DNA of 64,000 bases from Archaeoglobales archaeon. Its GTDB lineage: Archaea; Halobacteriota; Archaeoglobi; Archaeoglobales; Archaeoglobaceae. The stretch is from contig JASFYH010000001.1 in assembly GCA_030055595.1 (NCBI GenBank), forward strand, positions 62,001-126,000, in the 5' to 3' direction. This document shows positions 1 to 64,000 of this stretch, in pieces. The notes under the pieces were generated by a model. It was not told the origin of the DNA and did no database searches. It was given only the letters and a program-made list of their open reading frames with translations. Numbering within the stretch: position 1 is the stretch's first letter; each line of letters opens with the position of its first letter. Made by a program: the position numbers and the translations under genes.

Positions 1-297
1 TCCAGAGAATGCAAGCCCACCGAGAATGTTGAAGCCTTCGTAAAACATTGAACCGAACAGCGTTGTGGTTGCTAATGTTGCAATGAACAAAATAATATTA
101 GGAACATAATTCTGCTTCGATCTTCTGATCTCGAGCAAAAGTTCTCCATAGCTTTTTCGCAAAGAGACGTCGTATTCGCTGGAGAGTTGCATTAAAAAAG
201 CTTCGATCTCGGCACGACTTCTTTTGGGGATCACATAGTATCTGACTCCGTCCTTAAGCTTTTCGGAGGCGTAGACATAGAAGTAGTCTTCGATCAT
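1..297 (-). CDS. Site-2 protease family membrane metalloprotease, N-terminal part (truncated by window edge)
   Basis: The reverse strand reads from an ATG at 297 to the window edge: about 99 residues of a cytosolic N-terminal domain (MIEDYFYVYASEK...) followed by the first hydrophobic segment near residue 70, rich in alanine and threonine (FIATLATTTLFGSMFYEG). This layout matches archaeal M50 site-2 proteases, which cut substrates within the membrane. The HEXXH zinc motif would lie beyond the edge and is not seen, so the family call rests on the N-terminal pattern. The start overlaps the stop of the upstream phosphomevalonate dehydratase gene (ATGA), implying co-translation. Confidence 0.6.
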   Translation of the reverse strand, partial: MIEDYFYVYASEKLKDGVRYYVIPKRSRAEIEAFLMQLSSEYDVSLRKSYGELLLEIRRSKQNYVPNIILFIATLATTTLFGSMFYEGFNILGGLAFSG

Positions 298-680
298 TTT
301 ATCTCAACGTATCCTTCGTTTGCGTTCGCGATTACCCAATCACCAGTTTTTACTTTCAAAAAGAACTCCTCTTCTACTTTGTCAACGAGAGGAATGCCCG
401 CTATTACCGCTCCCACTGCGATTATAGCTTCAGTTTCCTTGTTGATTATTGCCAGCGGTGCCAAATTTCTTTTTTTCAGCCTTAAAAGTGTGTAGCTACC
501 AACTGTAGAGCCTTTGCCGAACGGAAAGACCAAAATCCTGTTAGCAACACATTCACCTTTTAGCTCTCCGACTGTAAATACTCCGTTATCGTTTATGTCG
601 CCAAGCAAGGAGACTGGTTTTGAAGAAACTAAAGCAGATCCTTCAGCGTATCCCGAGTTTATTACTCTGCATTTAAACAC
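294..680 (-). CDS. Phosphomevalonate dehydratase small subunit (DUF126, aconitase-X swivel domain)
   Basis: About 128 residues, the whole length of the DUF126 family. The conserved blocks are visible: ILVFPFGKGSTVGSY in the middle, PLAIINKETE, and IAVGAVIAGIPLVDK near the C-terminus. With a large aconitase-X subunit the family forms mevalonate 5-phosphate dehydratase, which makes trans-anhydromevalonate phosphate in the archaeal mevalonate pathway to isoprenoids. The large subunit gene is not in this window. I chose the GTG at 680 over the TTG at 686 because it gives the family N-terminus (MFKCRVI) and lies about 25 bases from an AATATAA box at about 698-706. It overlaps the downstream protease gene by four bases. 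Confidence 0.85.
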   Translation of the reverse strand: MFKCRVINSGYAEGSALVSSKPVSLLGDINDNGVFTVGELKGECVANRILVFPFGKGSTVGSYTLLRLKKRNLAPLAIINKETEAIIAVGAVIAGIPLVDKVEEEFFLKVKTGDWVIANANEGYVEIK

Positions 681-699
681 AAACAAAATAGTGCAAAGG

Positions 700-840
700 T
701 TATATTGCCTTTACTCTCTTCTTCTTAGCGGGTGGTCTTGGTTTCTTTAGGATCCTATTTCCGCAGATCGTGCACTGCACTCTCTTCTTATCAGGATCTA
801 TGTCTACTTCTGCACCGCAAATTGCGCAGATGTAGCTCAT
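700..840 (-). CDS. rpoP: DNA-directed RNA polymerase subunit P (Rpo12)
   Basis: A 46-residue protein found by reading the reverse strand from the ATG at 840. It has two zinc-binding pairs (CAICG at residues 5-9 and CTICG at 23-27) and a basic tail (KKPRPPAKKKRVKAI), the pattern of archaeal Rpo12/RPB12. It is a small zinc subunit of the RNA polymerase core that helps assemble the Rpo3/Rpo10/Rpo11/Rpo12 platform. Its start overlaps the stop of the eL43 gene by four bases (ATGA); this pairing with eL43 is common in archaea. Confidence 0.95.
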   Translation of the reverse strand: MSYICAICGAEVDIDPDKKRVQCTICGNRILKKPRPPAKKKRVKAI

Positions 841-1103
841 TGCTCCACCGCTTCAGTCTTCTCCTTTTCAAGGATCTTTGTTGCTGTTGTTGACGGCAAA
901 TAGCATCCGCCCGCAAACTTGTAGCCACAGCTCTTGCACTCCCAGATACCTGAGCCTATTCTCTTCACAGCCTTCTTACCGCATTTCTTGCAAACATACT
1001 TCTGCCTCTGGGGAATGTCGATTTCAAGCCATTTTCTGCGAACGCTTAAGCCAGCACTTGCCCTGAACTTCGCTGCGGACTTCACTTTCTTTGTCTTTGC
1101 CAT
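837..1103 (-). CDS. rpl37ae: 50S ribosomal protein eL43 (L37Ae)
   Basis: An 88-residue basic protein. Near the middle it has a C4 zinc ribbon (CKKCGKK, then CKSCGYKF) typical of L37Ae, a structural protein of the large ribosomal subunit. The reading frame is open farther upstream, but I chose the ATG at 1103 (MAKTKKVKSAAKFRA) because it gives the family N-terminus and lies about 25 bases from a TATTAAAT box near 1127-1134, suggesting a leaderless transcript. It leads a short operon with rpoP, coupled by ATGA, and probably with the isoprenoid gene beyond. Confidence 0.95.
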   Translation of the reverse strand: MAKTKKVKSAAKFRASAGLSVRRKWLEIDIPQRQKYVCKKCGKKAVKRIGSGIWECKSCGYKFAGGCYLPSTTATKILEKEKTEAVEQ

Positions 1104-1229
1104 ACGCAAAATGCTTTTTGAAAGACATTTAATACTTTCGATACCATTAAAGTTGAGTGCAAAAGGAATGAATAGGCATAAATAACAGTGCGGATATAAA
1201 TTTTTTAAGGATCTTGAACAATCCGCAGT

Positions 1230-2639
1230 ATGAAACAACGTCTAAATCACTTCAGTAAAAAAGAAAAAGTCCTTGGACAGTTTCTGACACCTTATCCAGT
1301 AGCTGAGTTTATGATAAAATTTTCTAAGTCATTTTTGGAGAAAAAAGAGACCGCCATCGACCCTTCGTGTGGAGATGGAGTCTTTCTTTTGGGCTTATTA
1401 GAAAATGGATTTAAGGAGCTATGGGGTGTCGATATTGATCCCAAGGTTCTAAATTTAATTCCTGAAAAGGTCAAAATGACTGCAAGGATGGAAACGATGG
1501 ATGCATTAATCAGACAAAGTCTATTTCAACCCGCTATTCCGGAAAACTATTTCGATCTTGCTGTAGGTAATCCTCCTTTTAGTGCAAAGTATGGCAGGGT
1601 CAAAGATAACAGACTTTTGTTTTATGAGCTTGGGAAAAACAAAAGTTCTCAGGCAATTGAGATCCTTTTCATTGAGAGGTTTATCCAACTTGTTAGAGAA
1701 GGAGGAATGGTTGCAATAATAGTTCCCGAGAGTATTCTCGCAAACAAGAACGAAGAGTATGTTAGGAAATTCATTTTGCGTTACAACCTTATAGCCATAG
1801 TTTCGCTACCACGCGGTATTTTTAGATCAACGCTCGGCACAACTTCGAAGACGTCGATTCTTTTTATCAAAAAAGAGCCCAATAGAGGGAAAGTTTTGAT
1901 ATTGGAATTAAAGGATCTCAAACAACTTGAAGAGCTCGCCAAAAATCCTGAAAAAGCCTATGAGTATGGCAAAATGGTAGAGCCGAATGTTGAAAATTTA
2001 TCTCCAAGCTTTTACAGAGAAGAACCTGAAATTAAGACGAATTTGCCAGTAAGAACTCTTGAGGAACTAATAGATAAGATCAGAACTGGTGGGACAGAAT
2101 ACGGAATGAAAAGAAAGTTTGTCGATAAAGGGCTTAGATTCATTTCCGCAAAGGTTGTAACCCAGTATGGACTGGATTTTAAGAGAGATGAAAGATTTAT
2201 AGAACCAGAAAGCGTTATGGATAAAAAATTTGCCCACGTCAAAGTAGGAGATCTACTTTTTGTCCGTGTAGGAGTTGGTTGTAGCGGTAGAACATGTGTT
2301 GTAGTCGACGAAAATGATCTGGGCGTTGCAGATGACTGGATCTACATCGTAAGACTGAAGGATAAAGAACTGATGCCATACTACTTGGCGATCTTCATGC
2401 AAAGCAAGTTTGGAAAAGAACAGATAGAAAGAATGAAAAGAGGTGTAGGCACCGTTACAATTCCTCAATCAGAGCTTAGAAAGCTTAAAGTCCCAATTCC
2501 AGCTCAGGATTTTCTGATTAAAGTAAGGAACAGATACATACAAATGGTTAAAAATCTAAGGGATAACAAAATCGATTTGGCGAAAAAAGAATTTGAAGAA
2601 CTTGTAAAAAGTGTTGACGAGTATATTTCGGCTAAGTAA
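1230..2639 (+). CDS. N6-adenine DNA methyltransferase with C-terminal target-recognition region
   Basis: 469 residues. The N-terminal half is an adenine-specific methyltransferase fold: SAM-binding motif I DPSCGDGVFLLG near residue 45 and catalytic motif IV NPPF near residue 115. After about residue 270 comes a region like a Type I HsdS or Type IIG specificity domain, with a second-half marker (TIPQSELRKLKVPIPAQ). A single polypeptide carrying both modules fits a self-contained modification enzyme. No helicase or PD-(D/E)XK nuclease motif is visible in the chain. A TTTTTTAA box near 1200-1207 and no Shine-Dalgarno suggest a leaderless ATG. The next gene converges and overlaps by 8 bases; it may be the partner nuclease. 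Confidence 0.85.
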   Translation: MKQRLNHFSKKEKVLGQFLTPYPVAEFMIKFSKSFLEKKETAIDPSCGDGVFLLGLLENGFKELWGVDIDPKVLNLIPEKVKMTARMETMDALIRQSLFQPAIPENYFDLAVGNPPFSAKYGRVKDNRLLFYELGKNKSSQAIEILFIERFIQLVREGGMVAIIVPESILANKNEEYVRKFILRYNLIAIVSLPRGIFRSTLGTTSKTSILFIKKEPNRGKVLILELKDLKQLEELAKNPEKAYEYGKMVEPNVENLSPSFYREEPEIKTNLPVRTLEELIDKIRTGGTEYGMKRKFVDKGLRFISAKVVTQYGLDFKRDERFIEPESVMDKKFAHVKVGDLLFVRVGVGCSGRTCVVVDENDLGVADDWIYIVRLKDKELMPYYLAIFMQSKFGKEQIERMKRGVGTVTIPQSELRKLKVPIPAQDFLIKVRNRYIQMVKNLRDNKIDLAKKEFEELVKSVDEYISAK

Positions 2640-3342
2640 CTTTTTTAAGCAACTCTTTGCAAATCCCGAGTTTATCTGAAATTATTCTCTTCAGATCTTG
2701 TCTATGTGTCTCGGAAGCTATTAAAAAAGCCTTTAGGAGAGCTAAAACATGTTCTTTTTTGGGTTCCCACTCCACGATCTCTTTTGTTTTGGCTATTCTG
2801 CCTAAAAGGGGTTCTTCAGCGTGAATACACTCGCTATCTACCGGTATGTAGATATATACCATTGCTTGATAGCCAACCGCTCGCTGTTTGTGCTTTAGTG
2901 CGATATCTATGAAGGTCTTATCTTCGAGTTCCACTCTTAGAATGGGAGTTTTTTCATATAAAATCTTAAAATCGCCCGGGAATAAGTCTGCTTTTACTCT
3001 TTCGATTCTGAATGAATCTTCAAAAGTTGGAATTTCAATCGTTTGCTCTAAAATTGTGCGGATTTCTTTTTCTGAAATCTTACCACTATCCAAAAAAGCT
3101 TTAAGAATATAGCCGAATTCCACAAGATTTTCTCCATCTAAATAAGATATTTGCCATTCTATATAATAATTTTGTTCAATTTTAGTCTGTTTAACTGCAA
3201 TTGGTGAGATCTCTTCTTTTTCTTCAGTTTTAATGACTCTTTTGACTCGGACTTTAGATGTAGGCAGAGTAATTGGAAGCTTACAGACAATAGAAGATCC
3301 TTTATTAAGACAATCACAGAACATTTTGCGATTGTTAACCAT
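2632..3342 (-). CDS. Unknown protein convergent with DNA methylase; possible restriction endonuclease
   Basis: 236 residues, with no domain I can name. It is soluble and charged, with no membrane segment. A central stretch with acidic residues in alternating hydrophobic strands (ILRVELEDKTFIDIALKHK) could be a nuclease-like beta core, but I cannot match a catalytic motif with certainty. The start at 3342 is supported by a TATATAAG-type box at about 3364-3375, about 26 bases upstream, so the transcript is probably leaderless. Tail-to-tail overlap with the methylase (2632-2639) is the main reason to suspect a restriction-modification pair. That function is inference from position only. Confidence 0.55.
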   Translation of the reverse strand: MVNNRKMFCDCLNKGSSIVCKLPITLPTSKVRVKRVIKTEEKEEISPIAVKQTKIEQNYYIEWQISYLDGENLVEFGYILKAFLDSGKISEKEIRTILEQTIEIPTFEDSFRIERVKADLFPGDFKILYEKTPILRVELEDKTFIDIALKHKQRAVGYQAMVYIYIPVDSECIHAEEPLLGRIAKTKEIVEWEPKKEHVLALLKAFLIASETHRQDLKRIISDKLGICKELLKKVT

Positions 3343-3461
3343 GAAATGATCAAACCTTAGTGGCTTATATATTTAGTCATTCAGAGCATTCAGCAAAAAT
3401 ACTAAGATCTTATCGCTATTGCTGAACAAAAACTTTTAAAAATCAAAGTTTTACAAAGAAC

Positions 3462-3725
3462 ATGGATCTGATTTGCAGGTTTGTTTTCAAAGACGGCAAG
3501 GAATTCGGGGAAAGCATTGATGTTTTTGACAACCATCTCATAGTAAAGGTTTACGACAAATTCATTGCGATCCCAATGAAGTGTGTGAACTTTGATGGAG
3601 AGAAGATCACAGTCACGGACTTCGATGAGCAAAAGGCTTTGGAGCTTGGCAATAAGTGGGTGGAGAAGTCGAAAGCGGTTAGCGAGGAGGAGCTCAAGAA
3701 TTTTGGTTTTGGAGATGGAGTTTAA
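3462..3725 (+). CDS. Small conserved archaeal protein, DUF5749-like beta-barrel
   Basis: 87 residues with alternating beta-strand-like segments (IVKVYDKFIAIPMKCVNFDGEKITV) and a short helical tail. It resembles the small DUF5749 beta-barrel proteins found beside pth2 in Archaeoglobus-type genomes; that family call is from memory of the gene neighbourhood and is moderate. A CTTTTAAAAA box near 3430-3439 lies about 26 bases before the ATG, suggesting a leaderless start. Its last 11 bases overlap the start of pth2, so the two are probably translated together. Confidence 0.65.
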   Translation: MDLICRFVFKDGKEFGESIDVFDNHLIVKVYDKFIAIPMKCVNFDGEKITVTDFDEQKALELGNKWVEKSKAVSEEELKNFGFGDGV

Positions 3726-4062
3726 GCAGGTTATAGTTGTTAGAGACGATCTGGAGCTTTCAAGAGGGAAGCTTGCGGTTCAAGTTGCTCATGCAAGTAT
3801 ATTGGGTTTTCTTAAAAGCGATAAGGAGAAACGAGAACGATGGCTTCGTGAGGGGCAAAAGAAAATTGTTTTGAGGGTTAAAAACCTCGAAGAGCTTTTT
3901 GCAGTCAGAGACAAAGCGGAGCGGGAGAGGATCCCGACCGCAATTGTTGAAGATGCGGGTCTGACCGAGATCCCACCAGGAACGATTACTGCGGTTGTTT
4001 TAGGTCCTGATGAGGAAAAGAAGATCGACAAGATCACTGGTAATTTGCCCTTGCTCCGTTAA
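3715..4062 (+). CDS. pth2: Peptidyl-tRNA hydrolase, archaeal/eukaryotic type (Pth2)
   Basis: 115 residues, the family's usual length. Family motifs are clear: QVIVVRDDLELSRGKLAVQ and AHAS at the N-terminus and the C-terminal block TEIPPGTITAVVLGP. Pth2 releases the peptide from peptidyl-tRNAs that drop off ribosomes, recycling tRNA. I chose the ATG at 3715 (MEFKQVIV) rather than the longer frame from 3592, since the extra N-terminal residues are a shadow of the upstream gene. The start lies within the upstream gene, with an 11-base overlap. The stop overlaps the stop of radB on the other strand by four bases. Confidence 0.95.
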   Translation: MEFKQVIVVRDDLELSRGKLAVQVAHASILGFLKSDKEKRERWLREGQKKIVLRVKNLEELFAVRDKAERERIPTAIVEDAGLTEIPPGTITAVVLGPDEEKKIDKITGNLPLLR

Positions 4063-4715
4063 GGCTCAACTCCCTTTTCTGTGAGCTGGAACTCACAGCT
4101 TCCCCCTTCTTTCTTGTATCTGTGCTTGACAAGCGTTGCCCTCCGCAAGTTCCCCATTCGCTCAAGCGAAATGATCGTCTTTGAAAGATGATCAATGCTT
4201 GTGCCTCCCAACGGTTTATCCAAGCCAGTTTTAACATCTGTGAACATCTGATTTGTTATCAGAACCGCAAGATCCAATTTTCTTGCCAGTCCGAGCAGAT
4301 AAGTTAGCTGTGCGGTAAGCTCTCTCTTTACCTTGATCTGCCTGCTTTCGTCTTCAAGCTCGCTTCTGTATAGAGAAGTGAAACAGTCAACGATTACCAG
4401 CTTTATTTTTTCAATCTTTGTAAGCTTTTCTACTTCTTTCAAAGCAGAAGCCTGCTGTCTGAATGTGAAAACTTCCTGAACAAAAACATTCGAGAAAAGG
4501 GACACGTCTTGAAATACCTGCTTCACCCTTTCGCCAGAAAGTCCTTCTGTGTCAATATAAGCTACCCTATAGTTCTTTGCACAGTTTTTCGCGAACATGA
4601 GGCAAAGAGTCGTCTTTCCTGTTCCGCTTGCTCCATAAAGCTGTGTGATCGTTCCAGTCTCTATTCCACCGCCGAGCAAATAATCGATACACTTACTCCC
4701 GCTTGGAATTAGCAT
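4059..4715 (-). CDS. radB: DNA repair and recombination protein RadB
   Basis: 218 residues, the RadB length, shorter than RadA because it lacks the N-terminal helix-hairpin-helix domain. Walker A is GASGTGKTT near residues 29-37, Walker B is KLVIVDCFTSLYR, and the late motif ITNQMFTDV is typical of the archaeal RecA/Rad51 paralogue. RadB is thought to assist or modulate RadA in homologous recombination. It lies downstream of larC on the same strand and overlaps it by 23 bases, so the two share a transcript. It converges with pth2 with a four-base overlap. Confidence 0.95.
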   Translation of the reverse strand: MLIPSGSKCIDYLLGGGIETGTITQLYGASGTGKTTLCLMFAKNCAKNYRVAYIDTEGLSGERVKQVFQDVSLFSNVFVQEVFTFRQQASALKEVEKLTKIEKIKLVIVDCFTSLYRSELEDESRQIKVKRELTAQLTYLLGLARKLDLAVLITNQMFTDVKTGLDKPLGGTSIDHLSKTIISLERMGNLRRATLVKHRYKKEGGSCEFQLTEKGVEP

Positions 4716-5856
4716 TGGATCCCTCCAGAAGCTTGTAAACTTTGTAAATCGGTAAGTTTAGCTCTTTAGCGATCTTTGCTACATCCTCAAATTCAGGTTT
4801 TGTGGTTCCCAATAATTTTGAAATCTTGAATCTAACTTTGAACTTCTTTCCGAAAATTTCAATTTCCCGCTCTTCCATCGCTCTTTCTGCGATCATTCTG
4901 TGGTATATAGGTATTATTCTAACGCCCAAGCTCCCAGTTTCTCTCATGAGCTGGACTGCTGTTTCCTCAGCATTTTCAAGTTTTGTCAAAACTTCGATCT
5001 TTATCGCGGGTCTTGACTTCTTTGCGATCACAGGAATTGCGATCGCATCGAGGTTCTCCGCTCTAAGCTTTTCTACCGCATAACCGATCTCTTCGCCACT
5101 CAGATCATCAACGAGGGTCTCTATAACTGCAATGCTATCGCTGATCTCTGAAAAACCGAGGATAAGCCTCAAAACATTTGGAACTTCGGTTTCGTAGCTT
5201 CCCGCACCATAAGAGACTTTTTCAACCTTCAGAGGATACTTAAATACCCCTTCGCAGTAGTGAGCAAGAATTGCACTTGCTGTAGGTGTCAAAAGTTCTT
5301 TTTCTCCGCCAAAAGTAACCTCAAGCTTTGAGCCCTTAAGTATTTCTAAAACCGCGGGAGCTGGAACAGGGTATTTGCCGTGGGAAGTTTCAACAAAACC
5401 GCTACCAAGCCTTATTGGACTCGCAAAGAGCCTGTAGCCCTCACTCATGAGCCTTCTTATACCTTTTGCTGAGCACACGACGTCGAAGATCGCATCATCA
5501 CTGCCAATTTCATGAAAAACCGCTTCTCTGTAATCTCTGCCGTGGACTTTCCCTTCTGCAATTGCAATTCTCTCAAAAATTCTCTTGGCGTCTTCTTTAA
5601 TCCCCTGATCGAGCTTTGAGCTCTCGATCAATTTCATAACTTCAGAAAAACTCCTTTCAGTTTTCAACTCCTGAACAACAACTCTCTTCGCAGAAATACC
5701 CCCCTTTTTAACTTCCTCAATCCTAAAATTTATGTTAAGATCTAAAAGATCCCGAACTTCCCTCAGATCTTCTTCAGTGAGCGTTAAATCCAACATTGCT
5801 GAAATTATCATGTCTCCGCTTGCTCCGTTAAATGCATCGAATATGCCCACTTTCAT
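4693..5856 (-). CDS. larC: Nickel pincer cofactor biosynthesis protein LarC
   Basis: About 387 residues beginning [16 protein letters not shown], the diagnostic LarC (DUF111) N-terminus. Further family markers are [17 protein letters not shown] near residue 120 and [12 protein letters not shown] near 190. LarC is the CTP-dependent nickel insertase that finishes the nickel-pincer nucleotide used by lactate racemase and LarA-like enzymes. I took the ATG at 5856 rather than an upstream in-frame ATG because it gives the family N-terminus. LarB lies about 24 kb away (30068); LarA and LarE are not in the window. Here larC is coupled with radB, an unrelated function. Confidence 0.92.
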
Positions 5857-5911
5857 CCAATCACCACAAGCCTTTTTTATCCTTAAAATAAAAATTCTTT
5901 TAGGTGAGAAT

Positions 5912-8329
5912 ATGGAGATCATGCTCAAGGTTAATCAAGCATACCCCAGTGACTCTGGAAGGGGTATTGCAAGATTGGATCCAGATGCAATGATGAAGCT
6001 CCAGATCTCCCCCGGAGACGTAATTGAGATCGAAGGTAAAAGAAAAACTGTTGCTAAGGTTTGGAGATCTCCAAAGAGAGACTGGGGCAAGAGTATAATT
6101 CGGATTGATCACTTCACAAGAGAAAATGCGGGTGTAGGAGTAGGAGATGTAGTCAAGATCAGAAGGGCGGATTACGAGTCTGCGAGAGTTGTGATTCTCG
6201 CCCCAGTGAAGAAAATTGAAATGAGAGTATATGGAATTGATCCGGGAGAATATTTAAAGCACCAGTTTCTTAAAAGACCAATTCTTGAAGGAGATTTCGT
6301 GCCTCTGGTTGGCTCTCCAGCGATCACAGGATTCGGAAAATATGGACAGCAGAATCAGGCGGTTGTTTTTGTTGCGGTAAAGACTGAGCCTAAAGGAGTA
6401 GTGATTATAGACGAGTCTACAAGAGTTGTTTTCAGAGAGAATCCCGCAAAAGGCTTTGAAAAGATTGGAAAAGCGGGCGTTACTTATGAAGACATTGGAG
6501 GGCTTAAAGACGAGCTTCAGAAGGTAAGAGAGATCATAGAGCTACCATTGAAATATCCAGAACTTTTCAAACGCCTTGGAATTGAACCACCGAAAGGTGT
6601 GCTTCTCCATGGACCTCCGGGCACCGGAAAAACGCTCATAGCAAAAGCGGTTGCAAACGAGATTGGGGCAAGCTTTTTCACGATCAATGGTCCAGAGATC
6701 ATGAGCAAGTTCTATGGCGAGAGCGAGCAAAGGCTCAGGGAGATCTTTGAAGAGGCGAAGCAGAATGCTCCGAGCATAATATTCATCGACGAGATTGACT
6801 CAATAGCACCGAAGAGAGAAGAAGTAACTGGAGAAGTTGAAAGAAGAGTCGTTGCTCAGCTTTTGACTTTAATGGATGGGCTGGAAGAAAGGGGACAGGT
6901 TATTGTAATTGGGGCGACGAACAGAATTGATGCGGTCGATCCAGCGTTACGGAGACCAGGTAGATTTGATCGAGAGATCGAAATTGGAGTTCCGGACAGA
7001 GAAGGAAGGTTTGAGATCCTCCAGATCCATACAAGAAACATGCCACTGGAGTCTAAATACTTCAGGGAATTCGTTCTTGAGGCATTAAGCAGAGTTAGAA
7101 GGAATACAGATGATCCTAAACTTCAGCAAGATCTTGAATTTGCAATTGAAGAGGTTAAAAAACTCGAAAATGAAGAAGACATAGAAAGGGCGGTAAAGTC
7201 GATCCTAAGTCCAGAGCTCTTAAATGAAGTTGATGCTGAAATAATACGTGAAATGTTGAAAAAACTTGCTGATCAGACTCATGGCTTCGTCGGAGCGGAC
7301 ATTGAAGCTTTTTGCAAAGAAGCTGCGATGAAAGCCCTGCGTAGATATTTGCCAAAGATCGATTTGGAGAGCGATGAAGTGCCAGTAGAGATCTTAGAAT
7401 CGATAAGAGTGAAGTGGGAAGATTTTGTTTCTGCTTTAAAAGAGATTGAGCCATCCGCGATGAGAGAGGTGCTTGTAGAAATACCCAAGCTCAGCTGGGA
7501 GGATGTTGGAGGACTTGAAGAGGTTAAGAGAGAGATCATTGAAGCGGTAGAATGGCCTTTGAAGTTTCCAGAGAAGTTCAAAAAATTTGGAATTAAGCCA
7601 CCTAAAGGGATCCTACTTTTCGGTCCTCCGGGCACTGGAAAGACGTTAATAGCAAAAGCGGTTGCAAACGAGAGTGAGGCAAATTTCATAAGCGTTAAGG
7701 GCGGAGAACTGCTGAGCAAGTGGCTTGGAGAAAGCGAGAAGGCTGTAAGAAAGATCTTTAGAAGGGCTCGTCAAGTAGCTCCTTGCATAATATTCTTTGA
7801 TGAGATCGACGCCATAGCCCAGATGCGTGGAATAGACGAGGGATCAAGAGCGGTTGAGAGGGTTCTTAATCAGATCCTTATTGAGATGGATGGACTCGAA
7901 GAATTGCATGGGGTTGTAGTGATAGGGGCAACAAACCGCCCGGATATACTTGATCCCGCTTTGTTACGCCCCGGAAGGTTCGACAGGCTTGTCTATGTAA
8001 AGCCACCCGATCGAAAGAGCAGATTGGCGATCTTTAAGATTCACACAAAGAGTATGCCTTTAGCGGAGGATGTGGATCTTGAGGAGCTTTCGGAGCTAAC
8101 CGAGGGTTATGTAGGTTCGGATATTGAAGCGATCTGCAGAGAAGCGGTTATGTTAGCCATAAGAGAGGATCCAAATGCAGAAAAAGTTGAAATGAGGCAT
8201 TTTCTTGAGGCTTTGAAGAAGATCAAGCCAAGTATAAACGAGACAATGATAAGCTTCTATGAGAGGTTTGAAGAGAGAATGAAGACGGAGAAGATAAAAG
8301 TTTCAGCTAAGCCACTTGGCTATGGATAA
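5912..8329 (+). CDS. CDC48/VCP-type AAA+ ATPase (VAT)
   Basis: 805 residues: a Cdc48 N-terminal double-psi barrel domain (about 1-185) and two AAA modules. D1 has Walker A GPPGTGKT near 234-241 and Walker B IIFIDEID near 289; D2 has Walker A near 571 and Walker B IIFFDEID near 626. The enzyme is a hexameric unfoldase that feeds proteins to the proteasome and remodels complexes. The ATG at 5912 is preceded by a GGTGA ribosome-binding site at 5903-5907; the open frame before it overlaps larC on the other strand and is not coding. It is divergent from larC, with a 55-base shared promoter region. Confidence 0.95.
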
Positions 8330-8400
8330 TTTAATAATCTTTTAATAAAAATTTTTAAAGAGCTCGGTGAATTTTTTAAACCACATGAACTCTTTAAGGC

Positions 8401-9813
8401 ATGGACGTTGTCATAGGACTCGAAGTTCATGCACAGTTGAACAAACTTAAGAGTAAACTTTTCTGCTCATGTGCTACAAGTTATCATAAGAGCCCACCAA
8501 ATGCTCATGTATGCCCAGTTTGCCTTGGAATGCCGGGTGCGATGCCTGTGATAAATAGAGAGGCAATAAAGTCAGCTATAAAAGTTGCTCTAGCTTTGAA
8601 TTCAGAGATCCAGCCAATGACAGTTTTCGATAGAAAGAACTACTTCTATCCTGATCTGCCCAAAAATTTCCAGATCAGCCAATACGACCGTCCATTAGCT
8701 CTTGGTGGTTATGTCTCAATTGAATCAGATGGGGGTGAAAAGAAGATCCTGCTTAGAAGGATCCACATCGAAGAAGATCCGGGAAAGCTCAGCTACAAGG
8801 GTTCAATAACGACCGCTACTTACTCGATGATCGACTACAATAGAAGCGGGATGCCTTTACTTGAGATCGTCACCGAACCAGTAATAAGCTCGCCCAAGGA
8901 GGCAAGAATCTTTCTAAACAAGCTCAGAATGATCCTCGAGTATCTTGATGTCTTTAACGGAGAGTTAGAGGGGGCTATGAGAGTTGATGCGAACATCTCA
9001 ATAGCGGGTGGGAGCAGGGTTGAGGTAAAGAATATATCATCATTCAAGGGTGTTGAGAAAGCTTTAAACTATGAGATTTTGAGGCAGAAGAATTTGCTCA
9101 AGCGAGGAAAGGCAGTTGTTAGAGAAACGAGGCATTTCGATGAAATACAAGAAATAACGGTCTCTTTACGCAGTAAAGAAGAGGAACAAGACTATAGATA
9201 CTTCCCAGAGCCCGATCTACCGGTTGTTTTTACCGCAGAAATCCTGAAGGATGTTGAGGGCACATTGCCAGAGATGCCCGAAGAGAAAAGAGAACGACTC
9301 AAAAAAGAATACGGGATCGGAGAGAATTACGCCAAGATTTTGATCCTCGATCTAAAAATGACTGATTACTTTGAAAAGCTTGCAAAGCTCATTGAACCCA
9401 AGGTTGCGGTGACGTGGGTCGTTGACGTCCTCAGGGGCGAGCTAAACTATAGGGATTGGAGTTTTTATGAGAGTTTCGAAAAATTTCCGCCAGAGGAGTT
9501 TGCTAAACTGCTTAAATTCTTTTTAGAAGAAAAAATAACTGAGAAGGGGGTCGTAGAGGTAATAAGAACTAAGCTCGATAAAGGGGGAGATGTTGAGAAG
9601 ATCATAGCAGAAAAAAAGCTGTTTGCAATTCCGAAGTCCGATATCGAGATTTTCTGCAAAGAAGCAATTCAGGAGAACCCGAAAGCTGTTCAGGATTACC
9701 TTAGTGGAAAGAAGCAAGCTCTGAACTTCCTTGTTGGGCAGGTTATGAAGAAGACCCGCGGAAGGGCGGATCCAGAGGAAACCGCAAAATTAATTGCCAA
9801 GATGCTCGAATGA
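8401..9813 (+). CDS. gatB: Aspartyl/glutamyl-tRNA(Asn/Gln) amidotransferase subunit B
   Basis: 470 residues starting [20 protein letters not shown], the GatB signature, with the zinc-type cysteines CSC and CPVCLG near residues 22-44 and the conserved block [15 protein letters not shown]-like (here [15 protein letters not shown]). The C-terminal part is the helical YqeY-like domain. GatB carries the kinase/transamidase active site that converts Glu-tRNA(Gln) or Asp-tRNA(Asn) to the amidated form; GatA and GatC are not in this window. A TTTTTTAAAC box near 8371-8380 places the start about 25 bases downstream, so leaderless. The glycosyltransferase that follows is ATGA-coupled. Confidence 0.95.
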
Positions 9814-10748
9814 AGCTCGCAATCATCGTCCCGGTTTCACCCTTCGAGGATCCCAAAGTCGTCGAGAAAAGTATAATACATGTTAAAAATCTTGGAGCGG
9901 ATAAAGTGATTTATGTAATTGATAAGAATAAGGAAGTGGATGAAAGGGTCGAGATCGCAAAGAAGGAAGGCATAGAAGTCATTGAGAGATCTGGGAGAAG
10001 GGGCAAAAGGGCGGGGGCTATAAACGATGCAGTCCAAGCTTTAAGCGATTTAAAGCCAGATTTCGTTCTTATAATGGATGTTGACACGAGAATTGACAAA
10101 AATACAATTTTGAATTGCCTTTCTGCCCTCTTAAAGGATCCCAAAGCCTACATAGCCTCCTCGAGGCGTTATATTTACAATGCAACAAACTTGGTTTCTG
10201 AGACGATCGAGGCGGAATACAGACTTATAAATTTTCTACTGTCTAAAAGTGCTTTTAAGCAGTTCAACGGAATGATTGGAATTCTAAGATACGATCTGCT
10301 CCATGAAGGATTGAATGAAACTGCAATAGCTGAAGATGCGGACTTTGCAACGAGAATGCATGCAAAAGGGTTAAGAGCTTTACTCGTCGAAGGAGAGATC
10401 TTAGAGCAAGCTCCAATGAGCTGGAAGGATCTATATAGTCAGAGGAAGAGGTGGTATTTCGGTGGACTTCAACTCTGGAAGTATAGAAAGGAGATGAGAA
10501 AAGCAGAACGAAAGGTTAGAATTTCTTGGCTAACCGCACTCACGATCACATATATACCGATCTTTCTTCTACCGCTTTTACCTCTTTCGATTCCCCTAAT
10601 TTTGGCTTATTACCGTAAGCTTGCAAAAATAAAAGTTTTCATTGGTTTGATAATTTACACTTTTGTCCTTCAAATTTCAGCGTTTTCCGCTTTGCTTGAT
10701 TACATTTGCAAAAGGGAGGTTGAGTGGAATGCTATTAAGAGGACTTAG
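9810..10748 (+). CDS. Family 2 glycosyltransferase, processive type, with C-terminal membrane segments
   Basis: 312 residues. The GT-A fold shows the nucleotide-sugar DxD-like motif (IMDVDTRID, near residue 91), a catalytic acidic block ([15 protein letters not shown], near 172) and QRKRW near 211, the QxxRW motif of cellulose- and hyaluronan-synthase-like enzymes. After residue 230 there are about three hydrophobic segments. It probably adds sugars to a lipid- or surface-linked polymer at the cytoplasmic membrane; the donor and product are unknown. It overlaps gatB by four bases and the next gene by 20. Confidence 0.85.
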
Positions 10749-11532
10749 CCTGATGCTCCTTCTGTTGGTTCCAATAAATGGATATGATGTTACGATCGCT
10801 CTAAAAAATTATGAAGGAGATGCAAATTTAAGAATTTTCAATGAGAGCGGATTGATTATTGAAAAAAGCATTCAAAACCGAGAAGTTATAACTTTGTCTG
10901 AGGGAAACTATACTTTTGAGTTAAACGCACTGAATAAGACTCTCATCAAAAAGCATAGTGTTGAGAGTGACGAAACACTCGAATTCAATCTTGGATTTAC
11001 AAATTCAACCGAAAATCTGAGTATAATGCTCCACACCATAGTTGCCCAGAATGGAAGCGTCGACGAAGTCATTGTGGTCTCAAATAAAGGTGAACTGAAC
11101 TTTGAGGGAGATATAGAAGTCCCAATGCCTGCTTTCGCCAATCTGCAGATCCTTTCCACTAATCTCGATTTCCTAAGCTACGAGGTTTCTAAAAATTCTC
11201 TAATCTTCCGATCTCTCTTGATCCCGGATAACAGCTCTGGAAGTATAAGAATGCTATACCGCTTGAGTTCAGATGAAATGGAAAGAGAGCTCGCTGAGGG
11301 AAGAGTCGTGATCATACCTCTTGCGGAGATCTTAGAGAAAAGAAATTTAACTCTTCGAATGTTGGATTCCAATGGAGAAAAGATCTTTGTGCTTGAGGGA
11401 AACGGAAGCTATTATATAAAGTTCAAATTCATGGATTACTCCGAATCACCGCTTCCACTAATCGCAATTCTACTAATCTCAGTTTCTCTTTTCTTCCTAT
11501 TCTTCGAGAAGAGAGGGCGCTGGAAGGAGTAA
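10729..11532 (+). CDS. Exported, membrane-anchored protein of unknown function
   Basis: About 267 residues: an N-terminal signal peptide ([18 protein letters not shown]), a beta-rich extracellular domain with several N-x-S/T sequons (NESG, NKT, NSTENLS, NGS) and one C-terminal membrane helix (PLIAILLISVSLFFLFF) followed by a short basic tail. I chose the ATG at 10729 because AGGGAGGT at about 10713-10720 is well placed; the longer open frame from 10663 is a shadow of the glycosyltransferase. Operon position suggests a role at the cell surface with that enzyme. No family recognised. Confidence 0.7.
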   Translation: MLLRGLSLMLLLLVPINGYDVTIALKNYEGDANLRIFNESGLIIEKSIQNREVITLSEGNYTFELNALNKTLIKKHSVESDETLEFNLGFTNSTENLSIMLHTIVAQNGSVDEVIVVSNKGELNFEGDIEVPMPAFANLQILSTNLDFLSYEVSKNSLIFRSLLIPDNSSGSIRMLYRLSSDEMERELAEGRVVIIPLAEILEKRNLTLRMLDSNGEKIFVLEGNGSYYIKFKFMDYSESPLPLIAILLISVSLFFLFFEKRGRWKE

Positions 11533-12842
<1,310 letters not shown>

Positions 12843-12844
12843 CT

Positions 12845-14845
12845 ATGGGTTGGCTTGTAATCACAGAAAAGCAAAATGCAGCAGAAAGGATCGCTAAAAT
12901 ACTTTTTAAAGACGCTAAAACTCTGAAGAGAGGCAAGATCTCATATTATTACTCTCCTTCAAGAAACGCATACGTTCTAGGACTAAAAGGACATGTATTA
13001 GAGCTTGATTTTCCAAAGAAATTCAAAAATTGGACGAGAACAAAGCTTTTAGAGCTAATATATGCGGATCTTGTAAAAAAAGAAAAAGATAAGGATCTAA
13101 TCCTGTTGTTGAAAGAACTTGCAAGAAGTGCTGAGAAAATTACGATTGCAACGGACTACGATAGAGAAGGGGAGCTTATAGGTGTTGAAGCTCTTGAAAT
13201 AATATCCGAGGAAATTTCCGGGAAGAATTTGAAAATTGAGAGAACGAGATTCAGTGCGATAACAAAAGAGGAAATTCTTAGGGCATTCGAGAATCCCACT
13301 ATGGTTGATTTCAATCTTGCAAACTCTGCACTTGCGAGGCAAAAAATAGACCTGATATGGGGGGCGGTTCTGACAAGATTCATTTCTTTGAGTTCTGGAA
13401 GGCTTGGAAAAGATTTTTTGAGTGTTGGAAGAGTTCAAACGCCCACTTTAAGGCTAATAGTGGAGAGGGAAACAGAGATAGAAAATTTCAAACCAGAAAA
13501 ATTCTACGAACTTTTTATAGATCTTGATGGATTCACTGCAAAGCACCCTGAAAGATACAAAGATCTTAGAAAAGCAAATGAGATTCTTTCAAAGGTAGGA
13601 GATCGGGCGATCGTTAAGAGCTTCAGGTCTACAGATAAAACTGAGGCAAAACCAACACCTTTCAACACAACAGAATTCCTTAGATCTGCATCCAATTTCA
13701 TGCCACCTTACATGGCGATGAGCATAGCTGAGAGTCTATACATCAACGGATACATTAGCTACCCTCGAACGGACAATACGGTTTATCCCGCTTCCCTTAA
13801 CCTACTCGAGATCGCCAGAGCTTTTTTGAACAGCGATTTTGCAAAGGAGGCAAAAATCGTTCTTAGCCAGAAGGAGATCACACCCTCAAGGGGAAAAAAG
13901 GAGACAACGGATCATCCGCCGATCTACCCGACTACTGTAGCAAACCGTGGGGAGCTAAATCCAAATGAATGGAAGATCTATGAGTTGATCGTGAGAAGAT
14001 TCCTTGCAACGATTGCGGAGAATGCAATATGGGAAGTTAGAAGTGCTGAATTGGAGAGCAATGGTATAAAATTTGTTTCAATCGGTAGAAAGCTCATAAA
14101 AGCTGGTTGGAGAGAGATCTACCCTTATTCAAAAGCTGAGGAAATTAACTTACCTTCTTTGAGAATTGGAGAGCAACTCGAGATCAGAAAAAAGAGGATT
14201 GAAGAAAGAGAAACAAAACCTCCACCAAGATACAACCCTTCTACGCTTATAAAGCTAATGGAAAAGCTAAATCTTGGAACAAAGTCTACAAGACACGAGA
14301 TCATCAAAAAATTGTTGAGCAGAGGATACATCGATGGAAATCCATATCAGCCAACCCAGATCGCCTTTTCGGTCATAGATGTGCTAAAAGAAAGAGTTGA
14401 GACGATAACACTCCCAGATATGACTGCAAAACTTGAAGAGGAGATGGATAAAATCGCAGATGGATCGAAAAGTGAAGAAGAAGTTGTTTTAGAGTCCAGA
14501 AAAATGCTCTATGAGACTCTCAAAAACATAGGAGAAGAAGGAATCGCACTCAGACTTAAGGAAGGGATAAAGAAAGATAAAGTGATCGGGAAATGTCCAA
14601 ATTGCGGGAAAGAAATAATTATAAGGAAATCAAAAGCAGGAAAAAGATTTATAGGTTGCTCTGGATACCCGGGATGCAATTTCAGCCTTCCACTTCCACA
14701 AAAGGGTTCGATCTATGTCACTGCAAAAACCTGCAAAGAACACGAGATCAGGATTCTCAAAATAAGAGGTAAAAAACCTTGGAATTTTTGTCCGATCTGC
14801 AACTACAACGAATTCTTGAAGGCTAAAAATAATAAAAAAGATTGA
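12845..14845 (+). CDS. topA: DNA topoisomerase I (type IA)
   Basis: 666 residues. The TOPRIM domain shows TDYDREGE near residues 103-110; the active-site tyrosine is Y306 in ISYPRTDN. The core motif TRHEII and a C-terminal zinc ribbon (CPNCGKEI ... GCSGYPGC) near 578-610 follow, with a second cysteine group near the end (CKEH ... CPICN). Type IA enzymes relax negative supercoils by cutting one strand. It begins two bases after the KH gene stops, so it is probably the third gene of the RIO1 operon. Confidence 0.93.
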   Translation: MGWLVITEKQNAAERIAKILFKDAKTLKRGKISYYYSPSRNAYVLGLKGHVLELDFPKKFKNWTRTKLLELIYADLVKKEKDKDLILLLKELARSAEKITIATDYDREGELIGVEALEIISEEISGKNLKIERTRFSAITKEEILRAFENPTMVDFNLANSALARQKIDLIWGAVLTRFISLSSGRLGKDFLSVGRVQTPTLRLIVERETEIENFKPEKFYELFIDLDGFTAKHPERYKDLRKANEILSKVGDRAIVKSFRSTDKTEAKPTPFNTTEFLRSASNFMPPYMAMSIAESLYINGYISYPRTDNTVYPASLNLLEIARAFLNSDFAKEAKIVLSQKEITPSRGKKETTDHPPIYPTTVANRGELNPNEWKIYELIVRRFLATIAENAIWEVRSAELESNGIKFVSIGRKLIKAGWREIYPYSKAEEINLPSLRIGEQLEIRKKRIEERETKPPPRYNPSTLIKLMEKLNLGTKSTRHEIIKKLLSRGYIDGNPYQPTQIAFSVIDVLKERVETITLPDMTAKLEEEMDKIADGSKSEEEVVLESRKMLYETLKNIGEEGIALRLKEGIKKDKVIGKCPNCGKEIIIRKSKAGKRFIGCSGYPGCNFSLPLPQKGSIYVTAKTCKEHEIRILKIRGKKPWNFCPICNYNEFLKAKNNKKD

Positions 14846-14907
14846 ATCCATATCGAGTTCTTCAATTGTATTATTTAGATCACATTTGAGGACAAAATAA
14901 TTAAAAT

Positions 14908-15818
14908 TTAAAAAATATAACTCCACTGAATGACGCTCAGAATGATTGAAAGTGCTGCGGGAATTGATGCTAGTTTTAATACAGGTTTCCAAACTACTGG
15001 CTCCACGTTTTCAAGGGCAAGGACTATGAGTGTCCCCACAGAGAGTGCGGGAATCACTACGAGAATTCCGTCAAGAAGGCCAAAGGGGGCGATCCATGGA
15101 TTGAAATTTTTAACAACTACATCAAGTTTTTCCAGTCCTGCAGCAACGCAAGATATAATGCCAAGCAACCAACCCGGGTAGTGCGGTAATGATAAGGCTG
15201 AAGCCGAAACCTCTAGTGTAGTAAAGTGCTGGAAGTAGGGCTATTATGAATACAAGGAGTAATTTAGCTGCGGGAAAAGCGGGACTAAAGAAGACATGAT
15301 CTAAGACAGTTAGAGATGACGTATTTGGAACGAAGTAAAATTTCATAGTAAGGATCGATGGAAAGAGCAAGCATCCAAAGAATACAATGAAGATCGTGCC
15401 GAAATACATGAACATCGATAACCCTATTGAATACCATTTTTTCCTTTTTATCACATTTTTTATTTCTCTCTCAAAACAGGCTTTTTCCCAATTTTTTGCG
15501 TCTTCTCCATTTTCTTCATCCAGATACCACCTCACACATCTTTCATGCCAGTGCTCTTTCTTTTGCGTTTTTAGGATAACCGTCCAAATATAGAGAGACA
15601 TAGAACCTCAGTTTGTCCAGGGTAGCTTCCTTTTCTGTTCGGTATCTCAGGTCCCTCCGTGACAGATTGTGACTCGTTGACCCTGTTTTAGAGGGTTTAG
15701 GAGGAGGCAAATAGCTCTTCTCGTAGTCTTCTCCGATTACTAAGCCACATTTGGAACAATAGAGCTCGATCGACTTACGGACCACTACAGCACCACACTC
15801 AGGACAGCGGTCGATCAT
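14908..15818 (-). pseudogene. Zinc-ribbon membrane protein, probably one gene broken by two frameshifts
   Basis: Three overlapping reverse frames join into one plausible protein. From ATG 15818: a TFIIB-like zinc ribbon (CPECG ... CSKCGLVIGED) and a charged linker, ending at a TGA at 15543. The frame open at 15601-15122 then continues with HERCVRWYLDEENGED, a basic segment and three membrane helices. The frame open at 15168-14908 adds a last helical block. Dropping one base in the CCCGGG run near 15175 would join ALPG directly to WLLGIISCVAAG. Breaks lie near 15545-15560 and 15170-15180. Decay, programmed shifts or sequence errors could all explain it. Confidence 0.5.
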
Positions 15819-15901
15819 TAGTTAAGAACATGATGATGACTAAATAAACTTTATTATTCTCTGTCGGAGTGTCCAAATCATACTAAAAAAAAGTGAAAGT
15901 T

Positions 15902-16120
15902 ATGAAAAAAGAAACAGGTAAAAGAATTTATATTCTTCTGATCTTCATTTTCTTCATTTCGGCTATTTTTCGAGTGTTCTCTCCTGCGGCCACTTCTTCG
16001 TCTGTAAACGCATCCGAAGTTAAAGCAACCTCTATTTTACTTTTTTCTTTTTGAGTTCTCGTGTTAATTGCTGTGCTGATGTTTTCTGTGGGAGTTTTCA
16101 AGGGAGTTAAACCTAATTAA
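15902..16120 (+). pseudogene. Small two-helix membrane protein interrupted by an in-frame TGA
   Basis: From ATG 15902 the frame encodes a basic start (MKKETGKR), a hydrophobic helix (IYILLIFIFFISAIF), a polar loop (ATSSSVNASEVKATS) and the start of a second helix, where a TGA stops it after 50 residues at 16052-16054. The same frame then continues the helix without break (VLVLIAVLMFSVGVF) and ends at TAA 16118-16120. Total would be about 72 residues. The helix spanning the stop suggests an ancestral sense codon there. It could instead be a true 50-residue protein. Confidence 0.4.
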
Positions 16121-16336
16121 TACCCAAACGCAATCGACTCTCCTGAATAAAAAAATTCTACCGTTAAAGTGTCCATAGCCTTGAGGAACCGCATACTTGT
16201 CCCATGGGAGTTTCAGGGGGATCGTTCCATCCGGCGTGAAGACCCGGTAAACTCCCTGCGAGATCTTGTTGATCGGCAATACGACATTTTCCAGAAGTAG
16301 GGGACCCGAGTTGTTCCGTATTCGGGGTGTTATCAT
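16064..16336 (-). CDS. Hypothetical protein, weak evidence
   Basis: A 90-residue reverse reading frame from ATG 16336, with protein-like composition in the middle (SQGVYRVFTPDGTIPLKLP) but no recognised family. A TATTTAAA element at 16351-16358 lies upstream, slightly close for a leaderless start. The last 57 bases overlap the tail of the interrupted membrane ORF on the other strand, so at most one of the two is intact here. It lies in the accessory patch between topA and tRNA-Gly. Confidence 0.3.
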   Translation of the reverse strand: MITPRIRNNSGPLLLENVVLPINKISQGVYRVFTPDGTIPLKLPWDKYAVPQGYGHFNGRIFLFRRVDCVWVLIRFNSLENSHRKHQHSN

Positions 16337-16435
16337 ACCTATTAGGAGAGTATTTAAAGTTGAGAGTTTTGACTTCAATAATTATAAAAATGAGGTGTTC
16401 CACTTTATATACTCTAGCACGTGTCAATATATTGG

Positions 16436-17461
16436 ATGAACCTGAACACCCATGTTAGGATCACGGTAGATGTGCTTGAAAAAATGAGGGGGGTTTGGGG
16501 GCAATACTTCGAAGTAGACGATCTTGAAAGTTTGGTTAGAGACATCCATGCTGCGGCTGATGCCCTCGTGAAAGATCTCCCGCACCATCCCGGAAATAAA
16601 GTCCAAAAAAGGGCTTTCTACCACTTAATGAAAGCCAGATACATCTGGCTCGCTGTTGTGGAGGGCAAAGAAGATCCAAAGGATCCCGCTGTTGTGAGCG
16701 AATTCTTTGGAAATCTCGTTCTTGTGATGCATCTCTATCAGGACGCCGTAATATTCCCTTCGGATATGAAAGAGCATGATTTCATGGAGAAAAAAATGTG
16801 GGAAATAATAAAGAACTGGGAGATAAATAACCGCTTCAGTAATCTTCTTTACAGCAGGAAACTTCTAAAGGCTACCGGATTCAGAAGTTATGTGGCCTAC
16901 TATGTAGATCCCAATGAGGCTCTGGATCAGGCAATTGGATGGACTAAAGATATTGCCAAAGCAGTCTTCTCTGGAAGAGTTATAAGCAAGGCAGAGGCGG
17001 AGGATTTTCTCATTCGAAACGGAGTAATGAAAGTGAGTGGGGATAAAAACGAGAATCTTGGACAACCTATAAGAGATAGAGTGGCTAGAAGAAGGGAAGA
17101 TCTCAGAAAGAGGATGAACCTGTATATCAAGCTGGCTGCTCTCCATCTGGTCATTCTTTATTTCGGCTCTGGATACTACTTCTATGAAATCTATTTGAAG
17201 GGGAAAAGTAATCTTCTGGTTGAAATTTGGATCTGGCTGGCTCCAGTTTGGATCGGGCTCCTCTTTGCACTCTTTCCAGTGAAATACCTTCTTCTGAGAA
17301 GATTCGACAAAAGATCTGCAAGTGAGTATGAAAGAGCAAGCACAAGGGATTACTATCCCACGCATGCTTTCTTTGACGCTCCAAACGTCTATCTGGAATA
17401 CATGGATGGAAAAATAACCCCCATAAGTCGGAAAAAGGAGACAAAAACGGTTAAGGTTTAG
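16436..17461 (+). CDS. Unknown membrane protein, helical N-terminal domain and two C-terminal transmembrane helices
   Basis: 341 residues. The N-terminus (MNLNTHVRITVDVLEKMRG) and spaced histidines (HAAADAL, HH, MHLYQDAV) vaguely recall zinc-dependent phospholipase C/S1-P1-type helical proteins, but ligands are not certain. Two hydrophobic helices sit near residues 230-250 and 262-285, followed by a cytosolic tail. I chose ATG 16436 because a TTTATATA box at 16404-16411 lies about 28 bases upstream; the GTG at 16421 is an alternative. It stops one base before the convergent small gene. Function unknown; confidence is in the coding call only. Confidence 0.6.
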   Translation: MNLNTHVRITVDVLEKMRGVWGQYFEVDDLESLVRDIHAAADALVKDLPHHPGNKVQKRAFYHLMKARYIWLAVVEGKEDPKDPAVVSEFFGNLVLVMHLYQDAVIFPSDMKEHDFMEKKMWEIIKNWEINNRFSNLLYSRKLLKATGFRSYVAYYVDPNEALDQAIGWTKDIAKAVFSGRVISKAEAEDFLIRNGVMKVSGDKNENLGQPIRDRVARRREDLRKRMNLYIKLAALHLVILYFGSGYYFYEIYLKGKSNLLVEIWIWLAPVWIGLLFALFPVKYLLLRRFDKRSASEYERASTRDYYPTHAFFDAPNVYLEYMDGKITPISRKKETKTVKV

Positions 17462-17698
17462 TTATTCTTCATTTTTATTGTTTTCATTGTCCTCATTGTT
17501 TTTATCGTCTTTAAGTTCTCTCTCTAGAGACTCCAGAACCCTAGTCCTGACCTCGTAGTATTTCTTTCTTGCTTTCTCAGCTTCTATATAGGCCTTTGCT
17601 TCTTTTTTGGTTCTTCCCGGGGGAGCTCTTTTCTCGCTTGGAGATCCGCCGAGCACGAGCGATTTTCCTTTATTGAAACTTGGAGAAAGTTTCCTCAC
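17462..17698 (-). CDS. Small, highly charged hypothetical protein
   Basis: 78 residues from a GTG at 17698: basic and proline-containing at first, then helical (KKEAKAYIEAEKARKK), ending in an acidic, asparagine-rich tail (DDKNNEDNENNKNEE). The low-complexity tail is unusual. The same frame stays open upstream to about 17755 without any ATG, GTG or TTG and still looks protein-like (SRRYNSLADSP), so the true N-terminus may be longer, lost, or use a rare start. It abuts the convergent membrane gene. No family recognised. Confidence 0.4.
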   Translation of the reverse strand: MRKLSPSFNKGKSLVLGGSPSEKRAPPGRTKKEAKAYIEAEKARKKYYEVRTRVLESLERELKDDKNNEDNENNKNEE

Positions 17699-17856
17699 AG
17701 TGGGACTGTCAGCAAGAGAATTGTATCTTCGGGATATTCTATTCCAACCTCTATCTTAGGCTATGACTCCTATTTAGCCATGTTCACGCTTTTTACTATG
17801 TCGGTAGAGGTATTTAAAGAGTGTAAATTGCCCCGTGCATTTAATTTTATCAAAAC

Positions 17857-17927
17857 TGCGCGGACCGGGATTTGAACCCGGGCTAACGGCTCGGAAAGCC
17901 GTTGTCCTACCACTAGACTATCCGCGC
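17857..17927 (-). tRNA. tRNA-Gly (anticodon TCC)
   Basis: The reverse strand folds as a cloverleaf: acceptor GCGCGGA at 17921-17927 pairs with TCCGCGC at 17858-17864; the anticodon stem ACGGC/GCCGT encloses loop TTTCCGA with anticodon TCC (reads GGA); the T-arm is CCGGGTTCAAATCCCGG. The discriminator base A is at 17857 and CCA is not encoded. There is no intron. It marks the right end of the accessory patch, with its 3' end facing that patch. Confidence 0.95.
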
Positions 17928-18021
17928 TTGGGAACTGTAAGTCTTGTAGCTTAAATTTTTTTCGAAATGCAGTATTTTCAGGGAGCGAAAAATAAAAATA
18001 TTCTCCTGAAAACTAAGACTA

Positions 18022-19536
18022 ATGAGAAGTGCAATTGGAAAAATTCATGGCTCCGCATCTTCGTTTGAATTTGAGTTTGTGATAACAAATTCGAAATCGG
18101 TAAAGAGGGGAGATTACATAAAGGTTTGGAACGACAAAGACGGCTGGGTTCTTGGACAGGTTTCCGACATCTTAGCGGTTGACAATCCGAAGCTATCGGA
18201 GCTATACAAGGTTAAGGAAGTTCTAATCGCCAAGGCAAGAGTGCTTGGAAAAAGAGAAGCGGGGAAGCTAAGAATGCCTACAAGCCCCTTTATCCCGGGA
18301 GATAATGTTTACATTGCGGAAGATGAGCTGATTGCAGAAACCTTCGGGTTTGCCGAAGATGGAGCATACATAGGGCTTCTTGGAGACACTTCCGTTAAAG
18401 TTAAGCTTAATCCGAACACTCTTGTGCAGAAGCATGTCTGCATTCTCGCAAAGACTGGTAGCGGAAAAAGCTACACCGCTGGGGTTATAATAGAAGAGCT
18501 CCTTGAAAGAAATGTTCCGCTTTTGATCATCGATCCCCATGGAGAATACGTTTCCATGAAAAAGCCAGCAAAGATTAAGGATAACGAGTTTGGAGTGGAA
18601 CCAAAAGGCTACGCTGACAAAATCATTGTTTACGCTCCTCCAACATCACCTTTTATTGATTCTGCAGATAAGGAGTTATCTCTGGATGGGGTAGACCTAA
18701 CTGCTGAAGAGCTCATCGAATTAAGTGGTCTGAGAAGCCCAACCGCGCAGGCTTTGCTTTATCAGGCTCTCAGAGACTTAAAAAATTATACGATCGCAGA
18801 TATAATAAAAGAAGTTGAGAGCATAAGGCACAGCGGAAAATGGACTCTCATAGGAGCGCTTTCAAAGATCGAAAAGTCTGGACTTTTTAAGCAGAGGCCA
18901 ACAGATCTTAGAACCCTCTTGGTTAGGGGAAAGGCAAGTTTAATAGATCTCCGTGGAATTGAGCCCGCCTATCAGAACTTAATCGTTTCAAGAGTTATCT
19001 CAAAGCTTTTTGAGCTCAGAAAGAGAGGGGAAGTTGAGCCGGGAATGATCGTGGTTGAAGAGGCGCATAACTTTGCTCCTGAAAGAGAGAAGACAGTTTC
19101 AAGCAATGTGCTGAGAACTGTGGCAAGCGAAGGTAGAAAATTTGGTCTTGGGTTGATGGTAATCAGCCAGAGACCCGCAAGGATCGACAAGAACGTCATA
19201 AGCCAATGCAATACCCAAATCATTCTTCGCGTCACGAATCCTAATGACATAAATGCGATAAAGAAGGGAATTGAGGGAATAACCGCTGAGATGGTTGAAG
19301 AAATAAAAAGGCTTCCGACGGGTAGCGCAGTGGTTGTAAGCCCTGAGCTTGAGGTTCCAGTTATAGTAAGGGTCAGGGTTAGGAGAAGCCAGCACAGCGA
19401 GGCTAAGAGTGTTTTAGAAGAAGAAAAAGAGGAGATTGAGGCAAAAGAAGAGACTGCAGTGGAGACGAAAGAAGTTAAAGAAAATGAGGAAAGGAAGGGA
19501 TTTTTAAGTAGAATTTTTAGAAGTCGCAAACCCTAA
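18022..19536 (+). CDS. HerA-like hexameric ATPase/translocase
   Basis: 504 residues. An N-terminal HAS-barrel (about 1-90) is followed by a HerA/FtsK-type ATPase: Walker A AKTGSGKS with lysine at about 149, LLIIDPHGEY after it, Walker B MIVVEEAHNFAP, and a sensor/arginine block ISQRPARID. HerA drives DNA-end resection with NurA, but no nurA, mre11 or rad50 lies nearby, so this may be a paralogue. The last 45 residues are a charged glutamate/lysine-rich tail ending in a basic SRIFRSRKP. An AAATAAAAATAT box near 17990-18001 fits a leaderless ATG. It overlaps convergent mfnD by 20 bases. Confidence 0.85.
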   Translation: MRSAIGKIHGSASSFEFEFVITNSKSVKRGDYIKVWNDKDGWVLGQVSDILAVDNPKLSELYKVKEVLIAKARVLGKREAGKLRMPTSPFIPGDNVYIAEDELIAETFGFAEDGAYIGLLGDTSVKVKLNPNTLVQKHVCILAKTGSGKSYTAGVIIEELLERNVPLLIIDPHGEYVSMKKPAKIKDNEFGVEPKGYADKIIVYAPPTSPFIDSADKELSLDGVDLTAEELIELSGLRSPTAQALLYQALRDLKNYTIADIIKEVESIRHSGKWTLIGALSKIEKSGLFKQRPTDLRTLLVRGKASLIDLRGIEPAYQNLIVSRVISKLFELRKRGEVEPGMIVVEEAHNFAPEREKTVSSNVLRTVASEGRKFGLGLMVISQRPARIDKNVISQCNTQIILRVTNPNDINAIKKGIEGITAEMVEEIKRLPTGSAVVVSPELEVPVIVRVRVRRSQHSEAKSVLEEEKEEIEAKEETAVETKEVKENEERKGFLSRIFRSRKP

Positions 19537-20425
19537 GCGCTACACTACCAACTTTTGCGATGCAATCTTCAAAATCTCCCTTTTCAATTTTCTGTCTCCT
19601 AAATCCAGAATATTCAAAGTCGCCCAAGATCATATCCGCAACGTTTACACCATAGGCACGCTCGAATGCAACCACTGGTGTTGTGATTCGAGCATTTATT
19701 TCTATAACGTATGGCTGGTCAGCGTAAACAAGGTCGACACCAACGTAGCCATTCAGCCCCTTAATTGCTTCGACCGCATTAATTGCCTCCTCGCAAACCT
19801 CTATGGCGGTTTTCTCATCTATTCTTGCGGGAACAATCGCCCCTTTATACCTGAAATGCTCAAGAATTTGTTCGTTTACACTTACTACCTCGATATCGTC
19901 TTTAACTACAAGGCTGACACTCAGAGCTTTTCCTGAAATGAATTCTTGAGCTATAAATCCTTTTTTTACTTCTTTGCCAAAGGCTATGCCTTCGCCACCA
20001 CATGAAACCCTTGGTTTAACGATGAATTTCTCGCCAAGAGGTCTTTTTGAAGTCTTAGGGACTAAAACTCTGCCTTTGAGCTTTTTGTAAAGCCTCCACT
20101 TGTCTGAGGTTATTGCAATTGCTTTACTTGAAGATCCAAGGTTTTCACAGTATTTCTCTGCTTTCTTGGTTAGACTTAGCAAAATAAATTCGTCCTCAGG
20201 AGCTACGATTAAGAAACTGTCGCAATTCTCCAACCAATTCTCAATTCTTTCCAATTTGTCTGTTGGAAAACCGAGCGGGCTAAATTCTTCTCTTACAAAA
20301 GCTTTAACCTCGCAATGTCTTCTGAAACCATTGTAGAGAGTCTTAAACATTGCCAGTCCTTCAACCGCAATGGAGTCAACTACCTTCTCGCCACATGTGG
20401 CAAATTCAAACAAGAACAGACTCAT
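19517..20425 (-). CDS. mfnD: ATP-grasp enzyme, probable tyramine-L-glutamate ligase of methanofuran synthesis
   Basis: 302 residues in the COG1821 ATP-grasp family. The N-terminus (LFLFEFATCGEKVVDSIAVE) and later ATP-grasp elements are visible: FIVKPRVSCGGEGIAF for ATP binding, GLNGYVGVDLVYAD, and the metal-binding YVIEINARITTP near the C-terminus. MfnD ligates glutamate to tyramine on the way to methanofuran, the C1 carrier used by methanogens and by the reversed pathway of Archaeoglobales. Substrate assignment is by family; other COG1821 members may differ. It overlaps the upstream NYN-domain gene by four bases and herA by 20. Confidence 0.75.
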   Translation of the reverse strand: MSLFLFEFATCGEKVVDSIAVEGLAMFKTLYNGFRRHCEVKAFVREEFSPLGFPTDKLERIENWLENCDSFLIVAPEDEFILLSLTKKAEKYCENLGSSSKAIAITSDKWRLYKKLKGRVLVPKTSKRPLGEKFIVKPRVSCGGEGIAFGKEVKKGFIAQEFISGKALSVSLVVKDDIEVVSVNEQILEHFRYKGAIVPARIDEKTAIEVCEEAINAVEAIKGLNGYVGVDLVYADQPYVIEINARITTPVVAFERAYGVNVADMILGDFEYSGFRRQKIEKGDFEDCIAKVGSVALRVCDF

Positions 20426-20925
20426 ACTTCAAGTAGATCTTTTTCTTCCTCTTCTTCCTCATTTAAAATGATCGCTATGTCTGCAGAGTTCTTCAAGGCG
20501 GTCGAAAATCCAGGCTCAGCACCAACTATGATCGTCTCTTTGCCCATCTCCATTGCCTTCATTAAAACCGCTTTAAAATCCGCATCTCTTGTTACGAGAG
20601 CTATAACGTCTATTGACTCATTGTAGATCAGCTCCATCGCTTCGACCGCCATTCTAACGTCGACATCGCCCGAGGTAACCACAGGCTCAAAACCTTGGTT
20701 TTCAATCGCCTCAACGAGCTTGTCAGTGGCGTATTGATTTATGAATACCTTTGCGATCTTTATCTCACCATATCCGTTCAACAACTCCCTTATTTCCTTT
20801 AAATTCGTGTTAAACTCTTTTCTAAGCATGTTAGGTCCATCTACAAGGACGCCAATCTTTTTTGCTGAAGAAGTTTTTCTTTTTGAGAGGTATTCTCTTA
20901 TCCTCTGGATCTTGGAAGTTTTCAT
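20422..20925 (-). CDS. NYN (PIN-like) domain protein, TIGR00288/LabA-like
   Basis: 167 residues. The PIN-like acidic residues are in place: IGVLVDGPNM near residue 25, a middle GDVDVRMAVEA near 87, and ALVTRDADFKAVL near 112, as in NYN domains, which are predicted metal-dependent ribonucleases. The C-terminus is acidic (LNEEEEEEKDLLEV). A GAGGATAT site lies just before the ATG at 20925. It is the first gene of the pair with mfnD (ATGA overlap). RNA target unknown. Confidence 0.85.
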   Translation of the reverse strand: MKTSKIQRIREYLSKRKTSSAKKIGVLVDGPNMLRKEFNTNLKEIRELLNGYGEIKIAKVFINQYATDKLVEAIENQGFEPVVTSGDVDVRMAVEAMELIYNESIDVIALVTRDADFKAVLMKAMEMGKETIIVGAEPGFSTALKNSADIAIILNEEEEEEKDLLEV

Positions 20926-21040
20926 TCTATATCCTCGAGATTTGAAAGTTTAAAAATCTTATGATGAATATTTTTAATAATAACGATAGATTTTTCTTAT
21001 GGTCTTAAAAACATCGGTTTTAAATAAATAACTAAATGCA

Positions 21041-21067
21041 AAAAAATTTATATACTCAATAGTATAT
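21041..21067 (+). promoter_or_regulatory. TATA box overlapped by a palindromic candidate operator
   Basis: TTTATATA at 21047-21054 is the TATA element of the regulator gene. It is overlapped by a perfect inverted repeat, ATATACT (21050-21056) and AGTATAT (21061-21067), separated by CAAT. A repressor bound here would block TBP/TFB, so autoregulation by the winged-helix protein encoded just downstream is a reasonable inference. Confidence 0.45.
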
Positions 21068-21093
21068 CTACTACCTATCCGAGGTGAACATAA

Positions 21094-21462
21094 ATGGTGG
21101 AGGAGATATCCGAAACTGAGGAGAGGATCGTCTCTTTACTTGCTGAGGCGGGTTTGAATAGGAACATTGCAAAAGTGGTTGTGTTCCTCTCGAAAGTTGG
21201 AGAAGCGGTTTCGAGGGATATCGAAAGAGCGGCAAATCTAAGACAACCCGAAGTTAGCCTCGCGATGAAAGAGCTCAAGGAATGGGGATGGGTAAAGGAG
21301 AGAGAGTTGAAGAAGAAAGGTAAAGGCAGACCCTTAAAGAGCTACAAGATGACAAAAGAGCTTAAGGACATTACGATGGACATAATCCAAAAAAAGAGAG
21401 AAGAGATAAAAAAGATAGAAAAAGATCTGGAGGAGCTCGAGAGGTTCGTTTCAGCTAAATAA
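21094..21462 (+). CDS. Winged-helix transcriptional regulator with C-terminal coiled coil
   Basis: 122 residues. Residues about 8-85 form a winged helix-turn-helix of TrmB/MarR character (VSRDIERAANLRQPEVSLAM as recognition region, then a basic wing KKKGKGRPLKSYKM). The remainder is a charged coiled coil (KKREEIKKIEKDLEELERF), probably the dimer interface. The ATG follows a GAGGTGA ribosome-binding site at about 21081-21087. The promoter carries a perfect palindrome at 21050-21067. It is joined to an alpha/beta hydrolase gene by a one-base stop/start overlap. Confidence 0.8.
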   Translation: MVEEISETEERIVSLLAEAGLNRNIAKVVVFLSKVGEAVSRDIERAANLRQPEVSLAMKELKEWGWVKERELKKKGKGRPLKSYKMTKELKDITMDIIQKKREEIKKIEKDLEELERFVSAK

Positions 21463-22166
21463 TGCTAATTGATACTATTTTTGGTAGAACCTTTGCCAGA
21501 ATATATGTTAATAGAGCGGTATTAGTGTGTCATGGGTTTCCCTACGAAAGTGGCTCTGTGGTAGATAAAGGCTATGGTGATCTGGCGGGATTATTCTCAA
21601 AAATTGCTCCGACAGTAATTTTTGACTTTTCGGGCTGTGGGAATAGTTTTGGGATCTTTGGAGTTGGAAATTGGGTCGAGGATGTTAAGAGAATGGCTGA
21701 AAAGTTTGAAAAGGTTTCACTAATAGGCTACAGCATGGGTGGCTTGATCGCAATAAGGGTTGGAGCGGATTTAGAAAACTTAGAGAAGCTCGTTGCGATC
21801 TCGACACCACTACCGCAGATCTTTACCGAAGACAGACTCAGAGCAATGTTTGAAAACGCACAAAGAATAATGCGGATAAGAAGTTATGAGGATTTCCGAA
21901 AAGAGATGGAGAGTGCTATTGAAATGGATCCCCGGAAATACGCCAAGCAGATCAAAGTTCCGAAGCTGATCGTGCATGGAACCGCAGACAACGTAGTTCC
22001 TTTCGACTGTGGAGAAAAGATCTATCATTGTGCTGAAGAGCCAAAAGCCTTTCTAAAGGTGGTAAATGGAGATCATTTTCTCAGAAGAAACTTCAAAGTC
22101 ATGAGCGTTGTTGAAGAATGGCTTGCTGGAAGAATTGAGGATAAAGAATTAGAGATCAGACTTTAA
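21462..22166 (+). CDS. Alpha/beta hydrolase
   Basis: 234 residues with the alpha/beta hydrolase layout: an oxyanion region (VLVCHGFPYESGS), nucleophile elbow GYSMGG (serine near residue 91), the acid loop (LIVHGTADNVVP, aspartate near 172) and catalytic histidine in GDHFLRR near 204. The substrate is unknown; the family includes esterases and acyl-transfer enzymes. It starts on the last base of the regulator's stop codon, so the two are co-expressed and the regulator may control this enzyme. It overlaps convergent adk by 11 bases. Confidence 0.85.
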   Translation: MLIDTIFGRTFARIYVNRAVLVCHGFPYESGSVVDKGYGDLAGLFSKIAPTVIFDFSGCGNSFGIFGVGNWVEDVKRMAEKFEKVSLIGYSMGGLIAIRVGADLENLEKLVAISTPLPQIFTEDRLRAMFENAQRIMRIRSYEDFRKEMESAIEMDPRKYAKQIKVPKLIVHGTADNVVPFDCGEKIYHCAEEPKAFLKVVNGDHFLRRNFKVMSVVEEWLAGRIEDKELEIRL

Positions 22167-22809
22167 TCTTATTAAGAATCGATAGAATTTCGGCCTTTAC
22201 TTTTTCAATGTCTTTTGTTCCATCAACTTCATAAAGAATGCCTTTTCTTTTGTAATATTCTATTAAAGGCTCGGTATTCTTTCTGTAAACTTTGAATCTT
22301 TCTCTGACCACTTCTTCCTTGTCGTCATCTCTCTGATATAATTCTCCACCGCATTTGTCGCATACGCCACTCTTTTTTGGCGGATCGTAGATCAGGTGAT
22401 AAATTGCACCGCATTTTTCGCAGATTCGCCTGTTTACTATTCTTTTGACTATTTCGTCTTCAGAAACATTTATATTTATTACAGCATCTATTTTTTTACC
22501 TAATTCGCTCATCATTGTGTCTAAGGCTTCTGCTTGGGCTATAGTCCTTGGAAAGCCATCCAAAATGAACCCATTTTCGCAGTCTTTCTGCTTTAGCCTT
22601 TCCTTAACTATTCCAATTACAACTTCATCTGGCACAAGCTTTCCTTGGTTCATATATTCTCTGGCTTTTTTTCCAAGCTCAGTGCCCTTAGCCACTGCTT
22701 CTCTGAGCATATCCCCTGTGGAGATCTGTGGAATTTTGAAATTATCCGTTATAATCTTAGCTTGTGTCCCTTTTCCCGCTCCGGGAGCGCCAAGAAGGAT
22801 CAGGTTCAT
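22156..22809 (-). CDS. adk: Adenylate kinase with zinc-binding LID domain
   Basis: 217 residues of the long-form (bacterial-type) adenylate kinase. Glycine loop GAPGAGKGTQ near residues 7-16, NMP-binding TGDMLRE, DGFPRT near 84, and a LID domain with four cysteines (CEKCG ... CDKCGG) that would hold a structural zinc. It interconverts 2 ADP with ATP and AMP. The ATG at 22809 lies about 25 bases from a TTTTAAAT box at 22831-22838, so probably leaderless. Confidence 0.95.
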   Translation of the reverse strand: MNLILLGAPGAGKGTQAKIITDNFKIPQISTGDMLREAVAKGTELGKKAREYMNQGKLVPDEVVIGIVKERLKQKDCENGFILDGFPRTIAQAEALDTMMSELGKKIDAVININVSEDEIVKRIVNRRICEKCGAIYHLIYDPPKKSGVCDKCGGELYQRDDDKEEVVRERFKVYRKNTEPLIEYYKRKGILYEVDGTKDIEKVKAEILSILNKIKV

Positions 22810-22985
22810 GAATTCTGACTACGGATTACGATTTAAAACATTTCCTAAAGGTGTCGTATAGGACTAACTCCCATGAGACCTCCAGCGAAAATAAAACTCC
22901 AAACCCTCCAAAACGAAAATCAAGCCAATCAAAAAATCGAGAATTTAAATATAGCTTCTTAAATTGTTCAAATCTACGCAAGAAA

Positions 22986-23058
22986 TGGGCTCGGAGGGAT
23001 TCGAACCCTCGATCTCCGCCGTGTAAGGGCGGTGTCATAACCCCTAGACCACGAGCCC
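22986..23058 (-). tRNA. tRNA-Val (anticodon TAC)
   Basis: Reverse-strand cloverleaf: acceptor GGGCTCG (23052-23058) with CGAGCCC (22987-22993); anticodon stem CCGCC/GGCGG around loop CTTACAC, anticodon TAC (reads GTA); T-arm GAGGGTTCGAATCCCTC. Discriminator A at 22986; CCA not encoded; no intron. Confidence 0.95.
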
Positions 23059-23104
23059 ATGAGTAGTTGGGTGTAAGAATTTAATATTTTTCTTCATTTG
23101 CGGG

Positions 23105-24088
23105 CTACCAAGGTGGTTTTACGAGCCTAACTTTTTTTCCGTTAAAATTAATCTCTTCAACGAGCTTCTCTCCTAAGGCTTCTTCTAATTTATCAATTTC
23201 TTGAAGACTGTAAACTTCAAACGCGGGAACATCTGCAAACCTTAGCTTCTCTATGATCTCCTTCGTTGTAAAACTCCCGATCTTCTTTGCCAATTCCTCT
23301 TTTACCAACTCAAAATTCTCTAATGCGGACAATATGCTAAAATTAAATTTCAATTCAAGAGTTTCGCAGAGCTTTCGCCAAAAATGTTCCTCGGCAACTA
23401 TGCCCAAGGTTATATAACCGTCTTTTGTTTTATAAATTCCATAGACTGGGTTTCTTACAAGAACTGGGAATAGTCCTAAGCCATTAAGAATTGAAGTTGC
23501 ATGCACAGGCAAAGAAAAGATCGAAGAACGAAGCATGCTTATATCAAGTCTCTTTCCAACTCCAGTTCTTTCTCTTTCTATGAGTGCTGATAGGATTGCT
23601 ATTACTGCTATGAGAGATGAAGTCAAGTCTGCAAATTGGATATTCGGATCGCAAATGCTTCCTTTACCGCAGATCTCCAATATTCCCCCTAAACCCAAGA
23701 CATTAATATCATGTGCCGGAAATCTCGCCAGTCTCGTTTTTTGTCCAAATGCGGTAATTGAGCAATATATTATCCCCGGATTTATTTTTGAAATGCTTTC
23801 ATAGTCAATTCCAAGTTTTTTAGCAACCCCCGGGCGTAAACCCTCAACGATCACGTCCGCCTTTTCGACGAGTCCAAAAAACTTCTTTTTACCCTCTTCG
23901 TTTTTTAGGTCCACCCTTAATATTTCTTTACCCAAATTAAAAACTGCAAAAATTTCTTCAAACGCTCTCGTAGGCTCTCCAGCAGGGGTTTCGATCTTTA
24001 TCACCCTTGCACCAAGAGAAGCAAGGATCCTAGTGCAGAATGGTGCGGGATAATAGGATGCAACCTCTAACACCATTATATCGAGCAT
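23105..24088 (-). CDS. CaiB/BaiF family CoA-transferase
   Basis: 327 residues of the Class III CoA-transferase family: N-terminal VLEVASYYPAPFCTRILASLGARVIKIE-type fold (start of the CoA-binding domain), LKNEEGKKKFFGLVEKADV, the NPGIIYCSITAFGQ block, and a catalytic-type aspartate in PAHDINVLGLGG near residue 124. Members move CoA between carboxylates or racemise 2-methylacyl-CoAs; the substrate cannot be told here. It is somewhat short, around 30-70 residues less than many relatives. A TTATATAAATT element near 24108-24118 precedes the ATG at 24088. Beta-oxidation enzymes elsewhere in the window make an acyl-CoA role plausible. Confidence 0.85.
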   Translation of the reverse strand: MLDIMVLEVASYYPAPFCTRILASLGARVIKIETPAGEPTRAFEEIFAVFNLGKEILRVDLKNEEGKKKFFGLVEKADVIVEGLRPGVAKKLGIDYESISKINPGIIYCSITAFGQKTRLARFPAHDINVLGLGGILEICGKGSICDPNIQFADLTSSLIAVIAILSALIERERTGVGKRLDISMLRSSIFSLPVHATSILNGLGLFPVLVRNPVYGIYKTKDGYITLGIVAEEHFWRKLCETLELKFNFSILSALENFELVKEELAKKIGSFTTKEIIEKLRFADVPAFEVYSLQEIDKLEEALGEKLVEEINFNGKKVRLVKPPW

Positions 24089-24184
24089 GAATTACACTCT
24101 GTTGAAGGATTATATAAATTCCCCTTTTAAGCGAGCTACTTTGCAGACAGAAAGTCTTATTAACTGGACATATTGGCGGTATTG

Positions 24185-24370
24185 ATGTCTATAACAGCAT
24201 TTCTGGAGAATGGAAAGGCAGAGTATAGAGCAAAAAAGAAAGAATATTTGCAAAAATCTATCTTATTTAGTGCCATTGCTGGAATAGAGAGCCTTCTGAT
24301 AGTTATTTGGGTTTTTGAACGTTTGGTGAGGTTTTATGAAAGCAATTGTGTTGATAGGCTCAAAAGCTGA
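24185..24370 (+). CDS. Small single-helix membrane protein, tentative
   Basis: 61 residues from ATG 24185: a charged helical N-terminus (NGKAEYRAKKKEYLQK), one hydrophobic helix (ILFSAIAGIESLLIVIWVF) and a short polar tail. It overlaps the start of purE by 35 bases in another frame, closer than most true neighbours here, so it is uncertain. No clear ribosome-binding site was seen. If real it would be an anchored small protein co-transcribed with the purine genes. Confidence 0.35.
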   Translation: MSITAFLENGKAEYRAKKKEYLQKSILFSAIAGIESLLIVIWVFERLVRFYESNCVDRLKS

Positions 24371-24806
24371 TTTGGATTATGCGAGAGAGATAGCAGAAAA
24401 GCTTAAGCTTTTTGGAATCGAGAGTGAGCTTAGGATCGCTTCGGCGCACAAAACTCCTGAATACTTGCTTGAGATCCTCAAAAGTTATGAAAACGAAGAG
24501 GTTATTTTCATCACAATCGCTGGAAGGAGCAATGCTTTGAGTGGATTTGTTGATGCAAATACTCTCAAGCCTGTGATAGCATCACCGCCATACAGTGACA
24601 AATTCGCTGGAGTAGATCTATTTTCAAGCATTAGAATGCCCTCAGGAGTTGCTCCAATGCTCGTGTTGGAAGCTGAGAACACCGCCTTAGCGGTTGCAAA
24701 GATCTTTGCAATGAAGGATGAAAGTGTAAGAAAAGCGGTAAAGGATTATCAAAGGAAAAAGAAAGAAGAAATAATTAAGGCGGATAGAGGTGCGGATCAT
24801 GGGTAG
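24336..24806 (+). CDS. purE: Phosphoribosylaminoimidazole carboxylase, PurE class II type
   Basis: 156 residues. PurE landmarks are IGSKADLDYA near residues 7-16, IASAHKTPEY near 34-43 and the glycine-rich segment AGRSNALSG near 60. The last resembles class II enzymes (AGRSNGLG in animals), which carboxylate AIR directly with CO2, rather than the bacterial class I form with AGxxxHLPG. This fits a pathway without PurK. Class is inference from one motif. The end overlaps purC by 8 bases, and carA and carB follow, so pyrimidine, arginine and purine precursors are grouped. Confidence 0.85.
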   Translation: MKAIVLIGSKADLDYAREIAEKLKLFGIESELRIASAHKTPEYLLEILKSYENEEVIFITIAGRSNALSGFVDANTLKPVIASPPYSDKFAGVDLFSSIRMPSGVAPMLVLEAENTALAVAKIFAMKDESVRKAVKDYQRKKKEEIIKADRGADHG

Positions 24807-25791
24807 TGTTAAGGACCTAATTGTGCTCAAGAGTCCAAATGGTGGACTCGGAGAGGGCATATTTGAGTTCTCGAATCGCTATAGTGTCTTCGACTACGGG
24901 GAAATGCCAGACAAGATCGAAGGAAAAGGAGTTTCCCTTTGCCTAATTTCGGCTTATTTCTTTGAAAAACTTGAAAAAATTGGAATAAAAACTCACTACG
25001 ATGGACTAATTGAAGACAGCAGAGTAAAAAGGCTCGATGAGTTGAGCTCAGCGACAAATAAAATGAAAGTTAAGCTTGTCAGGGTTTTAAGACCAACTGG
25101 CAGAGATTACTCGATATTCAGCAGAGAGAAGGCAAACTTCCTGATTCCGCTCGAGATAATATACCGCAACAAAATTCCAGAAGGCTCTTCTTTGTTAAGA
25201 AGAATTGCGAGCGGAGAAGTAAAGCCAGAGGACTTTGGGCTTGAAGAAGTAAAGCCAAATATGAAGCTTGAAAAGCCAATTGCTGATTTCAGCACGAAAC
25301 TTGAAGACGTTGACAGATATCTTAGCTATGAGGAGGCAAAGAAAATTTCGGGATTGAGCGATGAGGAATTTGAAAAGCTTAAAGAGATCGTGCTTAAAGT
25401 TGACGATCTAATCACAGCTGAAGTTTCAAAGGCGGGTTTGGAGAACGAAGACGGAAAGATCGAGCTGGCTTTTGATGATAAACGCGAATTCATGGTTGTG
25501 GATGCTGTTGGGACTCCAGATGAATGCAGATTTAGTTTTGAAGGCTTTGAGGTTAGCAAGGAGCTCTTGAGGGGCTATTACAAGAGGACAGAGTGGTATG
25601 AAAAAATAAAAACCTATAAGGGTAGAGAAAACTGGCGAGAACTCGTCGGAGTTCCGCCAAAGCTTAACCCAGAAGTAAAGAAGGCGGTTTCGGAACTATA
25701 CATGGCTCTATGCAACGAAATAACTAAACGGAAATTCTTTGATGTTCCAAAGCTTCGCGCTGTTGTAAGGGAATTGAGGGGAATGCTATGA
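24799..25791 (+). CDS. purC: SAICAR synthetase (phosphoribosylaminoimidazole-succinocarboxamide synthase), archaeal type
   Basis: About 330 residues. Recognisable PurC blocks are RYSVFDYGEMPDKIEGKG near residue 26, NFLIPLEIIYRNKIPEGSS and a late DAVGTPDECRF (aspartate-rich ATP/metal site). It ligates aspartate to CAIR with ATP in purine synthesis. I chose ATG 24799, six to seven bases after AGAGGTG, over the GTG at 24790 that is part of that ribosome-binding site. It starts within the last bases of purE and overlaps carA by four bases. The sequence between the second and last blocks is longer than in bacterial PurC. Confidence 0.9.
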   Translation: MGSVKDLIVLKSPNGGLGEGIFEFSNRYSVFDYGEMPDKIEGKGVSLCLISAYFFEKLEKIGIKTHYDGLIEDSRVKRLDELSSATNKMKVKLVRVLRPTGRDYSIFSREKANFLIPLEIIYRNKIPEGSSLLRRIASGEVKPEDFGLEEVKPNMKLEKPIADFSTKLEDVDRYLSYEEAKKISGLSDEEFEKLKEIVLKVDDLITAEVSKAGLENEDGKIELAFDDKREFMVVDAVGTPDECRFSFEGFEVSKELLRGYYKRTEWYEKIKTYKGRENWRELVGVPPKLNPEVKKAVSELYMALCNEITKRKFFDVPKLRAVVRELRGML

Positions 25792-26855
25792 AAGCGGGCT
25801 TGGCTTTGGAAGATGGAACTTATCTCGAAGGTAAGGCTTTTGGAGCGGAAAAAATTGGCATAGGGGAGCTTGTTTTCTGCACATCGATGAGCGGTTATGT
25901 TGAGGCGTTGACGGATCCGAGTTATAAGGGTCAAATTCTAATGATGACCTATCCGCTTATTGGCAACTACGGGGTATGCAAAGAGGACTTTGAGAGCGAC
26001 GGCGTTAAAGTTGAGGGCTTCGTGGTCCGTGAGCTCTGCAAGAAGCCAAGCAACTGGCGGAGCGAGATGAGTGTTGATGAACTGCTAAAGCAATACGATG
26101 TCGTGGGCATTGAAGGTGTTGACACCAGAATGCTTACAAAGAAGATCCGAATTTACGGCTCAATGAAGGCTGCAATTGGCGTAGGGGTTGAAAAGGATAA
26201 GCTGATCAAGATCGCAAAGGAACAGCCTTTCATAGGCGATATCGATCTTGTCGATAAAGTCTGCGTTAGGGAGCCGAAAAGGCTTGAAGCCAACGGGAAA
26301 TACGAAGTTGTGCTCATCGACTGCGGTGTAAAGATGAGCATAGTTAGACAGCTTCTGAAGCGTGGAATTAACCTCACACTTGTGCCCTATAACTTTCCAG
26401 CTGAGAAGATCATAGAAATGAACCCTGATGGCGTCTTCATATCTAATGGCCCTGGCGACCCTGCAAGGGTCAGGGAAACAATTGAAACAATTCAAAAACT
26501 CGTTGGAAAGTTTCCAATGGCGGGAATTTGTTTGGGGCACCAGTTAATGGCTTTAGCTTTTAAAGCAAAGACTTTTAAGCTTAAATTTGGACACCACGGG
26601 AGCAATCAGCCAACCAAAGATCTTGAGACAGGCAGAGTTTTCATTTCAAGCCAGAATCACAACTTCTCGGTTGACGAAAAAACCCTGCCGAAGGGTTTCG
26701 AAGTGACGCAGATCAATCTTAACGACAGAACCGTCGAAGGACTCAAGCACAATGATCTACCAATAATAACGGTTCAATACCATCCAGAAGCCGGTCCTGG
26801 GCCACATGATACATATTTCTTCTTTGATCGATTTTTAGAGCTTTTGAGGGGTTGA
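25788..26855 (+). CDS. carA: Carbamoyl-phosphate synthase small (glutaminase) subunit
   Basis: 355 residues. N-terminal half is the CarA-specific domain ([19 protein letters not shown]); the C-terminal half is a class I glutamine amidotransferase with nucleophile cysteine at about residue 248 in GICLGHQL and the histidine/glutamate pair in [10 protein letters not shown]. It supplies ammonia to CarB. It overlaps purC by four bases and is one base from carB. Confidence 0.96.
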
Positions 26856-26856
26856 A

Positions 26857-29800
26857 ATGCCGAAAAGAGAAGATCTGAGCAAGATCCTGGTAATAGGAAG
26901 TGGTCCAATAGTCATTGGGCAGGCTGCGGAGTTTGACTACTCCGGAAGTCAGGCATGCAAGGCTTTGCGTGAAGAAGGCTATAAAGTTGTCCTCGTGAAC
27001 TCAAATCCCGCGACGATCATGACAGATCCAGAAATGGCTGACACAGTATACATTGAACCCCTCGACGCTGAGATCGTTGCAAAGATCATTGAAAGAGAGA
27101 CTCCTGATGCTCTGCTTCCAACTCTCGGTGGGCAAACTGGGCTTAATTTGGCAATTCAGCTCCATGAAATGGGTGTGCTCGATAAATATGGTGTAGAACT
27201 GATTGGAGCGAAAGCCGAGGCTATAAGAAAAGCGGAAGATCGGGAGCTATTTAAGCGGTGCATGCTCAAAATTGGACTTGAAGTGCCAAAAAGTGTTTCA
27301 GTCAATGATCTCAGCGAAGCTTTGGCTTTTGCGGAAGAAGTCGGCTTTCCACTTGTTATTCGCCCCGCCTTCACACTTGGCGGAACTGGTGGCGGTATAG
27401 CGTATAATAAGGAGGAATTAAAGGAGATCGTTTCCAAAGGGCTTAATCTTTCGATGATAAGGCAAGTCCTCGTTGAAGAGAGCGTCATAGGCTGGAAGGA
27501 GTTTGAGCTCGAAGTCATGCGAGATCTGGCAGATAACGTGGTCATAATCTGCCCTATTGAGAACTTTGATCCAATGGGCATACACACGGGAGACAGCATC
27601 ACCGTTGCACCCGCCCAAACGCTCACAGACGTGGAATATCAGCAGTTGAGGGATGCATCGATTAAGATCATCCGAGAAATAGGCGTTGAAACTGGAGGTA
27701 GCAACATACAGTTTGCGGTCCATCCTGATAACGGCAGAATAGTTGCAATTGAGATGAATCCCCGTGTAAGCAGGTCTTCTGCATTGGCTTCAAAAGCAAC
27801 TGGATTTCCCATTGCAAAGATCGCAGCAAAGCTTGCAATTGGATACACGCTTGATGAAATACCAAATGATATCACAAAAGAAACTCCTGCGAGCTTTGAG
27901 CCAACGATCGACTACGTGGTTGTTAAAGTTCCGCGATTTGCCTTCGACAAGTTTCCAACCGCGAATGCAATTCTTGGGACGCAGATGAAAAGCGTTGGGG
28001 AGGTAATGGCGATAGGCAGAACTTTTGAAGAGGCTTTGCAAAAGGCTTTGAGAAGCCTTGAAATAAGTCGCTATGGGCTTGGATCTGATGGAAAAGATAA
28101 GAACCCAACAAGGGAAGAGATCATTCAGAAGCTGAGATTTCCAAGTCATGATAGAATTTTCTACATTCGATATGCCTTCCTGCACGGTTTTACTGTGGAA
28201 GAAATTTACAAACTGACAAAGATCGATCCTTGGTTCCTTGAGAAGGTGAAGAACATAGTGGATTTTGAAGAAAAACTCAAAGATATAGCCAAAAAGGTTA
28301 AAATTGATGAAGTTCCTAAAGAAGTGCTGGTTGAGGCTAAAAAGCTTGGCTTCAGCGACAAACAGCTCGCCCATATTTTCAAATGCACTGAGCGAGAAGT
28401 TAGGGCGATTAGAAAAAGTTTGGGTGTTAAAGCGGTTTACAAAATGGTCGACACATGTGCAGCTGAATTTGAAGCCAAAACGCCTTACTACTACTCAACT
28501 TACGAAGAAGAGAATGATGCAATTCCAAGTAAGCGTAAGAAGGTTATGATCCTTGGTAGCGGTCCAAACAGGATTGGGCAGGGTATTGAGTTCGATTACT
28601 GCTGCGTTCATGCGGTTAAAAGCCTTAAGGAAGATGGCTACGAGACTATAATGGTTAACTGCAACCCTGAGACAGTTTCAACGGACTACGATACTTCTGA
28701 CAGACTTTACTTTGAGCCCATAACGCATGAAGATGTGATGAACGTCTACGAAAACGAGGAGCCTGTGGGTGTAATGGTTCAGTTCGGTGGGCAAACACCG
28801 CTGAACATAGCTGAAGAGCTTGAAGAGAGTGGTGCGAAAATATTGGGAACTTCTGTCGACTCCATAGATATAGCTGAAGACAGAGAGAGATTTGAAGTGC
28901 TAATGAAGGAACTTGGAATTCCAAGGCCACCGAATGGCATAGCTTTTAGCGTCGAAGAGGCAAAGGAAGTTGCAAGGAGAATAGGCTATCCCGTGCTTGT
29001 GCGTCCAAGCTATGTTCTCGGCGGTAGAGCAATGGAAATTGTCTATGAGGAGAGTGAGCTGGAGAGATACATCAATGAAGCTCTTGAAGTAAGCCCTGAG
29101 AAGCCAATACTGATCGACAAATTCCTTGAAGATGCGATCGAGCTCGAAGTTGACGCACTTTGCGATGGTGAAGATGTCTTCATAGGCGGAATAATGGAGC
29201 ACATAGAAGAGGCGGGAGTTCACAGCGGTGATTCCGCATGCGTTCTGCCACCTGTTTCGCTCTCAGAAGACGTAATAAGAAGGGTTGTGGATTACACAAG
29301 AAGAATCGCTCTGGCATTAAAAGTAGTTGGACTTGTGAACATTCAATACGCCTTAAAGGACGACGTGCTATACATTCTTGAGGCAAACCCAAGAGCGAGC
29401 AGAACGGTGCCTTTCGTGAGCAAAGCAACGGGGGTTCCGCTTGCAAAGATCGCTGCAAAGCTGATGATGGGAGTAAAGTTAAAAGAGCTTGGATTGAAAG
29501 AACCAAAAATGAAACATTTGGCGGTAAAAGAGGCGGTTTTTCCATTCATAAAACTTCCGGGTGTAGATCCTGTGCTTGGACCCGAGATGAGGTCAACTGG
29601 AGAAGTTATGGGTATAGACTACAACTTCGGCTTGGCTTACTACAAAGCGGAGCTTGCTGCGGGTATGAAGTTACCAACAGAAGGGAACGTGCTTGTGAGT
29701 GTGAAAGACAGAGATAAACCAAAAATAGTCTCTGTAGCTAAAAAAATCGCCGAATTTGGTTTTAAGATACTTGCAACTGAAAATACAGCAAGATATCTGA

Positions 29801-30096
29801 GAGAACACGGAATTGAGGCTGAAATTGCTCTTAAGGTAAGTCAAGGTAGACCAAATATTGTTGACATGATCATAAATGGGCAAATTCAGCTGATAATAAA
29901 CACTCCAAGCGGTGTTAGAGGAAAAACGGAGGGCTACGAGATCAGAAGAGCTGCAATTGAATACGGAGTGCCTTACGTTACAACTATTCCCGGAGCACTT
30001 GCGGTCGTGAAAGCAATTGAAGCTATAAAGGGTGGTAAGCTAACGGTGAAATCACTGGAGGAGTATCATGAAGAACTTCGAGGATTATCTCAGTAG
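26857..30096 (+). CDS. carB: Carbamoyl-phosphate synthase large subunit
   Basis: 1079 residues, full length, with two duplicated ATP-grasp halves. First half: [20 protein letters not shown] near residue 9 and GGQTGLNLA near 92; second half: [18 protein letters not shown] near 562 and QFGGQTPLN near 643. The C-terminal MGS-like allosteric domain (after about 940) ends [17 protein letters not shown]-like. It makes carbamoyl phosphate for pyrimidines and arginine; argC elsewhere in the window shows the arginine branch. Both halves look intact. It overlaps larB by 29 bases. Confidence 0.97.
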
Positions 30097-30739
30097 CCTT
30101 ATAAACCTCGATTTTAGCAGAGAAGAAAGAGCAGGAAAGCCAGAAGCGATTTTTGGAGAAGGAAAGCCAGTTGAAGTAATCTTGAGGATAGCAGAGGAAT
30201 ACAAGAAAGCTGGAAAACCAGCACTATTTACAAGGCTTAACAAAGAGCAGATGGAGGCTTTGAGAGCTATTGGAGCAGAAATAAACGAGATTGCAAGAAC
30301 TGCAGTGTTTGGAAAAGCTGAAAAAGTATTGGGAAGAGTTGCCATACTAACAGCTGGCACCGCAGATATTTCTGTTGCAGAAGAAGCAAGAGTGACCGCA
30401 GAGTTTCTTGGGTTGGAAGTTCTTCGCTTTTACGATGTTGGCGTTGCGGGACTGCACAGGATCTTAGAGCCCGTAAAGACAATAAGAGAGAAGAAGGTCG
30501 ATAGCGTGATTGTCGTTGCGGGCATGGAAGGTGCTTTGCCTTCAGTAATTGCAAGCCTCGTCGATGTGCCAGTTATTGCGGTTCCCACCTCGATCGGTTA
30601 TGGAGTTCATTTAAAAGGGATTTCAACACTTTTTGCAATGCTACAAAGCTGTCCCTCTGGAGTTGCGGTCGTTAACGTCGACAACGGCTTCGGTGCGGGA
30701 GTTTTTGCCTATTTGATCTCGAGAGTTAAGAGCCGGTAG
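30068..30739 (+). CDS. larB: Nickel pincer cofactor biosynthesis protein LarB
   Basis: 223 residues. The N-terminal part ([17 protein letters not shown] near residue 18, FTRLNKEQ) is the LarB signature, followed by a PurE-like carboxylase domain ([15 protein letters not shown] and [18 protein letters not shown]). LarB carboxylates and hydrolyses nicotinic acid adenine dinucleotide as the first step towards the nickel-pincer nucleotide. The ATG lies inside the carB end after GGAGGA at about 30058-30063. It is far from larC (4693); no larA or larE is present in this window. PurE in the same cluster shares only the fold. Confidence 0.93.
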
Positions 30740-30744
30740 CCAAG

Positions 30745-30778
30745 ATCCTTTTACTTTATCTTACTTTTACTTTTTCAG
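30745..30778 (+). terminator. T-rich termination region after larB
   Basis: Four to five T-tracts (CCTTTTAC, ATCTTAC, CTTTTACTTTTTC) follow the larB stop at 30739 in a short gap, the usual form of archaeal intrinsic termination. It separates the purE-larB cluster from the next operon, whose first gene starts at 30804. Confidence 0.45.
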
Positions 30779-30803
30779 AAGCGTAGTAACATTTAAATTT
30801 TGG

Positions 30804-31874
30804 ATGAGCTCAGAACTTGCAATGCTCTCGATCAGAGTCAACAACTGGCTTTATATAACAAAGCAAAACTTTTATATAGTAAAGCAAAAGTATGCTTCAA
30901 AAAAAGAAATGATTGACGGAACACTTCTAGCCTTTTTCTTAGCTTTATCGACATATATTCTATTGAAATTAGCGAGTTACTTCTCTGAAAAATGGATAAT
31001 CCTAATCTCTGTTTTCACTTTCTTAATCGGGTTTAGAATGCCAAAATCTTCGCTTAAAATTCTAGTAGTAGTCTTCTCTATCTCGTTGATTTACCAAAAC
31101 TTTGTCGTTGGGATCTTAACATTTTTTGCCTTGTTGTATCTGAGTTCTTTTTATGAAAGCTCTGAAAAATTGAAAATGTCTCTTTATTTGGCTTTAATCC
31201 CACTAATGTTCCTTGGTATGGAGTTTTTACCGATCATTGCAGTTTCTCTTATTTTTGGATATAGGGCGGGTCTAAAAACTTCGATCTTAGCCCTTGGTGC
31301 TGGCATTTTCTTTACTGCAGTGCTTTGCTATCCGAACTTCGGTCACTTCAGCCCGGGCTTCTCAAATCAAATTGTTTCTACTCTGAAACCACCACAGGAA
31401 ATTATAACGATCTCAAGCCTATTTAAGCTCGAAGGTTTTGAGATCTCTCGAGTCGGTTTGTTTTTAAATTATATCCTCAATTCCAGTTATTTGGTTGTGT
31501 TCATTTTATGTTACGCTCTCCTCGGAGTTATTCCGGGTTATTTAAAAGACGCACTATCAGGATTTGGAGATTTTTATAAATTTTTAGCTGTGGTTGTGTC
31601 GAGCAACTTGGTTGTTTTAGTCTTCGCATATCTTTATTACCCTCTTCCTGGACTCGAATTGAATTTCCTAAACTTTGCTGAAATTAGTATTTTATCGATT
31701 TTTGCATGGCTTTTATACATTTTCTTTAGTCCATTTCGGAGAATAGAGAGAACTGAGCAAGAAGATCGAGTTGAAATACAACCACAGACTCAAGTCGAGA
31801 CTGAAATTAGAGAAATTGAGGGAGGTAGATTAGAAGCTTTGAGGAGAGAAATTGAAGGAGGTGGTAAGAATTAG
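30804..31874 (+). CDS. Polytopic membrane protein of unknown function, first gene of an AAA+ operon
   Basis: 356 residues. After an amphipathic start there are about eight to nine hydrophobic segments between residues 35 and 310, followed by a cytosolic, glutamate/glutamine-rich tail (EQEDRVEIQPQTQVETEIRE) ending GGRLEALRREIEGGGKN. The tail looks like a docking or coiled region. No transporter motif seen. It overlaps the next gene by 23 bases. I see no known family; function unknown. Confidence 0.65.
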   Translation: MSSELAMLSIRVNNWLYITKQNFYIVKQKYASKKEMIDGTLLAFFLALSTYILLKLASYFSEKWIILISVFTFLIGFRMPKSSLKILVVVFSISLIYQNFVVGILTFFALLYLSSFYESSEKLKMSLYLALIPLMFLGMEFLPIIAVSLIFGYRAGLKTSILALGAGIFFTAVLCYPNFGHFSPGFSNQIVSTLKPPQEIITISSLFKLEGFEISRVGLFLNYILNSSYLVVFILCYALLGVIPGYLKDALSGFGDFYKFLAVVVSSNLVVLVFAYLYYPLPGLELNFLNFAEISILSIFAWLLYIFFSPFRRIERTEQEDRVEIQPQTQVETEIREIEGGRLEALRREIEGGGKN

Positions 31875-32238
31875 TCAAATCTCCATTGTAAGGCTTGAGA
31901 TAAAAAATCCAAATAAAGAGATCGCTGGAAAAGCCTTTCAAAAGTTAATAGAGCTACACTCCGGAGTTTTCACAAGAGAAGTTTACGATTACTATGGCAA
32001 AAAACAGAAGGTCGATTTTGGAATGAAAATTGGGAATAAGACCATTGGAATAAGAGTTACTGACAAAATAGAATTTCTTGGTGATGAATTTCTTCTGAAG
32101 TCTTTGTTTAGGGGCATAATGGAAGAGTTCAATGAAATATACGCAGCAATTTCAATATCCGAGATTCTGAGATCTTTCGGCTATAAAGTTAATACCAGAA
32201 AAATGGAGGAGGGAATTTACATAGAAGCGGAGAGGTGA
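31852..32238 (+). CDS. Small conserved-looking protein in AAA+ operon, unknown function
   Basis: 128 residues from TTG 31852 (GAGGAG lies 5 bases upstream). A strong AAGGAGGTG at about 31855-31863 is instead spaced 7 bases from an in-frame ATT at 31870, so the start is ambiguous (TTG, or ATT with stop/start overlap). The protein is soluble, with alternating strands and helices (IGIRVTDKIEFLGDEFLLKSL). It may bind nucleic acid or partner proteins; no motif seen. Follows the membrane protein by overlap. Confidence 0.6.
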   Translation: MKEVVRISQISIVRLEIKNPNKEIAGKAFQKLIELHSGVFTREVYDYYGKKQKVDFGMKIGNKTIGIRVTDKIEFLGDEFLLKSLFRGIMEEFNEIYAAISISEILRSFGYKVNTRKMEEGIYIEAER

Positions 32239-32243
32239 AATAG

Positions 32244-32441
32244 ATGAGAATAAGGGTTTTTGTAAGAGGTAATGAGACTGTATTTGATTTTGAGGGATTT
32301 TTGGGGAAAGCTTGTCTCTCGGAATTTGATAGGATCACTGGTGCCCTCTCTAAATTAGGTTTTGTAGTGAAAGTTAAAGAGCTCAGAATGAAAAATTCTT
32401 CGGAGGTAAAGAATGGCACAAGCTTATCTGAAAGGTCTTAG
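32244..32441 (+). CDS. Small soluble protein in AAA+ operon
   Basis: 65 residues (MRIRVFVRGNETVFDFEGFLG...), beta-rich at first and with a polar C-terminus. A GAGAGGTGA site at about 32231-32239 is well placed for ATG 32244. Overlaps the next small gene by 29 bases. No known family. Confidence 0.55.
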   Translation: MRIRVFVRGNETVFDFEGFLGKACLSEFDRITGALSKLGFVVKVKELRMKNSSEVKNGTSLSERS

Positions 32442-32541
32442 ACTTGTAATACTTGCCAATAATGAAGAAAACGAGGAGATCTTGAAAAAAATGAGGGAGT
32501 TATTTGAAGTTGAGGTCGAATACATAGGAAGGTGTGGATAA
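32413..32541 (+). CDS. 42-residue small protein in AAA+ operon
   Basis: Begins ATG 32413 after CGGAGGT (32401-32407) and ends TAA 32539-32541. It reads as a short strand and helix (LKGLRLVILANNEENEEILK) and a C-terminal strand with one cysteine. Its stop codon shares a base with the ATG of the AAA+ ATPase (TAATG), so translation is coupled. It may be an assembly or adaptor peptide; that is inference. Confidence 0.45.
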   Translation: MAQAYLKGLRLVILANNEENEEILKKMRELFEVEVEYIGRCG

Positions 32542-34121
32542 TGGACTGGATCGAAGAGTTCAGAGTTAAGAGGAGATCGCAGTTTTCAACTGTTACTATT
32601 TTCCAAACCAGAGATCCAAAAAGGCTACCGCAGTTCATAAAGTCTGTTGGTAATGAATTTAATGAGATCTACTGTTATTTGCTTCTTCGTGGACTTATCA
32701 GGGTAAAGTTAACAAAGGGGGCTATGCTCTATGAAAAAGTAAGTGCTGGCTCTCTGCTCTCTAGCGGGGTAAGAAACATAGAAACAGCTCTAGAACAAAT
32801 GGATGAAATTTTTGGTAGATCTGAAAGGGTTCTTTTTATAATCCAAACGCATGGAAAGAATGATGCCCTATTGCAAGCTTTAAAGGCTTGGATTTTTGAT
32901 GAGGACGTTTATTTTAGAAACCACTCGATCTGCGTTTTTGCAGAAAATCCAGAGCTAATTTTCGACAACGAGACTTTAAAGTATTCAACTCTCATAAAAA
33001 TAACACCAAGCACCGAAGAAGAGAGAAGGGCTGTGCTTAGGGAGATAGCTTCTTCTTTTGGTAATAAAATTGGGTTTGATGAAAAGATCGTAAAAATAAC
33101 ATCAGGATTAACACTCCACGAATTGGAGAGCGTCGCTTTGGAGTCGATTTATCGGTATCGAAAGCTTGATGAGAGAGCTTTGATTGGTTACAAGTATGAG
33201 GTGATAAAAAAAGCGGGAATTATCGACGTAGAAAATCCAGAATTCGGATTTGAAGCTGTTGGAGGTTACGAAATTGTGAAAGAATTTATAAGAGATAATC
33301 TAATAAAAATATTCACCGAGTATGAAATAGCGGAAAAGCTTGGAATCAGACCCCCGAGAGGTATATTGCTATTCGGTCCTCCCGGGACAGGAAAAACTCT
33401 AATCGCAAGAGCTATGGCAAAGGAACTCGGATTGCCATTTCTTAGGCTTAAAACAGAGTTCATAGTTTCGAAGTGGTATGGTGAAACGGAGAAAAATCTC
33501 GCAATTGCAATAGAGGTTGCGGAGGAGATGGCTCCATGCATCGTCTTCATTGACGAGATCGACAGATTTGGCAAAAGAGAAGGTTATGAGCATGACACTA
33601 CGAGAAGAGTTTTTTCAATGCTTCTTGAGTGGCTTGGAGATAACAGAAGAAAGTCTATAATTCTTGGCACAACCAATAAACCACAGAATCTTGATGAAGC
33701 CTTCATAAGAGTTGGAAGATTCGACTATTTAATACCGATTCTTTTCCCAGACGAGAACGCAAGGACTCAGATAATAAGGGTTCATACCGAAGTGGTAAGA
33801 CAAGTTCCTCTGAAGAACGTAAATATAAGCGAAATCGCCAGAAGAACCGAATTTTTCACTGGTGGTGAGATAGAGGAGCTCGTGCTTAGAGCTGCTAGGA
33901 ACGCTCTGAAAAAGGGAAGAGATTATGTTTCTCAGGAGGACTTTGAGGAAGCTCTCAGCTCATTTAGCGTAAACCTGAAAGAAAGAGAGAAAATAGTTCT
34001 TGAATACCTTTCTCTTGCAGAAATTTATTGTAATGACTTAAAATTCTTTACCAAATTATCAAAAAGCATGGGTTCAAGAATTGAGGCTTTCTACAAGAGT
34101 ATTTCTAATGAAGGTAAATGA
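32541..34121 (+). CDS. AAA+ ATPase with novel N-terminal domain, last gene of unknown five-gene operon
   Basis: 526 residues. The first 230 or so residues match no family I know. The AAA domain has Walker [10 protein letters not shown] (lysine at 285), pore-loop region KWYGETEKN, Walker B CIVFIDEID (D338/E339), sensor I ILGTTNKP and an arginine-finger segment (RVGRFDYLIP). The AAA type is FtsH/proteasome-ATPase-like but it lacks any protease domain. Start is ATG 32541, not the GTG nine bases upstream, because it overlaps the previous stop. A remodelling role on the membrane partner is the best guess. Confidence 0.8.
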   Translation: MDWIEEFRVKRRSQFSTVTIFQTRDPKRLPQFIKSVGNEFNEIYCYLLLRGLIRVKLTKGAMLYEKVSAGSLLSSGVRNIETALEQMDEIFGRSERVLFIIQTHGKNDALLQALKAWIFDEDVYFRNHSICVFAENPELIFDNETLKYSTLIKITPSTEEERRAVLREIASSFGNKIGFDEKIVKITSGLTLHELESVALESIYRYRKLDERALIGYKYEVIKKAGIIDVENPEFGFEAVGGYEIVKEFIRDNLIKIFTEYEIAEKLGIRPPRGILLFGPPGTGKTLIARAMAKELGLPFLRLKTEFIVSKWYGETEKNLAIAIEVAEEMAPCIVFIDEIDRFGKREGYEHDTTRRVFSMLLEWLGDNRRKSIILGTTNKPQNLDEAFIRVGRFDYLIPILFPDENARTQIIRVHTEVVRQVPLKNVNISEIARRTEFFTGGEIEELVLRAARNALKKGRDYVSQEDFEEALSSFSVNLKEREKIVLEYLSLAEIYCNDLKFFTKLSKSMGSRIEAFYKSISNEGK

Positions 34122-34124
34122 ATT

Positions 34125-34172
34125 TTATTCTTTGCTTAACATCTTAATACGTCTTTCTTAGTTTTTTATTAT
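34125..34172 (+). terminator. T-rich termination region after the AAA+ operon
   Basis: Repeated T-tracts (TTTTATTC, GTCTTTCTTAG, TTTTTTATTATAG) follow the ATPase stop. The whole gap to 34393 holds these, a decayed enoyl-CoA hydratase piece on the other strand, and the promoter of the acyl-CoA dehydrogenase. Confidence 0.4.
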
Positions 34173-34215
34173 AGTTCTTAATCTAAACCTCCAATTTAAG
34201 AAAAAAGTTATAAAA

Positions 34216-34341
34216 TTATTTCATCTGAAATTCAGGCTTTCTTTTTTCGAAGAATGCCAAAACCGCTTCTCTGAGCTCACCAGTGGCTATTGAGAGCATG
34301 ATCGAAAGAACTTCGTAGTATAGCCCAGATTGCTGATCCGC
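34216..34341 (-). pseudogene. Remnant of an enoyl-CoA hydratase C-terminus
   Basis: A reverse frame of 41 residues ends at TAA 34216-34218 with a sequence typical of the C-terminal helix of enoyl-CoA hydratases (GELREAVLAFFEKRKPEF), preceded by YYEVLSIMLSIAT. Upstream the frame hits two TGA stops and there is no start or catalytic domain, and the acyl-CoA dehydrogenase promoter takes over. So this is a truncated leftover, likely once paired with the neighbouring dehydrogenase in fatty-acid oxidation. Confidence 0.6.
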
Positions 34342-34393
34342 TCATGATCGTCAAAAATAGAAAATTAGTTAAATAAGAGGGAGAGTTAGTTTT

Positions 34394-35542
34394 ATGCAGT
34401 TCGAGTTTACTCAGGAACAGGAGGATATAAGAAGAGCGGTTAGAGATTTTGCAACGAAGGAATTTCTTAAGGAAAAAGCGGAAGAATTTGATAAGAAAGA
34501 AGAATTTCCGTTTGAGATCTGGAAAAAGGCTTGTGAGCTCGGATTTATCGGCACTCACTTCCCCGAGGAGTATGGTGGGGCGGGAATGGGTTGTCTTGAA
34601 AACATAATTGTAACCGAGGAATTCTGCAGAGCGGATAGCACGATTGGTAGTGCTATAATTCTCTCAGACTTCTCTTGCGAGCTTTTGATTATGTTTGGAA
34701 GCGAGGAACAAAAGAGAGAGGTTTTGCAGAAGGTTGCAAAAGGAAAAGCGATCACAGCGGGTTGCTATACCGAACCTGAAGCGGGAAGCGATCTGACTGC
34801 GATCAGAACTAAAGCGGTGAGAGATGGAGACGAATGGGTAATTAATGGCTCCAAGACTTTTATAACGAATGCCCCAATAGCAGATTACTTTATAATACTG
34901 GCTGTGACTGAAGAAACCCAGCCAAGATATCGCGGTTTCACGACTTTTCTTGCGAAGAAATGCCCCGAGATCAAAGTAACTCCCATTAAAGGAAAACATG
35001 GCATAAGAGCTTCACCAACCGGAGAAGTTGCCTTTAAGGATCTCAGAGTTGGTGATGACGCAATAATAGGGACTCTTAACAGAGGGTTCTATCAGGTTCT
35101 GGAATTCTTCAACGAGAGCAGAATTGAAATTGCCGCACAAGCTTTGGGAATAGCTCAGGGAGCCTTTGATCGGACAGTTAATTACTTAAAGCAAAGAAAG
35201 CAGTTTGGACAGCCAATAGGAGCTTTTCAGGCTTTACAACACAGAATTGCAGATCTGAAGGCGGAAATTGAGGCTGTAAGAATGCTCGTTTATAAAGCTG
35301 CATGGAATTTTGATGCTAAAAAGCCAGATCCATCTTTGACTTCGATGGCAAAATACCTTGCTGGAAAATTGGCGGTGAAGGTTTGCGATGAAGCGGTGCA
35401 AATGCATGGAGGCTACGGATATATTGCGGAATACGAAGTTGAAAGATTCCTGAGGGATGCAAAGATCACGGAGATCTATGAAGGGACCAAGGAAGTTCAG
35501 CTGAACACGATTGCAAGGGAAATTTTTGGAAAGCTGAGATAA
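34394..35542 (+). CDS. Acyl-CoA dehydrogenase
   Basis: 382 residues with the standard three-domain layout: helical N-terminus (FTQEQEDIRRAVRDFA), FAD and substrate region AGCYTEPEAGSD near 116-127, and C-terminal QMHGGYGYIAEYEVERFLRD. The base glutamate is probably the E of YEGT near residue 363. It oxidises an acyl-CoA to the trans-2-enoyl-CoA using FAD with an electron-transfer partner. Chain-length preference is not evident. A GGGAG at about 34378-34383 precedes ATG 34394. It stands alone apart from the divergent hydratase remnant. Confidence 0.93.
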   Translation: MQFEFTQEQEDIRRAVRDFATKEFLKEKAEEFDKKEEFPFEIWKKACELGFIGTHFPEEYGGAGMGCLENIIVTEEFCRADSTIGSAIILSDFSCELLIMFGSEEQKREVLQKVAKGKAITAGCYTEPEAGSDLTAIRTKAVRDGDEWVINGSKTFITNAPIADYFIILAVTEETQPRYRGFTTFLAKKCPEIKVTPIKGKHGIRASPTGEVAFKDLRVGDDAIIGTLNRGFYQVLEFFNESRIEIAAQALGIAQGAFDRTVNYLKQRKQFGQPIGAFQALQHRIADLKAEIEAVRMLVYKAAWNFDAKKPDPSLTSMAKYLAGKLAVKVCDEAVQMHGGYGYIAEYEVERFLRDAKITEIYEGTKEVQLNTIAREIFGKLR

Positions 35543-35573
35543 TCTTATATATTTTTAAACAAAATGCATTATT

Positions 35574-36608
35574 GTGGCGAAAAAAGTAATTATTGCGATT
35601 GACAGAGACGATGACTTGGGACAGAAGGTTGGGATCATTTCTCCAGTTATTGGTAGAGAGAATGTTCTTCAATCCGCTGTAAGGCTTGCTTTAGCAGATC
35701 CAGAAGATTCTGATGCAAATGCGATGTTCTCTGCGGTCAAGATCTACGATGAACTAATTGAGAAGGGAGAAGATTGTGAAGTGGTGGTTGTTGCGGGAGA
35801 TAAAAACGTTGGGAAAGTCTCTGACAATAAAATTGCAGATCAGCTTGACAGAATAATGGTGAGTTTAAATCCAGAGAGAGTGATCGTTGTAACAGACGGC
35901 TCTGAGGATGAGTTTGTAATGCCACTTGTTTATTCGAGGTTTAAGGTAGATCTGCTTCATAGAGTTGTGGTTAAGCAAAGCAAAACTCTTGAAAGCACCT
36001 ATTTCATGCTTAGAAGAATGTTCAATGAACCGAAAGTTGCAAGGGTTACGCTTGCTCCTATTGGGATAATCTTTCTTGTTTACTCTTTCTTTCTGCTTAT
36101 ACAGCACCCTGAGTGGGGAGTAGGAGGTATAATCCTATTCTTGGGTCTCTACTTCATTTCAAAAGCTTATGGGCTGGATAAAATACTCGGAACGTATGCT
36201 GAGGGGATACGGAGGAGTGTGAGCGAAGGTAGACTCTCATTTGTATTCTACCTTGGTGCGGGGATTCTAATGCTTATAGGATTCGCAATTGGCTTTAATG
36301 CTTCAATCGCTCAAAGTATCCCACACATTGCGGTTGCTACCTTCATATTCTACAGTATTGCCTGGATCACGTTCTCAGGAGTGGCTATGGCAATTGCAAG
36401 AGCAATAGATGCCTTCGGTGAAGGAAAGAGAGTTGGAAAACATTTTACATCCGCCTTTATAACGATCTCGATCGGTCTTGTAATCTGGGGGACTGCGGGA
36501 TACATTATAAACCCGGAGATTAGAGATTCGATCTATAGATTTGCTGCAGCAATTTTTGCAGCTCTTTTTGTTTCAGCGATCGGTTTAATCTTTACAAGAA
36601 GATTATGA
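35574..36608 (+). CDS. DUF373 family membrane protein
   Basis: 344 residues. The first 145 are a cytosolic domain with aspartate-rich strands (VIIAIDRDDDLGQKVG near the start, VVVAGDKNVGKVSDN), then about six membrane helices to the C-terminus. DUF373 is a conserved archaeal family without known function. The GTG start at 35574 lies about 25 bases from a TTATATATTT box at 35546-35555, so the transcript is probably leaderless. Confidence 0.8.
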   Translation: MAKKVIIAIDRDDDLGQKVGIISPVIGRENVLQSAVRLALADPEDSDANAMFSAVKIYDELIEKGEDCEVVVVAGDKNVGKVSDNKIADQLDRIMVSLNPERVIVVTDGSEDEFVMPLVYSRFKVDLLHRVVVKQSKTLESTYFMLRRMFNEPKVARVTLAPIGIIFLVYSFFLLIQHPEWGVGGIILFLGLYFISKAYGLDKILGTYAEGIRRSVSEGRLSFVFYLGAGILMLIGFAIGFNASIAQSIPHIAVATFIFYSIAWITFSGVAMAIARAIDAFGEGKRVGKHFTSAFITISIGLVIWGTAGYIINPEIRDSIYRFAAAIFAALFVSAIGLIFTRRL

Positions 36609-36655
36609 CCTCTTCAAGTCTTTTTAATCGTTTCTTTTTTCTTAAGCAGACCACC

Positions 36656-37615
36656 TCACTTCTTTGCAAGCGTTGAAACGTAAGCCAGAAATGCTGAAAG
36701 CTGGATCCTTTCGTTAGCTCCCTCGGTTAGTCTAAAGTCTATCTCGCCCAGTTTATCGATCAACAGAACCTTCAGCTTCTCATTCATGTTTGAAGAAGTG
36801 ATCTCTCTGAAGAGCTGTGCAATCACGTCTTCACCGCTCATGCCATATTCAAGCATAAGCTTGCTCAACTTTTCACGAGCTTCGACAAAGTTGCCCTTAA
36901 GAGCGGTTTCGAGAATTTGAGCAATTTCTTCTGGCTGTGCGGTTGCGGTGATCTGAAAGATCTTCTCTCGATCAACAACTTCTCCAATTGCTGCCGCACC
37001 TTGGAGAGCATTAATGGCTCTTCTGAAATCTCCACCAGAGATGTATAGAATTGCCTCAATTCCGTCTTCGGTAATCTTTACCCCTTCTTTTTGGCAGATC
37101 TCAACTATTCTTTTCTTCATCGCTTCCTTGGGCACGGACTTGAACCTGAAAACAGCACATCTGCTTTGAATTGGCTCTATGATCCTGCTCACGTAATTAC
37201 AGCTTAGAATGAATCTACAGCTTCTTGAGAACATTTCCATTGTTCTTCTAAGCGCAGCCTGAGCGTCAGCGGTTAATGCATCCGCTTCATCAAGGAATAT
37301 TATTTTAAAAGGTGCCCCACCAATTGGGGCGGTTCTTGCGAATTCCTTGATCTTGTGCCTAACAACGTCAATTCCTCTCTCATCGCTTGCGTTCATCTCG
37401 ATGAAGTTGTCCCTCCAGATCTCGCCAAAGAGATCTCTCGTTAATGCTATTGCTGTTGCGGTCTTTCCCGTGCCGGGGGGACCAGAGAAAAGCATGTGAG
37501 GAATGTTTTTCCTCTCAACGTATCCTTTTAGCCTTTTTATGATCTCCTCTTGTCCAACAACCTCGTCGAGGGTTTTTGGTCTATACTTTTCGACCCAGAT
37601 CTCGAATTCTTCCAT
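36656..37615 (-). CDS. rfcS: Replication factor C small subunit
   Basis: 319 residues, all clamp-loader boxes visible: EKYRPKTLDEVVGQ (box II), Walker [10 protein letters not shown] near 44-52 with lysine 51, LDEADALT (Walker B), and NYVSRIIEPIQSRC with the SRC arginine finger. It loads the PCNA clamp onto primer ends in archaeal replication. No intein. The large subunit is not in the window. A GTTTATAC box near 37648-37656 lies upstream, so it can be transcribed separately from cofC. Confidence 0.97.
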   Translation of the reverse strand: MEEFEIWVEKYRPKTLDEVVGQEEIIKRLKGYVERKNIPHMLFSGPPGTGKTATAIALTRDLFGEIWRDNFIEMNASDERGIDVVRHKIKEFARTAPIGGAPFKIIFLDEADALTADAQAALRRTMEMFSRSCRFILSCNYVSRIIEPIQSRCAVFRFKSVPKEAMKKRIVEICQKEGVKITEDGIEAILYISGGDFRRAINALQGAAAIGEVVDREKIFQITATAQPEEIAQILETALKGNFVEAREKLSKLMLEYGMSGEDVIAQLFREITSSNMNEKLKVLLIDKLGEIDFRLTEGANERIQLSAFLAYVSTLAKK

Positions 37616-37668
37616 TGCTTTTTGTTTCAGTTCCTTGTAAAAAAACCTATCGTATAAACAAACAGGGT

Positions 37669-38292
37669 TTAATTTTTTGTTCTTAACCTGCCTAAAGTTG
37701 GAATTTTTTCGAATTTTATGAAAAATCCCAGTTCTTCCAAGTATGCCTTGGAAAGCTTTCCCTCACCGTGGATCAGCAACTCAAGCAGGTCGTTTTCTTC
37801 GTCTATATCGACAGAAGAGTAAAATGAGTCAAAAACTCTGTAGCTGAAGCCTGCGGATTCTGCAATCTTCATATGTTTCAGGAAACTGCAGTAGTGATAC
37901 GAAACTCTGAAACCCTTTTTTCTAACGAGAAGCATGTTCGTTCCACCTTTTCTCCCGGGAGCGATTACTACATCCTCTTTGCAACTTAAAAACCTATTAA
38001 CTGTCTCTGGATTTAGCAAAGCTAAATCAGACATTATGATGGCTTTGGGAACATCGTTAAGTTCGGAATTCACACATTCGTCCAGCGTTCTGTTATCCTC
38101 TAAAAAATCAATATGCAAATCTAAGTCAATCTTAGAAGTCGATATGACTTTTATTTCGAGATCAAGATTCCTCAGAACGTTTACAACATCTAAAAGCATC
38201 AACTCAGCAAATTTCTTCCTCTCTCCCTCGCTTAAAACACTGCTAAGGCGAGATTTTGGATTTATCGGTTTAAAAGGAACCACTACTTTCAT
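37669..38292 (-). CDS. cofC: 2-phospho-L-lactate guanylyltransferase
   Basis: 207 residues beginning MKVVVPFKPINPKSRLSSVL, the CofC signature, with the C-terminal GTP-transferase features APGRKGGTNMLLV near residue 117 and FDSFYSSVDIDEENDL near 165. It activates 2-phospholactate (or a related acid) with GTP to build coenzyme F420. I chose ATG 38292 (family N-terminus; ATGA with the ftsY stop). The coupling to ftsY is functionally unexplained but fits an operon of the informational block. Confidence 0.93.
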   Translation of the reverse strand: MKVVVPFKPINPKSRLSSVLSEGERKKFAELMLLDVVNVLRNLDLEIKVISTSKIDLDLHIDFLEDNRTLDECVNSELNDVPKAIIMSDLALLNPETVNRFLSCKEDVVIAPGRKGGTNMLLVRKKGFRVSYHYCSFLKHMKIAESAGFSYRVFDSFYSSVDIDEENDLLELLIHGEGKLSKAYLEELGFFIKFEKIPTLGRLRTKN

Positions 38293-39230
38293 GAAAAGAT
38301 CCTTTCGACAAGCCAATCCGCATTGAATTTAACAAGATCTTCATAGTTCTGTCCATTTCCGAGGAAAAGCACAGGTTTTTGAGTTACATAACTGATCGAG
38401 ATTGCAGTCCCACCCTTTGCATCCGCATCGATCTTCGTTAGAATGCTTCCGTTTATTCCGATCATTTCGTTGAACATCCTCGCCCTCTCCACAGCATCGT
38501 TTCCCGCAACGCTCTCATCAACAAATATGATCAGATCTGGCTTCGTAACTCTCTTTATTTTTTCAAGCTGATCTAATAGGTTCTTTTTTGTGTGCATTCT
38601 CCCAGCGGTGTCTGCTAATACTATATCGATACCCTTGCTTTCAGCGTGCTTTAATGCATCGAAGATCACTGCTGTGGGATCTGAGCCGGGATTGTGTTTT
38701 ATAAGCCTGATTCCGAGCCTTTTTGCGTGCTCCTCAATCTGCTCTATAGCTCCCGCTCTAAACGTGTCTCCAGCAGCGATCACAACGCTGTATTTGTTCA
38801 TTAGCCTTTTTGCAACTTTTGCAATCGTTGTAGTTTTCCCTGTGCCATTAACACCTACGAATATGATGTTTAAAGGCTTCTTCTCCTTTAACCTCTTGCT
38901 GACAAATTCATCAAAATCAAATTGGTTCTTCTGAAGAATTTCTACTAAAACCGCCTTCAATTCGTTCTCGACAATTTTGTATAGACTTTCTCCAATCTTC
39001 TTTCTTCTTCCCGCAAGCCTGCCCTTTAGACTTTCCCTTATCTCGCTAACGACTTCAAAAGCTACATCGCTTTCAAGTAAAGCCACTTCAAGCTCGTCGA
39101 GAACCTCATCAACTTTTTCCTCGCTTATAATGACTTCTCCACTTGCAATAGCGGATACCTTTTCTCCTACACTACCAAGATCTACTTTCTCCTTTAACTG
39201 CTGAAGCTTCTCCTTCAGAGCTTTGAACAT
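38289..39230 (-). CDS. ftsY: Signal recognition particle receptor FtsY
   Basis: 313 residues: an N-terminal charged helical domain (about 1-100) and an NG-domain GTPase with G1 GVNGTGKTTT near 124-133, DTFRAGAIEQ, the G3 DTAGR and a G4 TKIDADAKGG. FtsY brings SRP-bound ribosomes to the membrane. No anchoring hydrophobic segment is present, as expected. Its stop overlaps the cofC start; one base separates it from prefoldin alpha. Confidence 0.96.
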   Translation of the reverse strand: MFKALKEKLQQLKEKVDLGSVGEKVSAIASGEVIISEEKVDEVLDELEVALLESDVAFEVVSEIRESLKGRLAGRRKKIGESLYKIVENELKAVLVEILQKNQFDFDEFVSKRLKEKKPLNIIFVGVNGTGKTTTIAKVAKRLMNKYSVVIAAGDTFRAGAIEQIEEHAKRLGIRLIKHNPGSDPTAVIFDALKHAESKGIDIVLADTAGRMHTKKNLLDQLEKIKRVTKPDLIIFVDESVAGNDAVERARMFNEMIGINGSILTKIDADAKGGTAISISYVTQKPVLFLGNGQNYEDLVKFNADWLVERIFS

Positions 39231-39231
39231 T

Positions 39232-39639
39232 TTACTCCTCTTTCTTCTTCGAAAGCTCCGCTATTTCCTGCTGGATCTTTGAAGCTTCGAGGGCTATTCC
39301 CCTGAGGGTATTAGTGGTCTCAGCGCTCGACTTCTCAATTTCCTCAAGCCTCTTTTTCACAAAAGCAAGAGCGCTCTCGACATCCTTTTCTACAACAATT
39401 CCCGAACCTATGTCAACAAGGACTTTTTTGCACTCTTTTATGTCTGAATAAGCGTAAATGCCACCACCAAAACTGATAAGTGCATTTACTTCTTTTTCAG
39501 AGCCTTTTAAGAACTCGAGTGTAGAGATTGCCCTTCTATACTCATTTGCGACAAGCTCAAGCTCAACCAATCTCCTCTGCAACAACTCGAAGTCCTTCTG
39601 GAGCTGTTGAAGTATTGCTACTTTTTCTTCGATGCTCAT
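39232..39639 (-). CDS. pfdA: Prefoldin alpha subunit
   Basis: 135 residues with N- and C-terminal coiled coils (LQQLQKDFELLQRRLVELEL and the last 40 residues) around a short beta hairpin containing LISFGGGIYAYSDI. Two alpha and four beta subunits form the prefoldin chaperone that passes unfolded chains to the thermosome. The ATGA overlap joins it to the LX gene. Confidence 0.93.
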   Translation of the reverse strand: MSIEEKVAILQQLQKDFELLQRRLVELELVANEYRRAISTLEFLKGSEKEVNALISFGGGIYAYSDIKECKKVLVDIGSGIVVEKDVESALAFVKKRLEEIEKSSAETTNTLRGIALEASKIQQEIAELSKKKEE

Positions 39640-39812
39640 TCACCCACCTTTTTTATTTCGTCTATCTTAATTAAGTATCTCTTTACCTTATGATTGCTAC
39701 CTATAATCGACATCAGCTTCTCAACCGCCAGCTTTTCGCTCCTCGCATTCACAACCTTCTTAAACTTTTTCCAGCCATCCACATCCTTAAAAGAACCTTT
39801 TATCTCGAACAT
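39636..39812 (-). CDS. rplX: 50S ribosomal protein eL20/LX (L18Ae)
   Basis: A 58-residue protein read from ATG 39812: MFEIKGSFKD near the start, a basic middle (KKFKKVVNARSEKLAVEK) and a short C-terminus. The sequence and its place before prefoldin alpha match archaeal LX, homologous to the N-terminal half of eukaryotic L18a, at the large-subunit surface. It is ATGA-coupled to pfdA. Confidence 0.9.
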   Translation of the reverse strand: MFEIKGSFKDVDGWKKFKKVVNARSEKLAVEKLMSIIGSNHKVKRYLIKIDEIKKVGE

Positions 39813-39821
39813 AAAACCACC

Positions 39822-40472
39822 TCACGGAAATAACGCTTCGTCAATAATTCCTAATTCCAATCCAGTTGTGTCTCTACCAACAACATATCCTTTCGAATTC
39901 GCAAGAATGCTTGAGCCGACCATGTCGTTGCCAAAGTTGGCAGTGCCTTTCAAAGGTTCGACTCCCATGAGCTTTTTGATCTTTTTCAGCTCCCATTCTG
40001 TTGCATTTGGGTGCACAATTCCACCTTTGTTGGTTATCACACCCGCCATTCCGACCGTTTTTATACCTCCAATTGTTCCATATGCTATTTCGATGCCAAG
40101 AAAGTCGCTTATCTCTTCAACTGTCTTCGAGGCTATCTCTGGATGCGAAATCCCGCCCTTGTCGTTCAAACAAAAATTGTTCCCCACACAGGTCATTGGA
40201 GTATCTATGACTTTTACATCAACCTTACTCTTCAGCTTCTCAAGTTCTTTGCCCATTATACTATTACTGACAACAACTCCCCGAGAATTCATTGCAATCA
40301 TCGCTCCAACGAGCTCTGAACCAGAAATAGTGGTTGTAATTACCTCAACTCCCAAAGTTTCTCTTAAAGAAGATTCGAGTTTTTCGTCAAATACTCCTAC
40401 TACGGCAAAATTCTCAGAGACCCTTGCATACAGACCGATAAGTGGATTTCCGTGAACAGCTAAAAGTTTCAT
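39822..40472 (-). CDS. eif6: Translation initiation factor 6 (anti-association factor)
   Basis: 216 residues with the repeated five-fold strand-loop pattern of aIF6: NPLIGLYARVSENFAVV, SELVGAMIAMNSRGVVV, GNNFCLNDKGGISHPE, GMAGVITNKGGIVHPN, VGSSILANSKGYVVG. It binds the 50S subunit and blocks joining with the 30S. Its start overlaps the eL31 stop (ATGA). Confidence 0.96.
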   Translation of the reverse strand: MKLLAVHGNPLIGLYARVSENFAVVGVFDEKLESSLRETLGVEVITTTISGSELVGAMIAMNSRGVVVSNSIMGKELEKLKSKVDVKVIDTPMTCVGNNFCLNDKGGISHPEIASKTVEEISDFLGIEIAYGTIGGIKTVGMAGVITNKGGIVHPNATEWELKKIKKLMGVEPLKGTANFGNDMVGSSILANSKGYVVGRDTTGLELGIIDEALFP

Positions 40473-40735
40473 GCAAGTTCAACTTCAACCACGCCGTCGT
40501 CGAACTTCACCGCTCTAACTCTGATCCTTGCGGGAGCCCATTTAGCTCCCCTGCTCCAAAGATACTCATTAACCTTCTCGTCAATCTTCACGTTCTCCGG
40601 TGGAACCTTCATGTGCCTGCTAAGAAAATTCCTGAGATAAATCGAAGCCTTCTTAGCTCTCACCCACCTTGGATAGCCAACAAGTTTCTGCCTGAGCCTC
40701 AGAGAGTAAATTCTCTCTACCTGTATGTTCGCCAT
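40469..40735 (-). CDS. rpl31e: 50S ribosomal protein eL31
   Basis: 88 residues; signature IYSLRLRQKLVGYPRWVRAK near the start and NEYLWSRGAKWAPARIRVRA in the C-terminal half. A small, basic protein near the exit tunnel of the 50S subunit. Nine bases after the eL39 stop, ATGA-coupled to aIF6. Confidence 0.95.
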   Translation of the reverse strand: MANIQVERIYSLRLRQKLVGYPRWVRAKKASIYLRNFLSRHMKVPPENVKIDEKVNEYLWSRGAKWAPARIRVRAVKFDDGVVEVELA

Positions 40736-40744
40736 AAAGACACC

Positions 40745-40897
40745 TCAGACTTTCAGCTTTCTCCTTCTCCAATACCTTCTCTTCGGGCTACCAAAAACTC
40801 TTCTGCCTGTTTTCATCGTAACCCATACGGGTGCACGAACGTTCTGCTTTAACGCCTTAGCAAGCCTTAACTTAACACCGAGAGTTTTCTTTCCCAT
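40745..40897 (-). CDS. rpl39e: 50S ribosomal protein eL39
   Basis: A 50-residue strongly basic protein read from ATG 40897: [34 protein letters not shown], then [11 protein letters not shown]. These are the eL39 features; the protein lines the nascent-chain tunnel. It sits between the PDCD5-like and eL31 genes with short gaps. Confidence 0.95.
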
Positions 40898-40901
40898 AAG
40901 A

Positions 40902-41228
40902 TCACTTCCTAACAATTTTTGTTTCTCTTTTCTTTTGAGCTCTCTTCAAGATCTCAACAAGCATATCGTCTGTGATCTTGCTCTGAATTTTACCCGCCTG
41001 AGCCAAATAGACGAGCTGGGTTTCGACCGCCTCTGCGATCTCTGGATGAGCAAGTTTCAATCTTCCAAGCCTTTCTCTTGCCTCAGGCTCAAGTATAGTC
41101 CTGAGTATTGCCTGCTTCTGAGCTTCATACTGCCTCCTCATCTCCTCCTGCTTTCTAAGTTCCTCAATCTCCTTTTGTCTTTGCATCTCAAGGATCTTCC
41201 TTCTTCTTATTTCCTCCAGCTCGTCCAT
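40902..41228 (-). CDS. PDCD5/TFAR19-like DNA-binding protein
   Basis: 108 residues: long charged N-terminal helix ([20 protein letters not shown]) and the core [19 protein letters not shown] typical of the archaeal dsDNA-binding PDCD5 relatives. Its cellular role is not settled; the conserved place beside eS19 and eL39 suggests an informational function. Confidence 0.92.
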
Positions 41229-41237
41229 AGCATCACC

Positions 41238-41678
41238 TCAATACTTGCCCAGCTCTGGAACAGTCTTAGAGAGTTCAGCCTTCAACTCCATTGCTACTTT
41301 GTCCAGATAAGCTCTACCCGCGGGCGTTAAAACTCGACCCTTAGAAGTCTTCTTAACGAAGCCCAACTGCTCAAGCTGGTGCAAAGCATTTCTGATTATG
41401 GCTCCACTTCCTTTGGTGAAGTGTGCGGGTCTAACTCCACGTCTCTTTCTTCCACCATAGTAAGTCCTGAGCCTCTCAATTCCCACGGGACCATCTATAT
41501 AGATCCTTCTAAAGATCGAAGCGAGCCTCATATACCACCAATCTGGCTGATCAGGAGCTCTTTCTCTGTTCAATCCCGTCTTTACGAATTTTGCCCACTC
41601 AGGTGGAGATACCGCAGATTTCAATTTTTCTGCAACCCTGCTTATGAGCAGTTCTGCGGGCACATCGTATACGCTCAT
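41238..41678 (-). CDS. rps19e: 30S ribosomal protein eS19
   Basis: 146 residues starting [19 protein letters not shown], with [16 protein letters not shown] and [16 protein letters not shown], the eS19 signatures. The winged-helix-like protein sits on the head of the 30S subunit. I chose ATG 41678, seven bases after GAGAGGTGA, rather than the GTG inside that site. Confidence 0.95.
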
Positions 41679-41683
41679 CAGAT

Positions 41684-41923
41684 TCACCTCTCCAAGGTTA
41701 TCACATACCCTCTTACGTCCCTAACCCTACACTCGAGCTTCCCAGTCAATTCTTTCACCACCAAATCCTTATCGCTCCTGCTCTCGAAATTCTTGAGCAG
41801 TTTGATCTTTACAACTCCCCTCTTTTCAAGTTGGGAATTTATTTCGTTTATTAAACTTTCCGTTATTCCATTCTTCCCAACATTGATCTTTACTATTTCC
41901 ATTTCCTTTATGCTGACTCTCAA
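41684..41923 (-). CDS. CRM/YhbY-family RNA-binding protein
   Basis: 79 residues; central [19 protein letters not shown] and a basic strand ([13 protein letters not shown]) with the GxxG-like GKNG loop of CRM domains, which bind rRNA during ribosome assembly. The start is uncertain: TTG 41923 gives a usual N-terminal helix; ATG 41902 gives a shorter protein. Neither has a clear ribosome-binding site. It follows argC by 13 bases and precedes eS19 by 5. Confidence 0.8.
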
Positions 41924-41936
41924 CTAAAAAATTTTT

Positions 41937-42935
41937 TCATGGGAAGAGAGGCGGAATTTTAAGCCCAAGCCACTCTTTCAAGCCGAACATTAGATTCATG
42001 TTCTGTATAGCCTGTCCGCTTGCCCCTTTAACCATATTGTCGATCGCTGAAACAACTACAACTCGATCACCGCCGGAATAGAGTGCTATGTCGCAGAAAT
42101 TGCTTCCCCTAACCTGAGTCAGCTTTACCTCATCCTGAAGCCTGATAAAGTAGCAATCTCGGTAGAAGTCCTCATATACCCTGTAAAGCTCTTCTTTGCT
42201 AAGTTCACCACGCAGAAAAACATGGGCATTTGTAAGAATTCCCCTTGAGCCTGGGAAGACTTGCGGTGTGAAATACACCTTAACGTCCTGCTGGAACCTC
42301 GAAAGCTCCTGAACGATTTCGGGGAAGTGTCTGTGATCTGTGATCTTATACGGGACTATTGACTCGTGCAAATTTGGATAATGTGTGAAATCAGAAGGAC
42401 TCTCACCCGCTCCAGTTATACCGCTCTTGCAGTCAAAAACAACTCTTTCGATCAATTCAAGTTTTGCGAGTGGTGCAACAGCCAAGATCGTGCCAGTTGG
42501 ATAACATCCGGGATTTGCTACCAGATTTGCCTTTTTAATTGCCTCCCTGTGCAATTCAGGAATACCGTAGACCGCTTCGATATAGGCGGTATGTTTCTTT
42601 CCATAGGTTTTCTCATAGACTTCTTTTGGCAATCGATAGTCCGCAGACAGATCTACGACTTTAACGCCCATTTCAAGCAGTTTAGGAGCGTAGAGCATCG
42701 CTTCTCCATGCGGAACCGCTGTGAATACTACATCGCAATCAGAGAATTTTTCGACCTCTGGACTGCAGAATTTCAGATCATAAAATCCCTTAAGGAATTT
42801 ATGAAGCTTCCAAACTTCTTTTCCTTCAAATCTTCTCGAAGAAATTGCAGAAACTTCTGCCTCAGGATGCATTGCAAGCAATCTAAGCAGTTCTCCGCCA
42901 GTGTAACCGCTCGCACCGATAATTCCGATATTCAT
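41937..42935 (-). CDS. argC: N-acetyl-gamma-glutamyl-phosphate (or LysW-type) reductase
   Basis: 332 residues with NADP-binding GIIGASGYTGGELLRLL at the start, the active-site cysteine in VANPGCYPTG near residue 145, and KSGITGAGESP. It reduces acyl phosphate in arginine synthesis. Archaeal relatives may instead act on LysW-linked glutamate or aminoadipate; no lysW seen here. First gene of the leftward informational block. Confidence 0.93.
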   Translation of the reverse strand: MNIGIIGASGYTGGELLRLLAMHPEAEVSAISSRRFEGKEVWKLHKFLKGFYDLKFCSPEVEKFSDCDVVFTAVPHGEAMLYAPKLLEMGVKVVDLSADYRLPKEVYEKTYGKKHTAYIEAVYGIPELHREAIKKANLVANPGCYPTGTILAVAPLAKLELIERVVFDCKSGITGAGESPSDFTHYPNLHESIVPYKITDHRHFPEIVQELSRFQQDVKVYFTPQVFPGSRGILTNAHVFLRGELSKEELYRVYEDFYRDCYFIRLQDEVKLTQVRGSNFCDIALYSGGDRVVVVSAIDNMVKGASGQAIQNMNLMFGLKEWLGLKIPPLFP

Positions 42936-43022
42936 GCCCCAAGTTTGACTTGCTAAATATAGTCTTTTCTACATGCAAAAAATTTAAATAAAAAGTGATA
43001 TTATGTTTTTGAGGGTGTCAAA

Positions 43023-44195
43023 ATGAGGTTCTTTGTCATAGGCTTCGGACAGGCGGGAGGAAAGATCCTCGACATGTTCGTCGAGAATGAGAAGAAAAGA
43101 GGATCGAATATCAGAATGAGATGGCTTGCTGTAAATTCTGCAAGAACAGATCTAATCGGATTAAAGCATGTGCCAATGCAAGATCGAATATTGATCGGGC
43201 AAACAGTTGTTAAGGGACATGGCGTTGGAACTGACAATAAACTGGGTGCAAAGATCACTCAGGACGAAATTGAGACTATTTTGAACGCGATTGACGAAAG
43301 GGGAACTCATGATCTTGATGCTTTTTTGATCATCGCGGGTCTTGGTGGCGGAACCGGTAGTGGTGGTGCGCCGGTTCTCGCGAAATATATATCTGAGATG
43401 TATTCTGAACCTGTATATGCTTTTGGAATTCTTCCCGCCCCAGAGGAGGGTAAGCTTTACTCCCTCAATGCTGCAAGGAGTATGGTCTCAATAATGAAAT
43501 ACGTAGATAATCTCATTCTATTTGACAATGGAGCTTGGAAATTTGAGGGATTGAGCCTTAAGGAGTCTTTTTCAAAGATTAACGAAGAGATCGTTCGTAG
43601 AATAGCTTTACTTGCAAGAGCGGGAGAACCTATTGAGGACATGGTTGGCGAGATGGTCGTGGACAGCAGTGAGGTTATAAATACGCTCAAAGGTGGTGGA
43701 ATCTCTTCTATTGGCTACGCAACAAGCTTAGCAGAAACTGAGCCAAAGAAGGGTTTCTCATTATTCAGGCGAGCTAAAAAAGAGAAGGAAGATATGGAGA
43801 CAATCGAAGGAGATAAAGCCATAAAGATCTCTTCCCTTGTTAGAAGGGCTGCACTTGGCAGATTAACGTTGCCATGCAACATAAGCAGTGCTGAGAGAGC
43901 GTTAGTCTTGGTTGCTGGCCCTCCAGAGCATCTTGACAGAAAAGGACTTGAGAAGGCAAAGATCTGGCTTGAGGAGCAGATTGCGGGAGTTGAGGTAAGG
44001 GCGGGAGATTATCCAACAAGAAGGACGAAATACGTTGCTGCACTTGTATTATTAGCGAACGTTACGGACGCTCCGAGAGTTAAGGAACTACAACAGCTCG
44101 CAATTGAGGCAAAAGAAGGCATCGAGGCTGCAGAAAAAGAAAGAATTGAGAAGACTATCGGTCTCTTCGACGAGGATCTCGAACCTTTGATATGA
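43023..44195 (+). CDS. Tubulin/FtsZ superfamily GTPase, CetZ-like
   Basis: 390 residues. FVIGFGQAGGKILDMF at the start is the tubulin/CetZ form of the first nucleotide loop; the GTPase motif GGGTGSG is at about 108-114. CetZ proteins shape cells rather than dividing them; FtsZ1/2 are not in the window. There is a probable insertion (KKGFSLFRRAKKEKEDMETIEG near residues 240-262) and a charged C-terminal helix. A TTTAAATAA box near 42983-42992 and GAGGGTG at about 43010-43016 give a short leader. ubiX overlaps by four bases. Confidence 0.85.
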   Translation: MRFFVIGFGQAGGKILDMFVENEKKRGSNIRMRWLAVNSARTDLIGLKHVPMQDRILIGQTVVKGHGVGTDNKLGAKITQDEIETILNAIDERGTHDLDAFLIIAGLGGGTGSGGAPVLAKYISEMYSEPVYAFGILPAPEEGKLYSLNAARSMVSIMKYVDNLILFDNGAWKFEGLSLKESFSKINEEIVRRIALLARAGEPIEDMVGEMVVDSSEVINTLKGGGISSIGYATSLAETEPKKGFSLFRRAKKEKEDMETIEGDKAIKISSLVRRAALGRLTLPCNISSAERALVLVAGPPEHLDRKGLEKAKIWLEEQIAGVEVRAGDYPTRRTKYVAALVLLANVTDAPRVKELQQLAIEAKEGIEAAEKERIEKTIGLFDEDLEPLI

Positions 44196-44740
44196 AAATA
44201 ATTGTCGCCCTGACTGGAGCAAGTGGGCAAATAGTGGGTATTAGGCTTATTGAAAAATTAAGAGCTAAAGGAATCGAGGTTTATGCAATAGCTTCAAGAG
44301 CTGCAAAGATAACGATGAAAAGTGAAACTGAATACGACGAAATTCATTTGCGGAACATTGCAACAAAGTTCTACGATGAAGATGAAATATACGCCCCATT
44401 TTCGAGCGGGAGTTTTAAGCATGACGGCATGGCGATCGTGCCATGTAGTATCAAGACCGCATCGAGCATAGCCTATGGTATTACGGACAATCTGATCACG
44501 AGAGCTGCGGATGTAACGCTCAAAGAGAGAAGAAGGCTAGTTATTGGCGTGAGAGAAGCTCCGTTGCATGAAGGGCATCTCTCCGCTTTACTGAGGCTAT
44601 CAGAACTTGGGGCGGTAGTTTATCCGCTGGTTTTGTCATTTTATACCAAGCCAAAAAATATTGAAGATCTCGTAGATTTCACAGTTTCGAGAATAATGGA
44701 ACAGCTTGGAATTGAAGTTGACTACAAGAGATGGGAATGA
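44192..44740 (+). CDS. ubiX: UbiX-family flavin prenyltransferase
   Basis: 182 residues, N-terminal IVALTGASGQIVGIRLIEKL, VPCSIKTASSIAYGITDNL and the C-terminal REAPLHEGHLSALLRLSELG of UbiX. The enzyme prenylates FMN to make the cofactor of UbiD decarboxylases. No ubiD in this window. Lies between cetZ-like and cobQ with ATGA overlaps, so all three form an operon. Confidence 0.92.
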   Translation: MKIIVALTGASGQIVGIRLIEKLRAKGIEVYAIASRAAKITMKSETEYDEIHLRNIATKFYDEDEIYAPFSSGSFKHDGMAIVPCSIKTASSIAYGITDNLITRAADVTLKERRRLVIGVREAPLHEGHLSALLRLSELGAVVYPLVLSFYTKPKNIEDLVDFTVSRIMEQLGIEVDYKRWE

Positions 44741-46137
44741 AAGCCATAATGGTCGGTGGAACAACAAGCAGTGCTGGAAAGTCTTTGCTAACAATGGCTC
44801 TATGTAGAATTCTTGCCAAAAGAGGCTATGAGGTTGCACCTTTTAAGGCACAGAACATGAGTCTAAACTCTTTTGTAACAAAAAAAGGCAAAGAAATCGC
44901 GATAGCTCAGGCGATGCAGGCTTTCGCTGCTGGAATTGAGCCAGATGAGAGAATGAACCCTATTTTGCTGAAGCCAAAGGGAAACTTCGTTTCACAGCTT
45001 GTTGTCCTCGGAGAAGCGCTTGGAGACATTGATTCAAGAGACTATTACAAAAAGATCCCAGAACTCAGAAAGGTAGTCGAAGAAGCTTACGAAAGTCTTT
45101 CAGAAGAATATGAGATAATAGTAATCGAAGGAGCGGGCGGAATGGCTGAGATTAACCTTTACGAGAGAGATCTTCCAAATATACACATAGCAAGGTATGC
45201 GAAGCCAGCTATTATAATAATTGGCGATATCGAACGTGGTGGCGTCTTTGCGTCGCTCTATGGAACTTACAAGCTTCTGCCAGACGATATAAGGGAACTC
45301 GTAGCAGGTTTTGTGATAAATCGGCTTCGTGGCTTTAAAGAGTTCCTTGGAGATGGAATAAAGAAAATTGAAGCTCTTTGTGGTGTTCCTGTGCTTGGAA
45401 TTATTCCTTTCTTGGATTCAGAGTTCCCTTCAGAGGACTCGCTTAACATCGAGGAATGGAAAGGATCTGGACTGGTCGGAATTGTCCGAATCCCAAGGAT
45501 TTCAAACTTCACCGATTTTGAGCCTTTAAGAAAGATCGCAAGCTTCGTAGAGCTGAAGGACAAACCCGAGTGTGAGATCTTAATAATCCCCGGCAGTAAG
45601 GACACAATTGCGGATCTCAAGATTTTGAAATCGATGCCAATTTATGAGCAAATAAAGAGAATTGCTGGAAAAAAGCTGATCATCGGAATCTGCGGTGGCT
45701 ACCAGATGCTTGGCAGAGAGCTTATCGATCTTGGTGTTGAGCATGGCGTCGAAAGAGTCAGGGGACTTGGACTGCTCGACGCAGAAACAAGGTTTGAGGA
45801 ATATAAAAAGAAGACGGTTCAGGTCTCAAAGAAGGTTACGGGAGATGCAGAGATTATAAGAAGCATCAAAGGCGAAATCGTCTGGGGCTACGAAATTCAT
45901 AAGGGCGTAACGAGTTCAAAAAAGCCCATATTTGAAGACGACGGATGCCAGAGTGATGATGGAATGTGCTGGGGCACTTATCTTCACGGGCTTTTCTGGA
46001 ACAGGAATTTGCTTAATGCAGTAGAGAAATATTTAGGGATAAGGCTTGAATTCAAAAATACGTTCGATATTTTGGCTGAAGAAATTGAAAAAAGTTTAAA
46101 TCTCGACTTCCTGCTCTCTAAGATATCTGTAGGCTGA
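44737..46137 (+). CDS. cobQ: Adenosylcobyric acid synthase (cobyric acid synthase, glutamine-hydrolysing)
   Basis: About 466 residues. N-terminal MinD-like ATPase (GGTTSSAGKSLLTMALCRI near 6-24, LKPKGNFVSQLV), ending in a GATase domain with nucleophile GICGGYQMLG near residue 318 and histidine in GTYLHGLF near 415. It amidates four carboxylates of adenosylcobyrinate. I chose ATG 44737 (ATGA overlap with the ubiX stop) over ATG 44731. The 3' end overlaps trxB by 42 bases, unusually long. Confidence 0.93.
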   Translation: MKAIMVGGTTSSAGKSLLTMALCRILAKRGYEVAPFKAQNMSLNSFVTKKGKEIAIAQAMQAFAAGIEPDERMNPILLKPKGNFVSQLVVLGEALGDIDSRDYYKKIPELRKVVEEAYESLSEEYEIIVIEGAGGMAEINLYERDLPNIHIARYAKPAIIIIGDIERGGVFASLYGTYKLLPDDIRELVAGFVINRLRGFKEFLGDGIKKIEALCGVPVLGIIPFLDSEFPSEDSLNIEEWKGSGLVGIVRIPRISNFTDFEPLRKIASFVELKDKPECEILIIPGSKDTIADLKILKSMPIYEQIKRIAGKKLIIGICGGYQMLGRELIDLGVEHGVERVRGLGLLDAETRFEEYKKKTVQVSKKVTGDAEIIRSIKGEIVWGYEIHKGVTSSKKPIFEDDGCQSDDGMCWGTYLHGLFWNRNLLNAVEKYLGIRLEFKNTFDILAEEIEKSLNLDFLLSKISVG

Positions 46138-47007
46138 AAATGCTGCGATCGCTCCATCACCACATGCGGTCACTACTTGCTTTAATGGGTTACTACAGCA
46201 GTCCCCAGCGGCAAAAACACCTTTTACATTAGTTTTCTGCTCTTTATCGACTTTAATGTAGCCCAACGGATCTCGTTCTACGCCAAGCTCTGCAATCAAG
46301 TCTGTTGCTGGTCGCATGCCGATTGCGATGAAAACTCCATCGGTTTCCAAAACCCGCTCTTCTTTTTTGTCTCTCAGAAAAACCAGGACTTTTTCAACCT
46401 TTTCACTTCCATCGATCTTTTTCAGATTTGCATTCCCAATTACTTCAATCCCCTTCTTTGCGATCTCGTCAAGCATGGCTTTTTCCACTCTTAAAGGAGA
46501 CTTCGAAAGCAAAGAAACTTTGCAACCGAGATCGTGCAAATACAAAGCATCACTAACCGCCTCTTTACCGCTCCCGTAAACAACCACTTTTTTCCCTCTG
46601 AAGAAGTTACCATCACAGGTGGCACAGTAGCTTACTCCCTTACCAATAAAGGCTTTTTCACCCTCAACTCCCGCTTCACGATGTCTTCCACCAGTTGCAA
46701 TTATCACCGCTCTCGCTTCGTATTCATTCTCACCAATTAGAACGAATTTTTCTCCCATTTTTGTGATCTTTTCGATCTTTTCCACTCTGTTTTCTGCACC
46801 CGCCTTTAAAGCCTGTTCTTTCATGCGATCGAGCAACTCTATTCCGCTTCCCTCATAGCCGGGAAAATTCTCTATTTTTCCCGCTAAGGAGAGCTGGGAA
46901 ACTGGATCGAATGTTTCAAAAAAGACAGTCTTGAGACCATATCTCGCACAGTAGATCCCAGCGGTGAGTCCCGCGGGACCACCACCAATTACTGCAACGT
47001 CGAACAT
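46096..47007 (-). CDS. trxB: Thioredoxin reductase
   Basis: 303 residues: FAD loop VIGGGPAGLTAGIYCARYG at 6-24, NADPH loop VVYGSGKEAVSDALYL near 141-156, redox pair CATC (C128/C131), and the late FAD motif GVFAAGDC. Electron supply to thioredoxin or related dithiols. The NAD(P) loop is YGSGKEAV rather than the usual GGGNSAV. Overlaps cobQ at the 3' end. Upstream is the divergent promoter of the kinase. Confidence 0.93.
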   Translation of the reverse strand: MFDVAVIGGGPAGLTAGIYCARYGLKTVFFETFDPVSQLSLAGKIENFPGYEGSGIELLDRMKEQALKAGAENRVEKIEKITKMGEKFVLIGENEYEARAVIIATGGRHREAGVEGEKAFIGKGVSYCATCDGNFFRGKKVVVYGSGKEAVSDALYLHDLGCKVSLLSKSPLRVEKAMLDEIAKKGIEVIGNANLKKIDGSEKVEKVLVFLRDKKEERVLETDGVFIAIGMRPATDLIAELGVERDPLGYIKVDKEQKTNVKGVFAAGDCCSNPLKQVVTACGDGAIAAFSAYRYLREQEVEI

Positions 47008-47079
47008 ATAATGATTTCAATAACCGCTCAGATAAATTTTTGGGATAAATTATTAATACTTCCAAGAGCTATGATAATC

Positions 47080-48474
47080 ATGGACGTTAAATTCTACATT
47101 GCGATCTCCTTGGGATTGATCTCGATCTCTTTACCCGCAATACGCCCACTCTATCCAACGGAGCTTTTTATATGCCTCTACTTTCTTTCTGTGGCACTAT
47201 TGTCCCTATTTATATCTTTCCTGATCTACCGTGCTTCTGAAGGTGAGACAAAAAAATTCATGAGGTCTCTTAGTCTTTCGCTATTATTCTACTTTGCCTT
47301 TCTACTAATTCTCGGGGCAATGTTGCTTAGTCGCACACTTAAATTCGGCTTTGAGCTCTTTGTCCCTTATCTATTGGCTTATTTTCCGATCTTGGTGTAT
47401 GGCGTCCGTAAATTTGTCCGGGAGGTGGGATTTCTAACACCAAAACGCTTGCTTTTGCCTGTAGTGGTTTCGACTTTGATGCTAATAGCACTTCTCCCAA
47501 TTAAACCAGATCTTTTTACCATCCTTATGCTCTTGGATCTTGTTTTGGTATTTATTTTCCTATCTCTCTTTACGGTCTACCTGAATGCGGAAACATTCGT
47601 TTACTGGTTAATGGTCTCAGTTGCGTTCTTATTTCAATTTCCCGCCAAACTTGTGCTCAACATTGCGAATTATGATCCGAATTCCTTCTATGCTCTTCCA
47701 GCGATCTTCTACAATTTATCCGTTTCTGTCTTTCTGCTTTATCTATACGACATTCATCGTAAGAAGGTTAGAGTTTTAAGCTTCAGAGAACTTGAAGATG
47801 AAAGGAAGAAGTATGCTTTCTTGTTAGATAAGTTGAATGAACTAAAAGAAGCTTTCAGACTGATGAATAACGCCCTACGTTACGATGTTTTGAAGAAACT
47901 TCAGATCATCTCCGGGTATGTTGAAAGCTATGAGCTTACCAATGAGCCTGATTTCTTAAAAAAAGCTATTAAGAACGTTAAGGAGTGTGGAGAGTATATA
48001 GAGAAGATCGGATCGCTCGAAAAAGTTATGAGTTCTGAAACGGTTCAACTCAAGCCAATTAACGTCAAAAAAGTTGTAGAAGAGATCGTAGCTAATTATG
48101 AGATTCCAGTTGCTATAAAAGGCTCCTGCACAGCAATTGCAGACGAGAACCTCTCTTTGATCGTTGAAAATCTGCTTGATAATGCGATTCGGCATAGTGG
48201 CACAAGTAGAATAGAAGTGATCTTGAGCGAAGTTGAAGGCGAAGCGGAGATCCGTGTTATCGACTATGGCACTGGAATTCCTGAAAATATCAAAAAAGAG
48301 CTTTTCAAAGAAGCTTTTCGCTATGGCGAAACCGCGGGACTCGGTCTGGGACTTTATATTGTCAAAAAGCTTGTGGAGAGATATGGCGGAAGAGTTTGGG
48401 TAGAGGATACGAAACCTAACGGGGCAACTTTTATTGTAAGGCTCAAAGCTACTCGAACCTCAGAGCTTCAATAG
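47080..48474 (+). CDS. Membrane sensor kinase-like protein lacking the phosphoacceptor histidine
   Basis: 464 residues. About seven hydrophobic helices (7-245), a short coiled linker, a HisKA-like helix pair and an HATPase domain with N-box VENLLDNAIRHSG near 365, G1 DYGTGIPE and G2 GLGLGLYIVKKL. At the position where archaeal kinases have RHD the sequence is LRYDVLKKL; the residue is Y268 (TAC). It may be inactive in phosphotransfer, act on another site or serve as an ATP-dependent sensor. ATG 47080 lies about 26 bases from TTATTAAT at 47050-47057; ATG 47071 and upstream codons are alternatives. Overlaps convergent permease by 26. Confidence 0.8.
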   Translation: MDVKFYIAISLGLISISLPAIRPLYPTELFICLYFLSVALLSLFISFLIYRASEGETKKFMRSLSLSLLFYFAFLLILGAMLLSRTLKFGFELFVPYLLAYFPILVYGVRKFVREVGFLTPKRLLLPVVVSTLMLIALLPIKPDLFTILMLLDLVLVFIFLSLFTVYLNAETFVYWLMVSVAFLFQFPAKLVLNIANYDPNSFYALPAIFYNLSVSVFLLYLYDIHRKKVRVLSFRELEDERKKYAFLLDKLNELKEAFRLMNNALRYDVLKKLQIISGYVESYELTNEPDFLKKAIKNVKECGEYIEKIGSLEKVMSSETVQLKPINVKKVVEEIVANYEIPVAIKGSCTAIADENLSLIVENLLDNAIRHSGTSRIEVILSEVEGEAEIRVIDYGTGIPENIKKELFKEAFRYGETAGLGLGLYIVKKLVERYGGRVWVEDTKPNGATFIVRLKATRTSELQ

Positions 48475-49573
48475 GTTCAAGTCTGCTTGCTTTCCATGCG
48501 GGATAAAAACCACTAAACAAAGATGTGAGCACTCCGACAGAAAAGCCGAGGAAAACATAGCCAATAGTGGTTAACTGGAATATATATCTCGTCTCGCCCA
48601 AGATCAAGCTGTTGATTCCATAGCCGGCAATTATGCTGAGCAGGGAGCCAATTAAGCTTCCGATCAGACCCAAGATCAGGGCTTCGAGTAGAAAGATCTT
48701 GAGAACTGTTGTTCTATTGGCTCCTATAGCTCTCATGATCCCTATTTCCTTTGTTCTCTCGATCGTTGACATTAGCATAATGTTCAGAATGCTAACCCCT
48801 GCTACAAGCAACGAAACGCTTGCAATTGCCATAAGAAACAGGTTTATTTGATTAAATGCTTGAGATATAAGTTCAAGGATCATCTTCATCTCGAAAATTG
48901 TCACCTTCTCTTCTTTTGCATTCAATTTTTTCTCGATCTCTTCTTTAATTCTCCCTACTTCCGAAAGATCTTTAACTTTTACAATAACACTCGAATAACC
49001 CGCAGTAGAGATCTTTTCAAAATTTTCTCGGGAGAGAATTATCGCAAAATTAGGATTTACGTCATAACGCATTCCAGCGTCTTCAAGGATCCCAGTTGTT
49101 TTGAATTCCACACCGTTAACTGTTATTTTTGATCCAGGTTTGAGCTCATAGATCCTTGCAATGGAATTTCCGACGACGCAACCTCTGCCGAGATCGATCA
49201 AACCCCTCTCAACTTTGAACATGTCCTTTACATCGGACTGTTCGAGTCCGTAAACAGTTGTATATGTTCGCCGTTCTTTGGTTTCAACAAGCAGGTATTC
49301 TGACTTTACCGCAATCGCTCTCTCAATACCACTGATCTTTTTAATCTTGTCTATATCCCTCTCCTCTAAGTATCTATAGCCTTTCTGGTAATTCGGACTG
49401 ACTATGAGCTCGTTTGCGACATCTTTGAAGTTTTCGAGCACCGCGGACTTCAAGCTTTCGCCAAAGATCCCAATAGCTGAGATCGCCATGACTCCGATCA
49501 GAATTCCCACTATTGCAAGGATGCTCCTAACTTTTGTCCTTTTCAGATTTCTCTTCGCAAGCTCAAAATACAT
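48449..49573 (-). CDS. ABC transporter permease, MacB/FtsX type
   Basis: 374 residues: one N-terminal helix (SILAIVGILIGVMAISAIGIF), a large extracellular domain (about 45-245), then three helices (LFLMAIASVSLLVAGVSI; LIGSLIGSLLSIIAGY; IGYVFLGFSVGVLTSLF) with the family motif RTKEIGIMRAIGANR. Such permeases act with a MacB-like ATPase, which is absent nearby. It follows the exported partner gene by four bases, so the substrate is probably an envelope component. Confidence 0.87.
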   Translation of the reverse strand: MYFELAKRNLKRTKVRSILAIVGILIGVMAISAIGIFGESLKSAVLENFKDVANELIVSPNYQKGYRYLEERDIDKIKKISGIERAIAVKSEYLLVETKERRTYTTVYGLEQSDVKDMFKVERGLIDLGRGCVVGNSIARIYELKPGSKITVNGVEFKTTGILEDAGMRYDVNPNFAIILSRENFEKISTAGYSSVIVKVKDLSEVGRIKEEIEKKLNAKEEKVTIFEMKMILELISQAFNQINLFLMAIASVSLLVAGVSILNIMLMSTIERTKEIGIMRAIGANRTTVLKIFLLEALILGLIGSLIGSLLSIIAGYGINSLILGETRYIFQLTTIGYVFLGFSVGVLTSLFSGFYPAWKASRLEPIEALRFE

Positions 49574-49577
49574 TTGA

Positions 49578-50918
49578 TCACTTTTTTCTTGCCCTAAGTA
49601 GAAGGTAGATCACAAAAGCGAGGATGAGGAGAGAGGCGATCGATCCTACATAGATCGGAATCGGATTTGCTTCTTTTTGCTCTAATTTTTCTGCTTTCAG
49701 CTCCTCTGAAATTGAAAAACTGTCTCCCGCGTCATTCCACCAAGTAAGCAGTAAAGTTATGTTAGTGCATAAAATTTCGAGGTCGAAAGTTTCGTAATCT
49801 TTTGCTTCGATCTCGCCTATGTAGTAGTCCGCCCTGCTCTCATCGCAAAATGCTGAGACTTTCGTATTCAATGTGCTTCTATGACCGTAATTTACAACCT
49901 CTCCGGAGATCTTCGTTTTGCCAATACCAGAGGTTTTTTGCAAATTTATCATCTGCAAGACGTGAGATTCTAAAACATTCAGGGTGAGATTTTCATATTT
50001 CTCATATTCTTTTCCAAAGAAGTCTTTGTAAGTTATTTTCGCAGTGATCTCCGCAGTCCCATTTTCTCTTGGGCTGAAAATGAAATTCAAGATCTTTTTC
50101 TCATTGCTTGCGATCCTGTCGATCTTTGCATTATTCTGGGATAACTTTCCATTGCCGAAAAGCTGGACTTCGATTTGATAGATCTCGTCGTTTCTCAAAT
50201 TGGTAATTTCAAGGCTTAAATTGACCGCTTCGCCTATAAAAAGAACATCTTTGGATGGCTGTAAGCTCGTCGCAAGTCCTTTGGAGGGCAGATACTCGAT
50301 TTTAATGGCTTTCTCGATCACATGATAACTTCTTCCATTATAAAAAGACAATCTGAAGTTTAAAGTTTCTAAATCTTCTCCCAATCTAAAATTCAATTCA
50401 TTAACACCCGCAAGAGTTCCGAGGAAGAATTTTTTAGGTGTAGCATTGAAAAGAGCTTCGATCTGGACGTTTCTAAGCGTCAACGGAGAGGAGATCAAAA
50501 GCTTGGCGTAATTCACTTCGCCCCTGTAAAGCGGAGAAGAGATCGAGATCTCCGGGAATTTATCATCTACCACGAGTTCTATGCTTTGAGACAAAGAACC
50601 CTCATTTGTTGAAACGATCATCTCACCGATCTGCCTTCCCACCACCTGAGATCTCATCGAGACTTTTAGAGTGTAAACTGCCCCCGGAGAGAGATTACCT
50701 ACACTCTGAATGTATGCCGGCTCAAACTCGATCGTTTTTGAGTAAAAAGAGATCGAGTTTATTTCGACACTGCTGACTCCGGAATTTCTAATTGTGATAA
50801 CACAGTCCGCATAGCCATTAGGGAGCACAAGCTCTGGAGAGAGCTCGTGGCTTATAGTCAAAGCGGATACAGGAATTATTAATAGCAGTAATGCTACAAT
50901 TATGCCACTTAAACGCAT
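49578..50918 (-). CDS. Exported beta-sandwich protein, partner of MacB-like permease
   Basis: 446 residues: signal peptide (SGIIVALLLLIIPVSALT), an Ig/CARDB-like extracellular domain of repeated beta strands (VITIRNSGVSSVEINS; VNLSLEITNLRNDE; ISGEVVNYGHRS), several N-x-S/T sites, and a C-terminal anchor (VGSIASLLILAFVIYLLLRARKK). It matches the exported protein found next to archaeal MacB-like permeases. No catalytic motif. Four bases before the permease gene. Confidence 0.7.
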   Translation of the reverse strand: MRLSGIIVALLLLIIPVSALTISHELSPELVLPNGYADCVITIRNSGVSSVEINSISFYSKTIEFEPAYIQSVGNLSPGAVYTLKVSMRSQVVGRQIGEMIVSTNEGSLSQSIELVVDDKFPEISISSPLYRGEVNYAKLLISSPLTLRNVQIEALFNATPKKFFLGTLAGVNELNFRLGEDLETLNFRLSFYNGRSYHVIEKAIKIEYLPSKGLATSLQPSKDVLFIGEAVNLSLEITNLRNDEIYQIEVQLFGNGKLSQNNAKIDRIASNEKKILNFIFSPRENGTAEITAKITYKDFFGKEYEKYENLTLNVLESHVLQMINLQKTSGIGKTKISGEVVNYGHRSTLNTKVSAFCDESRADYYIGEIEAKDYETFDLEILCTNITLLLTWWNDAGDSFSISEELKAEKLEQKEANPIPIYVGSIASLLILAFVIYLLLRARKK

Positions 50919-50954
50919 ATGGTAAATAAGGGAGAGAGTTAAAAATCTTTCTCC

Positions 50955-51851
50955 TTAAAACTTTTCTGGAACCTTTGAAGGCAAACCTTTTCTTGCTCCT
51001 AATTCCTGTATGCAAAGAGAGGCAACGTAATTTCCGATCTTTCCGCAATCCTCAATACTCATACCTTTCAAGAATCCATAGAGGAAACCAGCGTTAAAAG
51101 CATCTCCCGCTCCCGTGGTGTCAACAACTTTAACTGCGAAAGGCTTTGCAACAAGCTCTTTGTTCGAAGTTTTAATCCAGCACCCTTCCGAGCCGAGTTT
51201 TACCACCACGATCTGAATTCCAAGTTCTAAACACTTCTCCGCAGAACTCTTATAATCCATACCAAAGATCTTTTCGATCTCAGTTCTGTTTGGCAGGAAG
51301 ATCGTCGTCTTTTTTAGGATCGGAAGCAGTTCTTTTAAACCCCTTTCTGCATAAGGCATCCCAGGATCGAAGCTAACAGCTTCAAATTCGTTAACAAGCC
51401 TCTTCTGTGAGTTAAGAGAATCAAGACCATTTTTACAGATAAAGGAAGTCAAATGGAGAAGCTTAAATTTCTTGGCAAGTTCCAAATCGATCTCTTCGTA
51501 GCGGATCGTGTCATTTACACCGGGATCTACAAGAATTGCCCTATTGCCTCGATCATCAACAAATATAATCGCTGTTCCACTCCTTCCGTTAGCTTTAATA
51601 ACCGCTTTTGTTTCAACCCCCTCTCTTTTTAGATCTTCAAGTAGGATCTGACCCTCGAGATCATTTCCAACTTTTCCAATATAGGCACTCTTGATCCCAA
51701 GTCTTGCAAGCCCTACGATCGTATTCGCCGCACTACCCCCGGGTGAGAGCTGAAGATCTCTAACAAAACCTTCTTCGTCTTTCCCCGGGATCTTGTCAAC
51801 TCGGTAGATCTTGTCCAAGTTCAAGGCTCCAAAACCAATAGCACTACTCAA
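50955..51851 (-). CDS. PfkB-family carbohydrate/nucleoside kinase
   Basis: 298 residues with ribokinase-family features: FGALNLDKIYRVDKIP, the substrate motif LSPGGSAANTIVGLARLG near 39-56 and the anion-hole motif DTTGAGDAFNAGFLYG near 241 containing the base aspartate. Substrate unknown (sugar, nucleoside or ADP-dependent). The start is TTG 51851, overlapping the ferredoxin stop by 8 bases; upstream ATG codons in this frame lie inside the ferredoxin gene. Confidence 0.87.
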   Translation of the reverse strand: MSSAIGFGALNLDKIYRVDKIPGKDEEGFVRDLQLSPGGSAANTIVGLARLGIKSAYIGKVGNDLEGQILLEDLKREGVETKAVIKANGRSGTAIIFVDDRGNRAILVDPGVNDTIRYEEIDLELAKKFKLLHLTSFICKNGLDSLNSQKRLVNEFEAVSFDPGMPYAERGLKELLPILKKTTIFLPNRTEIEKIFGMDYKSSAEKCLELGIQIVVVKLGSEGCWIKTSNKELVAKPFAVKVVDTTGAGDAFNAGFLYGFLKGMSIEDCGKIGNYVASLCIQELGARKGLPSKVPEKF

Positions 51852-52014
51852 GCGTGATCGCCTCGTTTGGGCATACGTCAACACAGCTTCCACATTCAGT
51901 GCAGATCTCAGCGTCAACGCTTGCGTAGTCATTTAGCTCTATTGCTCCCACTGGACATTCATCAACACATGTTCCGCATCCATCACACTTTAGTTTATCA
52001 ACAACCGCTGGCAT
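51844..52014 (-). CDS. 2[4Fe-4S] ferredoxin
   Basis: 56 residues from ATG 52014: two CxxCxxCxxxCP clusters (CDGCGTCVDECP near residues 10-21 and CTECGSCVDVCP near 38-49). Small electron carrier for oxidoreductases. A TTTATAAATA box at 52031-52040 lies about 25 bases upstream, suggesting a leaderless start; the five codons before are probably not translated. It precedes the PfkB kinase in one operon. Confidence 0.92.
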   Translation of the reverse strand: MPAVVDKLKCDGCGTCVDECPVGAIELNDYASVDAEICTECGSCVDVCPNEAITLE

Positions 52015-52095
52015 ACAACTCTTCCGCATTTGCTATTTATAAACTTCTTTCAGTTTTGAAGGTTAGATTTAAATTTGTGAAAAAATACTACACTC

Positions 52096-52818
52096 ATGGA
52101 GTATGCTAAGTTCGGGATCCCGAAGCTTGACGAATACCTTGGTGGAGGTTTGGATCGTAGCACGATCAGTTTGATCATAGGACGGAGCGGAATAGGTAAG
52201 ACAATTCTTGCAGCACAGTGGGCTGCTGAAGGTGTTAGGAACGGTGAAACCGTGATCTACATTTCAACGACTATGAACAAATACAACTGCAAGAATTACT
52301 TGGGTCAGTTTAGCTTCATGAAAGACGTTTACGACAAGATCCACTGGCGTTTCATAAGGGTCGAGCCAAAGTATCTTATGCCAATGACAAAAGAGAAAGT
52401 CAAAGAAGGACTTGATGCAACCTATGGAATGAGTGGTGAGTTTATCGATCGAATAGTTTTTGACTCCTGCACGGATCTCGAGAAGACTCTGGCAGATCAA
52501 GTTCTTTACAGAAGGGCGATCAGGTATATGGCAGATCTTGCCTACAAGTATGAGGTTACCTCGATCTGGGTTGAGGAGGCACCAATGGTGGGTCCGTGGA
52601 GTGAAACCAAAAACTTTGTTGAAACAATTATTTTTATGGATCTACTGAGGATCCCAGAAGGCTATGCAAGAGCTATGAGGATCTTAAAGAAGTATAGAAC
52701 CGCTCACCCCTTGGAGTGGTTCCCCTACGAGATCACGAATGATGGAGTGGTTATAAAGGATGGGTGGTTCGTAAGGAAGGACTATGACTACAAATTTAAG
52801 CCTCATAGAGAAGATTAA
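52096..52818 (+). CDS. KaiC/RecA-like ATPase A (intact P-loop)
   Basis: 240 residues. KaiC-type N-terminus (FGIPKLDEYLGGGLDRSTIS) leads to Walker A GRSGIGKT (K35) and Walker B RIVFDS (D123). The remaining half has helix-rich segments (LYRRAIRYMADLAYKYEV) and a C-terminal charged region. It is a single-domain KaiC relative, related to ArlH and RadB-like regulators. A GATTTAAAT box near 52067-52075 gives a leaderless ATG. First of a four-gene operon; it overlaps the next gene by 35 bases. Confidence 0.8.
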   Translation: MEYAKFGIPKLDEYLGGGLDRSTISLIIGRSGIGKTILAAQWAAEGVRNGETVIYISTTMNKYNCKNYLGQFSFMKDVYDKIHWRFIRVEPKYLMPMTKEKVKEGLDATYGMSGEFIDRIVFDSCTDLEKTLADQVLYRRAIRYMADLAYKYEVTSIWVEEAPMVGPWSETKNFVETIIFMDLLRIPEGYARAMRILKKYRTAHPLEWFPYEITNDGVVIKDGWFVRKDYDYKFKPHRED

Positions 52819-53341
52819 GAGTGCAATAGACAGTGGTGCTGAGATCATATTGGTAAAGGTGGATGCGAAGAGCTACGTTAAGGTTAGCTTAGAGATCATA
52901 AAATTCTTTTCAAGTTTTGCAGATGGAGTCTATGTGACTCTAAATAAGCCTTATTTCAGCTTAAAAAGAATGCTAATGAAAGAGAATATAGATCTCAACA
53001 AGCTTTACTTTATAGACAGCATAACGATGCAAGTCGGTGGGGAAGTGGTGGATGAAGAAAGATGCTTTTATCTGAACTCACCAGATCCCGTTCAGCTACA
53101 GGTTATGATTGAGAGGGCAATGGATCTGATCACTTCGAATAACAGATTCATTTATATCGATTCGCTCTCAACGATCTCTCTATACAAGTCCTTTGAGACT
53201 CTAATAAAGTTTTTAAGGCATATAACAGGCAAGATCAGGCTTCGCGGATTTGTTGGCACAATTTTTACACTCGAAAAAGAAATGGACGAAACTTACTATT
53301 CGCAGATCACGCTTATGTGCGACGAAGTGATCGAAGCATGA
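52784..53341 (+). CDS. KaiC-like protein B, no P-loop
   Basis: 185 residues. It has the late part of a RecA/KaiC fold: alternating strands and helices with a Walker B-like strand (NRFIYIDSLSTI, near residue 122) but the P-loop region is missing: the start enters directly at a strand (AEIILVKVDAKSYVKV). It is likely a non-catalytic subunit. Overlaps gene A by 35 and gene C by four bases. Family close to the DUF835/KaiC-derived archaeal proteins. Confidence 0.7.
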   Translation: MTTNLSLIEKIKSAIDSGAEIILVKVDAKSYVKVSLEIIKFFSSFADGVYVTLNKPYFSLKRMLMKENIDLNKLYFIDSITMQVGGEVVDEERCFYLNSPDPVQLQVMIERAMDLITSNNRFIYIDSLSTISLYKSFETLIKFLRHITGKIRLRGFVGTIFTLEKEMDETYYSQITLMCDEVIEA

Positions 53342-54072
53342 TCCCCACAGGCATAGAATTCCTGGACAAGCAGATCGGCGGATTCCATGAAGGGCTCCTG
53401 ATCTTATATGAAAATAGCGGTGCGGGAGCGAGAGAATTCGCTCTAACCATGCTCTTAAATAACTCTAAAAAATACGATTTGAATTATGTGGCAATTGCAA
53501 AGACTGTGGAGGAGGTAAGAAGGGAGATCAGACTCTCCTTCCCTGAGAGCAAAAAAGAAGCAGAGATCAATATCATAAGTCTTGCAGAGTATTATTTCAA
53601 AGATTCCATAGTGCCAATAAAATGGATCTCTGAAAAAGGTTTGTTAGGAGTTCTGAGAGAAGAAAAGAACGTGCTTTCAAAACTTGTTGAGGTCTTTGAG
53701 AACGTTAAGGGCATCGTTTTTTTGGACTCGATCACGGATCTTGCAAGGGTTTCAAGAAAGTTAGGCTGGGAAGCTCTAATAGACTTGCTCAAAGGGTTTA
53801 AGGCGGTCTGCTTAAGAAAAAATATACTCCTTTTGGCTTTGCTCACGTCAAATGTGCTTGAAAGAGGTCTTGAAGAGGAGCTTTTTGAAACTGCGGACGG
53901 GGTTGTTGTATTTGAATGGATCGCTGAAAAAGACACGATCTCAAGGTGGATGTTCTTCAGAAAAATGCTTGGAATCATGCCGATCCTTGAAAAAGATAGG
54001 GTTTTGAAATACAGCACGAAGATCGATCCGGCACAAGGTTTTACTATCTCGAGGATCATGAGAGTCCTATGA
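53338..54072 (+). CDS. KaiC-like protein C, degenerate P-loop
   Basis: 244 residues from ATG 53338. It starts like KaiC (MIPTGIEFLDKQIGGF) and in the P-loop position reads ENSGAGAR, so lysine and threonine are replaced by A31 and R32. Walker B IVFLDSITDL is kept near residue 120. The rest matches the KaiC fold. ATP binding in the classical manner is unlikely, while the fold is intact. Overlaps gene B and gene D by four bases each. Confidence 0.78.
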   Translation: MIPTGIEFLDKQIGGFHEGLLILYENSGAGAREFALTMLLNNSKKYDLNYVAIAKTVEEVRREIRLSFPESKKEAEINIISLAEYYFKDSIVPIKWISEKGLLGVLREEKNVLSKLVEVFENVKGIVFLDSITDLARVSRKLGWEALIDLLKGFKAVCLRKNILLLALLTSNVLERGLEEELFETADGVVVFEWIAEKDTISRWMFFRKMLGIMPILEKDRVLKYSTKIDPAQGFTISRIMRVL

Positions 54073-54749
54073 GGCTTTCTACTGGGATCGTGGGCTTAGA
54101 CGCAATCTTGGGCGGTGGAATCCCTAAAGGCTACGTAGTTGCTGTAATTGGGAGCTATGGAACAGGAAAAACGACCCTCGGACTTCATTTTATCTACGAA
54201 GGGCTAAAAAATGGAGAGAGCGGTATAATTCTGAGCTTTGATGAGGATGAAGAAAGCATTCTAAGAAATGCGAAAAGTATTGGATTATCTCTTGAAAATT
54301 TTAAGAATTTACAGATCATTCGCTTAGAAGCTTTAACGGTTAAAAAAAGCTTTGAAAGGATCGAAAGTGAGCTTCCCGAGCTTATTAGAAACTTAAATGC
54401 GAACAGAATGCTTATTGACTCGATAAGCGTTCTCGAGACGCTTTTCAGTGATCACGAGCGTTATCAGATCCTCTCTTCGATGAAGAGGATCATGAAATTT
54501 TCCGGGGTTACCGCAATATTCACAAGTGAAGCGGATAAGTATTTGCCAACCGCCTCAAAGTATGGGATCCTTGAATACATTTGCGATGGAATGATCTGTC
54601 TGAAAATGATCAGAAAAAGTGAACTTGATGAGCCTACGCTTGGACTTGAAGTTGTCAAAATGCGGGGAATAAAGCACTCAAGAAAACCAAAGCCCTACAT
54701 GATCACCGAGCGGGGAATTGTTGTTTACGAAGAGGCGGAAGTTTTTTGA
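54069..54749 (+). CDS. KaiC/RecA-like ATPase D (intact P-loop)
   Basis: 226 residues: LSTGIVGLDAILGGGIPKG then Walker A GSYGTGKTT (K34), LSFDEDEESIL (typical KaiC acid pair), Walker B RMLIDSISVLE and a C-terminal segment VVKMRGIKHSRKPKPY of the KaiC family. Probably the active partner of the quartet. Last gene of the operon; a T-rich tail follows. Confidence 0.85.
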   Translation: MRLSTGIVGLDAILGGGIPKGYVVAVIGSYGTGKTTLGLHFIYEGLKNGESGIILSFDEDEESILRNAKSIGLSLENFKNLQIIRLEALTVKKSFERIESELPELIRNLNANRMLIDSISVLETLFSDHERYQILSSMKRIMKFSGVTAIFTSEADKYLPTASKYGILEYICDGMICLKMIRKSELDEPTLGLEVVKMRGIKHSRKPKPYMITERGIVVYEEAEVF

Positions 54750-54779
54750 ATTTTATTTTGGGCATTTTACCAACAACTC

Positions 54780-54872
54780 TCATTCGAAAAAGACTTTTTC
54801 GTATTCAAGTGTTTCTTCTTTAAGATCGAGCTTTCTATCATAAATTTCCTTTAGCCCCGATCTTATTTTCAT
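54780..54872 (-). CDS. Short reverse ORF, possible gene fragment
   Basis: 30 residues from ATG 54872, charged helical (MKIRSGLKEIYDRKLDLKEE). Ten further codons upstream stay open and read KINCEKQLWL with no start. It looks like part of a longer protein or a small regulator. Low certainty. It lies between the KaiC operon and the next gene. Confidence 0.2.
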   Translation of the reverse strand: MKIRSGLKEIYDRKLDLKEETLEYEKVFFE

Positions 54873-54963
54873 GAGCCAAAGCTGTTTTTCACAATTAATT
54901 TTTTAATTAGTCATATGGTAGCTAAAATCATAAAATTTTTAAACTCTTTTACTTGCTAACACT

Positions 54964-55386
54964 ATGCGTGCAAAATTAGGGGTTGTTTTGCTCTATCTGC
55001 TCTTGATCGCAGTAGGGATCGGTGCAACGGTATACTTCAACATCAAAGGGAGCGTTGAAGTCATCGAGGGCAACATAACCGTATCTCCGCAAAGCTTTAG
55101 CGTTGATTTGGCAAAGGGTGTGGAATATGTGAAAAAGATCACAGTCCAAAATTCTGGTCCAGAAATCTGCGTTTACTTCGAAGATCTGGTCGAAGGACCA
55201 TCGCCAGACAAAATTGACGTAAGCTATAAAGATGCTTATGGCAACAGCATCTATTCAACCAAAAAGCTCTGCCTGCCAGAAGGTTCAAAAGATCTTCCAT
55301 CAAATACTGCGGTAAACGTTCATTTAGATGTGGACAAGAATTCTGAAAACGGGAAATACACGATCTACATATTTGTCAGAAATTAA
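54964..55386 (+). CDS. Exported protein with N-terminal anchor, unknown function
   Basis: 140 residues: an N-terminal hydrophobic segment (LGVVLLYLLLIAVGIGATVYF) and a beta-rich extracellular domain of about 110 residues with two cysteines (EICVYFED and KLCLPEG) that could form a disulfide. Similar size to archaeal pilin-like or small envelope proteins, but no class III signal is evident. A TTTTTAAACTC near 54938-54948 sits about 22 bases upstream. Standalone gene. Confidence 0.65.
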   Translation: MRAKLGVVLLYLLLIAVGIGATVYFNIKGSVEVIEGNITVSPQSFSVDLAKGVEYVKKITVQNSGPEICVYFEDLVEGPSPDKIDVSYKDAYGNSIYSTKKLCLPEGSKDLPSNTAVNVHLDVDKNSENGKYTIYIFVRN

Positions 55387-55420
55387 TATATTATGGTTAT
55401 TAAAATTTTTAAAATAAAAT

Positions 55421-55531
55421 TTAGATTTCAATTTTTGAGATCAAAACTTCAAACTTACAAGAACCGCGAAGCTCACAGTTGTCGCAATCGCAGTTTGGGC
55501 TTCCAAAGCACTCGCTCAGGGTTCCACCCAG
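55421..55531 (-). CDS. Possible cysteine-rich miniprotein without canonical start
   Basis: A reverse frame, open from about 55588 to a TAA at 55421-55423, encodes TLSECFGSPNCDC and DNCELRGSCKFEV with five cysteines in 14 residues. It has no ATG, GTG or TTG. A TTTATATA box at about 55552-55559 puts the predicted start near CTG 55531 (LGGTLSEC...), giving 36 residues. Could be a tiny metal-binding protein or a decayed gene. Low confidence. Confidence 0.3.
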   Translation of the reverse strand: MGGTLSECFGSPNCDCDNCELRGSCKFEVLISKIEI

Positions 55532-55635
55532 AGTTAGGATTACCCATAATATATAAATTTTTCCAAAAGAATTATGCTTAGCATTGTCTTAGCAAATTGG
55601 GACCGCATAGCAAACATTTTTATTTTTCATAAAAA

Positions 55636-55761
55636 TTAGAAAGCTAATAGCATCCGCTCTTTTCGTTTCCGTCCCGAATAGCACCAGTTTATTTTCATCT
55701 CATTTATTTTCAGATCTCCAACTTCACACTCTCTTTGCCTCTCTAAGACTTTATTAACCAA
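55636..55761 (-). CDS. Possible 41-residue basic protein (TTG start)
   Basis: Reverse frame from TTG 55761 with GGTGAG about four bases upstream; 41 residues, charged (MVNKVLERQRECEVGDLKIN...) ending RKRKERMLLAF. The frame is open farther upstream without another start. No family. The stretch 55387-55868 otherwise holds only AT-rich sequence, this ORF, the cysteine-rich frame and the tRNA-Pro promoter. Confidence 0.25.
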   Translation of the reverse strand: MVNKVLERQRECEVGDLKINEMKINWCYSGRKRKERMLLAF

Positions 55762-55868
55762 AAACTCACCGTAAATTTCTAATTTTAGGCTACAAAAAAT
55801 CCCGACTATTTTTATATGCTCTTGCCAAAAGCAAAGTCTTTAAAAACCATCGACGATATAGCTTCGAA

Positions 55869-55942
55869 GGGGCCGTGGGGTAGCCTGGGTATCCTCTCGG
55901 CTTGGGGTGCCGGTGACCCGAGTTCAAATCTCGGCGGCCCCA
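55869..55942 (+). tRNA. tRNA-Pro (anticodon GGG)
   Basis: Forward cloverleaf: acceptor GGGGCCG at 55869-55875 pairs with CGGCCCC at 55935-55941; T-arm CCGAGTTCAAATCTCGG; anticodon stem around loop TTGGGGT with anticodon GGG (reads CCC). Discriminator A at 55942; CCA not encoded; no intron seen. Confidence 0.93.
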
Positions 55943-56161
55943 TCCGCGAATAAAAGTCGGTTTTGTCTTTTTTACGCTAAATTGATAGTTAGCACAATAC
56001 ACTCAACTGATTTTTATTCGAAATTTTTTCGATGAACGGAAATATAATCAATAAGCCCGTTGAGCACCGCATTCCTTACATGAAATGTTCTTTTAAGCGG
56101 TTTTCGATCCGAGTTAGATCGGGGAAAAGTTTTATTAATGTCCAAAGCGTGAGTTGAAAAC

Positions 56162-57172
56162 ATGCTGGGTATAAATCCTACTTTGATCGTTAGAGAGAAG
56201 CCTTATAGCAAGGAAGAGCTGATGGAAGCCATAAGGCTTGCGATCTCTGCAGAGCTTGACGCGATCAATCTTTATGAGCAGATGGCAAAATTTAGTTTGG
56301 ACGAGAACTGTAGGAAGATCTTTCTTGACGTTGCAAGAGAAGAGAAAGCTCATGTCGGAGAGTTCACCGCTCTTCTTCTCAGCTTAGACTCCGAACAGGT
56401 TTCAGAGCTGAAAGATGGATTTAAAGAGGTTGAGGAAAAAACCGGGATCAAGACCGCTTTAGATGGTGGTGAGCAGGGATATTTTGCAACTCTTAGTAAC
56501 GCATTTATGGAGGGTGTTGCAAGGGCAAGAAGACTTTCAAATTTCCTTTCGAAGACCAAAGTGTCCGCACAGTCCTACAGGGTAGACGTAATCTCTGGGG
56601 AAGGAGAGATAAGAGTATTAAAGCAGGAATTCAAAGCAATTCCGTTGATCACTCAGAAGTTCCTTGTGGGAATTAGGGAGATCAGCGATGGGAGCTTTGA
56701 TCCTTCAATAGCGGTAAAAGCTGGAGAAGTGCTTGTTATGGCAGAAGAAAAGCAGATAATAAAAGGTTTTACAGCGGGTAAAAAGATGAAGCTTGGTAAT
56801 TGGGAAAAAACAGAGGACTGTATAGATGAACTAATGAAGGCAATGAGAGAAGTTGCAAAATCCTCTGCCGGACCTTATGCGATCATCCTAAGCCCTGAAA
56901 GATTTTCTAAATTGCTAAAAGTGCATGAGAAGGGAGGAAAAATGGTTATAGAGATCCTGAGGGAGATCTTTAGTGGGGGCGTAATTGTAACTCCCGCAGT
57001 AGAGGAAAAAGTGATCGTTTTTGCAAATTCTCCGAGCGCTCTCGATCTCGTTGTTGGTCATGAGCTCGAACTGAAAGAGCTTGGACCAGAAGGGGACAAC
57101 ATAGCATTCTTGGCAATGGAAGCTCTTGATCTGAGGCTCAAAAATCCAGAGGCGGTCGTGGTTATGGAGTGA
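56162..57172 (+). CDS. Encapsulin shell protein fused to ferritin-like domain
   Basis: 336 residues. Residues about 15-105 are a ferritin-like helix pair with iron ligands E31 (AISAELDAINLYEQM) and E61/H64 (REEKAHVGEF). From about 130 the chain is an HK97-fold encapsulin shell (QSYRVDVISGEGEIRVLKQEF, LSPERFSKLLK, SALDLVVGHELELKEL). The pattern matches the Pyrococcus furiosus particle protein, where the cargo is fused to the shell: an iron store or oxidative-stress nanocompartment. A GGAAAAG precedes ATG 56162. The next gene (ASCH) starts on its stop codon. Confidence 0.88.
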   Translation: MLGINPTLIVREKPYSKEELMEAIRLAISAELDAINLYEQMAKFSLDENCRKIFLDVAREEKAHVGEFTALLLSLDSEQVSELKDGFKEVEEKTGIKTALDGGEQGYFATLSNAFMEGVARARRLSNFLSKTKVSAQSYRVDVISGEGEIRVLKQEFKAIPLITQKFLVGIREISDGSFDPSIAVKAGEVLVMAEEKQIIKGFTAGKKMKLGNWEKTEDCIDELMKAMREVAKSSAGPYAIILSPERFSKLLKVHEKGGKMVIEILREIFSGGVIVTPAVEEKVIVFANSPSALDLVVGHELELKELGPEGDNIAFLAMEALDLRLKNPEAVVVME

Positions 57173-57483
57173 TGGAGAGGATCAACTTTGATTCTGAATT
57201 CGCCTCCCTTATTTTAAGCGGAGTTAAGAAAACAACGATCAGAAAAGGGATCAGGAGCTATCCGGTTGGAAATTTAGTTGAGCTAACCGTAGAAAACAAG
57301 CCATTTGCAGTAGCTAAGGTGAAGAAGGTAGTCGTTAAAAGGATCTCGGAGCTTAGCGAGGAAGATGCAAAGAAGGACGGTTTTGAGAGTTTAAAGGATC
57401 TTTTAGATAAGCTTAGAAGGATCTACGGAGAGCTTGGCGAGAACGATTTTGTGACTTTGGTTCATTTCGAATTGCTCTTTTGA
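57172..57483 (+). CDS. ASCH-domain protein
   Basis: 103 residues; ASCH features include LILSGVKKTTIRKGIRSYPVG near 12-32 and EDAKKDGFESLKDLLDKLRR near 64-83. ASCH domains bind RNA or modified nucleotides and some are nucleases. ATG 57172 uses the A of the encapsulin stop codon. Its co-transcription with an iron nanocompartment has no known explanation. Confidence 0.8.
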   Translation: MERINFDSEFASLILSGVKKTTIRKGIRSYPVGNLVELTVENKPFAVAKVKKVVVKRISELSEEDAKKDGFESLKDLLDKLRRIYGELGENDFVTLVHFELLF

Positions 57484-57561
57484 ATGTCTGAATAGATAGT
57501 ATATTTACAACAAATTAAAATCCCCGAAAAATTTTTAAACTCTCCTTCGCAAGAAAAGAGC

Positions 57562-59502
57562 ATGCCAAAAGCTTTGAAAAGCGGAAAGAAGGCAGGAATG
57601 ATAATGGCGGTGATAATAACAATAATTACCATAGGCACAGCAATTGCTGCACCGCTTGACATAGTGATCGAGGAGAAGGTGAACACTACTGTTAGTCCTT
57701 CAGGAGACTCAGCGACGGGATCTATTTCGTTCGAATACACGACAAACGTTATTGGCTACGTGAACATAACGAACAAAGCCGATGAAGCGATTTATGACAT
57801 ATGGGTTGCTGTTAAGTTGGTAAACAACTCTACAGGTTGTTCTCTTTTCCACAATGGTTCGAGCAGTGCTGTGAATATTAGCAACACTGCAAGCAATTTT
57901 GTGCCAGACAAAATCAACAAAGCGGGAGTTTTCAACACAACTGGAGCGAACTGCTTCATCCACATTCCTTTGCTAAAGCCAAACGAGATCGTGAGCGTTT
58001 TCTACGATGTTAACGATGCTGCGATGGGAATAAACGATGGAGCTCCATTTACGATAACTGAAACCTACGATCCGAGCAAGATCCCCGCAAGGGGCGAATA
58101 CACTTGGAAAGTGACAATGCAGGCAGAATTGAACACGAGTTGGTTCGAAAAAACTGCTATCGATTTAACTGGTAAGACTGTTTATCTTGACATAAAGAAG
58201 TTCCTTAGTAATGATCCCAACCATTATGGAAGCAACAACTGGGTGTCCCTTGGACCTATTTCGGGTCCCTCCGAAAGCACTACTGGCAGTGATGGTTATG
58301 GAACAAAGAAACCTGATACTCTCACGATAGCTGGCAAGCAACTAAGTTCAAGTAATCCATCTTACGAATTCAGTTTTGACGTTACAGGCAACTACACGAA
58401 TTCAACCGCCTCGCCTTACTACTTTGAGCCCTTCGGCTTCGCGGTGTTCAGTTTTGAGGTTGAGGGAAACATCAGCGGAACGCAAATAGTTGATGTCTTC
58501 GCAGTAGGAAATGCGAGCATAAATGTGACGAAGTATGGACCAAATGCAACGAACTACTGGTTTGGAAACGCAAGTGTAACGAACACAGCAAGTGGTCTTA
58601 CTTATGTTTTGACAAACGTAACGATGTGGGCAACCGAGCAAAATAACTTCCAGAATGTAATTTCGGGCTCTTCTTATGAATGGAAACCCGGAGTTACACT
58701 TAATACCGGCGATTCTTGGAACACTTCTCAAGGCTCGCCGCAGGGAATAAGCTTCCAATACAACCAGGTCCCAATAATCTGGGCCAACGCGACGTTCAAG
58801 CTGATAAAAGATTCAAGTGCTGGATGGGACTTCAGTGGAAGCCAAACGCTTAACGACACTAAAGCAACCTATGGCTCGAACTTCATCGTCGTAGAGAAGA
58901 TCTACATCATTGGCACATACTTGGTTAAGGTTACAAAGCACGTGCTCTACAACTCTACCGCCTCTACTGACACAAACAACGTCTTCGACATCTACCTCGT
59001 CGTGGAGAACATCGGTGGCGAAGAGTCGCCTTACGTTTACGTTTATGACTTGATTCCAGATAATTTCGAGAAATACCAATGGAATGGTTGGACCGATGAT
59101 TCCGGAGGAGATTGGGTCAAGCTTACTGAGATGTATGCCGGATTTGGAAGCCAGCTATTCAACTCACTATTCATGGATACATACAAAGAGGGTTATTACT
59201 GGCGTTTAATGCCGATTGCCTACGGTGCAAATGGCGATGGGGACTATAATGATAACACTGAAATCAACAACAAGCAAACAGTAGTCATATTCTACCAGCT
59301 CGCTGGCAGTGGAGATTTCAAAGTCCTTGATGCGTTCATAGTGGGTATAGATCCAATGTATTCACTTAACGAGCAAACTTCTCCAAAGATCACGCTTGTA
59401 AGCGGAGCAAAGGCGACAAGCTACGAAAACACACTCGCAACAATCGCATTCGCGGGCGTTGGTGCTCTGATCCTCTTCTGGAGAAGGAACGGAAATAACT
59501 GA
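57562..59502 (+). CDS. Large secreted glycoprotein, possible S-layer or surface protein
   Basis: 646 residues: signal peptide (AGMIMAVIITIITIGTAIAAP), an asparagine- and threonine-rich beta-type extracellular region with about twenty N-x-S/T sequons, and a C-terminal helix with basic tail (TLATIAFAGVGALILFWRRNGN). This is the layout of archaeal surface-layer glycoproteins, though sequence does not identify it. AAATTTTTAAACT near 57529-57541 is about 26 bases before ATG 57562, so leaderless. Confidence 0.65.
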   Translation: MPKALKSGKKAGMIMAVIITIITIGTAIAAPLDIVIEEKVNTTVSPSGDSATGSISFEYTTNVIGYVNITNKADEAIYDIWVAVKLVNNSTGCSLFHNGSSSAVNISNTASNFVPDKINKAGVFNTTGANCFIHIPLLKPNEIVSVFYDVNDAAMGINDGAPFTITETYDPSKIPARGEYTWKVTMQAELNTSWFEKTAIDLTGKTVYLDIKKFLSNDPNHYGSNNWVSLGPISGPSESTTGSDGYGTKKPDTLTIAGKQLSSSNPSYEFSFDVTGNYTNSTASPYYFEPFGFAVFSFEVEGNISGTQIVDVFAVGNASINVTKYGPNATNYWFGNASVTNTASGLTYVLTNVTMWATEQNNFQNVISGSSYEWKPGVTLNTGDSWNTSQGSPQGISFQYNQVPIIWANATFKLIKDSSAGWDFSGSQTLNDTKATYGSNFIVVEKIYIIGTYLVKVTKHVLYNSTASTDTNNVFDIYLVVENIGGEESPYVYVYDLIPDNFEKYQWNGWTDDSGGDWVKLTEMYAGFGSQLFNSLFMDTYKEGYYWRLMPIAYGANGDGDYNDNTEINNKQTVVIFYQLAGSGDFKVLDAFIVGIDPMYSLNEQTSPKITLVSGAKATSYENTLATIAFAGVGALILFWRRNGNN

Positions 59503-59536
59503 TCCTTAAATTTTCTATACTCCAATTTTTGAGAAT

Positions 59537-60943
59537 TCAAAAGCCTTTTTTATTAATGACGCTCATAAGACTTTCAAATTCTTCCGCAAGCTTTCCCTTC
59601 TTGTAGCCATGATCTATGAAGTCCCATGGCAGTTCTTTGTCGAGCTCAAAAGAGCCCAAAGATCGGAGGTAATTTCGGTAGCCTTCTCCATTTAGCAATC
59701 CTGAAACGCTCTCATCACCTCTTGCAAGGATCGTTTGAAGAATGAACTCTCTAAGATTTGGCTTCGAGAACTCAATTCCGTGCTTTATACACTCCTTCTG
59801 GAGCATTTCGATCTTCCTTCTAAGCTCTTTAATTCCCCCCTCTCCGCCGAAAGAGAGCCACTGCAAGGGTGTGTGAGGTTTTGGAACGAGCGGATTTAGA
59901 GAGATCTCGATCCTCGGAATGAACCTCTTCAACTCTTTTGCCCGCTCTGCGATCCTCAGAACGTCTTCAACGCTCTCTCCCGGGATTCCGATCATGTAGT
60001 AAAGCTTTAGCTTCTCAAATTTCCCCGAACAGATCTCAACCGCATTTCTCAGCTCTTCAAAGCTAATTTCCTTCCTTAAAACCTCTAAGAGCTCTTCTGA
60101 TGCGGTCTCAGGAGCTAAAGTTAGCGTTTTAACATTCGCCCTCGTAAGTAGCTCTGCAATTTCCTGATCTATGTTGTCCGCTCTTAGAGAGCTTGGAGAG
60201 ACTTCAAAACCTCTCTCGACGAAGAACTGGAGGATCTCTTTAAAATTGGGGTGATCTGTTGGTGAAGGAGCTATTAGTGCAATCTTCTTCACGTCTTTTA
60301 TTTCTGGGAGATCCTCAAGTCTTCTCCACCTTGGTGGAGCATAGATTTGCCTTACAAGGCAAAAACTACACCTTCTAACGCAACCTCTTCCCAGCTCAAC
60401 CAGAAAGCACCTCCCATAGGCTCCTTCGCCTATGATCTCCGTCTCGATGTGTTTTCCAAGCTTCGAATAAACTCTTTTAACTCTAATCTCCTTTCCAGTG
60501 TAAACCCCCTCGATCCCTGAAAGCTCTTCCGGGCTTCTTGCGGAAACGATCTCCTCAAGCTTTCCTTCAACTTCGCCTATGAAGAAAGCATCAAAAATTC
60601 CGAGGAGAGGTTTCGGATTCTCCATCACGCATGGACCGCCTGCGATCTTTATACCCTTGAAATTGCTCTTTTTAAGGATCTCGACCGCCTTGAAGTAGTC
60701 CGTTTCATATTGCAGACTGAAAAGTGCGATCTCGAATTCAGAAAGTGGAGTGCCGGACTCAAAGCTTCTCAGCCCCTCGAAAAAGTCCGCATAGAATCTC
60801 TCGCAGAATGCAAGATCGTTTAGCTCCGCATAGATCTGCTGTAGTCCTATATTGGCAATTCCTCCAACGTAGCGGTTTGGGTAAACAAGGGCAACCTTTC
60901 TGAGTCCTTTGCGAAACCTTCGCTGGAAGGGGTTGAATTCCAC
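59537..60943 (-). CDS. B12-binding radical SAM protein
   Basis: About 468 residues. The first 130 are a B12-binding-like alpha/beta fold (KVALVYPNRYVGGIANIGLQ), then a radical SAM domain with the cluster motif CVRRCSFC near residue 190, and a C-terminal helical domain. Product unknown; members methylate or sulfur-insert at unreactive carbons. GTG 60943 is favoured over TTG 60961 because it is 25 bases from the shared TATA element at 60962-60975 and gives a leaderless start. Confidence 0.85.
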   Translation of the reverse strand: MEFNPFQRRFRKGLRKVALVYPNRYVGGIANIGLQQIYAELNDLAFCERFYADFFEGLRSFESGTPLSEFEIALFSLQYETDYFKAVEILKKSNFKGIKIAGGPCVMENPKPLLGIFDAFFIGEVEGKLEEIVSARSPEELSGIEGVYTGKEIRVKRVYSKLGKHIETEIIGEGAYGRCFLVELGRGCVRRCSFCLVRQIYAPPRWRRLEDLPEIKDVKKIALIAPSPTDHPNFKEILQFFVERGFEVSPSSLRADNIDQEIAELLTRANVKTLTLAPETASEELLEVLRKEISFEELRNAVEICSGKFEKLKLYYMIGIPGESVEDVLRIAERAKELKRFIPRIEISLNPLVPKPHTPLQWLSFGGEGGIKELRRKIEMLQKECIKHGIEFSKPNLREFILQTILARGDESVSGLLNGEGYRNYLRSLGSFELDKELPWDFIDHGYKKGKLAEEFESLMSVINKKGF

Positions 60944-60961
60944 TTTTTTACTTGGAGGCAA

Positions 60962-60975
60962 AAGATTTTAAGCTT
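60962..60975. promoter_or_regulatory. Shared TATA element firing two divergent leaderless genes
   Basis: AAGATTTTAAGCTT spans 60962-60975; read either way it contains a TATA-like core (ATTTTAAG or CTTAAAAT) centred near 60968. The minus gene's GTG (60943) and the plus gene's ATG (60994) lie 25 and 26 bases away, the spacing seen for leaderless starts. One box with two orientations is therefore likely. Confidence 0.5.
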
Positions 60976-60993
60976 TTCAACACCCCTATTTTC

Positions 60994-61914
60994 ATGAATA
61001 TAATCGAAGTTGCTGAAAACCTTTATCTCGTTGATCTCCCGCTCAATGTTGAGGGTTTCAGGAAATTCATAAGCAGTTGGGTAATTAAGAATGGCAAAAA
61101 TGCTGTGCTTGTGGATGTTGGTCCAAGATCGACAATTCCGAAGCTGATCGAAGCATTAAATTACCTCGGAATAAAAGATCTGGAGTTTGTGCTCCTGACT
61201 CACGTTCATCTCGATCACTCCGGCGGAATTGCTGAAATACTGAAAAAGTTCCCAGAAGTCAGGGTTGTTGCCCACAAAAAAGCTAAAATTCATCTAATAG
61301 ATCCCGAAAAGTTGTGGAAAGCTTCAATTGAAGCGATCGGAGAACTTGCGGAGATATACGGAAAACCTGAAGGAATTGAGGAGTCAAATTTGCATTCTGG
61401 AAAGATCGAGTTTGCGGGAAGAGAGATCGAAGTCATCGAAACGCTCGGGCACGCGTCTCACCATCAAAGCTACGTTTTTGGTGAATTTCTCTTTATTGGC
61501 GAGTCTGCGGGGGTGCATATACCCTTAAAAAACGACTACTATCTACGCCCTGCAACACCACCCAAGTTTTACTACGAGCCAGCAATGAATACGCTTGAAA
61601 AGATCCTTAAGCTTGGAAGCAAACGTGTCTGTTTTGCTCACTTCGGATTCAAGAGAGACAGCATTGAGATCGCTGAGAGAGCTATGAAACAGCTTCGGCT
61701 CTGGGTTTCTACCGTTTACGACATAGCTTGCAGAAGGGACGTTAGAGATGAGGCGGAGCTTACAAGAATTGCAAAAGAGGAATTGCTCGAAAAAGATCCG
61801 AAGTTTTCAAATTACAGGCTCCTTGACGATGACCTGAAAAAGAGAGAGGACTTTTTCATAGCAAATTCCCTAAAGGGGATCCAGGAATACGTTTACGAAA
61901 CTTACTGTCTCTGA
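60994..61914 (+). CDS. Metallo-beta-lactamase-fold hydrolase
   Basis: 306 residues. The MBL signature THVHLDHSGG near residue 68 and later ETLGHASHHQSY and CFAHFG give a di-metal site; the fold extends to about 230, followed by a helical C-terminal domain. The type resembles glyoxalase II and other thiolester or phosphodiester hydrolases. ATG 60994 rather than the ORF start at 60952, since the latter lies before the promoter. Substrate unknown. Confidence 0.87.
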   Translation: MNIIEVAENLYLVDLPLNVEGFRKFISSWVIKNGKNAVLVDVGPRSTIPKLIEALNYLGIKDLEFVLLTHVHLDHSGGIAEILKKFPEVRVVAHKKAKIHLIDPEKLWKASIEAIGELAEIYGKPEGIEESNLHSGKIEFAGREIEVIETLGHASHHQSYVFGEFLFIGESAGVHIPLKNDYYLRPATPPKFYYEPAMNTLEKILKLGSKRVCFAHFGFKRDSIEIAERAMKQLRLWVSTVYDIACRRDVRDEAELTRIAKEELLEKDPKFSNYRLLDDDLKKREDFFIANSLKGIQEYVYETYCL

Positions 61915-61923
61915 GGTGCTCAA

Positions 61924-62763
61924 TTGGAGGCAAAAGATTGGGCACGGATACTGGTTGAGATCAGGAAGAATCTTTTTAGGCTTTTCGCCGTAGTGATCTT
62001 AGCTTTTACATTCTCATTTCCATTTACACCAGCGATCATAGGTTTTGTGATCGAGGAGTTCTATCCAAAGTCTGATCTCAGTGCGGAGGAGATCGAGAAG
62101 CTCTCTTCGGAGCTAAGCAGAAGTGCAGAAATTCTAAGAAACAATACAGAGAACAAAAGCTTGGTAATAGAGGAGCTGAAAAGAATTTCGAGGTTGATCT
62201 CTCCATATGGCGGTCCGATCGTGCTCACACCTCTCGAAGCCCTGATCTTAAGCGTAAAGATCTCGATCGCAATTGGCATAGCTTCCGCGACTCCCTATGC
62301 TCTGATCTTAGCAAGCAGAGCTTTAAGAGCGAGGGGTTTGCTAAAGACTTCAGTTTTTTACTATGCAGTCTCCAGTCTGCTCTTTTTCTTCTTCGGAGCC
62401 ATTTACGGATTTTACATTGTAAGGTTCATAATCCAGTTTCTCCACTCTCTAACAAGAGCACAGGGCGTAATTCCGTTATACAACCTGGCAGAGTTTGTGA
62501 ACTTTATTCTCTTTATGATCCTGATCTTCGGTTTTCTCTTTCAAATCCCCGTAGTAATGGTCTTTCTCGTTAGAAATCGCATTTTGAAATACGAGAGCAT
62601 AAAATATTACCGGAGACACTGTTACGTTCTCTTTTTTGTTCTTGCAGCTTTGGTTACACCTACGGTGGATCTATTCACCCAAACTATGCTTGCATTGCCG
62701 ATGATCCTGCTTTTCGAATTTGGGATTTTATTTTCGAAAATATTCAGTCCTGCTCAGTCTTAA
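61924..62763 (+). CDS. tatC: Twin-arginine translocase subunit TatC
   Basis: 279 residues with about six membrane helices and the C-terminal family motif LVTPTVDLFTQTMLALPM. A long extracellular loop follows the first helix (about residues 42-95). TatC recognises RR signal peptides of folded exported proteins. The TTG start at 61924 is preceded by GAGGTG at about 61914-61919. No tatA in the window. Overlaps convergent DUF211 by 20. Confidence 0.88.
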   Translation: MEAKDWARILVEIRKNLFRLFAVVILAFTFSFPFTPAIIGFVIEEFYPKSDLSAEEIEKLSSELSRSAEILRNNTENKSLVIEELKRISRLISPYGGPIVLTPLEALILSVKISIAIGIASATPYALILASRALRARGLLKTSVFYYAVSSLLFFFFGAIYGFYIVRFIIQFLHSLTRAQGVIPLYNLAEFVNFILFMILIFGFLFQIPVVMVFLVRNRILKYESIKYYRRHCYVLFFVLAALVTPTVDLFTQTMLALPMILLFEFGILFSKIFSPAQS

Positions 62764-63031
62764 TAGCTTCAACGATCTTCTTTCCCGCTACAACTTCGTC
62801 GATGCTGTGCACAACACCGCCAAGATCCTCTATTACCTCCCTGATCTCCTCATAGTCCATGTTTGTGCCAACGATCGTGATCTTTACAGACTCAGTTTCC
62901 TGATCGATCTCTGAGAGAGTAATGTTAACACCTTCAACGTTTTCGATCTCGCTAAGTTTCAAAGCGAAGAATACATTTGAAGGTTCGTGAGATTTCAGAA
63001 CGTCGAGAACAACCCTTCTTATTCCTCCCAT
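62744..63031 (-). CDS. DUF211 protein
   Basis: 95 residues: GIRRVVLDVLKSHEPSNVFF, VEGVNITLSEIDQETESV and a late ferredoxin-like ACT-type half (EVIEDLGGVVHSIDEVVAG). An archaeal conserved family related to small regulatory domains; structure reports suggest binding of small ligands or metal. Function unknown. Overlaps tatC by 20 bases. Confidence 0.85.
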   Translation of the reverse strand: MGGIRRVVLDVLKSHEPSNVFFALKLSEIENVEGVNITLSEIDQETESVKITIVGTNMDYEEIREVIEDLGGVVHSIDEVVAGKKIVEAIKTEQD

Positions 63032-63071
63032 ACCAAAAGTTTATTACTCAGAAGTATATGAAAGTTTTCGT

Positions 63072-63710
63072 ATGTTTGATCTGCATACTCACTCGATCTT
63101 TAGCGATGGAGAGCTTGTGCCGAGCGAAATGATCAGAAGGTTTTCTGCAATTGGAAACGAAGGACTTGCGATCACAGATCACGTGGACTTCTCTAACCTC
63201 TCGCTTGTTCTTTCAAACCTCCTAAAACTCAGAGAACTCGAATACGAGATCGAATTTCTCGTTGGCGTGGAAATAACTCACGTGCCTCCAAGGCTCATTG
63301 GTAAAGCTGTTGAGCTTGCTTGGAGAGAGGGGGCTGAGATCGTTGTCGTGCATGGCGAGACGATCGCAGAACCCGTAGCTGAGGGGACGAATTCGAGCGC
63401 TCTCGGAGAAGAGATCAACATTCTTGCTCATCCCGGGCTGATCAGTGAGGAAGATGCGGAGAGAGCAAAAGAAAATGGGGTTTTTCTTGAGATCTCTGCG
63501 AGAAGAGGACATAGTTTAGCGAACGGACATGTTGCCAGAATTGCGGAAAAGTTCTCGTGCGATCTCGTGATCAACACGGACATGCATGCTCCAGCGGACA
63601 TAATAAATTCGGAAACCGCAAAAAAGATCCTTTCAGGAGCGGGAATGGGGGAGCCTGAAAAAGTTCTTAAAAACAACGAAAGGTTATTCAGGAAACTTAA
63701 GAAGAGGTAG
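63072..63710 (+). CDS. PHP-domain phosphoesterase
   Basis: 212 residues with PHP metal motifs: DLHTHSIFSDGE (residues 3-14), ITDHVDFSN near 39, GVEITHVPP near 74, VVHGET near 97, ILAHPG near 121 and INTDMHAP near 172. Candidate substrates include histidinol phosphate or other phosphates. It overlaps the convergent polyprenyl synthase gene by 27 bases. Confidence 0.85.
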   Translation: MFDLHTHSIFSDGELVPSEMIRRFSAIGNEGLAITDHVDFSNLSLVLSNLLKLRELEYEIEFLVGVEITHVPPRLIGKAVELAWREGAEIVVVHGETIAEPVAEGTNSSALGEEINILAHPGLISEEDAERAKENGVFLEISARRGHSLANGHVARIAEKFSCDLVINTDMHAPADIINSETAKKILSGAGMGEPEKVLKNNERLFRKLKKR

Positions 63711-64000
63711 CCTTTTTTCGAGCATTTCTGAAGTCATTATTTGAACGATCTTCTCAAGTTTCTTCCTTTCTTCGCATTCAGGAAAGTAATTCAGAGCGTT
63801 CAGGCTTTTTTCAGCAAAGGATGAGATCAACTTTAGGATCTCCTCAACCGCTTTTCTTTTTCCGAATTTCTCCGCATAGATCTGTGGAAGCGTCATGGAT
63901 TCTAAAAAAGAACGCTTATCATTCAGAGCGTCAAGATACTCAAGAAGATCATCGACAAGCTGATAGGCAATTCCCAAGTTAAAACCATAGGTATAAAGCT
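63684..64000 (-). CDS. Polyprenyl (geranylgeranyl) diphosphate synthase, C-terminal part (truncated by window edge)
   Basis: About 105 residues of the C-terminal half. The second aspartate motif region reads YGFNLGIAYQLVDDLLEYLD, so DDLLE replaces the usual DDxxD. The rest is helical. The enzyme elongates isoprenyl diphosphates for archaeal lipids and quinones. The first aspartate motif lies beyond the window. Overlaps the PHP gene by 27 bases. Confidence 0.8.
   Translation of the reverse strand, partial: LYTYGFNLGIAYQLVDDLLEYLDALNDKRSFLESMTLPQIYAEKFGKRKAVEEILKLISSFAEKSLNALNYFPECEERKKLEKIVQIMTSEMLEKRLPLLKFPE

What the first reader, a model, noticed from the sequence alone, without database searches (positions are those of the whole stretch)
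52096..54749. Four tandem KaiC/RecA-like genes alternating active and dead P-loops
Four overlapping genes encode KaiC-like domains. The first and last keep Walker A (GRSGIGKT, GSYGTGKT). The second lacks the P-loop altogether and the third has ENSGAGAR with the lysine lost. All four keep a Walker B-like IDS or LDS strand. Stoichiometric co-translation of two catalytic and two dead protomers suggests a hetero-oligomeric ring with defined composition, a form not described for KaiC, RadB or ArlH as far as I know.
Basis: partly seen in the sequence, partly recalled or inferred. Interest (0 to 1): 0.72.

Follow-up and report, generated by a model that had tools for sequence, protein, structure and literature searches.

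The report
Active–dead KaiC gene team in archaea
Four overlapping genes in an Archaeoglobus-like microbe encode relatives of the clock protein KaiC, only one of them with a complete ATP-splitting site, and the broken third copy turns out to be inherited almost without exception together with that intact partner across a whole archaeal phylum, which suggests that dead and live copies work as one complex.

Summary
In detail: four overlapping genes (A-B-C-D, 52096-54749, +) encode KaiC/RecA-fold proteins. A and D have Walker A; B and C do not. B and C are confidently RecA-fold in AlphaFold models and all four genes are conserved. Corrections: the order is intact-lost-lost-intact, not alternating. 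A lacks KaiC's catalytic glutamates, so only D has a full site. B lacks both the P-loop and the C-terminal finger strands. The cluster is nested: A occurs only beside B, B only beside C, and C almost never without D (126 genomes with both, 5 with C only, 1 with D only, of 295). C and D co-occur even in 43 genomes where they are unlinked. The four-gene form is confined to Archaeoglobales; B-C-D and C-D versions exist, so a fixed 2+2 ring is not supported. Outside Archaeoglobales, C-D lies back-to-back with PilB3/PilC-type pilus motor genes. Best reading: D is the ATP-using KaiC protein and C its obligate pseudo-ATPase partner, with a degenerate nucleotide site but a retained finger lysine; they form a heteromeric ArlH-like regulator of a type IV pilus motor, with A and B as Archaeoglobales additions. 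The complex and the pilus role are inferred, not shown.

The parts
52096..52818 (+). Gene A: KaiC-like, P-loop intact (GRSGIGKT), catalytic glutamate pair absent
   Evidence: PF06745 1.1e-26; 9/9 homologues keep GxxGxGKT and have TT where KaiC has F-E-E; 22 of 59 Archaeoglobi genomes, each time next to B where B was scored
52180..52203 (+). Walker A of A (GRSGIGKT)
   Evidence: sequence, alignment A2
52784..53341 (+). Gene B: P-loop-less KaiC/DUF835-like (iKaiC-type), 185 aa, also lacks the C-terminal finger strands
   Evidence: Pfam weak hits; AF2 pLDDT 91.7, top PDB match FlaH/ArlH 4yds; 28/28 close relatives are adjacent to C
53338..54072 (+). Gene C: pseudo-ATPase KaiC-like protein, degenerate P-loop G[A]G..EF, finger lysine K209 kept
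   Evidence: 0/39 homologues have GK[ST], 39/39 keep the first G and F, 36/39 keep K209; AF2 pLDDT 92.7, top PDB match PH0186
53410..53439 (+). Degenerate Walker A of C (ENSGAGAREF)
   Evidence: sequence, alignment A7
53962..53964 (+). Codon of C K209, aligned with the KaiC inter-subunit finger lysine (K-x-R motif)
   Evidence: profile alignment to KaiC, column count
54069..54749 (+). Gene D: complete KaiC-like ATPase (TIGR03880 KaiC_arch_3), Walker A, catalytic D/E-E, Walker B and KMR...H finger
   Evidence: TIGR03880 6.3e-85, over cut-off; 14/14 homologues keep all motifs
54150..54173 (+). Walker A of D (GSYGTGKT)
   Evidence: sequence, alignment A4

Best explanation
D and C are an old, obligate pair of KaiC-family proteins. 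D binds and hydrolyses ATP (inferred from motifs). C has the same fold but no usable nucleotide site; it keeps the finger lysine, so it can sit beside D in a mixed ring and complete or tune D's ATP site in trans (inferred). D-C then acts as an ATP-dependent switch on a partner motor, as ArlH does on ArlI. The partner is most likely a PilB3/PilC-type IV pilus motor, whose genes lie back-to-back with C-D outside Archaeoglobales (linkage shown, interaction inferred). In Archaeoglobales two more KaiC-like proteins were added to the operon: A, which should bind ATP but lacks catalytic glutamates (as ArlH is reported to bind but not hydrolyse ATP), and B, an iKaiC/DUF835-type module that probably feeds in a signal or acts as an adaptor rather than a ring protomer. 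My estimates: C-D physical partnership about 0.75; pilus-motor role about 0.45; both together about 0.4.
For: C and D co-occur in 126 of 295 phylum genomes; 5 have C only (one genus), 1 has D only (D at a contig edge). 43 of the 126 have them unlinked, so the coupling is not simple hitch-hiking. C has lost GK[ST] in 39/39 but keeps GAG..EF (first G and F 39/39), Walker B D (38/39) and K209 (36/39); methanogen-type C even shows K-x-R. D keeps every motif in 14/14. C-D gene adjacency in 83 genomes. 45 of 49 genomes listed with a close PilC-type protein have that gene within 6.5 kb of C, next to a T2SSE ATPase with the PilB3_C domain (1.8e-12). KaiC families were noted near VirB11/TadC operons in Methanomicrobia (PMC4858521). 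ArlH: KaiC fold, binds but does not hydrolyse ATP, hexamer, stimulates ArlI (PMC8978795). Foldseek: B's best match is FlaH/ArlH and C's top five include it.
Against: No complex was modelled or measured. In Archaeoglobales the cluster is not next to pilus genes, and genus mates that lack A-D still have PilC-type proteins (G002, G006, G007). In the 42 haloarchaeal-looking genomes C and D are not near each other, nor, in the loci of the two such genomes inspected, near the pilus genes. Five genomes keep C without D. Conserved neighbours in methanogens also include LonB and TldD/PmbA, so the locus may have another role.
Confidence: 0.42

Rival explanations
1. One reading: A, B, C and D form one hetero-oligomeric ring of fixed 2 ATP-binding + 2 dead composition, made stoichiometric by co-translation.
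For: Overlapping genes, all RecA-fold, conserved order A-B-C-D in Archaeoglobales. A heteromeric RecA-like ring exists: Elp456 (PMC5286394), and Elp456 chains are among B's fold matches.
Against: Relatives have B-C-D (Geoglobus-like, Ferroglobus-like) or only C-D. B lacks both the P-loop and the finger strands. A lacks catalytic glutamates. C and D are unlinked in 43 genomes.
Confidence: 0.15
2. The cluster is an archaeal signalling hub not tied to pili: D is a KaiC-type switch; A, B and C are sensors or adaptors for two-component or transcriptional output.
For: KaiC-like ATPases are proposed as signal hubs in archaea and inactivated KaiC domains (DUF835) are fused to receiver domains (PMC5847659). 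One B-like gene in a methanogen follows a receiver-domain gene (L112). Haloferax KaiC homologues CirA/CirD affect motility and cell shape (PMC13286277).
Against: No kinase or receiver gene is adjacent to A-D in Archaeoglobales; the repeated neighbour outside is a pilus motor.
Confidence: 0.3
3. B and C are decaying duplicates of D with no present function.
For: P-loop lost in both.
Against: The degenerate motif itself is conserved across a phylum; dN/dS about 0.05; C is co-inherited with D; confident folds.
Confidence: 0.02

Closest known systems
KaiC-family single-domain ATPases of archaea, NCBIfam TIGR03880 (KaiC_arch_3)
   Same: D is over the curated cut-off (284 vs 249 bits)
   Different: A (78 bits) and C (no hit) are not members; the family model says nothing of an obligate inactive partner
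ArlH (FlaH) of the archaellum
   Same: KaiC fold, works beside a T2SSE ATPase and a T2SSF platform protein; binds ATP without hydrolysis (PMC8978795), as A is predicted to
   Different: A to D all score far below the ArlH cut-off (best 52 of 215 bits); here a multi-protein set with dead members
Inactivated KaiC domains (iKaiC), DUF835 / DUF7504
   Same: B is P-loop-less and hits DUF835 8e-7 and DUF7504 3e-5, both below gathering
   Different: B is stand-alone, always next to C, not fused to receiver or PAS domains
Elp456 (Elongator subcomplex)
   Same: Precedent for a hetero-hexameric RecA-like ring of different subunits (PMC5286394)
   Different: Eukaryotic, tRNA modification; only a fold-level match

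Membership tests
TIGR03880 KaiC_arch_3 | Score above curated cut-off 249.45 bits | tested here: met
   D 284.3 bits; A 77.8 bits fails; C and B no hit
KaiC/RecA ATPase (PF06745) | Score above gathering 26.6 bits | tested here: inconclusive
   A 94 and D 195.8 pass; C 24.7 and B 19.8 fall just below
KaiC/RecA ATPase (PF06745) | Walker A GxxxxGK[TS] | tested here: inconclusive
   Met in A (9/9) and D (14/14), not met in B (0/29) and C (0/39)
KaiC/RecA ATPase (PF06745) | Catalytic glutamate pair after beta-2 | tested here: inconclusive
   Acidic residue plus invariant Glu in D 14/14; TT plus hydrophobic in A 9/9
KaiC/RecA ATPase (PF06745) | RecA fold | tested here: met
   B and C modelled, pLDDT 91.7/92.7, best PDB matches FlaH and PH0186
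ArlH | NF052589 score above 215 bits | tested here: not met
   D 51.9, A 34.8 bits
ArlH | Encoded in an archaellum operon with ArlI/ArlJ | tested here: not met
   No T2SSE/T2SSF gene found in the window; C-D neighbours elsewhere are PilB3/PilC-type
DUF835 (iKaiC) | PF05763 above gathering 33.1 bits | tested here: not met
   B 29.3 bits, profile positions 55-124 of 136
Hetero-oligomeric RecA ring | Mixed ring observed | not testable with these tools
   no multimer prediction or biochemistry available

The most novel reading that the evidence does not exclude
A phylum-wide obligate heteromer of an active KaiC (D) with a conserved pseudo-KaiC (C), in which C supplies a finger to D's ATP site, acts as the ArlH-equivalent switch of archaeal type IV pilus motors; Archaeoglobales enlarged it to a four-protein KaiC assembly.
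Probability: 0.3. Interest if true: 0.75.

Novelty: new variant of a known kind. Interest (0 to 1): 0.55.

Why it matters
KaiC-like proteins are abundant in archaea, and in most cases the partner they act through is not known (PMC4858521). Near-perfect co-inheritance of one inactive and one active KaiC gives a concrete partner pair to test, in a tractable host (haloarchaea carry both genes), and may supply a missing regulator of archaeal pilus motors. It also offers a natural test of how pseudo-ATPase subunits tune RecA-type rings.

Tried and rejected
Makarova et al. 2017 (KaiC hubs, mBio 01959-17) is not held, so prior description of this exact cluster cannot be excluded. A tree meant to place A among paralogues failed to collect the paralogues (one only); it shows A as a separate long-branch clade of unknown origin. 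Neighbour clustering in Archaeoglobales gave no pilus or kinase gene next to A-D. Haloarchaeal 'HTR-like' naming could not be traced in the library. The sigma-70 type promoter scan found nothing above chance and does not cover archaeal promoters. hhalign linked B only weakly to D (9% probability) and moderately to C (66%), so B's KaiC kinship rests on fold and Pfam.

Full report
What is there. The window comes from a member of the Archaeoglobaceae (relatives are titled Archaeoglobaceae, Archaeoglobus, Geoglobus, Ferroglobus). Four genes run in one direction: A 52096-52818, B 52784-53341, C 53338-54072 (the GTG at 53317 listed by the ORF finder is probably not the start; ATG 53338 gives the classic ATGA overlap with B), D 54069-54749. 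A and D are clear KaiC-family proteins; B and C are only weakly recognised. D belongs to TIGR03880 by its curated cut-off. The genome has other PF06745 proteins elsewhere, mostly on other contigs.

Motifs. Counted over homologues: Walker A is complete in 9/9 A and 14/14 D, and in 0/29 B and 0/39 C. C has a fixed relic, G-A-G-x-x-E-F, in place of the P-loop. Aligned with KaiC, D keeps the acidic catalytic pair (D/E plus invariant E59), the Walker B Asp and the KMR...H inter-subunit finger. A keeps the lysine and usually the histidine of the finger but has T-T plus a hydrophobic residue where KaiC has its glutamates. C keeps the finger lysine (K209, 36/39); in methanogen-type C the motif reads K-F-R-G. 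B ends before the finger strands. So only D has a complete site; the order is intact, lost, lost, intact.

Folds and selection. AlphaFold2 with session alignments gives B pLDDT 91.7 / pTM 0.87 and C 92.7 / 0.90. Foldseek against the PDB puts FlaH/ArlH, SSO2452 and KaiC on top for B, and PH0186, SSO2452, KaiC and FlaH on top for C. Elp456 chains also appear for B. A, B and C show dN/dS near 0.05 against the nearest relative by YN00; for D dS was saturated and dN is low. B and C are therefore maintained proteins, not debris.

Distribution. Within Archaeoglobi, A was found in 22 of 59 genomes, each time next to B where B was also scored; B in 28 genomes, always next to C. Geoglobus-like and Ferroglobus-like loci mostly have B-C-D; others (G014, G015, G154, G184, G225, G230, G253) have C-D only. 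Five genomes of the window's own genus lack all four. Over 295 genomes of the phylum, 131 have C, 127 have D and 126 have both. The exceptions are five genomes of one genus with C but no D, and one fragmentary D at a contig end. By my count of the tables this is 57 genera with both, one with C only, none with D only. The score cut-offs were chosen at gaps in the lists (C: 1e-40 against 2e-24; D: 5e-69 against 2e-55), and one genome (G168) has a D-like protein at 2e-55 without C. The Fisher p-value ignores relatedness and should not be read as a probability.

Neighbourhood. In Archaeoglobales the flanks vary by genus (PfkB kinase, cytochromes, peptidase/regulator pair). Outside, the C-D pair is divergently placed next to a ~550-aa T2SSE ATPase carrying the PilB3_C domain and a ~645-aa T2SSF protein. 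Of 49 genomes listed with a close PilC-type protein, 45 have it within 6.5 kb of C. Makarova et al. 2016 already noted that KaiC families arCOG01172/01173 could be co-transcribed with VirB11/TadC operons in Methanomicrobia (PMC4858521). Whether those arCOGs are C or D could not be checked.

Mechanism. Shown: folds, motif losses, co-inheritance, linkage. Inferred: that C and D touch; that C's finger serves D's site; that the complex regulates a pilus motor. The analogy is ArlH, a KaiC-fold protein that binds but does not hydrolyse ATP, forms hexamers and stimulates the motor ATPase ArlI (PMC8978795). A may behave likewise. B most resembles the inactivated KaiC (DUF835) modules of archaeal signalling (PMC5847659).

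The stronger and more general result is the C-D partnership. Inactivated KaiC domains and heteromeric RecA rings are known separately, so I file this as a new variant of a known kind. The 2017 survey of KaiC-like hubs could not be read and might already list the cluster.

Noticed in passing
window 56162-57172 (+): 336-aa protein that looks like a ferritin-like domain fused to an encapsulin shell protein (recognised by eye, not searched).
   Followed up: no
L089, L091-L093, L095, L098, L099, L126, L127: In methanogen-type genomes the C-D / PilB3-PilC locus is flanked by a conserved LonB protease and a TldD-PmbA peptidase pair, in some also a BofA-like membrane protein.
   Followed up: partly
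L050, L056, L104, L122 (Archaeoglobales); L109, L110: A winged-helix regulator plus membrane metallopeptidase-like pair (BlaI/BlaR-like by eye) recurs beside D in some Archaeoglobales and beside a B-like gene in an unrelated family.
   Followed up: partly
L061:1965-4843: A Woesearchaeota contig has a double-length KaiC-like protein followed by two P-loop-less B-like proteins, an independent active/dead KaiC set.
   Followed up: no
window 50955-52029 (-): A PfkB-type sugar kinase overlapping a small ferredoxin-like gene lies divergently upstream of A; the kinase is conserved there in ten related loci.
   Followed up: no
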